Source of the DNA: a virus
IMG/VR virus record: IMGVR_UViG_3300047325_000022
Coordinates: 1-43,608 of that record
Direction: 5' to 3' (one strand)
DNA length: 43,608 nt
Shown: piece by piece, positions 1-43,608 of the stretch
Position numbering within the stretch: the first letter of the stretch is position 1
Layout: the number at the start of each line of letters is the position of its first letter
The notes under the pieces: generated by a model
Database searches by the model: none
Seen by the model: the letters and a program-made list of their open reading frames with translations, nothing else
Told to the model about the DNA's origin: nothing
Translations under genes and position numbers: made by a program

Positions 1-193
1 CGACAAGATCACCGCCACTATGGTAAAGAAGGGCGCCGAGTATTCCACCGACCAAAACAAGTTGCATAACTTCGATAGGGCTGGGTCCATTGCTGGCGTT
101 AGTAGGGAACGGGCATTAGACGGAATGTTATTGAAGCACTACACTAGTTACCGCGACATGCTAGATAAGCTCGACGCCGGGCAGATCCCCACC
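1..193. repeat. Left copy of the 193-bp terminal overlap
   Basis: Bases 1-193 are the same as 43416-43608 except for T at 67 against C at 43482, a silent His codon difference (CAT/CAC). The overlap lies inside one open reading frame that continues across the joint. This fits an assembled circular or circularly permuted genome whose ends were not trimmed. True phage terminal repeats usually lie between genes or near the terminase genes, which makes that alternative less likely here. Confidence 0.9.
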
Positions 194-283
194 GACGAAA
201 TGATCGACGAGAAGATCGGGGACATTATAAATTATTTCATCCTGTTTGAAGCATGCGTGAAGGACCGCAATAATAAATTATGA
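2..283 (+). CDS. C-terminal part of a 107-aa phage protein (possible DUF1599-like); start is at the other end of the window
   Basis: The frame is open from the first base. Its true start is the ATG at 43375; the joined product is 107 aa. The ATG at 20 is internal and would remove the N-terminus. The protein is helical and acidic, with the stretches KKGAEYS, LHNFDRA and the later DEKIGDIINYFILFEA. This layout resembles small phage proteins related to DUF1599 (a domain linked to nucleotide modification), but that is recall and not a verified match. Its start overlaps the gpG-like gene by 13 bp and its stop overlaps the next gene by 4 bp, so it belongs to the head-tail operon. Function unknown. 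Confidence 0.8.
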   Translation, partial: DKITATMVKKGAEYSTDQNKLHNFDRAGSIAGVSRERALDGMLLKHYTSYRDMLDKLDAGQIPTDEMIDEKIGDIINYFILFEACVKDRNNKL

Positions 284-855
284 GTGGAATATCCGCGCCA
301 ATGTTGTCGATCTTGAATTTACTGGAGACGGTTCCCACGGTTCAGTTCGTAAACATTTGGAATAACCAAGTCAAAGACCAGGATAAAGGAAAGCTGTACG
401 CCTTTCCTAAGCCGGCTTTATTCCTTGAGTTGATCGCCCACCCGGCGTGGGAAGAAATCGGACTTGGAATTCAAAGCGCTGATATGGGCTGGCGAATTCA
501 TATCGTACACGAATTCTACGACGACCAAGAGGGAAACTTCGAGCGCAACATCCCGGTTATGATACTTCGCGATGGAGTGGTCGCCACCCTTTCGCACCAA
601 TGGCCGACAGGGTGCGGGCCGTTGATAAAGAAGACCGAAGCGCAAGACCCAAACCACACAATGATTTATCATTATGTAATTGACTTCACTTGCAACTTTA
701 TCGACAGCAAGGGCAGCCCCTACGACGAGGATGCCGGCAAGCGCACCGTAAGCGTTCCACCGACGGCCCTGGTCCTGGAGGCAAGCGAAGTTCCGGCCGT
801 AACCGTTGACACGCCGCCAACAAGTAGGTATATAATTCCGCAAACACAAAGTTAA
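280..855 (+). CDS. Putative tail completion/terminator protein
   Basis: The product is 191 aa. The first 150 residues look like a compact alpha/beta domain with short beta-strands (residues 70-140, including RIHIVHEFYD and YHYVIDFTCNFID), followed by a proline-rich tail of about 40 residues. Its place just after the Mu gpG-like gene and before the baseplate J gene suggests a head-tail joining or tail terminator role. The assignment rests mainly on gene order, because no diagnostic motif is visible. It overlaps the upstream gene by an ATGA junction (280-283) and ends 1 bp before the next ATG. Confidence 0.65.
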   Translation: MSGISAPMLSILNLLETVPTVQFVNIWNNQVKDQDKGKLYAFPKPALFLELIAHPAWEEIGLGIQSADMGWRIHIVHEFYDDQEGNFERNIPVMILRDGVVATLSHQWPTGCGPLIKKTEAQDPNHTMIYHYVIDFTCNFIDSKGSPYDEDAGKRTVSVPPTALVLEASEVPAVTVDTPPTSRYIIPQTQS

Positions 856-856
856 C

Positions 857-1702
857 ATGGCAAGAGCAATTAGCCTCATACAACAACAGATTTTAGACAA
901 CGTAGCCGCCGACCCCACGTTGGGGCCGCTGCTTACGTCGACCAGCAAACGCGCTATATACAATCTATGGGCGTTCATCGTTGCCGTTGCCGTAAACGTC
1001 GTCGAGCAGCTTATCGACATAATGAACGCGTTCGTCGAGTCGGTCGCAGCAGCAGCAGCGCCAGGGTCGCCGGCGTGGGTACAGGCTCAGGTATTGAATT
1101 TTCAGTATAGCGATACTGTCCCGCAAGTCGCGCAATTAATAAACTTCGCGCCTGCTTATCCTGTCGTAGATCCTACGCTCAGGATAATCAGCCGGTGTAG
1201 TATATCTACAGACCTTGCCAACAACGTGCAAATAAAGGTAGCAACCGGCACAACGCCTGCCGCACTTTCCACCGATCAGCTCGCGGCCCTGGTCGCTTAT
1301 GTTAAGGTGTTCGGCGTTGCCGGCATAACCTATACGAGTAACTCTACCGATGCTGACCGGTTATACATACAGGCTGAGGTTTATTATTTGGGGCAATATG
1401 GCACCGCCGAGGTTTTGGCCGTCCAAACCGCTATAGCAAATTTTTTGGCAACGATACCGTTTAACGGCGTTCTGAAGGTGAGCGACCTTGAGGCTGCAAT
1501 AAGGACCGTTCCCGGCGTCGACGACGTGCTACTGCAAAACGTATCGGCTCGGGCCGCAACGACCGCCTATGGGTCAGGAACCTCGCTTGTGTTGAATAAC
1601 CAAGTGGTCAGCAGGATATGGAATACCGTTAGCGGATACATCATTAACGAAGACACGACCGGCGAAACGATCGATTTATCACTAACCTTTATTCCTGTAT
1701 AA
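857..1702 (+). CDS. Baseplate J-like wedge protein
   Basis: The product is 281 aa. The pattern fits the baseplate J/gp47 family of contractile tails: a helical N-terminus, a middle domain with repeated beta-strands (about residues 110-200, including a VQTAIANFLATIPFNG stretch), then DLEAAIRTVPGVDDV near residue 210. The last motif matches the family's usual 'I..v.GV.dv' region. The protein would form part of the baseplate wedge that triggers sheath contraction. It lies well away from the gp25-like wedge gene at 12666, whereas J and gp25 are normally neighbours. One base separates it from both flanking genes. Confidence 0.7.
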   Translation: MARAISLIQQQILDNVAADPTLGPLLTSTSKRAIYNLWAFIVAVAVNVVEQLIDIMNAFVESVAAAAAPGSPAWVQAQVLNFQYSDTVPQVAQLINFAPAYPVVDPTLRIISRCSISTDLANNVQIKVATGTTPAALSTDQLAALVAYVKVFGVAGITYTSNSTDADRLYIQAEVYYLGQYGTAEVLAVQTAIANFLATIPFNGVLKVSDLEAAIRTVPGVDDVLLQNVSARAATTAYGSGTSLVLNNQVVSRIWNTVSGYIINEDTTGETIDLSLTFIPV

Positions 1703-1703
1703 T

Positions 1704-2375
1704 ATGAGCATATACGAAGTAAATTTTAGCAACCTCGGAAAAAGGATGCTGCCACCGGATAAGCGCGGGTCGAAAATGTGGGCCTGGGTTACGGCTATGT
1801 TATCGCCGATACAGTGGGTACGCGATCTGTGGTTCGGCGATTACAGGACCGGCAGCCAGGCGCAAGAATACCTGACGACGACGACCTACCAAAAGTATCA
1901 ACGGGCGATATACCGGTTCGCGGTGTACGAGTCTTTGATCGACGACAACAACTTTATCCCATCCAACCCGATGGCCTGGCAGCTCGTCCAAAAGAATTTT
2001 ATCGGTCTCTACGAGCGGATACTGTATACCGGGCAAACTCTTGTGTTGACCTATGCTCTTAACAAGCGGTTTATGACAGACTTTCGGCAGCCGCCGGCGG
2101 TGAGTGACATATACATACAGGATATACCCAAACCCCTGTCGCCCTTCATTGTGGGCGGATCTGAGGCGAACAGCTCGGTAGTATACGCTAACACGTCGTC
2201 CGACTTTGTCATCGACGCATACAGCTTTACTGCCTACGTCAATATGATCATTTGGGTTCCGGTCGCCGTGTACCTGGCGCTCGACCCGCTGCCCGCAAAC
2301 TGTGACAAAATTATCCGCGCCTTCGCCGATCAGTATATCGTCGCCGGTATTATTTACTCCGTATCAACTTATTAA
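1704..2375 (+). CDS. Putative baseplate protein, position of gpI
   Basis: The 223-aa product starts 1 bp after the J-like gene and ends 3 bp before the fibre gene. This is the position of gpI in P2 and Mu-type tails, where gpI joins the baseplate to the fibres. I see no motif that proves this. It is rich in aromatic residues (W and Y near residues 25-60) and has a mostly helical first half and a beta-rich second half. The call is by gene order only; it could be another baseplate or adaptor protein. Confidence 0.6.
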   Translation: MSIYEVNFSNLGKRMLPPDKRGSKMWAWVTAMLSPIQWVRDLWFGDYRTGSQAQEYLTTTTYQKYQRAIYRFAVYESLIDDNNFIPSNPMAWQLVQKNFIGLYERILYTGQTLVLTYALNKRFMTDFRQPPAVSDIYIQDIPKPLSPFIVGGSEANSSVVYANTSSDFVIDAYSFTAYVNMIIWVPVAVYLALDPLPANCDKIIRAFADQYIVAGIIYSVSTY

Positions 2376-2378
2376 AAA

Positions 2379-3185
2379 ATGCGCAAATTAGATTTATCGC
2401 CGATCACTACGACCATTGGGATGCCCTTGAAATCGGGCTCTCTCATTCATCTTCAGAACGCCTACACCGAGGCGCTTGCAGCCCTTGGGTACGCCCTGGT
2501 AGGGTCGGACGCGGCCGCCGTGAATGTATACGTCCTCACCGGTTGCGTTAACACCGGAAGTGGCAGTACGTATAATATTTCGTCCGGAGCGGTTCTGTAT
2601 AATAATGAAATCTTCCAGGTGCCGGCCGCATCGTTCACGGCGCCGGCGGGACAGACGGCTGTCGCCAACATTGTCACGTCATATTTTTCGGCGTCCAATG
2701 CCGATGGCGTGCAGTTCACCGACGGCGTGGTAAGAAACGTACATCAAATTCGGCAGATTGTTATTTCCGCCGGCCTTTCGGGGTCCGGAGCTGCCGATTT
2801 CAGTGCCTTCCAATTGGTAAACACCAACCAGCCGGAATTAAACCTAACCGCTACCGGGCAGGCTGTAAAGTCTGGAACATACCCAAACATAAACATTGAT
2901 GTGCCGGAGCCGGCCGCGTCCGGCATACTGGCGATGGACAAGGTTGCGGTAGGTGACATAGCAGGAGGCGGTACGACCATGACAATCGTTTTCCGAACGC
3001 CAATAGCCACGAGTAACTATATCGTATTGGGTTCATTTATAAGCAACGGCACTCATTTGATAGACAGCGCGGTTGAATGGGCATGGTATACGCCAACGAC
3101 AGCAGGTTTTGACGTTCAGTTTAGCGAGACCGCTTCCGGCGTTCAGAATGTGACTTTCTGTTATGTAGTTATCGCATTTGCTTAA
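2379..3185 (+). CDS. Putative tail fibre protein
   Basis: The 268-aa product is low in charge and rich in Gly, Ala, Ser and Thr, with many short beta-strands, as in fibre shafts. The N-terminus (LSPITTTIGMPLKSGSLIHL) looks like an attachment domain. The C-terminal 90 residues (from about 180: ASGILAMDKVAVGDIAGGG, then an aromatic-rich end) look like a compact beta-sandwich tip that could bind a surface sugar. It follows the J-like and gpI-like genes, the usual place for a fibre. The receptor cannot be told from sequence. Confidence 0.6.
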   Translation: MRKLDLSPITTTIGMPLKSGSLIHLQNAYTEALAALGYALVGSDAAAVNVYVLTGCVNTGSGSTYNISSGAVLYNNEIFQVPAASFTAPAGQTAVANIVTSYFSASNADGVQFTDGVVRNVHQIRQIVISAGLSGSGAADFSAFQLVNTNQPELNLTATGQAVKSGTYPNINIDVPEPAASGILAMDKVAVGDIAGGGTTMTIVFRTPIATSNYIVLGSFISNGTHLIDSAVEWAWYTPTTAGFDVQFSETASGVQNVTFCYVVIAFA

Positions 3186-3205
3186 AAAACAATCCGTTTC
3201 CCTAT

Positions 3206-3409
3206 ATGTCGCGTTCATCTTCAAAGGACCGGGTGATACAAGCGTATCCCCGGCCTAAATATAATCTCTTTGCCCGGGCGTATGCATCGGTTAACGAAAT
3301 GAGCTTGAGCGAAACCGTCGAGAAGGCGCTCAGGGAAATGTATGAGCGTATGCCCGAGGGGGACCGCGTTAGGCTCATGCATCAATATGAAAATCCTATG
3401 CATGAATAG
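3206..3409 (+). CDS. Small basic protein, possible ribbon-helix-helix type
   Basis: The 67-aa product has a short strand-like start (DRVIQAYPRP), then two helices around MSLSETVEKALREMYERM. That resembles the ribbon-helix-helix fold of small phage DNA-binding proteins, but the match is by pattern only. It sits between the fibre gene and the protease-scaffold gene, with 20 bp upstream and 50 bp downstream. A regulatory role in the middle of a structural operon would be unusual, so it may be structural instead. Confidence 0.55.
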   Translation: MSRSSSKDRVIQAYPRPKYNLFARAYASVNEMSLSETVEKALREMYERMPEGDRVRLMHQYENPMHE

Positions 3410-3459
3410 TGATTCACTTCGCCCCCTCTCGGTGAGGTAAAGGGTATTTTTGATAGACA

Positions 3460-4587
3460 ATGTATGTAGTCGATTATAGTAGCGATGAGCCGATAATGTT
3501 GATCGACGACCAAATCGGCGTGGATGAAAACGGCGTCGGGATCGATGGCAACGAGTTCGCCCGCGAACTTTTGCAGCTCGACAGCTCTGGAAAGAAGCGC
3601 ATACAGGTTTGGATTAACTCGCCCGGCGGGTCTGTGGTTGACGGGATGGCGATTTACAACGCGATCAACGCAACAAAAACGAAGGTCGACACGCGCTGTA
3701 TCGGGATGGCCGCAAGTATAGCCGGCGTGATCTTTCAGGCCGGACGAAAAAGGGAAATGAACGACTACGGTATTTTGATGTACCACAACCCGTACGACAT
3801 CACCGACGAGGCAAGCAAAGATCCAATGATCGAGGTTATGAGGAAATCTATCATAACCATGATCGAATCAAAATCGGGAATGTCTGTCGATGATGTCGAA
3901 GCTATGATGTCCGATACTACTTTCCTGACCGCCGACGAGGCATTCGCTAAGGGTTTGTGCGACGTAATTATCAACAGCGAAGACCTCAACGTCCCTCGAA
4001 GGATGCCGGCAAAAACCGACGTCGTTGGAGTTTACAAAGTTTCGAAAAATATCTACAATAAATTTTTAACACCCGTACATACTATGGCATTTCCCAAAGT
4101 AGCAAACCGGCTTCAGCTTAACGAATCCGCTTCGGAAGACGCGATTGTTTCGGCTATTGACGCATTGCAAAACAAGATCGAAGCCGCCGCCGTGGTCAAC
4201 AAAAAGACCAAAGACGAGTTGGATAAGATGAAAAACGACCTCGACGACGCCGAAAACAAGTTCAAAGACTTGCAAGACAAGTTCGATGCCGCAAACAAAG
4301 AGCTGACCGACGCAAAAGACGCCGCTATGACCGAAAAATGTCAGAACATGGTTAAGGGCTACGCCACTCAGGGCCGTATCAAAAACGAACAGAAGGTTAT
4401 CGACCGTTACGTCAACCTGGCTAAGGCTGATTTCGCCGGGACCGAGGAGCTGATCAAAGACCTGCCCTTGAACAAGGATAGCGTAAGGATCAGCAACGCG
4501 TCCAATGAAGTGGCCGCGACGGCGCCAGTTTATAACATGGCCCTGCAAATGGTCAACATTACCAACAAGGTAAACTCGAAGAAATAA
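3460..4587 (+). CDS. ClpP-type prohead protease fused to a scaffold
   Basis: The product is 375 aa. Residues 1-180 form a ClpP/crotonase-fold serine protease: NSPGGS at 53-58, the nucleophile Ser86 in GMAASIAG, and His109 in MYHNPY. Residues about 235-300 are a highly charged coiled coil (runs of D, K and E such as KMKNDLDDAENKFKDLQDKF), as expected of an internal scaffold. The C-terminal 70 residues are less charged and may bind capsid protein. Protease and scaffold in one chain, directly upstream of the major capsid gene, match the maturation module of many tailed phages. The enzyme would remove the scaffold during head maturation. Confidence 0.85.
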   Translation: MYVVDYSSDEPIMLIDDQIGVDENGVGIDGNEFARELLQLDSSGKKRIQVWINSPGGSVVDGMAIYNAINATKTKVDTRCIGMAASIAGVIFQAGRKREMNDYGILMYHNPYDITDEASKDPMIEVMRKSIITMIESKSGMSVDDVEAMMSDTTFLTADEAFAKGLCDVIINSEDLNVPRRMPAKTDVVGVYKVSKNIYNKFLTPVHTMAFPKVANRLQLNESASEDAIVSAIDALQNKIEAAAVVNKKTKDELDKMKNDLDDAENKFKDLQDKFDAANKELTDAKDAAMTEKCQNMVKGYATQGRIKNEQKVIDRYVNLAKADFAGTEELIKDLPLNKDSVRISNASNEVAATAPVYNMALQMVNITNKVNSKK

Positions 4588-4620
4588 TTTTTCAACCCAC
4601 AAATTTTTAATTCTACCAAT

Positions 4621-5574
4621 ATGGCAGACGGTTTTGTAATAAATGACACCACATACGCCGGCGAGGCTGCGAGTCAGTTCATCGTTAAGGCGATCACCGG
4701 CGCGGATACTGTCGCAGGCGGGCACGTCTATATAAAGGACGGCATCAAAAAGAAATTCACTATTCCCCGTTTCGACGCGGACTATGAGGATTTCATTCAG
4801 GACCGCCAAGCCATGCCTGACAGCAAGGGGACAATGACGATCGACGGCCAGGTTCTCGATCCTGAAGATTATATGATCTTCACGAAGTTCAACCCTCGTG
4901 ATTTTGAGGACCAATGGTTTGCTACTCAGTTAAACCCGACCCTTATCGACCGCTCCCTGCCTTACAGCGTTGAGTCTGTCGTCGTTCAGGAAGTCCTCAA
5001 GCGCCATGCCAAGTACTTCAACAAGGCCCTTTGGAACAACAGCAAGAGCGCGCCTATGAAACCCATCTACAAGTATTGGGATGGATTCATTCAGAACGCG
5101 GTAAACTCTGCCGATACGATCCTAGCCCCTAGCCCTACCACGCTGACCGCCGCGAACATCCAAGGCGAAATGCTGAAGTGTTACCAGGCGCTGCCCGAAG
5201 AATTGCGTTACGACCCGAACATGAAATATTTCGTGTCGTATGCCACCTTCGATCTGTACGATCAATCCCAGATCAACCAGACCTACAAGGGTATCGATAT
5301 CACCGAAATGGGTAAGGATACCTTCAAAGGAAAGAAGGTTGTGAAGATCGCCGATTTCCCTGACAACACTATGGTTGTCGCAAAGGGCATGTCTACGCCT
5401 GAGTCTAACCTCTGGGTTGGCTTGAACAGTGTAGCCGATGAAGGCTTGCAGCTTGGTAAGTACCGGCCCGAAGGTGAGCTTTGGTACATCAAAATGAACA
5501 TGAAAGCCGACGTTCAATACGGCTGGAATTCTGAAGTCGTTCTCTACGGAACCGGCGGAACTACCGAAGAATAA
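4621..5574 (+). CDS. Major capsid protein
   Basis: The product is 317 aa. It follows the protease-scaffold gene after 33 bp of A/T-rich leader, and it is the expected size for an HK97-fold capsid subunit. Sequence support is modest: a helical middle (VVVQEVLKRHAKYFNKALWN, about residues 120-140) and a region with LIDRSLPYS that suits the spine helix of such folds. The C-terminus (YIKMNMKADVQYGWNSEVVLYG) is typical of many Bacteroidota phage capsids. The gene is GC-rich and unbroken. Confidence 0.8.
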   Translation: MADGFVINDTTYAGEAASQFIVKAITGADTVAGGHVYIKDGIKKKFTIPRFDADYEDFIQDRQAMPDSKGTMTIDGQVLDPEDYMIFTKFNPRDFEDQWFATQLNPTLIDRSLPYSVESVVVQEVLKRHAKYFNKALWNNSKSAPMKPIYKYWDGFIQNAVNSADTILAPSPTTLTAANIQGEMLKCYQALPEELRYDPNMKYFVSYATFDLYDQSQINQTYKGIDITEMGKDTFKGKKVVKIADFPDNTMVVAKGMSTPESNLWVGLNSVADEGLQLGKYRPEGELWYIKMNMKADVQYGWNSEVVLYGTGGTTEE

Positions 5575-5645
5575 GAAGGTCACCGGGGGCGCGTCCGGTT
5601 CAACAACGCGCTATTTCTTTTAACAACAAAAAAAATTCGTATACC

Positions 5646-6035
5646 ATGTCGACTTTACCCCGCTTCACCGGCCTTCCTAACGAAGACAACACCGGCGGCC
5701 GCGAGACTCACGATTTTCAAGCTACCGGCGTAGCTCAGGGCGCAACCCTGGCGATAACCGCCACGAAGGCAAAAACCCTCGTTGACGTTATCCTATCCGT
5801 CGCCCTGTCCGTTACCGCCGTCCTGCCTACAGCAGCAGCCGACGACAACACGCCCTTGGTTGGCGACGAGATCGATATCTTGTTTTCCAACCCCACCGGC
5901 GGCACGCTGGTTGTGACCTTCGGGTCCGGCTTCGCCACTCCCGGCACGCTTTCCGTTCCCGCTGCGAAGTTTGCCCGAGCAACCTTCAGGTTCAACGGGA
6001 CCGTTTTCGTTGGTTCGTCTTTCGCAACCGCATAA
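5646..6035 (+). CDS. Putative head decoration or minor capsid protein
   Basis: The 129-aa product is rich in Ala, Thr, Val and Gly and appears all-beta, with no charged helices. It lies directly after the capsid gene, where decoration or stabilising proteins usually lie. No family motif is recognised. The 71-bp gap before it has a short imperfect hairpin (ACCGG...CCGGT near 5583-5600) and an A-run leader. Confidence 0.6.
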   Translation: MSTLPRFTGLPNEDNTGGRETHDFQATGVAQGATLAITATKAKTLVDVILSVALSVTAVLPTAAADDNTPLVGDEIDILFSNPTGGTLVVTFGSGFATPGTLSVPAAKFARATFRFNGTVFVGSSFATA

Positions 6036-6045
6036 CATTCGATGA

Positions 6046-6258
6046 ATGGCAAAACAAATTAAGCCGGTCGAGGTCAAAGAGGCGGATTTATTTTCCGCCT
6101 CTTTGGTTGAGGCCCTACAGGCTCAACCGCATATAAAAACCGTCTACGTAAACGAGTTCGGTCAATGGCTTTTCATCAAGAGGCCAGGATACGAAGCGTT
6201 CAGCGTTCAGGAGGTTAAAGACTATGCGGGCAAAAACAAGGTCGTCACGTTCTCCTAA
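6046..6258 (+). CDS. Small hypothetical protein between capsid and sheath genes
   Basis: The 70-aa product starts 10 bp after the preceding stop and ends 9 bp before the sheath gene. It has an acidic helix (KEADLFSASLVEALQ) and a beta part (KTVYVNEFGQWLFIK). No function is recognised. Its position suggests a structural or assembly role at the head-tail boundary. Confidence 0.6.
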   Translation: MAKQIKPVEVKEADLFSASLVEALQAQPHIKTVYVNEFGQWLFIKRPGYEAFSVQEVKDYAGKNKVVTFS

Positions 6259-6267
6259 ATTTTCACA

Positions 6268-7806
6268 ATGGCATTAAATGATATTACTTTTCAGCTTGGA
6301 CAAGGCGGAAAAGGACGTCCGTTACCTGGTCAGGATTTTATTTCCGGCATGGTATTCTATTGCGCCGACGGCAGCTTGCCGGCCGGCCTGAGTACCGGAA
6401 ACCGGGTTAAGCAACTGTTTGGTATTAGCGACGCCGAGGCTATTGGCATCCTGGATACACACGTCGGCGAGACGAAAGGAACCGCGACGATCACCGTTAC
6501 GGCTGACGGCGCAACCGGCGACACGGTTACACTTACCGCTGCGGAGCCGCTTGGCGCCCTGGTTGTCCTTGGTACTTACGTTCGGGCTGCCGGCGACACG
6601 TCGACCACGCTTGTGGCTGCCGGGATCGTTGCCGCCATAAATGCCGGCACGAAGACGCACGGTTATTCGGCCGCAAATACGGCCGCCGTTATCACGCTCA
6701 CGGCTCGCCCCGGTCTAGGCGCATTTGCGACGACCCTGAGCGACTCGATCGTCGGGACTGTTGCCCTGACTTTGGGTGCTTTCTCTGGCGGAGTAGGTAG
6801 CGTCAACGACGTTTGGCATTACCACATAAGCGAATACTTCAGGATGCAGCCGCAAGGGAATTTGTGGGTTGGCTTCTATCCCGTACCTGGCGGCGCGTAT
6901 TCGTTCTCCGAAGTCGCAACCCTTCAGAATGCCTCGCGCGGAACGATTCGCCAGTTCGGTTTGTGGCTTACCAAGGCTTTTGCCTCGGGTGACGCTACCG
7001 CCCTGGACACGCAGTGCAAGGCGCTCGTAACCGCTCACAAAGAAACTATCGCATGGCTGGCTGAGGATATCAGCGCCGTCGAAGACATTTCAACCCTTAC
7101 GGATCTATCTACGCTGACCGCAAACACCGTTTCGGTGAATATCTCTCAGGATGGCGCGGCCCTTGGTGCGACCTTATTCGCCGCCCTTGGCAAGTCTATC
7201 ACCAACTTAGGTGCGGCCCTTGGAGCCGAGGCGTTGATTAAGGTGAGCGCCAGCATCGCGCAACCTATCTCGTCCCTGAATATCAGCGACGGAACGGAAA
7301 ACGATGTCATCGCATTTGCGAACGGCGTTATCGTCAACGACCCGAACGCGTCCGATCCAACGGCTATGGATAACCTGTTGTCTACGCTGAATTCTTGTCG
7401 GTATATCTTCCTTCGAAACTTCACCGGATACGCCGGCAGCTACTTTAACGATAACCATACGGCTATTGCAGTAAGCAGCGACTACGCATACAGGAACGAC
7501 AACCGCACGATTCAAAAGGCAACCCGTGGAGTTTACGCCGCTTTGATCCCGATCTTAAATAGTGAGCTGGATCTTAACGCTGACGGAACTATGACTAACG
7601 TACAGATCGAGGCGCTCATCACTGCCGCCGATGTTCCGCTCAAAACGATGGTCACAAACACCGAAATCAGCGCCCGCGCTATTATTATCGACCCAACGCA
7701 AAACGTGACGTCGACCAGCCAGGTGGTTGTTCAGGTGCAGATCGTAGCAAACGGCATCGCTCGAAACATTCTTGTCCCAATCGGATACAAACAATCTTTA
7801 AGCTAA
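6268..7806 (+). CDS. Contractile tail sheath protein (DUF2586-like)
   Basis: The product is 512 aa, the longest in the tail-tube region apart from the tailspike. It lies next to a 139-aa tube-like gene, the usual sheath-tube pair. The N-terminus (DITFQLGQGGKG) resembles the DUF2586 sheath family common in Bacteroidota contractile phages. Residues about 70-175 form a Thr/Val/Ala-rich domain likely to be an exposed insertion. The C-terminal part has the NRTIQKATRGVYAAL region and ends with a VQVQI strand and GIARNI, as expected of the strand-swapping part of sheaths. It makes the phage a myovirus. Confidence 0.75.
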   Translation: MALNDITFQLGQGGKGRPLPGQDFISGMVFYCADGSLPAGLSTGNRVKQLFGISDAEAIGILDTHVGETKGTATITVTADGATGDTVTLTAAEPLGALVVLGTYVRAAGDTSTTLVAAGIVAAINAGTKTHGYSAANTAAVITLTARPGLGAFATTLSDSIVGTVALTLGAFSGGVGSVNDVWHYHISEYFRMQPQGNLWVGFYPVPGGAYSFSEVATLQNASRGTIRQFGLWLTKAFASGDATALDTQCKALVTAHKETIAWLAEDISAVEDISTLTDLSTLTANTVSVNISQDGAALGATLFAALGKSITNLGAALGAEALIKVSASIAQPISSLNISDGTENDVIAFANGVIVNDPNASDPTAMDNLLSTLNSCRYIFLRNFTGYAGSYFNDNHTAIAVSSDYAYRNDNRTIQKATRGVYAALIPILNSELDLNADGTMTNVQIEALITAADVPLKTMVTNTEISARAIIIDPTQNVTSTSQVVVQVQIVANGIARNILVPIGYKQSLS

Positions 7807-7810
7807 TTAA

Positions 7811-8230
7811 ATGGCAATTCCAATAGTAAACGGCGTCGCGTACGCCTGGGCGAGTATTTCTGTTGTGATCTTCGGCGTCCCCCTTTCGGGTATCGTTTCG
7901 ATCGACTACGACAAAGAGCAGAAAAAGGAAAACCTTTACGGTCGCGGTAAGTACGCCATCCGGCGCGGTCACGGGAACGTGACGGTTAAAGACGCGTCTA
8001 TGGAGGTCTATATGGACGACCTTGAGGAAATCCGAAACGCCGTCCCTACTCGCGAGATCCTCGATATCGGCATGTTCGATATTACGGTCGTATTTGAGCG
8101 CGAGGACGGAACGTACACGACTCACAAGCTCGTCGGCTGCGAATTCACGAACGACCCATTTGCCGGTAAACAGGGCGACAACAAGCTCATGGCCAAACTA
8201 AATATGGTCGTCGGAGGCATCAACAAATAA
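7811..8230 (+). CDS. Tail tube protein
   Basis: The 139-aa product has the size and beta-rich pattern of contractile tail tube subunits. A conserved-looking loop region (KKENLYGRGKYAIRRGHGN) precedes strands that run to the C-terminus (DKLMAKLNMVVGG-like end). It starts 5 bp after the sheath stop, and the frameshift chaperone gene follows. Sheath, tube, chaperone pair and tape measure in this order is the standard contractile arrangement. Confidence 0.75.
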   Translation: MAIPIVNGVAYAWASISVVIFGVPLSGIVSIDYDKEQKKENLYGRGKYAIRRGHGNVTVKDASMEVYMDDLEEIRNAVPTREILDIGMFDITVVFEREDGTYTTHKLVGCEFTNDPFAGKQGDNKLMAKLNMVVGGINK

Positions 8231-8257
8231 TTTTCAAACAACAAACCTACAACAACA

Positions 8258-8614
8258 ATGAGCGAGACGCAGCAGGAAGTAAACGACCGGGCGGCAGCTA
8301 CCGCCCTCGACCTTCAAAAGAAACTCGGCATTTTCAAAGTCCACCCAATCGTTTTTAAAGACGAAACGTCCGGAGAGTGGATCGTCGGATATGTAAAGGA
8401 GCCGGAACGCATTCACAAGCAGCGCGTATTAGACAAGTCTATACAGGGGCCTGTTACGGCCGCCGCCGCTTGTCTCGACGTGATACTGATTAAAGACGCC
8501 AGCGATCCGCGTATATATTCCGAAAACCAGGAACATGACGACATCAACTTGGGTGCGGTTATGGAGGTTTACGACCTCATCCGGTACAAGGTAAACACGT
8601 TTAAAAAAAAATAG
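8258..8614 (+). CDS. Tail assembly chaperone, zero-frame product (G-like)
   Basis: The 118-aa product lies between the tube and tape measure genes, the place of the lambda G/GT or P2 E/E' chaperones. It is mainly helical and acidic near the start (TQQEVNDRAAATALDLQKKL-like). It ends in three Lys codons followed at once by TAG, at the slippery run described in the next entry. It would coat the tape measure protein during tail assembly. Confidence 0.8.
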   Translation: MSETQQEVNDRAAATALDLQKKLGIFKVHPIVFKDETSGEWIVGYVKEPERIHKQRVLDKSIQGPVTAAAACLDVILIKDASDPRIYSENQEHDDINLGAVMEVYDLIRYKVNTFKKK

Positions 8615-8778
8615 ACGCCTACGAGATTACGGAAGATAGCAGCGACGAGGAGGAAATTTGCGCCTTTGTCCGCTGCTATCTGCATTTAGACCCGGATCAA
8701 ATGACCGACGACCAGCTCGCTAAAGAATGGGGGCGTTTAAAATTTTGGCTGAAGAAAACGGGCCAATGGGAAAAATAA
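8258..8778 (+). CDS. Tail assembly chaperone, -1 frameshift product (GT-like)
   Basis: Nine A's at 8603-8611 give the heptamer A-AAA-AAA (8605-8611) in the zero frame just before TAG at 8612. A -1 slip continues from the ATA at 8611 for 55 codons to the TAA at 8776-8778, giving about 173 aa. The extension (AYEITEDSSDEEEICAF, then QLAKEWGRLKFWLKK) is acidic, then helical with Trp. It has no ATG before 8701 and no start signal, so frameshifting is the simple explanation. Its end lies 6 bp before the tape measure ATG. Confidence 0.8.
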
Positions 8779-8784
8779 TTTACT

Positions 8785-10317
8785 ATGTCAGGTCATAACG
8801 TAGAATATACAATGTCTTTGAAGGACTTGCTTACTTCAAAGATAAAAGAGGCCCGGCACGAAACGGAGCATTTCGAACACACGTTAGGCGAGGCCGGCGA
8901 GAAGGCGAGCGAATTCGGTAAGGAGCTTATCGGCGCGCTTGGCGTCGGCATGGTCCTGTATAAGGGATTCGAGTTCATAGAAAAGAGCGCCGAGGAATTC
9001 GAGAACCTAGAAAAGGCAAACGCTCAATTAGAGGCCGGCTTACGCAGCACCGGTGAAGCCGCCGGCCTATCATTCGAGGCCCTGGAGGAAGGACAAGAGC
9101 AGCTAAGGGACAAGATCGACTACAGCCGGGCCGCTATTGCGGACATGCAGAGCCAGCTACTCACCTTCCCGGCGGTCACAAAAAAGACTTTCGGCGAGGC
9201 ATCTATGGCCATTGCCGACATGGCGACCAGGCTTCACGCCGGACTCGATCAGACTGCAATACAGGTGGGCAAGGCCCTTCAGGATCCCGTTAAAGGTATC
9301 ACGGCCCTTCACAGGGTTGGGGTCAACTTCAGTGAGACGCAAAAGGCGATGATCAAAAACTTTGTCGAAACCGGGCAGTCGGCGAAGGCTCAACAGCTCA
9401 TATTGAAGGAGCTGAACACCGAGTTTGGCGGATCAGCCGAGGCCGCCGCCGCTGTCAATAAGCCAATGTTTGAATATCAAAAGTCTGTCGAGAAGGCGGA
9501 GCTTATGGTAGGAAAGCTGGTCGACACGCTGAAGCGCACGCTTATGCCGATACTTACGTCGGTAATCAACGGATTTATGGCGTCAGTCCATTGGATGCAG
9601 GAACATAAAACACTCATGGAAATTATCGGGTACGTCGTGGCAACCGTTGCCGCCGGCTACCTTGTGTATACCGGCATTATCGAAGGCGTCGTACTCGCGA
9701 CGAAGATATGGACGGCCGCGCAATGGCTGCTCAATGCTGCCATGACCGCAAACCCCCTGGCTCTCGTCGTTATCGCGATCGCTGCCGTAACCGCCGCCGT
9801 CATATATTGCTACAACCACTTTGCAACATTCCGCGCCGTCCTTTGGGGCGTATGGGAAACAATAAAGGAGTTCGGGCGAATCGTAGGAGACGTATTTATG
9901 GGGGTCGGCAAGGTTATAAAGGGGGCGCTTACCCTTAGTCCTTCGCTTATCTCCGAAGGGTACGACCAAACCGTCAACGCTATTTCTAACGCCGGAACCC
10001 GGCTGGGGCGAGCTTTTCAGGTTGGATACCAGGGCGGACTAGCCGACTTCGCGAAGTCTCAGGCCGCGGAAGGCCCCAAGTCTGTCGAGCATCACGCCGG
10101 CAAGATGGGAGCAGAAGGCGCCGAAGGAAAGAAGGGGGCAACCGCTAAGGCTACCGGCAACAAGTCGGTAAATATCACGATCAAAATCGACAACCTTGTC
10201 CGCGAGTTTTCTGTGAACACAAAAAACACATTCGAATCAAAAGACCAAATTAAACAGAACGTCGTACAGGCGCTACTAAGCGCGGTCAACGATTCTCAAA
10301 TCGTAGCGGGGGAATAA
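8785..10317 (+). CDS. Tail tape measure protein
   Basis: The product is 510 aa. Residues 1-250 are helical and highly charged. Two hydrophobic segments follow at about 285-310 (VVATVAAGYLVYTGIIEGVV) and 325-345 (PLALVVIAIAAVTAAVIYCY), as in tape measure proteins that help DNA cross the inner membrane. A Gly/Ala/Lys-rich linker near 430 leads to a short C-terminal domain. It follows the chaperone pair directly. If 0.15 nm per residue holds, the tail tube would be about 75 nm long. Confidence 0.85.
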   Translation: MSGHNVEYTMSLKDLLTSKIKEARHETEHFEHTLGEAGEKASEFGKELIGALGVGMVLYKGFEFIEKSAEEFENLEKANAQLEAGLRSTGEAAGLSFEALEEGQEQLRDKIDYSRAAIADMQSQLLTFPAVTKKTFGEASMAIADMATRLHAGLDQTAIQVGKALQDPVKGITALHRVGVNFSETQKAMIKNFVETGQSAKAQQLILKELNTEFGGSAEAAAAVNKPMFEYQKSVEKAELMVGKLVDTLKRTLMPILTSVINGFMASVHWMQEHKTLMEIIGYVVATVAAGYLVYTGIIEGVVLATKIWTAAQWLLNAAMTANPLALVVIAIAAVTAAVIYCYNHFATFRAVLWGVWETIKEFGRIVGDVFMGVGKVIKGALTLSPSLISEGYDQTVNAISNAGTRLGRAFQVGYQGGLADFAKSQAAEGPKSVEHHAGKMGAEGAEGKKGATAKATGNKSVNITIKIDNLVREFSVNTKNTFESKDQIKQNVVQALLSAVNDSQIVAGE

Positions 10318-10319
10318 AT

Positions 10320-10889
10320 ATGGTAGATATATTACTATCGACTTTTGGACTTCAAAACGTCAACGTACAGACGGCGCAGCCTAACCCGTTTGATGGTCAG
10401 GTTCCGGATACTATCGTACAGGATACACCGCTTTACACGTCGCCGCTTGGTACGCCTGTAATGTCTGATATTACATTCAAAGGGTCTTCGTACACCGATA
10501 ACGCCGGCAAAACGGTTTCTTTTGACGACTTCCAATTAGACCTTGTTTTAATTAACGTATCACAGACAAAGAAGCTGACCGAGACGGAGATACAGGGTGC
10601 GGACGGAGAGACGACCGAAGACGAGGGCTTGGGGCCGTACGAGATCACCATTAACGGCATATTGGTTGCCGACAACGGCGTAAGCACCGACGATCAGTTA
10701 TACGACTTGCATCAAATGTTGATAGCCCCGGTCTCTGTTGAGGTTGTAAGCGCATATCTGCAAAACCTTAATATTTACAACATCGTCGTTAAGTCGTTCA
10801 GCTTCGACCAGGAGGCCGGCGGATATTCAAAGCAAAGTTTCACAATCACTGCGAAAAGCGATTACCCTATCGAGGTACAAATTTTATAA
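10320..10889 (+). CDS. Putative baseplate/tail protein downstream of the tape measure
   Basis: The 189-aa product starts 2 bp after the tape measure stop. It is acidic and beta-rich, with a central helix (DDQLYDLHQMLIAPVSVEVV, about 120-140). In contractile phages this position often holds a protein linking the tape measure tip to the hub. It resembles the DUF6046-type proteins seen in Bacteroidota phages, by recall only. Not proven. Confidence 0.6.
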   Translation: MVDILLSTFGLQNVNVQTAQPNPFDGQVPDTIVQDTPLYTSPLGTPVMSDITFKGSSYTDNAGKTVSFDDFQLDLVLINVSQTKKLTETEIQGADGETTEDEGLGPYEITINGILVADNGVSTDDQLYDLHQMLIAPVSVEVVSAYLQNLNIYNIVVKSFSFDQEAGGYSKQSFTITAKSDYPIEVQIL

Positions 10890-10892
10890 TCC

Positions 10893-12131
10893 ATGCATCT
10901 ACGGACCATAACAAAAACAACTTTCGTGCAGGTTCCGACGGCCACGTTTCCGAATAGAAATGGAACGCTGGTATTTACGTACCTGAGCGAGTTTGAAACA
11001 GACGACTCGTGGAAGGATCTCACCAATAAGGGGAAAATAACCCTGCCGAAAAAGGTGTATGCCGTCGATGCTACTGGAAAGAAAATACCAACCGGCGGAA
11101 CTAACGTCAACGTCGGCGGCTTTGACAGCAACGCGCCGCTATACCTCAAGGGGGACCAAGTGACTATACAGACCGGGTACAAATACTTCGACCATTTGGG
11201 TAACGAGGTTGCCCCGATGAACACGATTTATACCGGGTTCATCGCCGGCGTCGGTAGTAAAATACCGATAGTTTTGGACCTGGAAGACAATATGTGGAAG
11301 CTAAAGCAGATCACCGCCGCAAATCAGGTTTTCCCGGCTTCACAATACACGCTTGAGGGAATATTAAAGGTTTTGTTGGCGGGAACCGGATTCACGGTGA
11401 ACGTCTTAACGAATACGTCGTTTGGCGACTTCAGGACGAACAACGAGACCGTTTGCGAGGTTCTGGCGCGCCTGGCTAAGGATTATCATTTCTATTCCTA
11501 TTTCCGCGGCAATGAGCTTCGCAGCGGCTCACAGGTGTACATTGAACAAGATGCCATCGATGACGGCCCGAAGGTGTTCTCGTTTCACCGGCACATGACG
11601 TACGGAAAGGATTACAGCTTGCAGGGCGGTATTATCTCGGAGCAGCTGGAGTACAAGCGAAAGGACGACATAAACCTATCGGCGATCGCTTACTCGATCA
11701 ACAAAATCGAGCTACAAAATACGACAAAAGACGGCCACAAAAAGACCAAGCACGAGCGATTGGAGGTTTTGGTCAGTATTCGCAACGGGCAGTATGTGAG
11801 CCAGGTTAAGCCGCAAGGGGCGAAGGCCGACTTTGCGCCGAATACCGCCGGCGAGCGCCGGACCCTGTATTTCTGGAATGTCACTGACACGGCTACGCTT
11901 ATCACCTTGGCGACGAACGAGCTGTCCAAGTATTTCTATACCGGCCTCCGGGGCAAGTTTACAACGTTCGGCCTGCCGTATGTCCGCCAGGGCGACAACG
12001 TGGATCTATACGACCCGCTATTGCCCGAGCGCAGCGGCAGGTATAAGGTGAAGTCGGTAAAGCAGTCAGGCGGCAAAGGCAAGGGGTTGCGGCAGGTTAT
12101 TGAGTTGGACTACCTAATACAAACACTATGA
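10893..12131 (+). CDS. Baseplate hub protein, gpD/gp27-like
   Basis: The product is 412 aa. The first 120 residues are beta-strands with a conserved-looking WKDLTNKGKITLP part. A central region (TLEGILKVLLAGTGFTV, about residues 150-170) and NETVCEVLARLAKDYHFYSY have the helix-strand pattern of the gpD family. The C-terminal RQGDNVDLYDP and the final beta-strands fit the second barrel of hub proteins. It overlaps the spike-like gene by 4 bp. The hub would hold the spike and form the end of the tube. Confidence 0.7.
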   Translation: MHLRTITKTTFVQVPTATFPNRNGTLVFTYLSEFETDDSWKDLTNKGKITLPKKVYAVDATGKKIPTGGTNVNVGGFDSNAPLYLKGDQVTIQTGYKYFDHLGNEVAPMNTIYTGFIAGVGSKIPIVLDLEDNMWKLKQITAANQVFPASQYTLEGILKVLLAGTGFTVNVLTNTSFGDFRTNNETVCEVLARLAKDYHFYSYFRGNELRSGSQVYIEQDAIDDGPKVFSFHRHMTYGKDYSLQGGIISEQLEYKRKDDINLSAIAYSINKIELQNTTKDGHKKTKHERLEVLVSIRNGQYVSQVKPQGAKADFAPNTAGERRTLYFWNVTDTATLITLATNELSKYFYTGLRGKFTTFGLPYVRQGDNVDLYDPLLPERSGRYKVKSVKQSGGKGKGLRQVIELDYLIQTL

Positions 12132-12676
12132 GCGACGACGCAATAAAGCAGGCCATACAAAAGATGGCCGGCACGCATTTAAAGGACGAAGTTTATGTGA
12201 CTAGGTGCAGCGTAAACAGCTACGACCCATCCACCCGGACCGTGGATTGCAGCCCTATTGACGGAAGCTCAGGCACCGATATACCCAACGTTCAGCTAAT
12301 GGCGGACGTCGACGACGGTTTTTTGTTGGTTCCGGAAATAGGATCTACGGTTATAGTGAATCACTCCAAGTACGGTACGCCTTATGTTTCGTTATTTAGC
12401 GGTATTGCTTCCCGGCTGGATTGCGCGTCTGGAGTTATACAGTACAATGACGGATCTTTCGGGGGGCTCACAAAAACACTGGAGCTTCAAACTCAGCTCG
12501 ACAAAACAAACCAATTATTGACGGCAATACTCGATATTATCAATGGGGTTCCAATCGACGAACCCGGCAGCGGGGCGCCTTCGGCCCTGCAAGCGGCGTT
12601 ACGTGCCGCCCTTTCTGGTCAAGAGCTTGGCGATTATTCACAGATAGAAAACACTCGTATTACTCATGGCATCTAA
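12128..12676 (+). CDS. Baseplate spike/assembly protein, gpV- or Mu gp45-like
   Basis: The 182-aa product has an N-terminal helix, then an OB-fold-like set of strands (residues 20-95) with VYVTRCSVNSYDPSTRTVDC and LLVPEIGSTVIVNHSK. The latter matches the pattern of phage spike proteins that gate the hub. After about residue 100 the protein lacks the long triple beta-helix and has helices instead, so the puncturing tip may be short or be supplied by another protein. It overlaps the hub gene (12128-12131) and the gp25-like gene by 11 bp. Confidence 0.65.
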   Translation: MSDDAIKQAIQKMAGTHLKDEVYVTRCSVNSYDPSTRTVDCSPIDGSSGTDIPNVQLMADVDDGFLLVPEIGSTVIVNHSKYGTPYVSLFSGIASRLDCASGVIQYNDGSFGGLTKTLELQTQLDKTNQLLTAILDIINGVPIDEPGSGAPSALQAALRAALSGQELGDYSQIENTRITHGI

Positions 12677-12977
12677 CCCGTCGCAAGATATCGGCCTGGT
12701 CGGAAACGACCTTATGATCGCTGACGGCGATTTCGTGATCGCCTTATCCGACGATCAGCACATAATCGATACGATCAACGCCTTTCCTGGTTGGTGGAAA
12801 GAAAACCCGCCGGACGGCGTTGGTGCCTTACAGTACTTGAATTCGAGCGGACAGGAGCAAACTATTCAGCGGGCGGTTAAGATTCAATTGCAGAGCGACG
12901 GATATTCGGTTAACAGCCCGGTAGCAACTACGGCCGGCGGAACGGTCACTATTCAACCCAATGCCACGAAGCAATGA
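12666..12977 (+). CDS. Baseplate wedge protein, gp25/W-like
   Basis: The 103-aa product has the size and order of strands and helices of the gp25-like lysozyme-fold wedge family. DIGLVGNDLMIADGDFVIA at 6-24 is followed by DDQHIIDTINAFPGWW. It would form the core of the wedge with baseplate J, which is here coded far away at 857. It overlaps both neighbours (11 bp and 4 bp), so translation is probably coupled. Confidence 0.7.
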   Translation: MASNPSQDIGLVGNDLMIADGDFVIALSDDQHIIDTINAFPGWWKENPPDGVGALQYLNSSGQEQTIQRAVKIQLQSDGYSVNSPVATTAGGTVTIQPNATKQ

Positions 12978-13552
12978 TACAGACATACCAGGCGGTTCAC
13001 GGGCAAAGTCTTCAAGATATATGCCTGGCTACTTACGGGGACTTGGGTCTCATGTACAAGCTCTTGCAGGATAATGGCATCGACAGTATAGATGTAACGC
13101 CATTCAGCCGGCAGCCATTCACCTGGGACGACAGCCTAGTGACAGACCAGGGGTTGAACACCGCATTTAAACAGGCGGGAATTGTATTCGCTACAGATAT
13201 CGGCCTTATAGGAAACACATTTTACACGATCAACGGCACGCCGCCGATATATAAATCACCGGGAACGGGGCAACCCATACCGCCAAACGCTTCAAATGAT
13301 ATGCCCACGCAAGTAGCATCAACCTCTTACACATCTAACGCCGACGGCATGGTGACGTTTGCGCTCCTAGATAAGAACGGAAATTCGATGATCGGCAACG
13401 CTATCGCCGAGGTAACTATCGAGATAAAGCCGCTCAAAAATTCGCAATGGAGCTGGAATATTACAACCGGTTTTATTACGCTTCTTGGCGGCCTTACGCT
13501 CGACAACGGACAGACGCTTTTCGCTATTTACACGAACTATATAACACCGTAG
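12974..13552 (+). CDS. LysM-like tail protein (gpX-like)
   Basis: The 192-aa product starts with a pattern like a LysM or tail protein X module: QTYQAVHGQSLQDICLATYG and then LGLMYKLLQDNGID. These modules bind peptidoglycan-like sugars or the tube end. A low-complexity middle with PPIYKSPGTGQP at about 90 precedes a beta-rich C-terminal domain. This C-terminal domain is larger than in gpX (about 70 aa), so the protein is extended. It sits just upstream of the tailspike. Confidence 0.6.
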   Translation: MIQTYQAVHGQSLQDICLATYGDLGLMYKLLQDNGIDSIDVTPFSRQPFTWDDSLVTDQGLNTAFKQAGIVFATDIGLIGNTFYTINGTPPIYKSPGTGQPIPPNASNDMPTQVASTSYTSNADGMVTFALLDKNGNSMIGNAIAEVTIEIKPLKNSQWSWNITTGFITLLGGLTLDNGQTLFAIYTNYITP

Positions 13553-13553
13553 T

Positions 13554-16004
13554 ATGAAAAAAATATTTTTTGCTTTTTTGTTTTTAGTCCTGTCGTTGTC
13601 GGGATTCTCACAGACCTGGACTCCGGTAAATGGCCGCTACGTATATCAGTACGGGCAGTTTACCCACGTATTGGGTATTCCCGATTCTCTGCCGATCCTA
13701 GCCAATCGCGTTCCGTGGATGATCTACGCGCACACGGCAGATTCGACTATTCACGTATGGACGGGTTTTACAGACATCGCGCTCGGAGCCGGATCGGGAA
13801 CCGATAGCGCATTGTCGATTAGTCAATCGTCGGCATTAACTAAATCGATTAGCGGAACGAATATTAGCCTTTCGTCTGCAACTAATTGGCAGGTCGTCAC
13901 CAATTACGGTGCCGTTCACGATAGCGCCACAAACGACGCGGGAGCAATTCAAGCGGCGATAAATTATATAACAAATACCACAAAAAAGGGAGTTGTCTAT
14001 TTGCCGGCGGGTATATATCATATATCTGCAACCATTCATATACCGTCAGGAACGCAAATATCATTCGTTGGCGCGGGTGGCTCTTATGGTTCGCCGGCTA
14101 ACTCAATATGCAAAATCGTAATTAATTCAGCCACGTTAGATGCGTTGGTCGATTCTGCTAACTTCGCTTTTATCAGCGGTGTAGATTTCCAGAATGTAAA
14201 CGCAAACCCAACGGCGGGAGCAGGCGTACACATTATAGGATCATATCCAGACATCTCGCAAGGGTCGGTTCAAGGTTTTTTCGATAACCTAAAACTAGAA
14301 AACTCTACCTATCCGAATGTTTCTGACATGAATTTCGTCGATGCTGTAGAGTACGACATCAACAACACAAATATTTTAAATCCAGACAATGGAGACGCGA
14401 GGATAACCGGCTGCAATTTCGGCGCCGGCGGCATAACTCCGCACAATACCGTGGCCGGTATTTATCAAAATAGTTCTGGCGGATTAAAGGTCATCCAAGG
14501 AAAGTGGAATGCGGGAGGAACTTTTATACAGAACTGCATACTATCGTCGATGGCGTATTCCACAAGTGATTTTTTGGTTAGTAACTGCTCTTTTGAAAAT
14601 TACACCGGCGATGCTATAAACTTAACCCTTGCGCCCAGTGTCTCGTTTTACAATGTCAATATACACGGAAATCAAATATCGTCTTACCACGGAGGCAATG
14701 GAATAATATTGAACGGGTCAGCCGGCTCCTCACTTTCTAAAAGTATCATAAATGCAAACATCATCAATAATGTTGATACGGCAATCAGTTTGAACACGGT
14801 ATTAGGGATTAGCATCTCGGGTAACCAGATTGACAGCCCTGTCAGCGTATCGGTAGGCTTTCATCAAATCTACTGCACCAATATTTACTACGACGGGTAT
14901 TATAAAGTCTTCGCCGATAGCCTTCAGAGTTTCGGCAGAGTAACAAACGCTTTCTTACAACCAACCGCAAGTGGGTTAGATACGCCAGTTTACGATCTGT
15001 TTAATAGGGCCAACACAACGGATATTGCGGGGTCTACTCCTTCTCCTTACGGGATTGGAGCCTGGAATTACGCTTACCCTTCCGGATTTGTTACGCTCGG
15101 AATTAATTCTAATCAATTATACTGCCCGACGTCTGGAACTGCTTTTTATTACACGAATAGCATCAATACAGTAAACTCCTATGATCTAAGCGCAACACTA
15201 GTAAATGCAAGTACAACTTCGGGGGGTATAACATTCCTCATTGGAAATTATGTCAGCAATAACACCTACCTAGAATATGTCGTTGCCTCCTCATACTCGG
15301 GTGTAACAGCCGGAAGTATTATAGAGGTCATCGGCGGAACTTCCACTACCATTTACACAGGATCGGTAACCGTCGCCAATGGTGACGTAATGGACTTAAA
15401 AGTATCCAACGACACGGCCTACGCCATGCGTAACGGAACGCAGCTAGGTTTTGGCATTTTCAACGCTGCCGCGCTGACCGGCACGGGCGTAGGAGTGGAG
15501 TACTATCTAAATACCGCGACCGTACTTGATAACTTTATTCAAACAACCTTCCTCGTCGCAGGATATAAATGGGGTGTAGCAACAGACGGAACCACGATAA
15601 CCGGACTTGGAACGCCGGCCAGCCCATTGCATACGCTTGGCGATTCAACCGGATCATATGTGCCAAACTTCGGAACAAATACAAACGTTGCTTCTATAGC
15701 GTCAGACTCCGCAATGTGGTCCGTTCGTGGTCGAATGGTAACGGTTTACGGGTCAGTTCAGGTAACCCCAACAGCTGCGACTACTGTAACAACGGTAAAC
15801 ATCAACACTCCTTTTACATCGGCATGGAGCGGCCATAATTGCTGGGGAAGTTTTACTACCGGAATTAGCGGTTTTGGTTCCGGAGGAGGAGGCAATATAA
15901 TACCAAACTTCTCTGTGCCGGGACAAATTTCGTTGATATATCAGTCTGGTGTTACCACAACAGCTATCACAATCAATTACAACTACAGGTATTTTAAAGA
16001 ATAA
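13554..16004 (+). CDS. Large tailspike/depolymerase-like protein with a signal peptide
   Basis: The product is 816 aa. Residues 1-20 have a Bacteroidota signal peptide pattern (KKIFFAFLFLVLSLSGFSQ, cut after SGFSQ). From about 105, NYGAVHDSATNDAGAIQAAI and VVYLPAGIYHISATIHIP form the classic start of a right-handed beta-helix of the pectate-lyase-3 type. Asn/Ser-rich coils continue to about 430. After 480 come jelly-roll-like domains and a C-terminal beta-sandwich. It could degrade or bind surface polysaccharide. The DNA is more A/T-rich than the neighbouring baseplate genes, which suggests separate descent. The signal peptide is odd for a virion part. Confidence 0.75.
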   Translation: MKKIFFAFLFLVLSLSGFSQTWTPVNGRYVYQYGQFTHVLGIPDSLPILANRVPWMIYAHTADSTIHVWTGFTDIALGAGSGTDSALSISQSSALTKSISGTNISLSSATNWQVVTNYGAVHDSATNDAGAIQAAINYITNTTKKGVVYLPAGIYHISATIHIPSGTQISFVGAGGSYGSPANSICKIVINSATLDALVDSANFAFISGVDFQNVNANPTAGAGVHIIGSYPDISQGSVQGFFDNLKLENSTYPNVSDMNFVDAVEYDINNTNILNPDNGDARITGCNFGAGGITPHNTVAGIYQNSSGGLKVIQGKWNAGGTFIQNCILSSMAYSTSDFLVSNCSFENYTGDAINLTLAPSVSFYNVNIHGNQISSYHGGNGIILNGSAGSSLSKSIINANIINNVDTAISLNTVLGISISGNQIDSPVSVSVGFHQIYCTNIYYDGYYKVFADSLQSFGRVTNAFLQPTASGLDTPVYDLFNRANTTDIAGSTPSPYGIGAWNYAYPSGFVTLGINSNQLYCPTSGTAFYYTNSINTVNSYDLSATLVNASTTSGGITFLIGNYVSNNTYLEYVVASSYSGVTAGSIIEVIGGTSTTIYTGSVTVANGDVMDLKVSNDTAYAMRNGTQLGFGIFNAAALTGTGVGVEYYLNTATVLDNFIQTTFLVAGYKWGVATDGTTITGLGTPASPLHTLGDSTGSYVPNFGTNTNVASIASDSAMWSVRGRMVTVYGSVQVTPTAATTVTTVNINTPFTSAWSGHNCWGSFTTGISGFGSGGGGNIIPNFSVPGQISLIYQSGVTTTAITINYNYRYFKE

Positions 16005-16012
16005 AAACTACA

Positions 16013-16285
16013 ATGGATCAAACACATTTTTTCTACTGGCTGCTTTCTGAATTCATCGTACTTTTTTTCTTAGGCATTGGCGTATATGTTCGCCTGGCAA
16101 TACGACTCAAAGCCCTTGAGATCGAGGCCGAATCGAAGGATAAGGAGCTGGCAAGGGTATGGCAGAACATCAAAGACGTGGCCGCCGAAGCCAATCGCCG
16201 GGAGGAAAAGATTATGCTGAAGCTCGAAGAAATAGCCAAGTCTATAACGGGCATCCAAATAGATGCCGCAAAAAACGCAAAATGA
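16013..16285 (+). CDS. Small membrane protein, possible holin or holin partner
   Basis: The 90-aa product has one N-terminal transmembrane helix (LLSEFIVLFFLGIGVYVRLA, about 9-30) followed by a charged coiled coil of about 55 residues. This resembles BhlA/holin-like proteins and also phage membrane proteins that support lysis. It overlaps the next small membrane gene by ATGA (16282-16285). Both lie between the tailspike and the spanin. Confidence 0.6.
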   Translation: MDQTHFFYWLLSEFIVLFFLGIGVYVRLAIRLKALEIEAESKDKELARVWQNIKDVAAEANRREEKIMLKLEEIAKSITGIQIDAAKNAK

Positions 16286-16554
16286 TAAAATCAATTCAAT
16301 CGATTCTAACTGGCGTGGATGGCACTTTGTCCAGCAAGAGGATTGTATTTATTCTCCTTGTTCTGGTCTTCGTTGGTGTTATTATCGTCAACCTCGTATG
16401 GAAGCGCGTCCTCGACGACGGGTTGCGGTCTCAGCTATTCGACCTTATCACAATTCACGCCGGCCTAGTGTTTGGTGAGCCTGCCATGTCCGCCCTAAAA
16501 AGCGTTCGCGGGAATGCTATGGCGGCCGCCGGCGAGGACAAACCAAAAGTTTAA
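16282..16554 (+). CDS. Small membrane protein, holin candidate
   Basis: The 90-aa product starts at the ATG at 16282, overlapping the upstream stop. A longer reading from 16159 would run deep into the upstream gene and is not credible. One strong hydrophobic segment (RIVFILLVLVFVGVIIVNLVW, about 20-40) is followed by a second moderately hydrophobic helix. It lies directly upstream of spanin and endolysin genes, so a holin role is the most economical reading; no motif proves it. Confidence 0.6.
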   Translation: MIKSIQSILTGVDGTLSSKRIVFILLVLVFVGVIIVNLVWKRVLDDGLRSQLFDLITIHAGLVFGEPAMSALKSVRGNAMAAAGEDKPKV

Positions 16555-16572
16555 ACCAACAAACCGTACAAT

Positions 16573-17127
16573 ATGAAATTTTTAATTTTGGCCTGCTGCC
16601 TGTTAATGGCCGCTTGCTCTACTACCCACAAGGTTACCACGACCCACGTCGTCACCTCCGACTCTACCGTCGCAACAACGAAGGACACGGCCAGCAAGGT
16701 GACCAATGTAACCAGGGATAAGGCCCTGGAGATTCAGGATTTCACCTTTCACATCCAATACGCAAACGGCGATACGGTTTCCCGTACGGTCCCCGCGCTG
16801 AAGATAAAGCAGCCGACTAAGGGCGTCCCGGCTTCGGACCCCGTAGACGACGAGTTGCGGGCTGCCCTGGCAACATTCAACACCGACCATTCGGCCATTG
16901 AGTCGGTTGACGGCCATATAGGCGATTTGCGCGAGGTCGTAGACTACAGCGATAAGGTGGACAGCCAGGGCGTTAAGACGACCGGGACCACTCAGGTAAA
17001 GCATGCGGATACGACCGTCGTTGCAAAGGTAACAAAGACATCCCTTCCGGTGTGGCTTATAATCGGGGCTATTGCTCTGGTTGTCCTGACGGCGGGTGTA
17101 TGGGTAGTTAAAAAATTCGTTCTATGA
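16573..17127 (+). CDS. Single-molecule spanin (u-spanin)
   Basis: The 184-aa product has a lipoprotein signal with lipobox LMAAC (Cys15) and a single C-terminal transmembrane helix (about 159-178) ending in the basic tail KKFVL. A lipoprotein anchored in the outer membrane at one end and in the inner membrane at the other is the layout of the T1 gp11 u-spanin. Residues 20-150 between them are mostly beta-strand with a helical middle (DELRAALATFNTDHSAIESV). It would join the two membranes after the endolysin works. It overlaps the endolysin gene by 4 bp. Confidence 0.8.
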   Translation: MKFLILACCLLMAACSTTHKVTTTHVVTSDSTVATTKDTASKVTNVTRDKALEIQDFTFHIQYANGDTVSRTVPALKIKQPTKGVPASDPVDDELRAALATFNTDHSAIESVDGHIGDLREVVDYSDKVDSQGVKTTGTTQVKHADTTVVAKVTKTSLPVWLIIGAIALVVLTAGVWVVKKFVL

Positions 17128-17693
17128 TTACCGAAGCTCAAATAAAAGCAATCCTGCCTGCCGCTAACGCCGTTCGGGTGGCTACCCTGGCGCCATTTTT
17201 CGAAAAATGGTTCCCGGTTTACGAGATCACAACGCCGCAAAGGATAGGCGGGTTCCTGGCTCAGGTGGGAGAGGAAAGCGCGAACTTTCATTCGTTCTTA
17301 GAATACGAGAGCGGCGCGGAATACGAGGGACGCAAAGACCTCGGCAACACCCAGCCGGGCGACGGCGTGAAGTTTAAGGGGCGGTCCCCTATTCAGATTA
17401 CCGGCCGGTCTATGTACCGCTCGTGCAGCCTTTCGCTGTACGGCGACTTGAGGCTATTGGATCACCCCGAGATACTGGAGCGGTACGACGACGGTATTAG
17501 GGCTGCATGTTGGTTTTGGACCAAAGTCAAATGCCTGAATGCGGTCGCGGATCTGCCCGAGACGTACATACATCCGGGGCCGCACCAATACACGAAGTTT
17601 CAATACATGACCGTCGAAATTAACGGCGGCCTGAATGGCTACGCCGATCGCCTCGCAAACTACAATAGGGCAAAATCCGTACTAAACTTTTAG
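17124..17693 (+). CDS. GH19 endolysin
   Basis: The 189-aa product carries the GH19 (chitinase-lysozyme) signature: GGFLAQVGEESANFHSF at 42-58, with the catalytic Glu at 50 or 51, and KFKGRSPIQITGRSMY at 83-98. There is no signal peptide or membrane helix, so it probably needs a holin to cross the inner membrane. The length is typical for a single-domain GH19 endolysin without a binding domain. It would cut the glycan strands of peptidoglycan during lysis. Confidence 0.9.
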   Translation: MITEAQIKAILPAANAVRVATLAPFFEKWFPVYEITTPQRIGGFLAQVGEESANFHSFLEYESGAEYEGRKDLGNTQPGDGVKFKGRSPIQITGRSMYRSCSLSLYGDLRLLDHPEILERYDDGIRAACWFWTKVKCLNAVADLPETYIHPGPHQYTKFQYMTVEINGGLNGYADRLANYNRAKSVLNF

Positions 17694-17694
17694 A

Positions 17695-18675
17695 ATGCCG
17701 GAAGCAATAACCGTACAAACAGCCAGGGAATACAGGACAAAATTTGGAACCGACAAACCTTCGTTGGCTTTGGCGCGCATCATGTTTGCGAAGGAAAAGC
17801 CGCTCTATAGCAGTATTCACCATGCTAGGGTGTGCCTTATGCGCCTGGAGGGAAAGTCGAAGGGCAAAAGAGATCCGCAAGCGGTCGACCGCCCTCGTAA
17901 CCCGTACAAGATACCGGCGACCGACGAGACGCAATACGAGCCTTTTGTTTTCAAAGGGCATAAGCGCGTGTTGTTGATGTCCGACATACACGTCCCGTAC
18001 CATAACATCGAATCGATCTCGGCGGTTATCAAATTCGCCAAAAAGGAAAAGCCCGACGCGCTGTTGTTGAATGGCGACACGCTCGACTTTCACAAGATAT
18101 CGCGATACGACAGCGACCCGCGCAAGCGGGATACCGCCGGCGAGCTGACAACGTTTAAGGCGTTGATCGACGTTTTCAAAAAGCAACTGCCCGGCGCGAA
18201 GATCTATTTTAAAGAGGGTAACCACGACGAGCGGTACGCGGCGTACCTAGCGCAAAAGGCCGGCGAGCTGATTGGGGTAAGCGAGTTTGACTTCGAAAAC
18301 ATCCTCAAGGCTCGGGCAGAAGGGATAACCATTATCGGCGAAAAGCGGGTAATGAAAATGAACGGCCTAAACGTGATCCACGGCCACGAGTACAAAGGCG
18401 GTATCTCGGCGCCGGTTAACATTGCCCGTGGGCTCTACTTGCGGGGCAAGGTCTCTGCGGTGCAGGGCCACAACCACACGTCGAGCGAACACACTGAGCC
18501 GGATATGAACGGCAAGATTGTAACAACGTTCTCCCTCGGCTGTCTGTGTGAGCTTCACCCGCCATACATGCCGCTGAATAAGTGGAATCACGGCTTTGCG
18601 ATATGCGACCTGTCTGATAACGGCCAGGACTACCAATTCAGAAACAAGAGGATTTATAACGGCAAAATTTTGTAG
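17695..18675 (+). CDS. Calcineurin-like metallophosphoesterase
   Basis: The 326-aa product has the full metallophosphoesterase motif set: SDIHVPYHN (about 98-106), NGDTLDFHK (about 123-131), GNHDERY (about 175-181), IHGHEY (about 225), and GHNHTSSEH near 258-266. These bind two metal ions in phosphodiesterases and phosphatases. The first 90 residues form a separate basic N-terminal part with an HTH-like look. The substrate is unknown; phage enzymes of this type act on nucleic acids or nucleotides. It begins 1 bp after the endolysin stop. Confidence 0.85.
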   Translation: MPEAITVQTAREYRTKFGTDKPSLALARIMFAKEKPLYSSIHHARVCLMRLEGKSKGKRDPQAVDRPRNPYKIPATDETQYEPFVFKGHKRVLLMSDIHVPYHNIESISAVIKFAKKEKPDALLLNGDTLDFHKISRYDSDPRKRDTAGELTTFKALIDVFKKQLPGAKIYFKEGNHDERYAAYLAQKAGELIGVSEFDFENILKARAEGITIIGEKRVMKMNGLNVIHGHEYKGGISAPVNIARGLYLRGKVSAVQGHNHTSSEHTEPDMNGKIVTTFSLGCLCELHPPYMPLNKWNHGFAICDLSDNGQDYQFRNKRIYNGKIL

Positions 18676-18677
18676 GT

Positions 18678-18884
18678 ATGGAAAACGAAGTCGAGGAATC
18701 GGCGGAGGTTGTCGAGTTTGACCCATGTACGCGAGCTGAAAGCGCCGCCAATATTTACAGCACTTTCGCAGAAATGGACGTAGAGATAATGACAGCGGAA
18801 GACAAAAAGAGAGTAAAAGAAATCCGCCGCATGTCTATTAAGATAGCTCACTACTACCTAAAACAGATATACGACGGAATTTAA
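18678..18884 (+). CDS. Small hypothetical protein at the end of the late operon
   Basis: The 68-aa product starts 2 bp after the phosphoesterase stop, which argues that it is real. The first 20 residues are acidic and the last 40 are a charged helix (DKKRVKEIRRMSIKIAHYYL). No function is recognised. It ends 21 bp before the hairpin terminator at 18906. Confidence 0.6.
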   Translation: MENEVEESAEVVEFDPCTRAESAANIYSTFAEMDVEIMTAEDKKRVKEIRRMSIKIAHYYLKQIYDGI

Positions 18885-18905
18885 AAATAGTTTGTTTTGG
18901 TTTGT

Positions 18906-18929
18906 GCCGGGGCGTTTCTACGTCCCGGC
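18906..18929. terminator. Bidirectional hairpin terminator between convergent operons
   Basis: GCCGGGGCG and CGTCCCGGC (18906-18914 and 18921-18929) pair over 9 bp with one G-U and a 6-nt loop, followed by a T-rich stretch. It lies between the end of the late rightward operon (18884) and the end of the leftward operon (18933). Confidence 0.75.
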
Positions 18930-18932
18930 TTT

Positions 18933-19115
18933 CTATTTGAGGCCGTAGGGCTTCAGCACTCGCGCCAGGTTGGACAAATGCTTCGCGGGTATGTCCCGGC
19001 CGCCCTTCATCGCCTTCTTTAGGGTCTGGTAAGGTATGCCGGCTTTCTGCTCCAGTGCGTAAACGTCGATGAGGTCGCGCCGGCTGAGGAAACGGAAGAT
19101 CTTATTTTGGGTCAT
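18933..19115 (-). CDS. Small XRE-like helix-turn-helix protein
   Basis: The 60-aa product has the helix-turn-helix pattern VYALEQKAGIPYQTLKKAMK, followed by KHLSNLARVLKPYG, typical of a minimal XRE domain. The start shares its base with the end of the upstream gene (19115). It is the last gene of the leftward block and may regulate that block, as Aca-type regulators do near anti-CRISPR genes; this link is inferred. Confidence 0.65.
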   Translation of the reverse strand: MTQNKIFRFLSRRDLIDVYALEQKAGIPYQTLKKAMKGGRDIPAKHLSNLARVLKPYGLK

Positions 19116-19522
19116 TAAAATTTTTTAACCGCGATAAGCGCGATTTTGCTTTTTTGTCTGTTGAATGTTATTTGCCCGTCGCTAGTAGCGCTGTACCTGG
19201 CAGGCGCGCTCGTTGAGCTGGCAGTCGACGAGTATTCCCAATAGTACGTGCTGGACAGCTTCGCTAAATGCTTAACGATCGTAACGTCGTAGATGCCCTC
19301 CCAATCCACAATGTCGGGCAGGCGCCAGCCGGTTGCCGCGCATATGACAATAGCCGAGTCGTACGTTACTGAGTCCCGGACGTTGGCTTCGGTCATGATG
19401 AGGCCGTGTTTGCCGCTGGCGTCGACCTTACAAACCAGGCCGCCGGCCATGTGGTCGCCGACCTTTACTTGAGCTGCCGAAAACAACGGCAGGGCGATTA
19501 GTACGAGGATTAGATTTTTCAT
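19115..19522 (-). CDS. Secreted small protein, DUF1566-like
   Basis: The 135-aa product has a signal peptide (KNLILVLIALPLFSAAQ). Then VGDHMAGGLVCKVDASGKHG and ATGWRLPDIVDWEGIYD appear; the WRLP motif resembles the DUF1566/Lcl type domain, and YYWEYSSTAS is the usual second part of that fold. A secreted protein of this kind in a phage is likely a host-modifying moron, for example one altering the cell surface. This is inferred. It lies after the terminator at 19537-19574. Confidence 0.65.
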   Translation of the reverse strand: MKNLILVLIALPLFSAAQVKVGDHMAGGLVCKVDASGKHGLIMTEANVRDSVTYDSAIVICAATGWRLPDIVDWEGIYDVTIVKHLAKLSSTYYWEYSSTASSTSAPARYSATSDGQITFNRQKSKIALIAVKKF

Positions 19523-19536
19523 AGCGGTAAGGTAAT

Positions 19537-19574
19537 AAAAAAAGCCGGGGGCCGCAAGTGCGAGCCTGCCCCGG
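19537..19574 (-). terminator. Leftward hairpin terminator inside the minus-strand block
   Basis: On the minus strand CCGGGG pairs with CCCCGG across about 20 nt, directly followed by CTTTTTTT (the A-run at 19537-19543). It would cut transcription between the excisionase-like gene (19580) and the secreted DUF1566-like gene (19522). Read-through could give the downstream pair a lower level. Confidence 0.6.
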
Positions 19575-19579
19575 AAAGC

Positions 19580-19768
19580 CTAAAATTTTTCCGGTTCCGT
19601 GTTGCATTCTATTACCCGCATAATCTCCGATTTGGCGAAAATGAGTTTCCCGCCAACTTTTATCCCTCTGATATGTCCCGACTTTCTCCATCTCCACAGG
19701 GTTACACTCGTGACCCTAAGCGCCTTTGCAGTTTCCTCGGTCGTCAAAAATTCTTCTTCGATATTCAT
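19580..19768 (-). CDS. Excisionase-type HTH protein
   Basis: The 62-aa product fits the helix-turn-helix-17/excisionase family: FLTTEETAKALRVTSVTLWR, then SGHIRGIKVGGKLIFAKSEI. It may act as Xis for the integrase at 23309, or as a local repressor. It begins 4 bp after the end of the 270-aa gene and shares its transcript. The pairing with the gene above could be an anti-defence gene plus its regulator. Confidence 0.75.
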   Translation of the reverse strand: MNIEEEFLTTEETAKALRVTSVTLWRWRKSGHIRGIKVGGKLIFAKSEIMRVIECNTEPEKF

Positions 19769-19771
19769 ATT

Positions 19772-20584
19772 TTAAATTTTAGTGATTCCTGCGTTACGGG
19801 TGTATCCGTTTTTGTGAAAGTCTGATATCCAAATTATTTTTTTCGACCAAATGCCCCCCTCTTTAAATGGTTGTATTCTCCAGTGGCCGGACACCTTAAA
19901 CCCCTCGCTTTTTACTATGTTTGTGAAGTATGGAGAGTCCATAACCAATATTTCTCTTTTTGTGTCATTCCTATAATCGCACCTAATATTAAATCTTTTG
20001 GATTTCGGAAAAATAGTTTTGGTTACAACTTCTGCAAACTGAATAAATAATACCTCTGCCAATGCCTCCTTTATTAGCATGTCTATTGCGTCGTTTGACG
20101 AAAGGCCGTCGGCGACCTCAATGGCTGCATTGGAATTAATCTGATTAGTGTGAAACATATCGGAGTGGCCTAGCTTAATTCCAATTCCTTCAGGATGCAC
20201 CCCTAGTATGTGAAACCTTAAATGAACTATGAATATATTGCAAAAATATATGACTATTCGTCCAGATGGAGTATTTCCGACAACATCGAAGCTAACGAAA
20301 GTGCTATATTCCCTGTCTAAAATTAGGTAGTTGCATTCCTTTACGTCCGACCAGACATTCCCGCAAAAAAGTTTTGACGACGCCGCCTCGACTGCTTCTT
20401 TGAACGGTTTAGTAAAATACATTATTTTAATGGACGAACGCTTTTCGCATATATCCAGCATTGTTTTTGACAGCACCGGGCCATGCTTATCTAGGTGTGT
20501 ATCGTCGTTGTGAAACCCGACCTTAAAGCCTTTTCCCATATCAAACAGGCCTAGCATGGGGTATGATTCGTAATCAAATTTCAT
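19772..20584 (-). CDS. Unknown phage protein with possible AcrVA2-like architecture
   Basis: The 270-aa product has no standard motif. It shows a beta-rich middle (about 85-125: CNYLILDREYSTFVSFDVVG, RIVIYFCNIFIVH), a helical part (about 160-190: DAIDMLIKEALAEVLFIQF) and a basic C-terminal motif GHWRIQPF followed by KKIIWISDFHKNGYTR (233-263). As I recall AcrVA2, its order of a sheet, a helical bundle and a closing GHWH...W motif is similar, but residue identity is low, so this remains a hypothesis. The DNA is clearly more A/T-rich than its neighbours, a sign of separate origin. Confidence 0.65.
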   Translation of the reverse strand: MKFDYESYPMLGLFDMGKGFKVGFHNDDTHLDKHGPVLSKTMLDICEKRSSIKIMYFTKPFKEAVEAASSKLFCGNVWSDVKECNYLILDREYSTFVSFDVVGNTPSGRIVIYFCNIFIVHLRFHILGVHPEGIGIKLGHSDMFHTNQINSNAAIEVADGLSSNDAIDMLIKEALAEVLFIQFAEVVTKTIFPKSKRFNIRCDYRNDTKREILVMDSPYFTNIVKSEGFKVSGHWRIQPFKEGGIWSKKIIWISDFHKNGYTRNAGITKI

Positions 20585-20664
20585 AACACTTGAATTATCG
20601 TTAACCCGCCCGCCGTGGCCATATAGACCACGACCTCGCCGGATTTTAATGTTCCTGTTTTCAT
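20581..20664 (-). CDS. 27-aa micro-ORF between two minus-strand genes
   Basis: The ATG at 20664 overlaps the stop of the upstream gene as ATGA, and its own TGA overlaps the ATG of the 270-aa gene in the same way. The product (KTGTLKSGEVVVYMATAGG and a few more residues) is short and hydrophobic. The double overlap makes a real translated peptide or a coupling device plausible. Only ribosome profiling would decide. Confidence 0.45.
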   Translation of the reverse strand: MKTGTLKSGEVVVYMATAGGLTIIQVL

Positions 20665-21587
20665 ATATGGATTATTTTAGAGTAAGTCGGCGTACCGTCC
20701 TTGTCGACCTCAACCAGCCGGTAAGATCCTGGCAGGTTGTTCGCTGCCGGCTTCGTGACTACCTTAGTGCAGGCGATCGCCAGGGGCAGAAATGCGAGTC
20801 CTACTAGCGCCTTACGGCCTTTGTAGAGCATCCCGAGCAGCAGCCCGAGCACTATGAACACTCCAAACCCCGCTTTCGCCGCGCCGCTGTATCCTACCTC
20901 GTAGCTTGTGGCCGTTGACGAGTTGCCGGCCGCCGTAACGGTAGCTATTGCATTCCACGACGTGTCGCCGTCGGCCTGGCGCTGTACCTGGAAATAGGCG
21001 CTATTGCTTTCCTGGGCGGTCTGCCATTGAAATGCGCCGTCCTGGTATCTGAAGTAGTTTAGGACGATGGGCAGCGAAGCAGGGGCGGCCGATACTGTGA
21101 TCGGCTTAGGGGAGGAACCCTGCCACTGACAGATACTAAGATCCGTAACGGTGAAGGTAGCCGAAGACACATACGCGCCGGTAAGGGAAAATAGGGTCGT
21201 GTCACCCATTACCCGCGTGTTGTTGATCTGCCCCTTCATTCCCGGCGACACGCTGGAGATGGTGGCTCCCTGCCATGTGATCGTAATATCCGGATTACAG
21301 CTCGCGGCCTGCTTACTTACGACCTGGAGCTGATATTGCCCGAGGAATATATCGTACCCTACGTAGTTAACGGTTAAGTATGCGTCGGAGGCGGTAGACT
21401 GTGCGAAGCTCGACAACGACAGCAGCATAACCGGTATCCACCACATCGTTTTGCGGTAAGACCTGGAGACGGGAGGTTTGCCCCTGAATCTTGGGGGCGC
21501 CGGCTTTGTGGCGTTATCGAGTTCGTGGATTTTAAGGAGGTAAATACAGTCCATAATGGACCTTTCGGAGTACGTTACTTTTCGCAT
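20661..21587 (-). CDS. Membrane-anchored surface protein with a fibronectin-like domain
   Basis: The 308-aa product has a hydrophobic segment at about 48-63 (MWWIPVMLLSLSSFAQ) that ends like a Bacteroidota signal peptide; translation may truly start at that Met rather than 47 codons upstream. Residues 65-175 are beta-rich. About 170-230 (VLNYFRYQDGAFQWQTAQES, YFQVQRQADGDTSW, STATSYEV) match the fibronectin-like domain common before T9SS signals in Bacteroidota surface proteins. Two hydrophobic helices follow (about 238-275). It may change the lysogen surface and block other phages; this is inferred. Confidence 0.7.
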   Translation of the reverse strand: MRKVTYSERSIMDCIYLLKIHELDNATKPAPPRFRGKPPVSRSYRKTMWWIPVMLLSLSSFAQSTASDAYLTVNYVGYDIFLGQYQLQVVSKQAASCNPDITITWQGATISSVSPGMKGQINNTRVMGDTTLFSLTGAYVSSATFTVTDLSICQWQGSSPKPITVSAAPASLPIVLNYFRYQDGAFQWQTAQESNSAYFQVQRQADGDTSWNAIATVTAAGNSSTATSYEVGYSGAAKAGFGVFIVLGLLLGMLYKGRKALVGLAFLPLAIACTKVVTKPAANNLPGSYRLVEVDKDGTPTYSKIIHI

Positions 21588-21607
21588 GATATTTGGTTTG
21601 TGTGGTT

Positions 21608-21639
21608 TAAAAATAAAGGGGCGGGCAAAAGACCGCCCC
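21608..21639 (-). terminator. Leftward hairpin terminator upstream of the surface protein gene
   Basis: GGGGCGG (21618-21624) and CCGCCCC (21633-21639) pair over 7 bp. Read leftward the hairpin is followed by TTTATTTTT. It lies between the 65-aa gene and the 308-aa gene and would lower expression of the latter. Confidence 0.6.
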
Positions 21640-21677
21640 GGATGAAACCCTAAGTCCTGACCTGAAAACTGAAAAAC

Positions 21678-21875
21678 CTATGAGTTGATTGATATTTCGG
21701 TAAGAATGCAGAACGCGGCAGTCGGCCGGCCGTTCCTTTGGAATAATAAGGCCCGTAGCTTGTGCGCCCTCGATATGGCGTCCGTCATGTCCTTGGCTTT
21801 GATAGTTGGCCTTATGACCGAAGCGGGGGCGTATAATGACCGGAGGTAAGCGAGCGACAGGGTAAAGTTTTTCAT
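21678..21875 (-). CDS. Small hypothetical protein in the minus-strand operon
   Basis: The 65-aa product (MKNFTLSLAYLRSLYAPAS, then DMTDAISRAHKLRALLFQRN) is basic and helical. It was preferred over the overlapping 90-aa frame that starts at 21879, because it has natural small-protein composition and a methionine in a good A-rich context. No function is recognised. Confidence 0.5.
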   Translation of the reverse strand: MKNFTLSLAYLRSLYAPASVIRPTIKAKDMTDAISRAHKLRALLFQRNGRPTAAFCILTEISINS

Positions 21876-21898
21876 ACATTGGTTTTACCGCCTATACC

Positions 21899-21921
21899 CC
21901 GCACCGGGTCGGGTGCGAGGT
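21899..21921. other. G/C-rich hairpin in the leader of the 65-aa gene
   Basis: CGCACC and GGTGCG near 21902-21918 form a 6-bp stem with a short G-rich loop. It lies between the 37-aa and 65-aa genes and lacks a T-run in either direction, so an RNA structure or processing site is more likely than a terminator. Confidence 0.35.
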
Positions 21922-21953
21922 TGGCGACTGAAGCCCTATGAACCTGCGATATC

Positions 21954-22067
21954 TTAGTAAGTGCGATACTGAGTAGGAATGCCCTGAACCATAAAGTAAG
22001 CGGCTACAAGGATAACTGCGATGGCGGCAACGATAAGGACGATTTTGGTAGCGTTAAGCGTTTTCAT
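21954..22067 (-). CDS. 37-aa single-transmembrane peptide
   Basis: The ATG at 22067 follows an A/T-rich leader about 30 nt after the expected transcription start. The product is KTLNATKIVLIVAAIAVIL, then a short polar tail ending PTQYRTY: one transmembrane helix with a basic N-terminus. A longer frame from 22136 would run through the promoter and is not credible. Small membrane peptides of this kind can serve in superinfection exclusion or toxin roles, but nothing here decides between them. Confidence 0.55.
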   Translation of the reverse strand: MKTLNATKIVLIVAAIAVILVAAYFMVQGIPTQYRTY

Positions 22068-22102
22068 AAATTTGATTTTTTGTTTTTTGTTACTTGCTGA
22101 AT

Positions 22103-22126
22103 CAAAGATACAAAAACTTTTCAAAT
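22103..22126 (-). promoter_or_regulatory. Leftward promoter for the accessory operon (extended element, copy 1)
   Basis: Read leftward the sequence is ATTTGAAAAGTTTTTG followed by TATCTTTG, a match to the Bacteroidota -7 box TAnnTTTG. The preceding 16 bp are nearly the same at 25045, 36988 and 37013. It points to the 37-aa gene and the operon beyond. There is no clear -33 TTG at the usual spacing, so an activator or the element itself may compensate. Confidence 0.65.
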
Positions 22127-22144
22127 TGTCTAACATTTAGACAA
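22126..22144. promoter_or_regulatory. 19-bp perfect inverted repeat, operator candidate
   Basis: TTGTCTAA, CAT and TTAGACAA form a perfect palindrome immediately upstream of, and touching, the leftward promoter element. The TGTCT / AGACA half-sites recur at 22566-22583 and singly at 22495, 24990 and 25105. It probably binds the regulator at 22199 or the repressor at 24575. Confidence 0.65.
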
Positions 22145-22198
22145 CAATTTGTAAAGTATTTTTTGAATGGCTGAGAGCCAAATACTTACGAGGCTGTT

Positions 22199-22462
22199 TT
22201 ATTTGCGCTGTAGTTTCAATTGCGCGTATATGAGGTCGAAAATCTCCTTTTCATCTACTCCGATTTGATCCGCCAGTCGGCAAAGCACGTCCACGCGGAA
22301 TTTTCGGACGTCTTTTATCATACCGGAAAACCTTACTATCTCTAAGCCGAGGTCTTTAGCAACAACGGTCTTTGGGATCGTGTCGAATATCTCACTAAAG
22401 GACTTTAGCAACCTTGCGGAAATTAATTTTTTCACAGTGCTATAACGTTTATCCTTAGTCAT
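22199..22462 (-). CDS. XRE-like phage regulator
   Basis: The 87-aa product is read from the ATG at 22462; an upstream Met at 22483 is possible but adds only hydrophobic residues. The pattern TVVAKDLGLEIVRFSGMIKD then VDVLCRLADQIGVDEKEIFD matches helix-turn-helix proteins of the Cro/CI family. It is transcribed away from the sigma-like and integrase genes, with operator-like sites in the shared control region. Probably autoregulated. Confidence 0.7.
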   Translation of the reverse strand: MTKDKRYSTVKKLISARLLKSFSEIFDTIPKTVVAKDLGLEIVRFSGMIKDVRKFRVDVLCRLADQIGVDEKEIFDLIYAQLKLQRK

Positions 22463-22486
22463 TACAGCAAAGAACGGCAGCAATCA

Positions 22487-22501
22487 CTAACAATTGTCTA
22501 A
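22487..22501. promoter_or_regulatory. Operator-like site upstream of the XRE-like regulator
   Basis: CTAACAATTGTCTAA contains the palindromic core ACAATTGT and one TTGTCTAA half-site. It lies 25 bp upstream of the regulator start, where binding would block its promoter. Support is only by similarity to the perfect site at 22126. Confidence 0.45.
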
Positions 22502-22564
22502 AAAACAACCGATTGTGTTAGAAATAACAACGGTAAGTGGTTGCGCTGCATAGCAATAGTTGTT

Positions 22565-22595
22565 TTGTCTTATAAGATAGACATTATTATATTTG
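22565..22595 (+). promoter_or_regulatory. Rightward promoter with an internal operator
   Basis: TTG at 22565-22567, a 20-bp spacer and TATATTTG at 22588-22595 fit the Bacteroidota consensus (TTG, 17-23 bp, TAnnTTTG). Between the boxes lie the palindrome TCTTATAAGA (22568-22577) and TGTCT...AGACA half-sites (22566-22570 and 22579-22583). It would drive the sigma-like gene at 22737 and perhaps the integrase. Confidence 0.6.
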
Positions 22596-22686
22596 GTTAA
22601 AATCGTCGATCGCGCGTAAGTATTTTCATAGGATAAGGTTTAATTAGGTTAAGGCTTTGAAAGCAGCATTTATTAAAGTTTGGTAA

Positions 22687-22710
22687 GGCCCTCCGTATCT
22701 ACGGAGGGCC
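22687..22710 (+). terminator. Perfect hairpin in the leader of the sigma-like gene
   Basis: GGCCCTCCGT and ACGGAGGGCC pair over 10 bp with a loop of ATCT, followed by TATTTT. It sits between the promoter at 22565 and the ATG at 22737. It looks like an intrinsic terminator placed inside a leader, so it may act as an attenuator. Confidence 0.6.
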
Positions 22711-22736
22711 TATTTTCAAATTCAAAACCCCTCACC

Positions 22737-23006
22737 ATGACCGAACAACAAATTATCGACGGACTGAAGCGTCACGATGTTAAGGCGTTCAAAAAACTAA
22801 TCAGCGTGTATAGCCCGCAAATGGTTCTGCTTGCCTACCTGCTTACCCATGACGCCCGAAAGGCTGGCGAGATCGCCGACTCGATATTGCTGGAGCTGTA
22901 CAGATTCCCGAGCCGCTTGGATGAAAATTGTGGCCACCTGGAGAGGTATTTAATAGTAGAGGTCCGGGCTGCCTGCTTAATACATTACCTAACGAATACG
23001 GCATAG
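22737..23006 (+). CDS. ECF-sigma-like protein with region 2 only
   Basis: The 89-aa product starts at the ATG at 22737. TEQQIIDGLKRHDVKAFKKL, then AYLLTHDARKAGEIADSILL and YLIVEVRAACLIHYL, follow the layout of sigma region 2 of Bacteroidota ECF factors (helices that bind core RNA polymerase). Region 4, which binds the -35 box, is absent: a stop comes right after region 2. It may be a decoy that blocks core polymerase, a partner to another protein, or a decayed gene. The 300 bp that follow hold no continuing frame. Confidence 0.6.
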   Translation: MTEQQIIDGLKRHDVKAFKKLISVYSPQMVLLAYLLTHDARKAGEIADSILLELYRFPSRLDENCGHLERYLIVEVRAACLIHYLTNTA

Positions 23007-23308
23007 TCGATACGAGATCGCTGGGATAGGCGAGAAGTAGCCAACCGCCCGATAAGTCCACCATTTAAGGCGGCCTTTTGTTTTGACCTGAAATAAATCC
23101 TGTTGTAAATTACTGGAAATTAATAGTTTGTATTTCGCAGAATGTTACATATAGGAAAATCCGCCTTAAAGCCGGCAAATACAGTCTAGTACTGGGTTTG
23201 GCCGGCTTTCGGACTTATAACCAGCACTTTGAGCCGCCTGTCGCCATGTGTTTTCCTGTACTTATATATGTATTTGTGTACGGTTTCATTTTGACTTAAT
23301 TTTGACCC
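23007..23308. other. 302-bp region before the integrase: possible att and Int-binding sequences
   Basis: There is no gene here. It contains a 9-bp inverted repeat AAAGCCGGC (23168-23176) and GCCGGCTTT (23201-23209) enclosing CAGTCTAGTACTG. The heptamer TTTTGAC occurs near 23083 and twice in tandem just before the integrase ATG (23289-23305). Being next to the integrase, it is the natural place for attP, but the host site is not in the window, so this cannot be confirmed. Confidence 0.4.
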
Positions 23309-24397
23309 ATGCTCAACTACACCGTGCGCCCGGTCCTTTGGGACTACAAAGATAACCCGGCAAAGATCTACACTATAAAGATATGCATAACCATTAAAGG
23401 CCGGTCGCCTTTCTACCTACTGACGCCCCACAAGGTCAATACAGACCAGTGGCGGGACGGAAAGGTCGTAGGGCACACGAACGCCAAGCGGATAAACGAC
23501 GACCTTGCGGCGCGCCAGATAGCGGCCGGAAATAAGCTCATGGAATGCGGCCGGCTCGGGATCGACCCGACAAAGGCGTATATCGAGGGATCGCCGGCGG
23601 CGGCGCCGAGAACGTTTAAGGGCTTCGCTAAGGATGTGGATAACTACGAAATGGGAATCCGCTGGTTTACGAACTTCGTAGGCGAGGGGTTTTTGCTGGC
23701 CAGCATCACGCCGTCTGTTTTGCGCCAGTTTGAGAAAAACGAACGAGACCGAGGCGTAACCGACAATTCTATCGGACAGCAAATGAAATTCGTATCGAAG
23801 ATACTTAAGCAGGCAAAGTTAGAAAAGCTGATATCCGAAAATCCGTTCGACGCCTATAGCCCGCCAAAGTTTGTACAGCCGGTACGGCTATGGTTAGACG
23901 AGGACGAGAAGGGGCGCATATTTGAATGGCTGGATAAGCCTGCCGGGCAAGATCCCAACAAACGGATTACGGCCGTTTATTTTTTACTGGAATGCTATAC
24001 GGGATTTCGGCACGTCGATTGGAAGAGTTTCGACCCGGCAACAATGGTAGCCGGCGGGTTTATACGGCTGAGGGCGCAAAAGAACGACGCCGATGTCGTG
24101 ATGCCTATAGGGCCAACCCTGGCGAAGGTGATCGACATGGTGCGCCAGGTTGGGCCGCCCTGGTCGCTCAGGTGTACCCTCGATCATCTAAAGGTGATTT
24201 TCGAAGATTGCGGGATCAAAAAGAAGGGGGGAACTCACTTGGGCCGGCATTCGTTCGGCTACCTGTGCGCATCCAACGGCCTGCCGAAGTCGGTTACGGC
24301 AAAGCTAATGGGCATATCCGTACAAACTGTGGAGGTTTATTACCATTTAACGGGCGAAAACATAATCAAACAAGCCGCGATTATGCAATCTATATGA
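23309..24397 (+). CDS. int: Tyrosine integrase
   Basis: The 362-aa product has the three-part layout of phage integrases: an N-terminal arm-binding beta part (1-55), a core-binding helical domain (about 105-185, FKGFAKDVDNYEMGIRWFT to QQMKFVSKILKQAK) and a catalytic domain from 195. The catalytic residues are Arg234 (TGFRHVD), His310 and Arg313 (HLGRHSFG), and Tyr344 or Tyr345 (VEVYYHL). It would integrate the phage into the host chromosome. The phage is therefore temperate. Confidence 0.93.
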   Translation: MLNYTVRPVLWDYKDNPAKIYTIKICITIKGRSPFYLLTPHKVNTDQWRDGKVVGHTNAKRINDDLAARQIAAGNKLMECGRLGIDPTKAYIEGSPAAAPRTFKGFAKDVDNYEMGIRWFTNFVGEGFLLASITPSVLRQFEKNERDRGVTDNSIGQQMKFVSKILKQAKLEKLISENPFDAYSPPKFVQPVRLWLDEDEKGRIFEWLDKPAGQDPNKRITAVYFLLECYTGFRHVDWKSFDPATMVAGGFIRLRAQKNDADVVMPIGPTLAKVIDMVRQVGPPWSLRCTLDHLKVIFEDCGIKKKGGTHLGRHSFGYLCASNGLPKSVTAKLMGISVQTVEVYYHLTGENIIKQAAIMQSI

Positions 24398-24574
24398 ATT
24401 TCGTCGAGCAAGATCAGGGTTTTGTCGAATTCATCTAAGTGTTTACCCGTAGCGTATAACGTTTTAAATAACGTTGTGTGGTTTTCTTACCTATCCTTGT
24501 ACTGTCAACGTATCAAAATAACCCTTACCAAATGAAACACACATCTAAGAACAACAAGAACCGCGCCAAAGACA

Positions 24575-24982
24575 CTAATCGCCCATTAATTCGTCTTTCA
24601 GTTTTTTCAACTCCTCCAAATTCTCGCCTTCTAACCTGCGCACAACGGTTGGCAGGTCTTCCGCCAAAACCTTAGACATCAGTACAGCGATCGCGCCTTG
24701 ATTAACCTTAGCTATAGCCAGGGTTTGAACAGCCGCCTCAGATAAGCCATACAGGCTTCCGGAGGTGGCTGTTAGTATTTTAACGCCGTATGAAAGCTCG
24801 AACGCTTGCGCCGCGAGCGTAGGGACGTTGCGCCGGCCTGCCAGTATATTGTTAACCGACGTTTCATCGATGCCGATCACCTCGGAGATCCGTCGCCTAG
24901 TCACCCCCTTACTTAGTAATACGTTCACCTCATTAATGAAGCGGATAGAATCTTCTGTTTGTTTAACTTTTTCTTTTGCCAT
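24575..24982 (-). CDS. Candidate phage repressor (XRE-like HTH)
   Basis: The 135-aa product has a helix-turn-helix domain in residues 17-70: SKGVTRRRISEVIGIDETSV followed by NNILAGRRNVPTLAAQAFEL. The last 65 residues are helical and charged and could make dimers or oligomers. It is transcribed opposite to a Cro-like gene (25115), with tandem repeats between them. That is the layout of a lysogeny switch. No LexA-type self-cleavage domain is visible, so induction would need another route. Confidence 0.75.
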   Translation of the reverse strand: MAKEKVKQTEDSIRFINEVNVLLSKGVTRRRISEVIGIDETSVNNILAGRRNVPTLAAQAFELSYGVKILTATSGSLYGLSEAAVQTLAIAKVNQGAIAVLMSKVLAEDLPTVVRRLEGENLEELKKLKDELMGD

Positions 24983-25022
24983 AATCGGTTGTCTTAGCAG
25001 GGTTTGTATTTTTATTAACTAG

Positions 25023-25068
25023 ATTTGAAAAGTATTTGCTTGTAATTTGAAAAGTATTTGTATCTTTG
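25023..25068 (+). promoter_or_regulatory. Rightward early promoter with tandem 16-bp repeats (extended element, copy 2)
   Basis: ATTTGAAAAGTATTTG occurs at 25023-25038 and again at 25045-25060, 22 bp apart (two helical turns). The second copy is followed by TATCTTTG (25061-25068), a TAnnTTTG box. The TTG at 25036-25038 gives a 22-bp spacer. The repeats are good candidates for repressor binding between the divergent repressor and Cro-like genes. Confidence 0.7.
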
Positions 25069-25071
25069 AAA

Positions 25072-25115
25072 TGCCAAGCAACTGTAAAGCAAATGTAAAA
25101 CAAATGTCTAGTAAA
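25072..25115 (+). repeat. Four 11-bp tandem units just before the Cro-like gene
   Basis: The units are TGCCAAGCAAC, TGTAAAGCAAA, TGTAAAACAAA and TGTCTAGTAAA, each 11 bp, so they sit on one face of the helix. They start at the expected transcription start. A 20-aa frame (ATG 25071, stop at 25133) also runs through them and overlaps the Cro-like start in another frame; it may be a leader peptide. Confidence 0.5.
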
Positions 25116-25297
25116 TGCAAACCCGCAAAGTAGAAAAGATCGAATCGGCCAAATTGGCCCAGCTGAGAAAAGCCCTGTCGGGGTATGGGTCCAAGGCGGC
25201 GCTATGCCGGGAGCATAAGATAAACCGCCAAACCCTTGATAATATACTCAAGACCGGAAAGGGGCTTTCCGAAAACGTATCAAAACTCCTACAATGA
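25115..25297 (+). CDS. Cro-like helix-turn-helix protein
   Basis: The 60-aa product has SAKLAQLRKALSGYGSKAAL then CREHKINRQTLDNILKTG, an XRE/Cro-like helix-turn-helix with an otherwise minimal protein. It is the first gene of the early rightward operon, opposite the repressor. It ends 4 bp inside the next gene (ATGA). Confidence 0.75.
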   Translation: MQTRKVEKIESAKLAQLRKALSGYGSKAALCREHKINRQTLDNILKTGKGLSENVSKLLQ

Positions 25298-25578
25298 CCC
25301 AGGACGCCGAAATTTTAAAAGAGCTACGCGCCTTCAATCGCAACGTCGAATGGCTGAAGGTACAGGCCCTAAGGTCGGCCCCGGCTGAGAAGTGGGGATC
25401 GTACGAGGACGCCGCCAAGATCCTGCCCCGGTCTAAGCATTGGTTTCAAATGCATAGGACTACCTCTAAGATCAACAACCGAGAGCTAGGCGCCGGCGTT
25501 GATTGGCGTCGGGTAGGCAACCGGATAGAATACCGGCTCGCGGCTATTGAAAACCTCAAAAACGCGATCACCCAATGA
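25294..25578 (+). CDS. Small early protein, possible DNA-binding
   Basis: The 94-aa product has an N-terminal helix (ILKELRAFNRNVEWLKVQAL) and a part with WGSYEDAAKILPRSKHWFQ that looks like a winged or excisionase-type helix-turn-helix, then GVDWRRVGNRIEYRL as a beta-hairpin. A role in early regulation or excision is possible. It overlaps both neighbours by 4 bp. Confidence 0.6.
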   Translation: MTQDAEILKELRAFNRNVEWLKVQALRSAPAEKWGSYEDAAKILPRSKHWFQMHRTTSKINNRELGAGVDWRRVGNRIEYRLAAIENLKNAITQ

Positions 25579-25655
25579 TACACGCTACCGACATACGCGC
25601 CGCGATTCTCGCCGGCATCCTTTCAATCATAGTACACTTAATTTTTTTCGCATGA
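25575..25655 (+). CDS. 26-aa membrane micro-ORF
   Basis: The ATG at 25575 overlaps the upstream stop as ATGA, and the stop at 25653-25655 overlaps the next ATG in the same way. The product (IHATDIRAAILAGILSIIVH and a few more residues) is a single hydrophobic helix. The double overlap supports translation, but the length is at the limit of what sequence alone can show. Confidence 0.5.
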   Translation: MIHATDIRAAILAGILSIIVHLIFFA

Positions 25656-25939
25656 CAAACCCCGAAATACAAGAGTACCGACTTGAGCCGCGCAAAATAT
25701 TCGTCACAATCGACGGGACCGAATACACTGTTAACCGCAAGTTCTTTAACGATTGGCTGCACGCAACCGGTCGTCTTTGGTATCGCGGCAACAGCGGCGA
25801 CGAGTTCGAAACCTCGACCGGGTACTATAGCCTCTCTCAGTATTGGGACGACTGCCCCAAGCGGGAGTCGAACCTGGTCGAGTATATGATCGCTCACGAA
25901 AAAATCAAAACAAATGATCGCTATAGCTGCATTTATTAA
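25652..25939 (+). CDS. Hypothetical early protein
   Basis: The 95-aa product starts at the ATG at 25652; an upstream start at 25547 lies inside two other frames and is rejected. TNPEIQEYRLEPRKIFVTID, then VNRKFFNDWLHATGRLWYRG, give strand then helix. It is rich in aromatic residues. No family is recognised. Its end overlaps a further micro-ORF. Confidence 0.55.
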   Translation: MTNPEIQEYRLEPRKIFVTIDGTEYTVNRKFFNDWLHATGRLWYRGNSGDEFETSTGYYSLSQYWDDCPKRESNLVEYMIAHEKIKTNDRYSCIY

Positions 25940-26000
25940 CCTGGCTGTTATCGTCTTCGCGGCCGTATGTGCCTGGAGAAAGCGGCATCGTCTATCGTAA
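25914..26000 (+). CDS. 28-aa membrane micro-ORF
   Basis: The ATG at 25914 lies 26 bp inside the end of the previous gene, in another frame. The product (IAIAAFINLAVIVFAAVCAW then RKRHRLS) is a transmembrane helix with a strongly basic C-terminal tail, the typical layout of a small inner-membrane peptide. It is followed by a 29-bp A/T-rich gap before the Sak4-like gene. Confidence 0.5.
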   Translation: MIAIAAFINLAVIVFAAVCAWRKRHRLS

Positions 26001-26029
26001 TTATTAATTAAACCATAAACAAAAAAGTC

Positions 26030-27007
26030 ATGTCACTAAGAATTGCAACCCGGCAGAAAGCCAAATTAAGGATGGGCCTATCGGCTACATCCGGAGCCGG
26101 CAAAACCTATTCCGCCTTATTGATGGCGAAGGGCATCGCCGGCGGCGACTTCTCGAAAGTCGCGCTCATCGATACCGAAAACGGAAGCGGAGATCTATAC
26201 GCGCATCTCGGGCCGTACAACGTCCTCCCACTTGTGGCGCCGTTCACGCCTGAGCGTTATATCGAATCCATTAAGGAGTGTGAGGCGGCCGGGATGGAGG
26301 TTATTATCGTCGACAGCATTACCCACGAATGGGATGGGCAGGGTGGATTGCTGTCAATCTCGGCGGCTATGTCTGGAAACTCTTACACCAATTGGGCAAA
26401 GCTCACCCCGAGGCACGACGCCTTTGTACAGGCGATCTTGCAAAGCTCCTGCCACGTTATTACAACGGTGCGCCGGAAGCAGGATTACGAAATGAGTAAA
26501 GACAGCAACGGAAAAGCGACCGTAACAAAGCTCGGCATGAAAGAAGTAACCCGCGATGGTTGGGAGTACGAGCTTACGGCAAACCTGGAGCTTGAATTGA
26601 GCCACTATGCGACCGCCTCAAAGGACCGTACCGGTCTGTTTTCCGGTAAGCCCTCGTTTATCCCGAGCGAAGAAACCGGCCGGATGCTACGCGCATGGTG
26701 CGACAGCGGCGCCGAGCCATTGCCGGTAGAAAAGCCTGCCGCCACTACAATGGAAGAACTGACTTTAGATCATCCTAAGTACGCGGCCGTCCTGGACGCG
26801 ATCGCAAATAAGGGATATACGATTGGGCAGGTTGAAAGCAAGTACACGATTAGCGACGAGGTTCGCGCTGCTCTGGAGGCTATCATTAAGCTGAAGGCTC
26901 CAGCCGGTCCGCTACCCATTCAGCAACCGACACACATCGCCCCGGCAGCCGGCGTAGATCCTGCCACTAACGGCGCCGCGAAGCCGGCAAGTAAGCGGCC
27001 GTTTTAA
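26030..27007 (+). CDS. Sak4-like recombination ATPase (AAA_24 family)
   Basis: The 325-aa product has a Walker A motif GLSATSGAGKTYSALL (16-31), LIDTENGSGD near 46-55, and a Walker B strand MEVIIVDSIT near 90-98. Such short RecA-like phage ATPases (Sak4 type) anneal single strands and work with an SSB; an SSB gene lies at 35692 and an exonuclease at 28973. The last 90 residues are a separate Pro/Ala-rich region of unknown role. Confidence 0.8.
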   Translation: MSLRIATRQKAKLRMGLSATSGAGKTYSALLMAKGIAGGDFSKVALIDTENGSGDLYAHLGPYNVLPLVAPFTPERYIESIKECEAAGMEVIIVDSITHEWDGQGGLLSISAAMSGNSYTNWAKLTPRHDAFVQAILQSSCHVITTVRRKQDYEMSKDSNGKATVTKLGMKEVTRDGWEYELTANLELELSHYATASKDRTGLFSGKPSFIPSEETGRMLRAWCDSGAEPLPVEKPAATTMEELTLDHPKYAAVLDAIANKGYTIGQVESKYTISDEVRAALEAIIKLKAPAGPLPIQQPTHIAPAAGVDPATNGAAKPASKRPF

Positions 27008-27109
27008 AGATATTACGGGGCGGTCCTATAAGGCGAAAGCAGAAAAAAACGCGGACCTAACGGACGGAAGGCGCCCCTACATTTTTTAGTCATTATAAAA
27101 TTTTAAGTC
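27008..27109 (+). other. Structured intergenic RNA region
   Basis: GGGGC (27017-27021) can pair with GCCCC (27073-27077), and the adjoining GGTCC (27022-27026) with GGACC (27053-27057). The two stems stack on the 5' side and leave a purine-rich bulge, with ATTTTTTAG following at 27081. It may be a weak terminator or a translation control element for the gene at 27110. Not matched to a known RNA class. Confidence 0.4.
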
Positions 27110-28303
27110 ATGTCTACAACAACACAGCTCCCCGCCGTTAGAATCGACGACGAGGCTTTCGTAAACTTCATTCACCTGCCGACGCTGTACGCCGGAAACC
27201 TCCTAACCGTTGAGGGGGCTAAGAAATACACGGCCGGAATCCTGGAGCCGGTGAAGTCGGTTGATATCCAGAAGGTCGAGGCCCTGGAGATGGAATCCCT
27301 TATGGAACCTGTGGCGGAGCTTCGTATGTTCCTGGCCGAAGCAAAAAAAGAAGTCGAGGACGGCCGGAAGCCTCATACGCAAAAGATGGACGCGATAAAA
27401 TCCCTGTTTACCGCCGTCGAGAAGGATTTCGATAAGCTCGACCACGAGGCGCAAACTCATCAAATCGCGTGGGAGACCGAAAAGCGCCGGCGGGCGAAAG
27501 TAGCCGCCGATGCCGCTGCCCTATCGATTGCCAAGGAACAGGAAGCCGCAACCATTAGGTTACATATTACCAACGCGATCAACCGAAATTTTTCGACGGC
27601 GCTGATCAACGAAATAACGGAAATGTCGGCAACGTATTATAACAAATCGTCCGATGATCTGCCGGCTTACGGCGAGGCGCTGAAGGGTTGGGAGCCGGCA
27701 CTGGACGCGGACACCTATAACCACAGTATCGCAGTGTTATCGTCTCCGATACACTCGGCGCTGCACGATGGCGAAGAAAGAATGAAAATATTTCTTTCCG
27801 TAACCGGAGACCTTTACTCTACCCTTTCGACCGAATGGGCCGCCCGCGTCACTGCCGAGCGCGACCGCTTGGTCGATATGATCCCTTCCCGTTTGACTGA
27901 GATAGCCGCCGGCAACACGGCCGCCGCCGAGGCTCGCCAGGCCGTCGACCTGGCTAACGTACAAGCTGCCGTCGCCTCCGATACTGCCGCTAAGACTGAA
28001 GCCGTAGAGCTAAAGGCTACCACGGCCGTGCTTGAGGCGGCATTCTCGCACTCGGCAGCAACTCCCGCCCTGACCAAAACCAAGGGCGCCAGGACGAAGC
28101 AAAAGTACGTCCTAACCCTGCCGGCTGCTTTCGTCCCGATAATTCAGTCGTGGGTTAAAAACGACATGGCCCTCCTTAGCGTAGAGGAGCTGACAAAGAA
28201 ACTGTCGTTTATGATCACAGCGGCAAACGAAAGGCTCAACAAAGGCACTACGCTTACGGCCGACGGCCTTTCCGTAGTCGAAGACATTAAAGTTTCTAGA
28301 TAA
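27110..28303 (+). CDS. Coiled-coil hypothetical protein (DUF1351-like position)
   Basis: The 397-aa product is largely helical. The first part (VKSVDIQKVEALEMESLMEP, then a Lys/Glu-rich region to about 150) is a coiled coil. Residues about 240-325 are Ala-rich. The C-terminal part (KQKYVLTLPAAFVPIIQSWV) is a small folded end. It resembles helical phage proteins next to recombination genes, such as the DUF1351 type, by size and place only. Confidence 0.65.
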   Translation: MSTTTQLPAVRIDDEAFVNFIHLPTLYAGNLLTVEGAKKYTAGILEPVKSVDIQKVEALEMESLMEPVAELRMFLAEAKKEVEDGRKPHTQKMDAIKSLFTAVEKDFDKLDHEAQTHQIAWETEKRRRAKVAADAAALSIAKEQEAATIRLHITNAINRNFSTALINEITEMSATYYNKSSDDLPAYGEALKGWEPALDADTYNHSIAVLSSPIHSALHDGEERMKIFLSVTGDLYSTLSTEWAARVTAERDRLVDMIPSRLTEIAAGNTAAAEARQAVDLANVQAAVASDTAAKTEAVELKATTAVLEAAFSHSAATPALTKTKGARTKQKYVLTLPAAFVPIIQSWVKNDMALLSVEELTKKLSFMITAANERLNKGTTLTADGLSVVEDIKVSR

Positions 28304-28322
28304 AATAATTCAAACCATTACA

Positions 28323-28976
28323 ATGAAAGCAATTTATTTGTTTGTACAGGGTGAGGGATGGGCATCCTTTGACCTGGAGGCGGAAGCCACCAAAGCGGAG
28401 TTTAGTAAAAGAGGTATTTCGATCGGCTTCAACGCGACGATCGGCTACAACGCGAAGATCGGCTTCAACGCGACGATCGGCGATTACGCGAATATCGGCT
28501 CCCACGCGAATATCGGCGATTACGCGAATATCGGCGATTACGCGACGATCGGCTACAACGCGAATATCGGCGATTACGCGAAGATCGGCTTCAACGCGAC
28601 GATCGGCTACAACGCGAAGATCGGCTTCAACGCGACGATCGGCTACAACGCGAAGATCGGCTTCAACGCGACGATCGGCGATTACGCGAATATCGGCGAT
28701 TACGCGAAGATCGGCTTCAACGCGACGATCGGCTCCAACGCGAATATCGGCGATGACGCTGTTATAGTGAAAACGATTTTTATAACCGGAAGCAAACACA
28801 CTGTTTCATGGTGGGGTACAAGTCAATTACTTATAGGCTGTAAGCAGTATGAAATTTCCTACTGGCAGCGCATGTACGCTAACGTAGGAGACGGAGAGTC
28901 ATACAGCGACGACGAAATCGCCGAGTATAAGCAGTATATCGATATGATCGCTTCGATTATTCCTGACGCTGTATGA
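28323..28976 (+). CDS. Hexapeptide-repeat (left-handed beta-helix) phage protein
   Basis: The 217-aa product has a 33-residue start, then nineteen back-to-back hexapeptides of the form I-G-x-x-A-x (residues about 34-147: IGFNAT, IGYNAK, IGDYAN, IGSHAN and others). These fit the left-handed beta-helix rule [LIV]-[GAED]-x2-[STAV]-x exactly and would make about six turns. The C-terminal 70 residues (HTVSWWGTSQLLIGCKQY, ISYWQRMYANVGDGESY) are a conserved-looking domain. It is not a plain acyltransferase: no catalytic His is visible in the repeat. Role unknown. Confidence 0.8.
   Translation: MKAIYLFVQGEGWASFDLEAEATKAEFSKRGISIGFNATIGYNAKIGFNATIGDYANIGSHANIGDYANIGDYATIGYNANIGDYAKIGFNATIGYNAKIGFNATIGYNAKIGFNATIGDYANIGDYAKIGFNATIGSNANIGDDAVIVKTIFITGSKHTVSWWGTSQLLIGCKQYEISYWQRMYANVGDGESYSDDEIAEYKQYIDMIASIIPDAV
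28422..28763 (+). repeat. 18-bp tandem repeat array (19 units)
   Basis: Nineteen units of 18 bp, each starting ATCGGC, run without interruption. They differ at a few positions (TTCAACGCGACG, TACAACGCGAAG, GATTACGCGAAT and similar). The period keeps several other frames open, which explains the false long frames on both strands. The high DNA identity suggests recent growth by slippage or recombination. Confidence 0.95.
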
Positions 28977-29620
28977 TCTCTTGCCGCCATACACAATTAG
29001 GGGAGGCGGCATACCGTCGCCACCCCTTCGTTTCAAACTCGGCGTTGAGCGCCATGAAAAGCGGCTACCTCAACTTAGCCGCATTCAGGACCGGAACGCT
29101 AGCACACTCGACCATACTGGAGCTGCCGAAGGTAAACGCGTACACCGGAAAGATAGAAGGGCAGGAATACACCTACAGCATCGATGAGATCGACCTCGCG
29201 ATGGACATGCGCCGGGCCTTTTACAAGAGCCAGTTTTGCGCTGACCTGGTTCAATGCTCTGAGGTTGAGGTCGAAATGTACAACGCAAATACGCAGTTCG
29301 ACGGGATCGCATTGGACACCAAAAGAAAATACGATATATGGAGCTATACTTTAGGGTGGGGCGGGGATCTGAAATCTACCACGGCACGAAGCGAAGCGGA
29401 GTTTCTGCACCATATCGACCAATTCGATTACGACCGGGCGAGGGTATTCTATGCGAAGGGATCGGGAGCGAAGAAAGACGTAATAATCGGGATCAGCAAA
29501 CACAAACCCCACCCGCTGTATATCGTCACCATGCAAGAAGGCGACCCCATTTGGACGCGCGGCCTGGCGAAGTGTAACGCCATTACAAAATTGTATCACG
29601 AATTAAATCCACCGTTTTAA
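28973..29620 (+). CDS. PD-(D/E)XK exonuclease
   Basis: The 215-aa product has the SNSALSAMKSGYL start common to phage exonucleases of the YqaJ/RecB type. The catalytic set is Asp in FDGIALDTKRKYDIW followed by GGDLKST (D-x-K). DYDRARVFYAKGSGAKKDVI is the next conserved-looking part. It would chew DNA ends to give single strands for the Sak4-like protein. It overlaps the hexapeptide gene by 4 bp. Confidence 0.75.
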   Translation: MISCRHTQLGEAAYRRHPFVSNSALSAMKSGYLNLAAFRTGTLAHSTILELPKVNAYTGKIEGQEYTYSIDEIDLAMDMRRAFYKSQFCADLVQCSEVEVEMYNANTQFDGIALDTKRKYDIWSYTLGWGGDLKSTTARSEAEFLHHIDQFDYDRARVFYAKGSGAKKDVIIGISKHKPHPLYIVTMQEGDPIWTRGLAKCNAITKLYHELNPPF

Positions 29621-30175
29621 ATGAGTAAATTACAATATTCGGTTCTTGCCGAGACCATGACGCCGCACCAAATAGCCGACTATCTAGGCGTTCCGCCAAA
29701 GACGGTATGGAACCGCCTGAGCCTATACCGCCTTCACGCTATACCCGCCCGGCCGTCTCGTCCGACCCAACCACCCGCGGTCGAGCTGACGCCTTCCGCC
29801 GCACTTGAGGTCGTAGCTGAGTACTTCGGCAGACCGGTACACATGACATCCGTTTCGTTCTTCGCCCGCGACAGGATCGTTAGAGGCGTAGCCCTGGAGA
29901 TAGTGCGAAAGTTTTCCCGCATGTCAGTAGAGCGGATGGCTGAATTGTTCGGCATCCCAAAATGTGCCGCATTTGAAGATATAAGATTCGCCGCGCCACG
30001 CGCAAAACATCACGTCGATTTTTTAACAACACAAATAACCGCTCAACATGACAAAGGAACAGAAAGATTTTTTGAACAAGTTCGTGAAGAATGTCCAAGC
30101 GTACCACGAAACACACAACATGGCAAAGGCATGTACGAGATCCGGGCAGCACGCGAAAGCGAGAGAGTCGCATAA
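29621..30175 (+). CDS. HTH protein, possible DnaA domain IV-like C-terminal half
   Basis: The 184-aa product begins with a helix-turn-helix (TPHQIADYLGVPPKTVWNRL). Residues about 70-130 (FFARDRIVRGVALEIVRKFS, RMSVERMAELFGIPKCAAFE) have the helix order of DnaA domain IV, which binds DnaA boxes. Early phage proteins of this type can act in replication start. The last 43 residues overlap the next gene in another frame and may be less constrained. Confidence 0.6.
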   Translation: MSKLQYSVLAETMTPHQIADYLGVPPKTVWNRLSLYRLHAIPARPSRPTQPPAVELTPSAALEVVAEYFGRPVHMTSVSFFARDRIVRGVALEIVRKFSRMSVERMAELFGIPKCAAFEDIRFAAPRAKHHVDFLTTQITAQHDKGTERFFEQVREECPSVPRNTQHGKGMYEIRAARESERVA

Positions 30176-30266
30176 TGACGCGCAGATACTTGGCGAGTCG
30201 GTTGTTAAAATGATACCAGAAGCAAATTCTATCATCCAAGGCGCCGAACAATACGCTATGTTATGA
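30048..30266 (+). CDS. Small helical protein overlapping its neighbour
   Basis: The 72-aa product (TKEQKDFLNKFVKNVQAYHE, then ARESHNDAQILGESVVKMI) is a natural-looking helical protein. Its start lies 128 bp inside the upstream gene in a different frame, so one of the two ends may be misread or the overlap is real. It ends in a 4-bp overlap with the next gene. Confidence 0.6.
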   Translation: MTKEQKDFLNKFVKNVQAYHETHNMAKACTRSGQHAKARESHNDAQILGESVVKMIPEANSIIQGAEQYAML

Positions 30267-30688
30267 GTAGATGTACTACGCCGCGATGCCGTAATCAAAA
30301 GGCGCCTAACCGGACCCGTTGCTACGCCTGCGAGAAGCGGGCGTATCGAAAGGCTAACGTAATGCGTGACGCTTACCAAAACCTAAAAGGCAGCGCGGCT
30401 AGGCGTGGTATTTACTTCGACCTCACCTTCGAGGAATTCTCCGATCTGTGCCACGAGACGGAATACCTGAAGCTGAAAGGGCGTTCGAGGTTGTCGTATA
30501 GCGTTGACAGGGAGATCGAAGGGCCTTTGCCTGGCTACACAAAAACAAACATCCGCGTCGTTCCGGTGTGGTACAACAGCGCCAAAGAAAATTACAGGCG
30601 TGTAAAAAAGGTTTTGCTATACGATTGGCAGAGCGGGACGGCAAAGGTGTTGACTACGACGCCAGAAACGATTGAATTTTTATTTTAA
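30263..30688 (+). CDS. Zinc-finger protein, possible HNH-like nuclease
   Basis: The 141-aa product starts with CTTPRCRNQKAPNRTRCYAC, a four-Cys zinc site, then a helical part (NLKGSAARRGIYFDLTFEEF) that resembles small phage HNH-related nucleases. The catalytic HNH residues are not evident, so nuclease activity is uncertain. It may also be a DNA-binding protein of homing-endonuclease descent. Confidence 0.6.
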   Translation: MSRCTTPRCRNQKAPNRTRCYACEKRAYRKANVMRDAYQNLKGSAARRGIYFDLTFEEFSDLCHETEYLKLKGRSRLSYSVDREIEGPLPGYTKTNIRVVPVWYNSAKENYRRVKKVLLYDWQSGTAKVLTTTPETIEFLF

Positions 30689-30697
30689 ATCAAAAAC

Positions 30698-31159
30698 ATG
30701 ATCGTAAACACGGAATTGGCTAATAGCTCGGGGTGCGAGCAAAAGGATAAATGGGAGACGCCCCCCCACATATATAATAAACTAAATGATGAATTCCATT
30801 TCACCCTAGATCCTTGTTGTGAACCGGAAACAGCTAAGTGCTGCAAGTTCTATACTGAAGACGATAACGGTCTGACAAGGTCATGGAAAGGTGAAACAGT
30901 CTTCGTAAATCCTCCTTACAGCAGGGGCAATATTGATAAGTGGGTGAAGAAGTGTCTACACGAAAGCAGATCCGCTACCGTTGTCGCTTTATTGCCGGTA
31001 AGCAGCTCGTCGGATTGGTTTCATAAATATATAATCGGAAACGCAGAAATACGGTTTGTTAATAAGAGAATTAGGTTTATAGGGGCCCATTTCACCGCGC
31101 CTTTTAGCTCTGTAGTGGTGGTATTTGGCGGGTCGGGAATACAATCATTCAATCAATGA
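30698..31159 (+). CDS. DNA N6-adenine methyltransferase (phage Dam type)
   Basis: The 153-aa product matches the phage N-6-adenine methyltransferase family: KWETPPHIYNKLNDEFHFTL, DPCC, and the catalytic NPPY in FVNPPYSRGNIDKWV. It would methylate adenines in phage or host DNA, likely as protection against restriction. It is a little shorter than the family usual (about 165-180 aa). The DNA is more A/T-rich than its neighbours. It overlaps the helicase gene by 4 bp. Confidence 0.85.
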   Translation: MIVNTELANSSGCEQKDKWETPPHIYNKLNDEFHFTLDPCCEPETAKCCKFYTEDDNGLTRSWKGETVFVNPPYSRGNIDKWVKKCLHESRSATVVALLPVSSSSDWFHKYIIGNAEIRFVNKRIRFIGAHFTAPFSSVVVVFGGSGIQSFNQ

Positions 31160-32721
31160 AGCAACAGAGAGAATATCAGGTTAAACAGATCGACGGCATT
31201 GCCGACATGGTGGGCAAAGGCTTCCGGCGTATCGTCGGGCAGCTCGCCACCGGAGGCGGAAAAACGGTCATGTTCGCCGGACTCACTAAGCGATACCTAG
31301 CCGCTAACCCGGATAAGAACGTATTGATTGCCGTACACCGCGAGGAGCTTATGGACCAGGCGCGCCGAACGCTGTACGATTGGTACGGCATCATCGCCGA
31401 GAAGGTCGTCAGCACGACTAAGACGCTGCCTAGCGCTAAGGTATGGGCGACAATGATAGAGACGGCAAACAACCGGCTTAAGAAACGACCCGAATACTTC
31501 CCTAACGTCGGCCTCATTATTATAGACGAGGCGCACGTCGGGAATTTCAAAAAGCTCCTGGCTTACTTCCCTAAAGCCATCGTCATAGGCTTCACGGCTA
31601 CGCCGATCTATCCGTCGAAAAAATATCCTATGAAAAAGGATTATGAGGCGATAGTGACCGGTATCGACATAAAGGGTCTTATTGAGACATGGCAGGACGA
31701 CCACACCCAGGGACTCGTCCCTAATATGACTTTTGTCGTTACCAACGTAGATAAGCAGGAGCTTGCGGGAATCGCCAGGGGCGCCGATGGCGACTACGCC
31801 CAGGGCGCGCTGGGTGACGTATACTCATCCGGTAAGCATGTGGCCAATTGCGTGGACGCCTACGAGCGTTTTTTGATAGGCAAAAAGACGATAGTATTTA
31901 ACTGCAATATCTCGCATAATTCTTTGGTTAATACGGCGTTTGTTGATCGCGGTTATAATTCCCGCACCCTCACCGGCTCCGACACCAAGGAATACCGGCG
32001 CGAGGTACTGGCGTGGTTCAAAGCTACCCCTGACGCTATCCTGAATAACGTAGGCATCCTGGTTGCTGGATTCGACGAGCCTAGCGTATTGGGCGTTATC
32101 GAAAACCTATCAACCCTGTCGTTATCGAAATGGCTACAGACTACCGGTCGCGGATCTCGTCCATACCCCGGAAAGGATTTCTTTGTTATCGTCGACATGG
32201 GTAATAACGCCCGAACGCATGGCGATTGGTGCGCGGAACGCGATTGGGCCGAAATATTTAACAACCCTGGAAAACCAAAGGAAGGCGGTATCGGTGCGAT
32301 AAAACTTTGTCCAGAATGCGAATGTATGATAGCCCCCTCGTCAAAGACGTGCAAGTTTTGCGGCGCCATCATCGCAGCCGGCAACGGTCCGAAGTATGAC
32401 ACCCAGGGCGTAGACTTTGAACTATTCAGCGACCCGGTGATCGACGTTAAGGCTTTGATCGAGAACACATCCGACAAAAAAGACTACTACTCGTTACACG
32501 CGATCAAAAACAAAATCGTGAATCACTATAAGGTCGAGTCGATGAATGACGACGTAGCTTACAAAGTTCTGGCCGCGTACCAAGAAAAAGTCGCCGAATG
32601 GTGTAAGGAAAAAGGCAAACCCTATAACCAGTGGCACAAGAACACTACAGCCGAATGGTTATTCGCTGAGTTTAAGAAGATATATAATTGGGAGCCGGCG
32701 GAGTTACAAATTGATCTATGA
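31156..32721 (+). CDS. SF2 DNA helicase
   Basis: The 521-aa product has the motifs of a DEAD/DEAH helicase: ATGGGKT at 31-37, DEAH at 124-127, TATP at 147-150, a LVAGFDEPS part (motif V) and TTGRGSRP (motif VI). A four-Cys zinc part (KLCPECECMIAPSSKTCKFC) lies at about residue 380-400, followed by a 120-residue domain that may contact a partner. It would unwind DNA or RNA in replication or recombination. Confidence 0.9.
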   Translation: MKQQREYQVKQIDGIADMVGKGFRRIVGQLATGGGKTVMFAGLTKRYLAANPDKNVLIAVHREELMDQARRTLYDWYGIIAEKVVSTTKTLPSAKVWATMIETANNRLKKRPEYFPNVGLIIIDEAHVGNFKKLLAYFPKAIVIGFTATPIYPSKKYPMKKDYEAIVTGIDIKGLIETWQDDHTQGLVPNMTFVVTNVDKQELAGIARGADGDYAQGALGDVYSSGKHVANCVDAYERFLIGKKTIVFNCNISHNSLVNTAFVDRGYNSRTLTGSDTKEYRREVLAWFKATPDAILNNVGILVAGFDEPSVLGVIENLSTLSLSKWLQTTGRGSRPYPGKDFFVIVDMGNNARTHGDWCAERDWAEIFNNPGKPKEGGIGAIKLCPECECMIAPSSKTCKFCGAIIAAGNGPKYDTQGVDFELFSDPVIDVKALIENTSDKKDYYSLHAIKNKIVNHYKVESMNDDVAYKVLAAYQEKVAEWCKEKGKPYNQWHKNTTAEWLFAEFKKIYNWEPAELQIDL

Positions 32722-34886
32722 GCAACATTTCGCTATTTCCGCATATTAAGGTGGCAAAGAACGGGGCCGACATACCTATCGACCTATTCCTAGACGGCAT
32801 ACGCTCAGGGAAATGGCAGGACCAGGTATTAGCCATCCACGCGATAGGCGACGACCAGGCCCGGCGCACCGCAAAAGAGCGGCTGCCGTACGTCACCGTA
32901 TCCGGAACCTTCTCAGAACGCAATAACGCCGGCCTCCTGGCTCATAGCGGTTTTATCTGTATCGACATCGATAAGGTGGACAACGTGGCCCGCGTACGCG
33001 ATCTGCTCACGCAGGACCGCTTTGTATACTCCGTATTCGTGTCGGCATCCGGAAAGGGCCTGGCTGTGATATTCAAGATCACCCCCGAAAAGCACCGCGA
33101 ATCGTTCGACGGCCTGGCTGAGTATTTCCATACAAATTACCGGCTCATCGTCGACCAGAATTGTAAGGACGTATCCCGGCCCCGGTATGTGTCGTATGAC
33201 CCGGCGATCCACGTCAACGAAGGCGCTCAGAAATTCACCCAATACCCGGTCAAGGAAAACAAGGCCCTCACCAAGGCGCCCGAGGTTGTTTTCGTGCGCG
33301 CCGACTTCGACCAGATCGTGAACGAAATCGTCACCCGGCGGGTGGATATAACCGGCGATTACCGTCAATGGGTAAAGACCTGCTTCGCGTTCGTCGACAA
33401 GCTCGGCGAGGCCGGCCGATCGTATTTCCATGCGGTTAGCCAGTTCTCCAGCATGTACGATTATGCCTACTGTGATCGACAGTTTGACAACTGCCTGAAG
33501 GCCAAAGGCTCGGGACGGGTCACTATCGCCTCGTTCTACTACCTGGCAAAAGAGGCCGGCATCGAGGTAATGAGCGAGCGTACCAAGCTGATAAGCAAAA
33601 CCGCTGTCGCTCAGAAAAAAGCCGGCATACCGAAAGAAGGCATTATAAAGCACCTGGAGCAATTCGACGGCATCCTGCCTGAAGATTCCGCGGATATCGT
33701 CGGCCAGGTCCTAGACCATAATATACAGGTTAAGGAGTCGACGGACATCGACGCCGGGGCCGCTTTCATCCGGAAAAACTATGACCTGAAGCGTAACGAG
33801 ATCACCCGTAAGATAGAGAACTATGGTGCCGTATTGGACGAGAACGGCATCGATAAGGTAATGCTCGCCATTGCCCGCACCCTGCCGAAAATGTCGTATA
33901 CGACCATGCAAAAGCTCATATTCTCCGAAGTGCCGGTATCCTATAACCCTATAAAGGATTTCTTCACCGCATACGAAGATCGTCACCCGGTTGGCTCCAT
34001 AGCCGCCCTTATCGGTACGATCCAAACAGACACCGGTATGGAGGCTGATAACTTTTGCCCGGACTACGCGGAGCGGTTCTTTACGAAGTGGCTAGTTGGG
34101 GTTGTGGCGGCCGTATACGACAACAACCACAACGACTTACAGCTCGTATTGATCGGCGCCCAAAACTCGGGAAAAACGTCCTGGTTGCGCGGGATGCTGC
34201 CGGCAGGCTTATCGGGGTTCTTTGGCGAATCGAAACTCGACCGGGGAAAGGACGACGAATTGCTCATGTGCGAGAAGCTCATCGTAATGGACGACGAGAT
34301 GTCGGGCAAGTCAAAGCAGGAGGCAAAATTTATGAAAGAGATCCTTTCAAAGAAAACCTTCAGCCTTCGTGCGCCCTACGCCCGTGGCAACCAGGACTAC
34401 CGCCGGCTCGCCAGCCTTTGCGGCACGTCCAACCCTGACGATATCCTCAACGACCCGACGGGCAACCGGCGGATTATCCCGCTGCACGTCATATCGGTAA
34501 ATTTCGAGGCATATAACGAACTCGACAAGATAGACCCGCTAATGGAGGCGTACCGCCTGTACCGCAACGGGTTCGATTGGCGCCTAACGCAGGACGACAT
34601 TAAGATCCTAAACGAAAATACGGGCCGTTTCGAGCAGGTGAACGCTGAGTATGAACTTATCGCCAGGCTGTACAGCAAGCCCGATAGCCAGGCGCCAGGC
34701 GGGAACAACGTGTTTGTAACCACAACCGATATAAAAGCCGAGATCGAGCGCGTGACCGGCCAGAAGGTAACCACTACCCGGCTCGGTATAGAGATGAAGA
34801 AAATGGGATTCATGGCCACCACCGCCCGCGTCGGCGGGATGCCGCTAAAAGGGTACTACGTGATCAGCCGGGGCGTAGTAAGGTAG
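32718..34886 (+). CDS. Primase-helicase of the VirE/BT4734 type
   Basis: The 722-aa product has an N-terminal primase-like domain (about 1-170), with IDIDKVDN and VSASGKGLAVIFKI as in BT4734-type proteins. A central linker domain follows (about 190-290, with FDQIVNEIV and the FDNCLKAKGSGRVTIASFYY stretch typical of PriCT_2). Last comes a VirE/D5-like helicase with Walker A GAQNSGKTSWLRG and the acidic LIVMDDEM, ending in TSNPDDILNDPTGNRR. It would prime and unwind at the phage origin. The A/T-rich repeat region follows directly. Confidence 0.85.
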   Translation: MSNISLFPHIKVAKNGADIPIDLFLDGIRSGKWQDQVLAIHAIGDDQARRTAKERLPYVTVSGTFSERNNAGLLAHSGFICIDIDKVDNVARVRDLLTQDRFVYSVFVSASGKGLAVIFKITPEKHRESFDGLAEYFHTNYRLIVDQNCKDVSRPRYVSYDPAIHVNEGAQKFTQYPVKENKALTKAPEVVFVRADFDQIVNEIVTRRVDITGDYRQWVKTCFAFVDKLGEAGRSYFHAVSQFSSMYDYAYCDRQFDNCLKAKGSGRVTIASFYYLAKEAGIEVMSERTKLISKTAVAQKKAGIPKEGIIKHLEQFDGILPEDSADIVGQVLDHNIQVKESTDIDAGAAFIRKNYDLKRNEITRKIENYGAVLDENGIDKVMLAIARTLPKMSYTTMQKLIFSEVPVSYNPIKDFFTAYEDRHPVGSIAALIGTIQTDTGMEADNFCPDYAERFFTKWLVGVVAAVYDNNHNDLQLVLIGAQNSGKTSWLRGMLPAGLSGFFGESKLDRGKDDELLMCEKLIVMDDEMSGKSKQEAKFMKEILSKKTFSLRAPYARGNQDYRRLASLCGTSNPDDILNDPTGNRRIIPLHVISVNFEAYNELDKIDPLMEAYRLYRNGFDWRLTQDDIKILNENTGRFEQVNAEYELIARLYSKPDSQAPGGNNVFVTTTDIKAEIERVTGQKVTTTRLGIEMKKMGFMATTARVGGMPLKGYYVISRGVVR

Positions 34887-35095
34887 TAAGGTTGTAGTAA
34901 GGTTGCTAAACTAAACCTTACTACGCTTTAGCAAATGAATGTCAACACGTTATAAGGTTTGTAGTAATGTAGTAAGGTTTTTATGTGTTTTTACAACGTG
35001 ATAATAAGTATTTATAACAGGGTGATTAAAGGGGTATAAAATAGGATTTTATTTTTTTAATAGAAGTTTTAAAAAGTCAGTAAAAACCTTACTAC
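34875..35095. other. Candidate replication origin: iteron-like repeats and A/T-rich region
   Basis: GTAGTAAGGTT or close forms occur in direct order at 34875, 34883, 34894, 34961 and 34969, and reversed as AACCTTACTAC at 34914 and 35085. The copies at 34894-34904 and 34914-34924 form an 11-bp perfect stem with a 9-nt loop. A strongly A/T-rich stretch (about 35000-35084) follows. The first copies overlap the end of the primase gene. Iterons next to an initiator gene plus an A/T-rich part is the usual origin layout. Confidence 0.6.
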
Positions 35096-35108
35096 ATAAC
35101 TACAAATT

Positions 35109-35327
35109 ATGCCAAGAAAAAGTAAAAAAGATGAGATATCAAAGTATATCAACAAGTTACGATTATTTGAAGTAACGGTTCAATGGCCGACACCTGGATA
35201 CACTGTCTCGATCGGGGTTCTGTCTGATAACCCATACAGGGCGGAAGACCAGGTATCGAAAATGTATAACGGGGCCAAGATCCTTGATGTAAAACGCATT
35301 TATGTCGCCAAAATCATTCTTTTATGA
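35109..35327 (+). CDS. Small basic hypothetical protein
   Basis: The 72-aa product begins with a Lys-rich stretch (PRKSKKDEISKYINKLRLFE), then beta-strands (VTVQWPTPGYTVSIG). No family is recognised. It begins just after the repeat region and overlaps the nuclease gene by 4 bp, so it belongs to the same transcript as SSB. Confidence 0.6.
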   Translation: MPRKSKKDEISKYINKLRLFEVTVQWPTPGYTVSIGVLSDNPYRAEDQVSKMYNGAKILDVKRIYVAKIILL

Positions 35328-35695
35328 GTCAATCTGAGCTGCAATTACAGGCCGAGTGCTTTCAATGGGCCTGGAATCATCACCCCGAAACCCGTCGGCT
35401 TCTTTGGCACGTAACCAACGAAATGAAGCCGCACCCGGGGGAGTCAGCCCAATCGTTCCGGGTAAGGATATCGAAGGCTAAGGCGTCCGGACTATTGCCG
35501 GGGGTTTCTGACCTGCATTTCTTTTGGAATGGCCGATTATACCTTTTCGAGCTGAAGGTCGGATACAACGGCCTCAGCAAAGAACAAGAGGCATTCAAAG
35601 ACGCAGCGCAACTACAGGGCGCAAAGTTCTGTGAGATCCGGGACGCGGAGACATTCAAAAAAGTTTTTAATCAAATCGTAAATACACCATCATGA
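35324..35695 (+). CDS. VRR-NUC domain nuclease
   Basis: The 123-aa product fits the VRR-NUC family: QLQAECFQWAWNHHPETRRL, then GVSDLHFFWNGRLYLFELK, in which Asp and ExK form the PD-(D/E)XK-type active site. The lone domain often acts in resolving branched DNA or in defence against other DNA. It overlaps both neighbours by 4 bp. Confidence 0.8.
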   Translation: MSQSELQLQAECFQWAWNHHPETRRLLWHVTNEMKPHPGESAQSFRVRISKAKASGLLPGVSDLHFFWNGRLYLFELKVGYNGLSKEQEAFKDAAQLQGAKFCEIRDAETFKKVFNQIVNTPS

Positions 35696-36084
35696 TCAAA
35701 ATGCAAGTAATCGGCAACCTCGGGAGAGACGCCGAAATCAACACAGTAGGCAGCAACACCGTAATTAATTTCAACGTCGCCCACACAGAAAAATGGAAAG
35801 ACGCTCAGGGCAACCAGAAAGACAAAACGACGTGGGTACAGTGCGCCTATTGGACCGAAAAAACGGGTATCGCGCCTTACCTGAAGAAAGGGACGTCTGT
35901 ATATGTCGAAGGGCAACCAGAGGCTAAGGAATGGGAGAGCAACGGCAAACACGGCGTTAATCTTAACCTCCGCGTCGGTATGGTACAGCTATTAGGATCT
36001 GCACCGGAAAGACAGGAGCAGCCGGCTCAGCCACAACAGCAGGCAGCGCCACAGAACGTTCCAGTCGAGTCGCTGCCATTTTAA
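35692..36084 (+). CDS. ssb: Single-stranded DNA-binding protein
   Basis: The 130-aa product has the OB-fold layout of bacterial SSB: MQVIGNLGRDAEINTVGSNT, VINFNVAHTEKWKD, TTWVQCAYWTEKTGIAPYLK, GTSVYVEGQPEAKEW. The C-terminal part is Gln/Pro-rich and ends VESLPF, a variant of the usual acidic DDIPF tip that binds partner proteins. It would protect single strands and serve the Sak4-like ATPase and the primase. Confidence 0.93.
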   Translation: MIKMQVIGNLGRDAEINTVGSNTVINFNVAHTEKWKDAQGNQKDKTTWVQCAYWTEKTGIAPYLKKGTSVYVEGQPEAKEWESNGKHGVNLNLRVGMVQLLGSAPERQEQPAQPQQQAAPQNVPVESLPF

Positions 36085-36094
36085 CCGCATAACC

Positions 36095-36120
36095 AGGAGG
36101 CCGCAAAATAGCGGCCTCCT
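36095..36120 (+). terminator. Perfect 10-bp hairpin after ssb
   Basis: AGGAGGCCGC and GCGGCCTCCT pair over 10 bp with the loop AAAATA, followed by TAATACC. The T-run is short, so it may be a weak terminator or an mRNA stabiliser at the end of the replication operon. Confidence 0.6.
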
Positions 36121-36137
36121 TAATACCTAAGAAGATT

Positions 36138-36236
36138 ATGCTTACTCTTATATGGACTTGTATAGGCCTTGTTTTCGTCTACTGGCTTATACATCAAATA
36201 GATAACGACGATAATTCACCTTATAAATTTTATTGA
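36138..36236 (+). CDS. 32-aa membrane peptide
   Basis: ATG at 36138, TGA at 36234-36236. The product (LTLIWTCIGLVFVYWLIHQI, then a polar tail) is one transmembrane helix with an acidic and Asn-rich end. It starts 17 bp after the hairpin and ends 1 bp before the next ATG. No function is recognised. Confidence 0.5.
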   Translation: MLTLIWTCIGLVFVYWLIHQIDNDDNSPYKFY

Positions 36237-36237
36237 T

Positions 36238-36441
36238 ATGATGGAGGGACAATGGTATCAGGACAAGATAGATAACCTGACCGCAGAGAATAGGCGCCTA
36301 AAAACCGAACTTTTTTCTTTGAGGGATTACGTCAACAAGGTCAGGGACCAATGGCGGGAGACCGGGGCGATCATTAACGACTACCTGGTAAAGCAGGAGT
36401 CTAGCCGGCAGGTCGATGAGCAATACGCCGGCAAAGCGTAG
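36238..36441 (+). CDS. Small coiled-coil protein
   Basis: The 67-aa product (KIDNLTAENRRLKTELFSLR and on) is a coiled coil. Two ATG codons stand in tandem (36238 and 36241), so the start is uncertain by one codon. It is followed at once by a 6-bp hairpin. Confidence 0.55.
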   Translation: MMEGQWYQDKIDNLTAENRRLKTELFSLRDYVNKVRDQWRETGAIINDYLVKQESSRQVDEQYAGKA

Positions 36442-36453
36442 CCATTTGGCTAC
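36438..36453 (+). terminator. Short hairpin at the end of the coiled-coil gene
   Basis: GTAGCC, ATTT, GGCTAC (6-bp stem), followed by ATATTTT. It overlaps the stop codon at 36439-36441. Short but well placed. Confidence 0.45.
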
Positions 36454-36470
36454 ATATTTTCCGTGTCCAT

Positions 36471-36486
36471 TATACCGATCGGTATA
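36471..36486. promoter_or_regulatory. 16-bp perfect palindrome, operator candidate
   Basis: TATACCGATCGGTATA is perfectly self-complementary and lies in the leader of the 73-aa gene at 36511. No other copy was seen in the window. A dimeric regulator could bind here; its identity is unknown. Confidence 0.5.
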
Positions 36487-36510
36487 TTTTAACACAACAA
36501 ACTGATTATT

Positions 36511-36732
36511 ATGGATTTATTAGACAAAGTACACGCTAGGCGTTCGGCCGACTATCCCAAAGTCCCCCATTGGACGCCGGGGACCGACCCGGCGGAATAC
36601 AACGCGCTCACGCGCCAGGTTGGGACCATGCGGGCGACTATCCTGGCTCAGGAGGCTACTATCAGGCAGCTACAGCAGAAGATCGAAAGGCTGGAGGACA
36701 ATGCCGGGTTTGTTAATCAACGGGAGTGGTAG
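36511..36732 (+). CDS. Small coiled-coil protein before the late promoter
   Basis: The 73-aa product has a Pro-rich first half (DYPKVPHWTPGTDPAEYN) and a helical second half (LAQEATIRQLQQKIERLEDN) that looks like a coiled coil. No family is recognised. It is the last gene of the early rightward region; a bidirectional hairpin lies 72 bp downstream. Confidence 0.55.
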   Translation: MDLLDKVHARRSADYPKVPHWTPGTDPAEYNALTRQVGTMRATILAQEATIRQLQQKIERLEDNAGFVNQREW

Positions 36733-36802
36733 GCATAAAAAAACCCACCGACCTAAAAAGGTATGTGACTATAACCGAGCCGCGATTGAGGAATGACACG
36801 AA

Positions 36803-36973
36803 AAAACCCCGGCATCTAGTCGGGGTTTCCTGTTTCGGGATTAAAAACGGGCTAAATAGTTGATTTATAGACACTAAAGGTTTATGCTTAGTTTCTTAAA
36901 CCGCCAAACCCGGACTTACGGGGTCCGGGGGCTGTCGTGCGGTGACGTAGGGGGCTGTCTATCCGGCATGTCG
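36803..36973 (-). ncRNA. Candidate small RNA from the leftward late-region promoter
   Basis: A leftward promoter (36980-37008) and a leftward terminator (36804-36828) bracket about 170 nt with no large frame. The RNA would have the decamer GACAGCCCCC twice, 23 nt apart, then a 7-bp stem CCCGGAC / GTCCGGG. A 17-aa frame (ATG at 36969, stop at 36916-36918) starts just after the expected transcription start, so a leader peptide is an alternative. No known RNA family is recognised. Confidence 0.5.
36804..36828. terminator. Bidirectional 8-bp terminator between early and late regions
   Basis: AAACCCCG and CGGGGTTT pair over 8 bp with a 9-nt loop. Leftward the stem is followed by six T's, rightward by CCTGTTT. 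It separates the early transcript from the late promoter, and would also end any leftward transcript from 36980. Confidence 0.75.
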
Positions 36974-36979
36974 ACAAAT

Positions 36980-37008
36980 CAAAGATACAAATATTTTTCA
37001 AATTGCAA
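36980..37008 (-). promoter_or_regulatory. Leftward promoter, extended element copy 3
   Basis: Read leftward: TTG (rc of 37006-37008), an 18-bp spacer, then TATCTTTG (rc of 36980-36987). The 16 bp before the box read ATTTGAAAAATATTTG. It shares the palindrome TTGCAA (37003-37008) with the rightward late promoter, so the two cannot easily be bound at the same time. Confidence 0.65.
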
Positions 37009-37036
37009 GGATATTTGAAAAGTTTTTGTATCTTTG
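37003..37036 (+). promoter_or_regulatory. Rightward late promoter, extended element copy 4, nearly leaderless
   Basis: TTG at 37003-37005, a 23-bp spacer and TATCTTTG at 37029-37036, with ATTTGAAAAGTTTTTG before it. The small terminase ATG lies only 5 bp after the box, so the mRNA would start at or almost at the start codon. It would drive the head and tail genes. Confidence 0.7.
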
Positions 37037-37040
37037 AAAA

Positions 37041-37478
37041 ATGGAAGCGGGACGGCCGACGAAATACGAGGTGAAAATGAATCGCCAGGCATACTTGTTA
37101 TGCCTGCGAGGCTGCATTGATAAAGAGCTCGCCGAATTCCTGGAGATCAACACTGATACGCTCAACGAATGGAAAAAGAAATATCCAAAGTTTAAGGCGG
37201 CTATACAGAAAGGAAAGGCCGATGCAGACAATAAGGTCGCCGAGTCGCTTTTCAAGTCAGCGATGGGTATAAGCTACACCGAGTCGAGTATCGAGGAAAG
37301 CGAGGATGGTATGGTTAAGCGGGAAACGAAAAAATTCGTACCGCCAAATATAACCGCGATAAAGTTCTGGCTCATAAATCGCGACAAGCAGAACTGGAGA
37401 GATAAGCAAGAGGTCGAGGTAACGAACAAAACGATCATCGTAGAGGCGCCGCCCGAGGAAGACGCGGACGATGAGTGA
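37041..37478 (+). CDS. terS: Terminase small subunit
   Basis: The 145-aa product has a helix-turn-helix-like part (LLCLRGCIDKELAEFLEINT, DTLNEWKKKYPKF) followed by a helical part (AIQKGKADADNKVAESLFKS), then a region typical of small terminases (PPNITAIKFWLINRDKQNWR). The acidic tail may bind the large subunit. It overlaps terL by 8 bp. It would select phage DNA for packaging. Confidence 0.85.
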   Translation: MEAGRPTKYEVKMNRQAYLLCLRGCIDKELAEFLEINTDTLNEWKKKYPKFKAAIQKGKADADNKVAESLFKSAMGISYTESSIEESEDGMVKRETKKFVPPNITAIKFWLINRDKQNWRDKQEVEVTNKTIIVEAPPEEDADDE

Positions 37479-38946
37479 GCCGGTACGGGTCCAGTGGCCT
37501 AAGTGGTCCCGAATAATTAACCAGGCGTTCGTCCGGCTTACAAAGATCCGGGCGCGATTCGTAATACTGTACGGCTCTCGCGGATCTTCGAAATCGGATT
37601 ATGTGGCAAAGCAGTTGGTATACAACTGCCTTTCACACAAGTATTTTAAATGCATCTTATACCGTAAGAATTTCAACACGATTCAAGAGTCGTCTTACGA
37701 GAACATAAAACAAACAGTCATTTCGCTCGGGCTACAAAGTCTTTTCACCTTCAGGGTAGCCCCGCTTACAATCATTTGCACAAACGGAAACAAATTCATC
37801 GCCCGAGGCGGTGACGACCCGGCTTCGCTCAAGTCCATCAAAGACCCTACGTGCGTATGGTATGAGGAGGACATTCCAGACGAATCCGATTTCGCCACTA
37901 TCTCGCTGACGATACGCTCGGGCAAGGCCGACGTCTTACAGGAGTTCTTTACCATTAACCCGGAAGTCGGCGAAGACTTTCGAGATAACTGGTTTTGGAA
38001 ACGCTTTTTCGAAGGTCACGACGAATTAGCATACACCACAAAGACAGTCGTAGAGGTTGAGGGCGAGCAGGTGGAATACGAGGCCGTTATCCATCATTCG
38101 GTATACCAGGATAACAGGTGGCTGCCCGTTATGGTTAAGGCGCAAATCGAAGGATACAAGGATACTAACGAGTACCTATATGCGGTTTACGCCAAGGGCC
38201 TTTGGACCATGAAACAAACCGGCGGCAACTTTTACAAGTTATTCAACCGTATACACAATGTGGTGCCGAATAAGAACGGACAAAACGGACTGCCGATACT
38301 ATACGACCCGGCTAAGATGCTGCATATAAGTTTTGACTTTAACGTAAACCCTTATATAACGCTCACGATTTGGCAGGCCGACGTTAGGAAGAACGAAGCG
38401 ATACAGATTGACGAGATATGCCTGTCGACGCCGAATAACAGGACAGAGAATTTATGCAGGGCATTCGCGGCTAAGTATAGAGGTCATAGCGCTGGTCTTT
38501 GGGTATACGGCGATCCTTCTGGAAAGCAGGAGGACACGAGGACGGAGAAAGGCTTCAACGACTATATCATCATATTGAGGGCGCTTGCAGAATTCAGGCC
38601 CCGCGACCTGGTTGCGAAAGTCGCGCCTCCGGTTCACATGAGGGGGCAGTTTATAAACACGGTGTTTGCGACGGGGTATAATGGGTTGCATTTCTATATA
38701 GGCGACAACTGTAGTAAGACGATCGCCGATTATATGTACCTCAAAGAGGCGAGCGACGGGACCAAGGCAAAGATAAAAGAGAAGCACCCGGAAACGGGTA
38801 TATCGTGCGAGAAGTACGGCCACACGTCGGACGCAAACGATTACTTCATTTGCCAAATGTTCGACACAGAATTCAAGTTTTATCAAAAGGGTGGAGTAAC
38901 AACGCCGCCGAGAGCTGGTAAGAATATTTCTAAAAATAGTTGGTAA
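37471..38946 (+). CDS. terL: Terminase large subunit (PBSX-like)
   Basis: The 491-aa product has the ATPase motifs of large terminases: LYGSRGSSKSDYVAKQL (Walker A at 35-42) and CVWYEEDIPDE (Walker B with catalytic Glu at 129-133). The nuclease half begins near 285 (MLHISFDFNVNPYITLTIW) with Asp residues, then VYGDPSGK and the HTSDANDY end of the RNase H fold. It is the packaging motor and cutter. PBSX-type terminases are often linked to headful packaging, so the circular map may reflect permutation. Confidence 0.93.
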   Translation: MSEPVRVQWPKWSRIINQAFVRLTKIRARFVILYGSRGSSKSDYVAKQLVYNCLSHKYFKCILYRKNFNTIQESSYENIKQTVISLGLQSLFTFRVAPLTIICTNGNKFIARGGDDPASLKSIKDPTCVWYEEDIPDESDFATISLTIRSGKADVLQEFFTINPEVGEDFRDNWFWKRFFEGHDELAYTTKTVVEVEGEQVEYEAVIHHSVYQDNRWLPVMVKAQIEGYKDTNEYLYAVYAKGLWTMKQTGGNFYKLFNRIHNVVPNKNGQNGLPILYDPAKMLHISFDFNVNPYITLTIWQADVRKNEAIQIDEICLSTPNNRTENLCRAFAAKYRGHSAGLWVYGDPSGKQEDTRTEKGFNDYIIILRALAEFRPRDLVAKVAPPVHMRGQFINTVFATGYNGLHFYIGDNCSKTIADYMYLKEASDGTKAKIKEKHPETGISCEKYGHTSDANDYFICQMFDTEFKFYQKGGVTTPPRAGKNISKNSW

Positions 38947-38952
38947 CATAAC

Positions 38953-39846
38953 ATGGGCTATCTCATACAAAAGGATTTCAACAAGTCGATACAGGCCGAC
39001 AACCTTGCGCAGGTTATCGGGTCGGACCAGTCCGTATTATGTGACGCCGAAACATTCGCGTATTCGGTAGCCAAGTCTAAACTTATCCAAAAATATGATA
39101 TTAGCCAGGAGCTACAGGATACGCCGGGATGGGACGCTACACTCGTCTATAAGGCTGCCAATCGCGTCTACCTCAATCCACCCGCGTACAATACGGCTAC
39201 GAATTATATTCCTGGCTCTTATACGACTTACGGCGGCAATGTGTATATCTGCAATACAGATACTACGGGCGTTTTTACGCTGTCTGCTTGGACTTTGGTA
39301 GCGACTCAATACCAAATCTACTACGCCGCGTATCCGGCTCAGGTGTTCAACTTGTACGCCTGCTATAACGTCGGCGACGTAGTATACTGGAAAGGAAATG
39401 TGTATACGGCGCTTAGGTCTTCCACGCCATTGGATCAGACAGAAATGATACAGTACGGCACATACGAAAACCTGCCCTTCATCAACATCTTCCCCGACAA
39501 CGTACAGAACGGCCCCTCCGCTTGGGGCGTGGGCGTTCCCTACACCGTCCCGGCTGAGACCGACATACAGAACACGACGTATTGGACCAAGGGCGATAAC
39601 AGGAACGCGGAGCTAAGGACGCATTTGGTATCGATCACGCTTTACCAGGTACATCAAAGAATATCGCCCAACAACATACCAGAGCTACGGCGCGAAAACT
39701 ACCACATGGCGATGCAGTGGCTTAAAGAGGCTTCGGGCGTCGACGGAAAAGACGGCGGCATGACGGTAGACCTTCCCGTTAAGCAACCGACTCAAGGTAT
39801 GCGCGTTCGGTCAGGCGGAAACGTTAAACTAATCAACAGGTATTAA
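38953..39846 (+). CDS. Mu gp36-like head-tail adaptor with an inserted carbohydrate-binding-like region
   Basis: The 297-aa product is twice the length of usual DUF1320/gp36 adaptors. Residues 1-55 (NLAQVIGSDQSVLCDAETFA) and about 218-262 (LRTHLVSITLYQVHQRIS, NYHMAMQWLKEASG) look like the two halves of that fold. Between them (about 60-215) lie two or three Trp/Tyr-rich modules with a Y-x-x-G-D-V-V-Y-x-x-G-x-V-Y pattern (YNVGDVVYWKGNVYTAL), as in small chitin- or sugar-binding domains. They may sit outside the head-tail joint. Confidence 0.65.
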   Translation: MGYLIQKDFNKSIQADNLAQVIGSDQSVLCDAETFAYSVAKSKLIQKYDISQELQDTPGWDATLVYKAANRVYLNPPAYNTATNYIPGSYTTYGGNVYICNTDTTGVFTLSAWTLVATQYQIYYAAYPAQVFNLYACYNVGDVVYWKGNVYTALRSSTPLDQTEMIQYGTYENLPFINIFPDNVQNGPSAWGVGVPYTVPAETDIQNTTYWTKGDNRNAELRTHLVSITLYQVHQRISPNNIPELRRENYHMAMQWLKEASGVDGKDGGMTVDLPVKQPTQGMRVRSGGNVKLINRY

Positions 39847-39847
39847 T

Positions 39848-40000
39848 ATGTTAACATTCACTATCGGCGCCGTGGTTGGCGCTGTGATCGCCTTGGTGGT
39901 CGCCAACAACCGCAACACCTCAAAAACAAACGCGTTGATTGCGAGCTATGAAGCGAAGTTAAAAGCAGCCGCAACCGCCGAAGTCGCAAAGGTAGTTTAG
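39848..40000 (+). CDS. 50-aa membrane-anchored peptide
   Basis: The ATG at 39848 begins 1 bp after the adaptor gene stop. The product has a transmembrane helix (TFTIGAVVGAVIALVVANNR) and a helical, Lys/Ala-rich tail. Its place is in the structural operon just upstream of the portal. A weak G/C-rich hairpin with a T-run follows (40009-40029). Confidence 0.55.
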   Translation: MLTFTIGAVVGAVIALVVANNRNTSKTNALIASYEAKLKAAATAEVAKVV

Positions 40001-40041
40001 TAAAACAGGGGCGCCCGCCGGCCCTTTTTAATTCTCTTACT

Positions 40042-40212
40042 ATGGCACAAGTGATAATGGAAATACAAGTAGACACAGAAACAGGGGATTACCACATATC
40101 CAAAAACGTTAGTCACATGGGCGCCTGCAAGATTTTCAAATTACTTATAAAAGCTCTGGAGCTAGACGAATCGGACGAATTAATAAATAAATCTCTAGGC
40201 AATGTCGAATAA
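40042..40212 (+). CDS. 56-aa hypothetical protein overlapping the portal gene
   Basis: The ATG at 40042 starts AQVIMEIQVDTETGDYHISK, then HMGACKIFKLLIKALELDES: strand then helix, a natural small protein. Its end overlaps the start of the portal gene by 11 bp in another frame. Function unknown. Confidence 0.5.
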   Translation: MAQVIMEIQVDTETGDYHISKNVSHMGACKIFKLLIKALELDESDELINKSLGNVE

Positions 40213-41608
40213 ACGCAGTAGAATAATGAACCGGACCAACGCATCGCCGCTATACGGCGTAAGCACTGGCGCCGGGACCGGAATAGTGAAGCCTAACACC
40301 CCGTCGAGCCTCAGCAGCTTCATATCTCCTGTACAGCTCAACCGTATAAAGTTCGACGTCCGCATGTGGCGCGAATGCATAGCCGAAGCGGAGTATGCAT
40401 ACTTTCCGTATAGGGTAAAGATGCAGCAGCTCTACATCGACACTATCCTAAACGGCCACGTTGCGTCACTTATGGAAAGGCGCCACGATCTTACCATGTT
40501 GCGCAAGTTCAACATTGAGGTTAACGGACAGGCGAGCGAGGTACTTACGCAGCAGTTTGAGGAAAGCGAATGGTTTGAGGACTTCCAACTGTACGCCCTA
40601 GACGCCGAGTTCTTTGGATACAGCCTTATAGAGCTTGGCGACATTAAGGACGACGAGTTCAAGGATATAAGTATCGTTCGCCGTTGGAACGTTAGCCCGG
40701 ACCGCAAGGAAGCAACGGACTACATCTATCAACCAAACGGACACAAGTTCGAGGAGGAGCCATTCAAGAATTGGCATATTTACGTACCAACAAGATCAGA
40801 AAATGGAGTTAGTAAATGTGGCTATGGCCTTTTTTACAAAATTGCTCTTTATGAAATATTTCTTAGAAACACTTTGGGTTTCAATGGTGATTTTGTGGAG
40901 CTATATAGCCAACCTTATCGCCTTGGAAAGACTACAAAAACGAGTGGACCGGAGAGGGACGCGCTCGAAAACGCGATAAAGAACATGGGATCGAGCGGAT
41001 GGGCTATAACAGACCCTTCCGACGATATCACTTTCCTGGAGACAGCATTAGGCGGAACCGGCTACAAAGGATATGAGTCTTTAGAATCCCGTTGTCAAAA
41101 GATCGTATCCAAACTCGTCTTAGGTCACGCCGACGCCGTGGATAGTACGCCCGGCAAGCTCGGCAGCGGCCAGGGTAGTAAGGACGGCGCCAACACAGAC
41201 GGCAGCCCCGTAGCTATGGCCCTGGCTGACAAGCAGGCAAAGGACGGCCGCAAGATGCAAAGGACGTGCAACAACAACCTATTTCCGAAGCTGAAGGCGC
41301 TGGGTCTGAAAGGCATTCCGGATAACATGCGCCTGGTATACGCCAACGACGCCGAGCAGCAGCAGGAGCGCACACAGACCGATGCCGCCAACCTTGCGAC
41401 CGCGACGGTAGCCTATCAAATGAAGCAAGCGGGCCTGCAAATGACGCCAGAGTATTACCAGAAAGTCACCGGCATACCTACGGAAGCCGTTCCGCCGCCG
41501 CCGGCTCCCGTAACGCCAGGGCAGGACGACGACGAACAGGATGGCCCAAAGAAAAAAGCCCTCAATAGAATTCGAATTCGTAACAAACTAAACCAAACAT
41601 ACAAATGA
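40202..41608 (+). CDS. Portal protein (Mu gp29-like, DUF935)
   Basis: The 468-aa product has the layout of Mu gp29-type portals: RMWRECIAEAEYAYFPYR-like helix near 58, MERRHDLTMLRKFNIEVNG near 85, and VRRWNVSPDRKEATDYIYQP near 165. It lies between a gp36-like adaptor and a gpF-like protein. It forms the ring through which DNA enters the head. A stretch of about 155 bp (40788-40943) is noticeably more A/T-rich and uses different codons. Confidence 0.85.
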   Translation: MSNKRSRIMNRTNASPLYGVSTGAGTGIVKPNTPSSLSSFISPVQLNRIKFDVRMWRECIAEAEYAYFPYRVKMQQLYIDTILNGHVASLMERRHDLTMLRKFNIEVNGQASEVLTQQFEESEWFEDFQLYALDAEFFGYSLIELGDIKDDEFKDISIVRRWNVSPDRKEATDYIYQPNGHKFEEEPFKNWHIYVPTRSENGVSKCGYGLFYKIALYEIFLRNTLGFNGDFVELYSQPYRLGKTTKTSGPERDALENAIKNMGSSGWAITDPSDDITFLETALGGTGYKGYESLESRCQKIVSKLVLGHADAVDSTPGKLGSGQGSKDGANTDGSPVAMALADKQAKDGRKMQRTCNNNLFPKLKALGLKGIPDNMRLVYANDAEQQQERTQTDAANLATATVAYQMKQAGLQMTPEYYQKVTGIPTEAVPPPPAPVTPGQDDDEQDGPKKKALNRIRIRNKLNQTYK

Positions 41609-41865
41609 GTAACACACAATCGAGGCCACCAATCGGACACCGCGAGTATCACTTCCTCGAAAACAAGTTGTCAGGAATGGTAGTAACGGAATCGGCGAAG
41701 GGTGCCGTAACCGTTCCGATCGTCGACGTGAGAGACGGTAAGCCATTCCGGGAACGGGTTCGGACGATTAAGAAGAAAACGAACGGCAACAAGTCGAAGT
41801 ATTTCAGCAACAACGACAGGCTAAAGTTTCCAAGGCGCGTAAATGGCGCGATCAAATTTAACTAA
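41605..41865 (+). CDS. Small basic hypothetical protein
   Basis: The 86-aa product is basic, with SNTQSRPPIGHREYHFLENK at the start and a Lys/Asn-rich C-terminal half. It overlaps the portal gene by 4 bp and shares its last base with the gpF-like start. No family is recognised; a structural role is likely by place. Confidence 0.6.
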   Translation: MSNTQSRPPIGHREYHFLENKLSGMVVTESAKGAVTVPIVDVRDGKPFRERVRTIKKKTNGNKSKYFSNNDRLKFPRRVNGAIKFN

Positions 41866-42653
41866 TGTTCAAGTTCGCGGACGCATATATCGAGGCTATC
41901 ATTAAGGGCATATACGACGGGTCAATCACCGAATACGACCTTCCGGATAATCTATACTACGCCATCGCGGACCACCTAAAGAGTGCGGTATATAAAGGCT
42001 TTGGCGCTAGTATAGAGGATCTGAGCCTTGACACGATGGACCTGGAGCTACTTACTGAACTGCGGGAAAATGTGTATATATTCTCGGCCGCTAAAACATT
42101 TCAGCAGGTTTCGGATATGTGCGACGCGCTGACTGACGGAGATAAGATCAGGCCCTTCGCTGAATTCAAAGACATGGCAAGGGATATATTCGACACCTAC
42201 AACGACACATGGTTAAAGACCGAATACCATACCGCTGTAGGACAGGCGCAAAACGCAAGCAAGTGGAATAGGATAGAAAAACAGAAAGACGTATTACCAT
42301 TACTTAAATACTCAGCTATTGAAGACGCCAACACATCCGAAATATGCGCACCGCTGGACGGCATTTGTTTACCTGTCGATGATCCGTTTTGGGATGAATT
42401 TATGCCTCTTAATCATTTTAATTGCCGATGCCTGGTTGAGCAGATTGCTGAAGGCGAGGAAAACGTTTCGAGCAAAGGAGAGGTCGAGAATGCGTCTGAG
42501 ACGGCGGGCGACGACATGCAAGATATGTTCAAAATGAACGCCGGTAAGGACCGGGTTATATTCAGCGATGAGCATCCATACTTCGACGTTAGCAAAGGAG
42601 ATAAAGCATTTGCCCGCGAGAACTTCGGACTCGATATACCCGACGAAGATTAA
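41865..42653 (+). CDS. Mu gpF-like minor head protein
   Basis: The 262-aa product has the gpF family signature: TEYHTAVGQAQNASKWNRIE near 125, then LKYSAIEDANTSEICAPLDG and the hallmark PLNHFNCRCLVEQI near 180-195. The C-terminal 70 residues are acidic. It helps to start head assembly at the portal. The next gene begins 10 bp later. Confidence 0.85.
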   Translation: MFKFADAYIEAIIKGIYDGSITEYDLPDNLYYAIADHLKSAVYKGFGASIEDLSLDTMDLELLTELRENVYIFSAAKTFQQVSDMCDALTDGDKIRPFAEFKDMARDIFDTYNDTWLKTEYHTAVGQAQNASKWNRIEKQKDVLPLLKYSAIEDANTSEICAPLDGICLPVDDPFWDEFMPLNHFNCRCLVEQIAEGEENVSSKGEVENASETAGDDMQDMFKMNAGKDRVIFSDEHPYFDVSKGDKAFARENFGLDIPDED

Positions 42654-42663
42654 AACCAAAAAC

Positions 42664-42948
42664 ATGCCACAAGGTAAATACAAGAGAACCGGAAACTTAG
42701 CCGTCGATATGGTCGCGGCCTGCAAAGATCACTACGCGCGCCAGGGTGTTAAGGTAGAGCGGGTGTATCTGTCGAAGTCGTATTGGAATCAATTCAATCG
42801 GTATCTAAAAAAACAGGTGCCGGGACATATCGACGAAGGCTTTATCGACTTCGACGATACGATCGTCATGGAAAGCACAATCATACAGCCGGACCCGATA
42901 CACTTTGTATTGGAGGGCAGCATTAAAAAGCACAAGTACGATGCCTGA
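42664..42948 (+). CDS. Small structural or assembly protein between gpF and gpG
   Basis: The 94-aa product starts at the ATG at 42664; an earlier start at 42568 would overlap the gpF-like gene by 86 bp and is rejected. It has a basic start (PQGKYKRTGNLAVDMVAACK), then a beta-rich part (EGFIDFDDTIVMESTII). No family is recognised. It overlaps the gpG-like gene by 8 bp. Confidence 0.6.
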   Translation: MPQGKYKRTGNLAVDMVAACKDHYARQGVKVERVYLSKSYWNQFNRYLKKQVPGHIDEGFIDFDDTIVMESTIIQPDPIHFVLEGSIKKHKYDA

Positions 42949-43387
42949 AGAAAACAAGTTTGGATTTAAGTTCATCCTCGCCAATATGGGAACGCTGAAA
43001 AAGAAGCTCCCGCAATTATTGGCCAACCAGGCGCAACAGTTTTTCGTCAGCTCATGGAGTCAAAACGGATGGGACGGGACGCCTTGGGCTGAAGTGAAAC
43101 GCCGGCAGGATTGGACGAAGGCTTTCAAGTACGCGAAGCCGGCAGATCGGACGCGGCATATCCTAGTAAAGACAGGCGCGCTACGCAGGGCCGTCGGGGA
43201 TTGTGTTAGGTCTGTGAGCTTTGAGAAAACGGTTTTGGTGGTAGAGGTTCCGGGAGATTACGCCGAGTACATCAACAACGGGACCGACAAAATGCCCGCT
43301 CGTCCTTTTATGAAGGATAGCGAGCTACTGAGAACGAAACAAATTCAGCTAATCGAAAAAGAAGTAGACAGGATATGGATCAAGTAA
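42941..43387 (+). CDS. Mu gpG-like virion morphogenesis protein
   Basis: The 148-aa product starts at 42941; an upstream frame start at 42905 lies inside the preceding gene. WSQNGWDGTPWAEVKRRQD and ILVKTGALRRAVG followed by YAEYINNGTDKMPARPFMKD are the family hallmarks (tail completion/gpG type). It joins or completes the tail. It overlaps the following gene by 13 bp. Confidence 0.8.
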   Translation: MPEENKFGFKFILANMGTLKKKLPQLLANQAQQFFVSSWSQNGWDGTPWAEVKRRQDWTKAFKYAKPADRTRHILVKTGALRRAVGDCVRSVSFEKTVLVVEVPGDYAEYINNGTDKMPARPFMKDSELLRTKQIQLIEKEVDRIWIK

Positions 43388-43608
43388 CTTTTAACAAATT
43401 GGTCGTCGAGCGTTGCGACAAGATCACCGCCACTATGGTAAAGAAGGGCGCCGAGTATTCCACCGACCAAAACAAGTTGCACAACTTCGATAGGGCTGGG
43501 TCCATTGCTGGCGTTAGTAGGGAACGGGCATTAGACGGAATGTTATTGAAGCACTACACTAGTTACCGCGACATGCTAGATAAGCTCGACGCCGGGCAGA
43601 TCCCCACC
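43375..43608 (+). CDS. N-terminal part of the 107-aa protein completed at the window start
   Basis: The ATG at 43375 overlaps the gpG-like stop and opens DQVTFNKLVVERCDKITATM, giving the first 14 residues that are missing at position 2, then the same sequence as the start of the window. The frame has no stop up to the edge at 43608. This shows that the ends of the window join in one gene. Confidence 0.85.
   Translation, partial: MDQVTFNKLVVERCDKITATMVKKGAEYSTDQNKLHNFDRAGSIAGVSRERALDGMLLKHYTSYRDMLDKLDAGQIPT
43416..43608. repeat. Right copy of the 193-bp terminal overlap
   Basis: Same as bases 1-193 except C43482 for T67. It sits inside the reading frame of the 107-aa protein. See the entry at 1-193. 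Confidence 0.9.

Follow-up and report, generated by a model that had tools for sequence, protein, structure and literature searches.

Among the closest described proteins are left-handed beta-helix proteins of the Hexapep family, such as LpxA and GlmU. In left-handed helices built of hexapeptides, positions 1 and 5 of the unit point inward, and positions 3, 4 and 6 are exposed. The window, i.e., the whole stretch of viral DNA that was analysed (43,608 nucleotides), encodes a protein of 217 aa (P0001) which has the repeat motif and the rung length in common with LpxA and GlmU. In contrast to them, it has no catalytic His, it is capped by a C-terminal domain (C-domain) that is absent from Pfam, and its array is rewritten between relatives. 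The same C-domain stands behind the repeat of the YdcK-type beta-solenoid (PF18836) in 8 of 45 family members, whereas the window protein is built of IGxxAx units. MfpA and Qnr are likewise solenoids made from short repeats, and some relatives of P0001 combine pentapeptide arrays with a related C-domain. The window protein differs from MfpA and Qnr by its hexapeptides, by a probably opposite hand and by an array that is not strongly acidic. The phage families PHROG 5353 and PHROG 32789, to which it belongs, are recorded without function. In the open-licence literature searched, we found no description of the family, of the hypervariability of the array or of a cap shared across solenoid types.

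The gene and its downstream neighbour are laid out as follows:

28323 to 28976, plus strand: open reading frame of the whole gene, coding for the predicted capped beta-solenoid protein (PHROG 5353, E 1.1e-43; homologues)
28323 to 28421, plus strand: N-terminal cap (N-cap), residues 1-33 (MKAIYLFVQGEGW..F..KRGIS), conserved in IGxxAx-type relatives
28422 to 28763, plus strand: array of 19 units of 18 bp, IGxxAx, residues 34-147 (unit count, repeat finder)
28764 to 28973, plus strand: C-domain, residues 148-217, predicted bbbbaa (30-member alignment; pLDDT 93.7; PHROG 32789)
28973 to 29620, plus strand: RecE/exonuclease VIII-like gene, context outside the protein (phrog_412, E 9.4e-5)

The PHROG 5353 profile matches residues 30-213 and covers both the array and the C-domain, and PHROG 32789 matches the C-domain taken alone. 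The array passes the Pfam Hexapep cut-off of 27 bits with a score of 74 bits, and nothing beyond hexapeptides matched in Pfam. A PF22325 ‘CR4_N’ match and a methyltransferase stretch were below threshold and were discarded. The Hexapep score and the homologues, which have the same frame, caps and repeat, exclude a chance origin of the array.

The sequence-only reading had described 19 uninterrupted I-G-x-x-A-x units followed by a conserved-looking domain of about 70 residues. Both were borne out: the array measures exactly 342 bp, the domain aligns across 30 members, and residues 1-33 form a conserved cap as well. The 18-bp repeats were also confirmed (Tandem Repeats Finder: 28421-28751, period 18, 18.4 copies, 81% matches, score 382), but to call them near-identical was too strong, since the mean pairwise DNA identity of the units is 81% and 9 distinct units occur among the 19. 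One further, minor tandem array was found in the window with the same program. Codons 1, 2 and 5 of the unit form a fixed scaffold (ATC 19/19, GGC 19/19, GCG 18/19, the single exception being synonymous), and codons 3, 4 and 6 carry nearly all differences between units. The array length is known from one metagenomic assembly. It is plausible, given that short reads usually exceed the longest exact repeat within the array (78 bp).

Judging from its sequence, the array is most likely a left-handed hexapeptide beta-helix with 18 residues per turn and about six turns. In the full-length model, short strands recur at intervals of six residues, although at weak confidence (pLDDT 74.6, pTM 0.48), and the model gave no significant match with Foldseek. 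Compared with GlmU, it reached a Z of 13.0 but an rmsd of 11.2 Å; compared with right-handed pentapeptide solenoids, the rmsd was 2.4 Å at a Z of 8.6. The distance-based score for GlmU goes along with a poor superposition, and the model may therefore be mirrored. Hence, structure prediction returned the expected beta-helix with modest confidence and a doubtful hand, and left-handedness is derived from similarity to known hexapeptides rather than from the prediction.

The C-domain is predicted with much better confidence. With 30 sequences, AlphaFold2 gave four strands and two helices (bbbbaa). Fold searches with this domain against the PDB returned no convincing match (best Z 5.2), and sequence matches were chance-like. 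The structure search proposed for the C-terminal residues was successful with viral predicted structures: in Foldseek comparisons with BFVD, the same fold ends phage proteins named pentapeptide, hexapeptide, ‘beta solenoid’ and ‘polymer-forming’, mostly at E values of 0.01-0.3 and with high probability. In phages, the C-domain follows at least four kinds of array, namely IGxxAx, VYGNAx, pentapeptide and GGxFx. Within the family (n = 45), Hexapep matched 32 members and Pentapeptide one, in addition to the eight with a YdcK solenoid and to GGxFx and GGTIL types. The arrays before the domain thus comprise IGxxAx or LGxxCx hexapeptides, VYGNAx (YdcK-type) repeats, five-residue GGxFx/GGTIL repeats and classical pentapeptides. 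At one locus, a hexapeptide version adjoins a pentapeptide version (L007); at another, a pentapeptide version seems to be split by a frameshift ahead of an intact C-domain (L034, 4804-5195).

Aligned C-domain sequences retrieved 33 loci from IMG/VR in one search and 39, partly overlapping, in a second. As these searches leaned on short conserved patterns, the family size is a lower bound. Scans with the single C-domain or exonuclease protein found no viral relatives, whereas the alignment-based scan did. In a collection of cultured and GenBank phages, 3 of 50,697 records matched the C-domain, and no phage in this collection was near-identical to the window. Contigs of 296 Bacteroidota genomes gave no match in a first scan and one locus in a second; the contig, from a Chitinophagaceae MAG, is a phage related to the window. 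The family is nearly phage-only; plasmids of Leptospira also carry relatives, with as many as five hexapeptide genes in tandem. On a Leptospira mayottensis plasmid, for example, five consecutive hexapeptide-repeat genes occupy 301-3231 of locus L008.

Close relatives have constant ends and different arrays. In close pairs, the caps are 94-100% identical in DNA (N-cap 95-100%), and the arrays have 15 vs 5 units (L010/L002; caps 94-96%, upstream DNA 92%), 18 vs 11 (L006/L007), 18 vs 19 (L006/L021) and 45 vs 32 (L009/L028, both in one 374-kb phage). Two loci from different metagenomes, L080 and L082, have both caps 100% identical in DNA (138/138 and 210/210 bases) and flanks at 94-97%, and the longest run shared by their arrays of 19 and 21 units is two units. 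The earlier expectation that array length changes by gain and loss of repeats is therefore demonstrated by near-identical relatives with different arrays. In L080 (558-1250), we also observed a nearly exact higher-order repeat of three units (54 bp), which corresponds to one full helix turn. A search of the whole record (completeness not given) for RVT_1 gave no reverse transcriptase match; a diversity-generating retroelement was rejected on this ground and because variation in the position-4 codons is confined to the first base.

That the array is rewritten and resized between constant ends suggests binding to something that changes in the host. We propose that P0001 may be an accessory binding scaffold with a diversifying exposed surface and a putative variable host target, a reading to which we give even chances. 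At exposed array positions, pN/pS was 1.8 (bootstrap 1.4-2.7) against 0.29 in the caps. This excess was derived by counting minimum events in short repeats, and codon constraint could partly account for it. Neutral simulation of unit turnover, in which codon-state saturation was also checked as a source of the excess, gave 1.01 ± 0.11, and 0 of 60 runs reached the observed value. In the window array alone, the excess of replacements has a p of about 0.04. These values support selection for surface change but do not prove it.

The array could also be a spacer that is insensitive to length, an inert rod between functional caps in which variation reflects slippage and unequal recombination of the 18-bp units. 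Such a rod would tolerate the range of 5 to about 45 units among relatives. The spacing from cap to cap keeps whole six-residue units and is free with respect to a full turn: modulo 18, all three registers of the distance from N-cap to C-domain were seen (9, 5 and 4 of 18), and the angle between the two caps is therefore not fixed, as expected of a spacer. Homogenisation of the array within each phage (identity 0.62-0.91 within vs 0.50 between arrays) fits slippage and recombination too. However, replacement changes at exposed positions exceed those of neutral turnover and the inner positions stay fixed, which makes the spacer rather unlikely.

The gene lies in an early-operon setting, with a Sak4-type ATPase gene (AAA_24) at 26030-27007 and the RecE/ExoVIII-like gene behind it, as the sequence-only reading had rightly recognised. 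Among ten terminase-related phages (the window and nine others), three carry a C-domain gene, each at a different place, several records being partial and absence in them uncertain. In the window, it precedes the exonuclease gene. In L046, it precedes DUF2800, an Enc34-type ssDNA-binding protein and DNA polymerase I, all named from their sequences and neighbour families. In L047 and L045, a version with a different repeat type lies between terminase and connector. This carriage at different places marks the gene as accessory cargo.

The terminase–connector gap is a hot spot for cargo insertion; it measures 6 bp in the window (38946-38953) against 0.6-2.7 kb of extra DNA in L047-L052. In L045, L046, L050 and L051, genes that lie at opposite ends of the window (1-855 and 42905-43608) are neighbours, which suggests that the record is a near-complete, circularly permuted genome. 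Elsewhere, mutually related neighbour proteins were found in L038 (2914-3954), L013 (1673-2125) and L040 (2135-3247). At least one of them has 8-residue SSTVxxMxG repeats and is a further phage protein built from repeats, encoded next to the hexapeptide gene.

The gene is often near PD-(D/E)XK recombination nucleases. The sequence-only reading had put forward a recombination or anti-defence role, and P0001 might be a scaffold of phage recombination that holds the Sak4-like ATPase, the PD-(D/E)XK exonuclease or both in place. The start codon of the exonuclease gene overlaps the stop codon of the hexapeptide gene (ATGA), and YqaJ, DUF3799, PDDEXK_1, DUF2800 and AAA_24 genes recur as neighbours, Leptospira plasmids included, as do methylases, these being raw recurrences, uncorrected for the background of early regions. 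We regard such a role as unlikely: relative L042 has both flanking genes of the window, with an exonuclease 46% identical to that of the window beside a RecT-like gene, but lacks the hexapeptide gene; L047 has it between terminase and connector; and hypervariability would be odd in a partner of conserved phage enzymes.

An inhibitor that mimics DNA in the manner of MfpA and Qnr, directed at gyrase, a restriction enzyme or another DNA-binding host protein, is very unlikely. Pentapeptide proteins show that a beta-solenoid of such size can act as a DNA mimic (review PMC10886550), and some relatives are quite acidic (L020, -3.0 per turn). In the window, however, the array has a net charge of only -3 over 6.3 turns (-0.47 per turn; relatives -3.0 to +0.3), P0001 has no Pentapeptide match, its units are hexapeptides and its surface is not strongly acidic. 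The earlier suggestion of a DNA mimic is therefore not supported. P0001 also matched none of the anti-phage defence profiles in PADLOC. An acyltransferase, which the similarity to the repeats of LpxA, LpxD and GlmU would allow, is extremely improbable and was rejected, because all NCBIfam enzyme models stay below their cut-offs (best 68.3 bits vs 207) and the one His in the array is not conserved, most IGxxAx arrays outside Leptospira having none. The earlier view of a repeat-built, non-enzymatic beta-helix is supported.

If P0001 is an accessory binding scaffold, it would be a cargo protein made early in infection. Exposed residues, lined up in rows along the parallel beta-helix, would form a binding surface, the N-cap and C-domain would close the ends of the rod, and the C-domain would probably also dock or oligomerise it. 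Whole units would be gained, lost and shuffled in the array, and the exposed residues, outpacing the neutral expectation, would tune the surface against a changing macromolecule. The putative target would most likely be a host protein of defence or takeover. Against this scaffold, drift of an unstable repeat could explain the variation of the array, and one relative adjoins structural genes. More tentatively, there may be a wider phage system of variable rods, in which a conserved cap is combined with interchangeable beta-solenoids and the surface is rewritten by unit shuffling under selection; such rods would be intracellular binders of variable host targets, e.g., defence proteins. This possibility we consider doubtful at present, and if true, it would in principle be a viral analogue of repeat-based recognition proteins.

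The shared C-domain provides one handle on many unannotated relatives among hexapeptide, YdcK-type and pentapeptide-type proteins. If the binding scaffold is right, this would be a phage family whose ends stay constant while its recognition surface evolves fast, which can be read directly from sequence, and the variable array would mark the interface with the putative host target.
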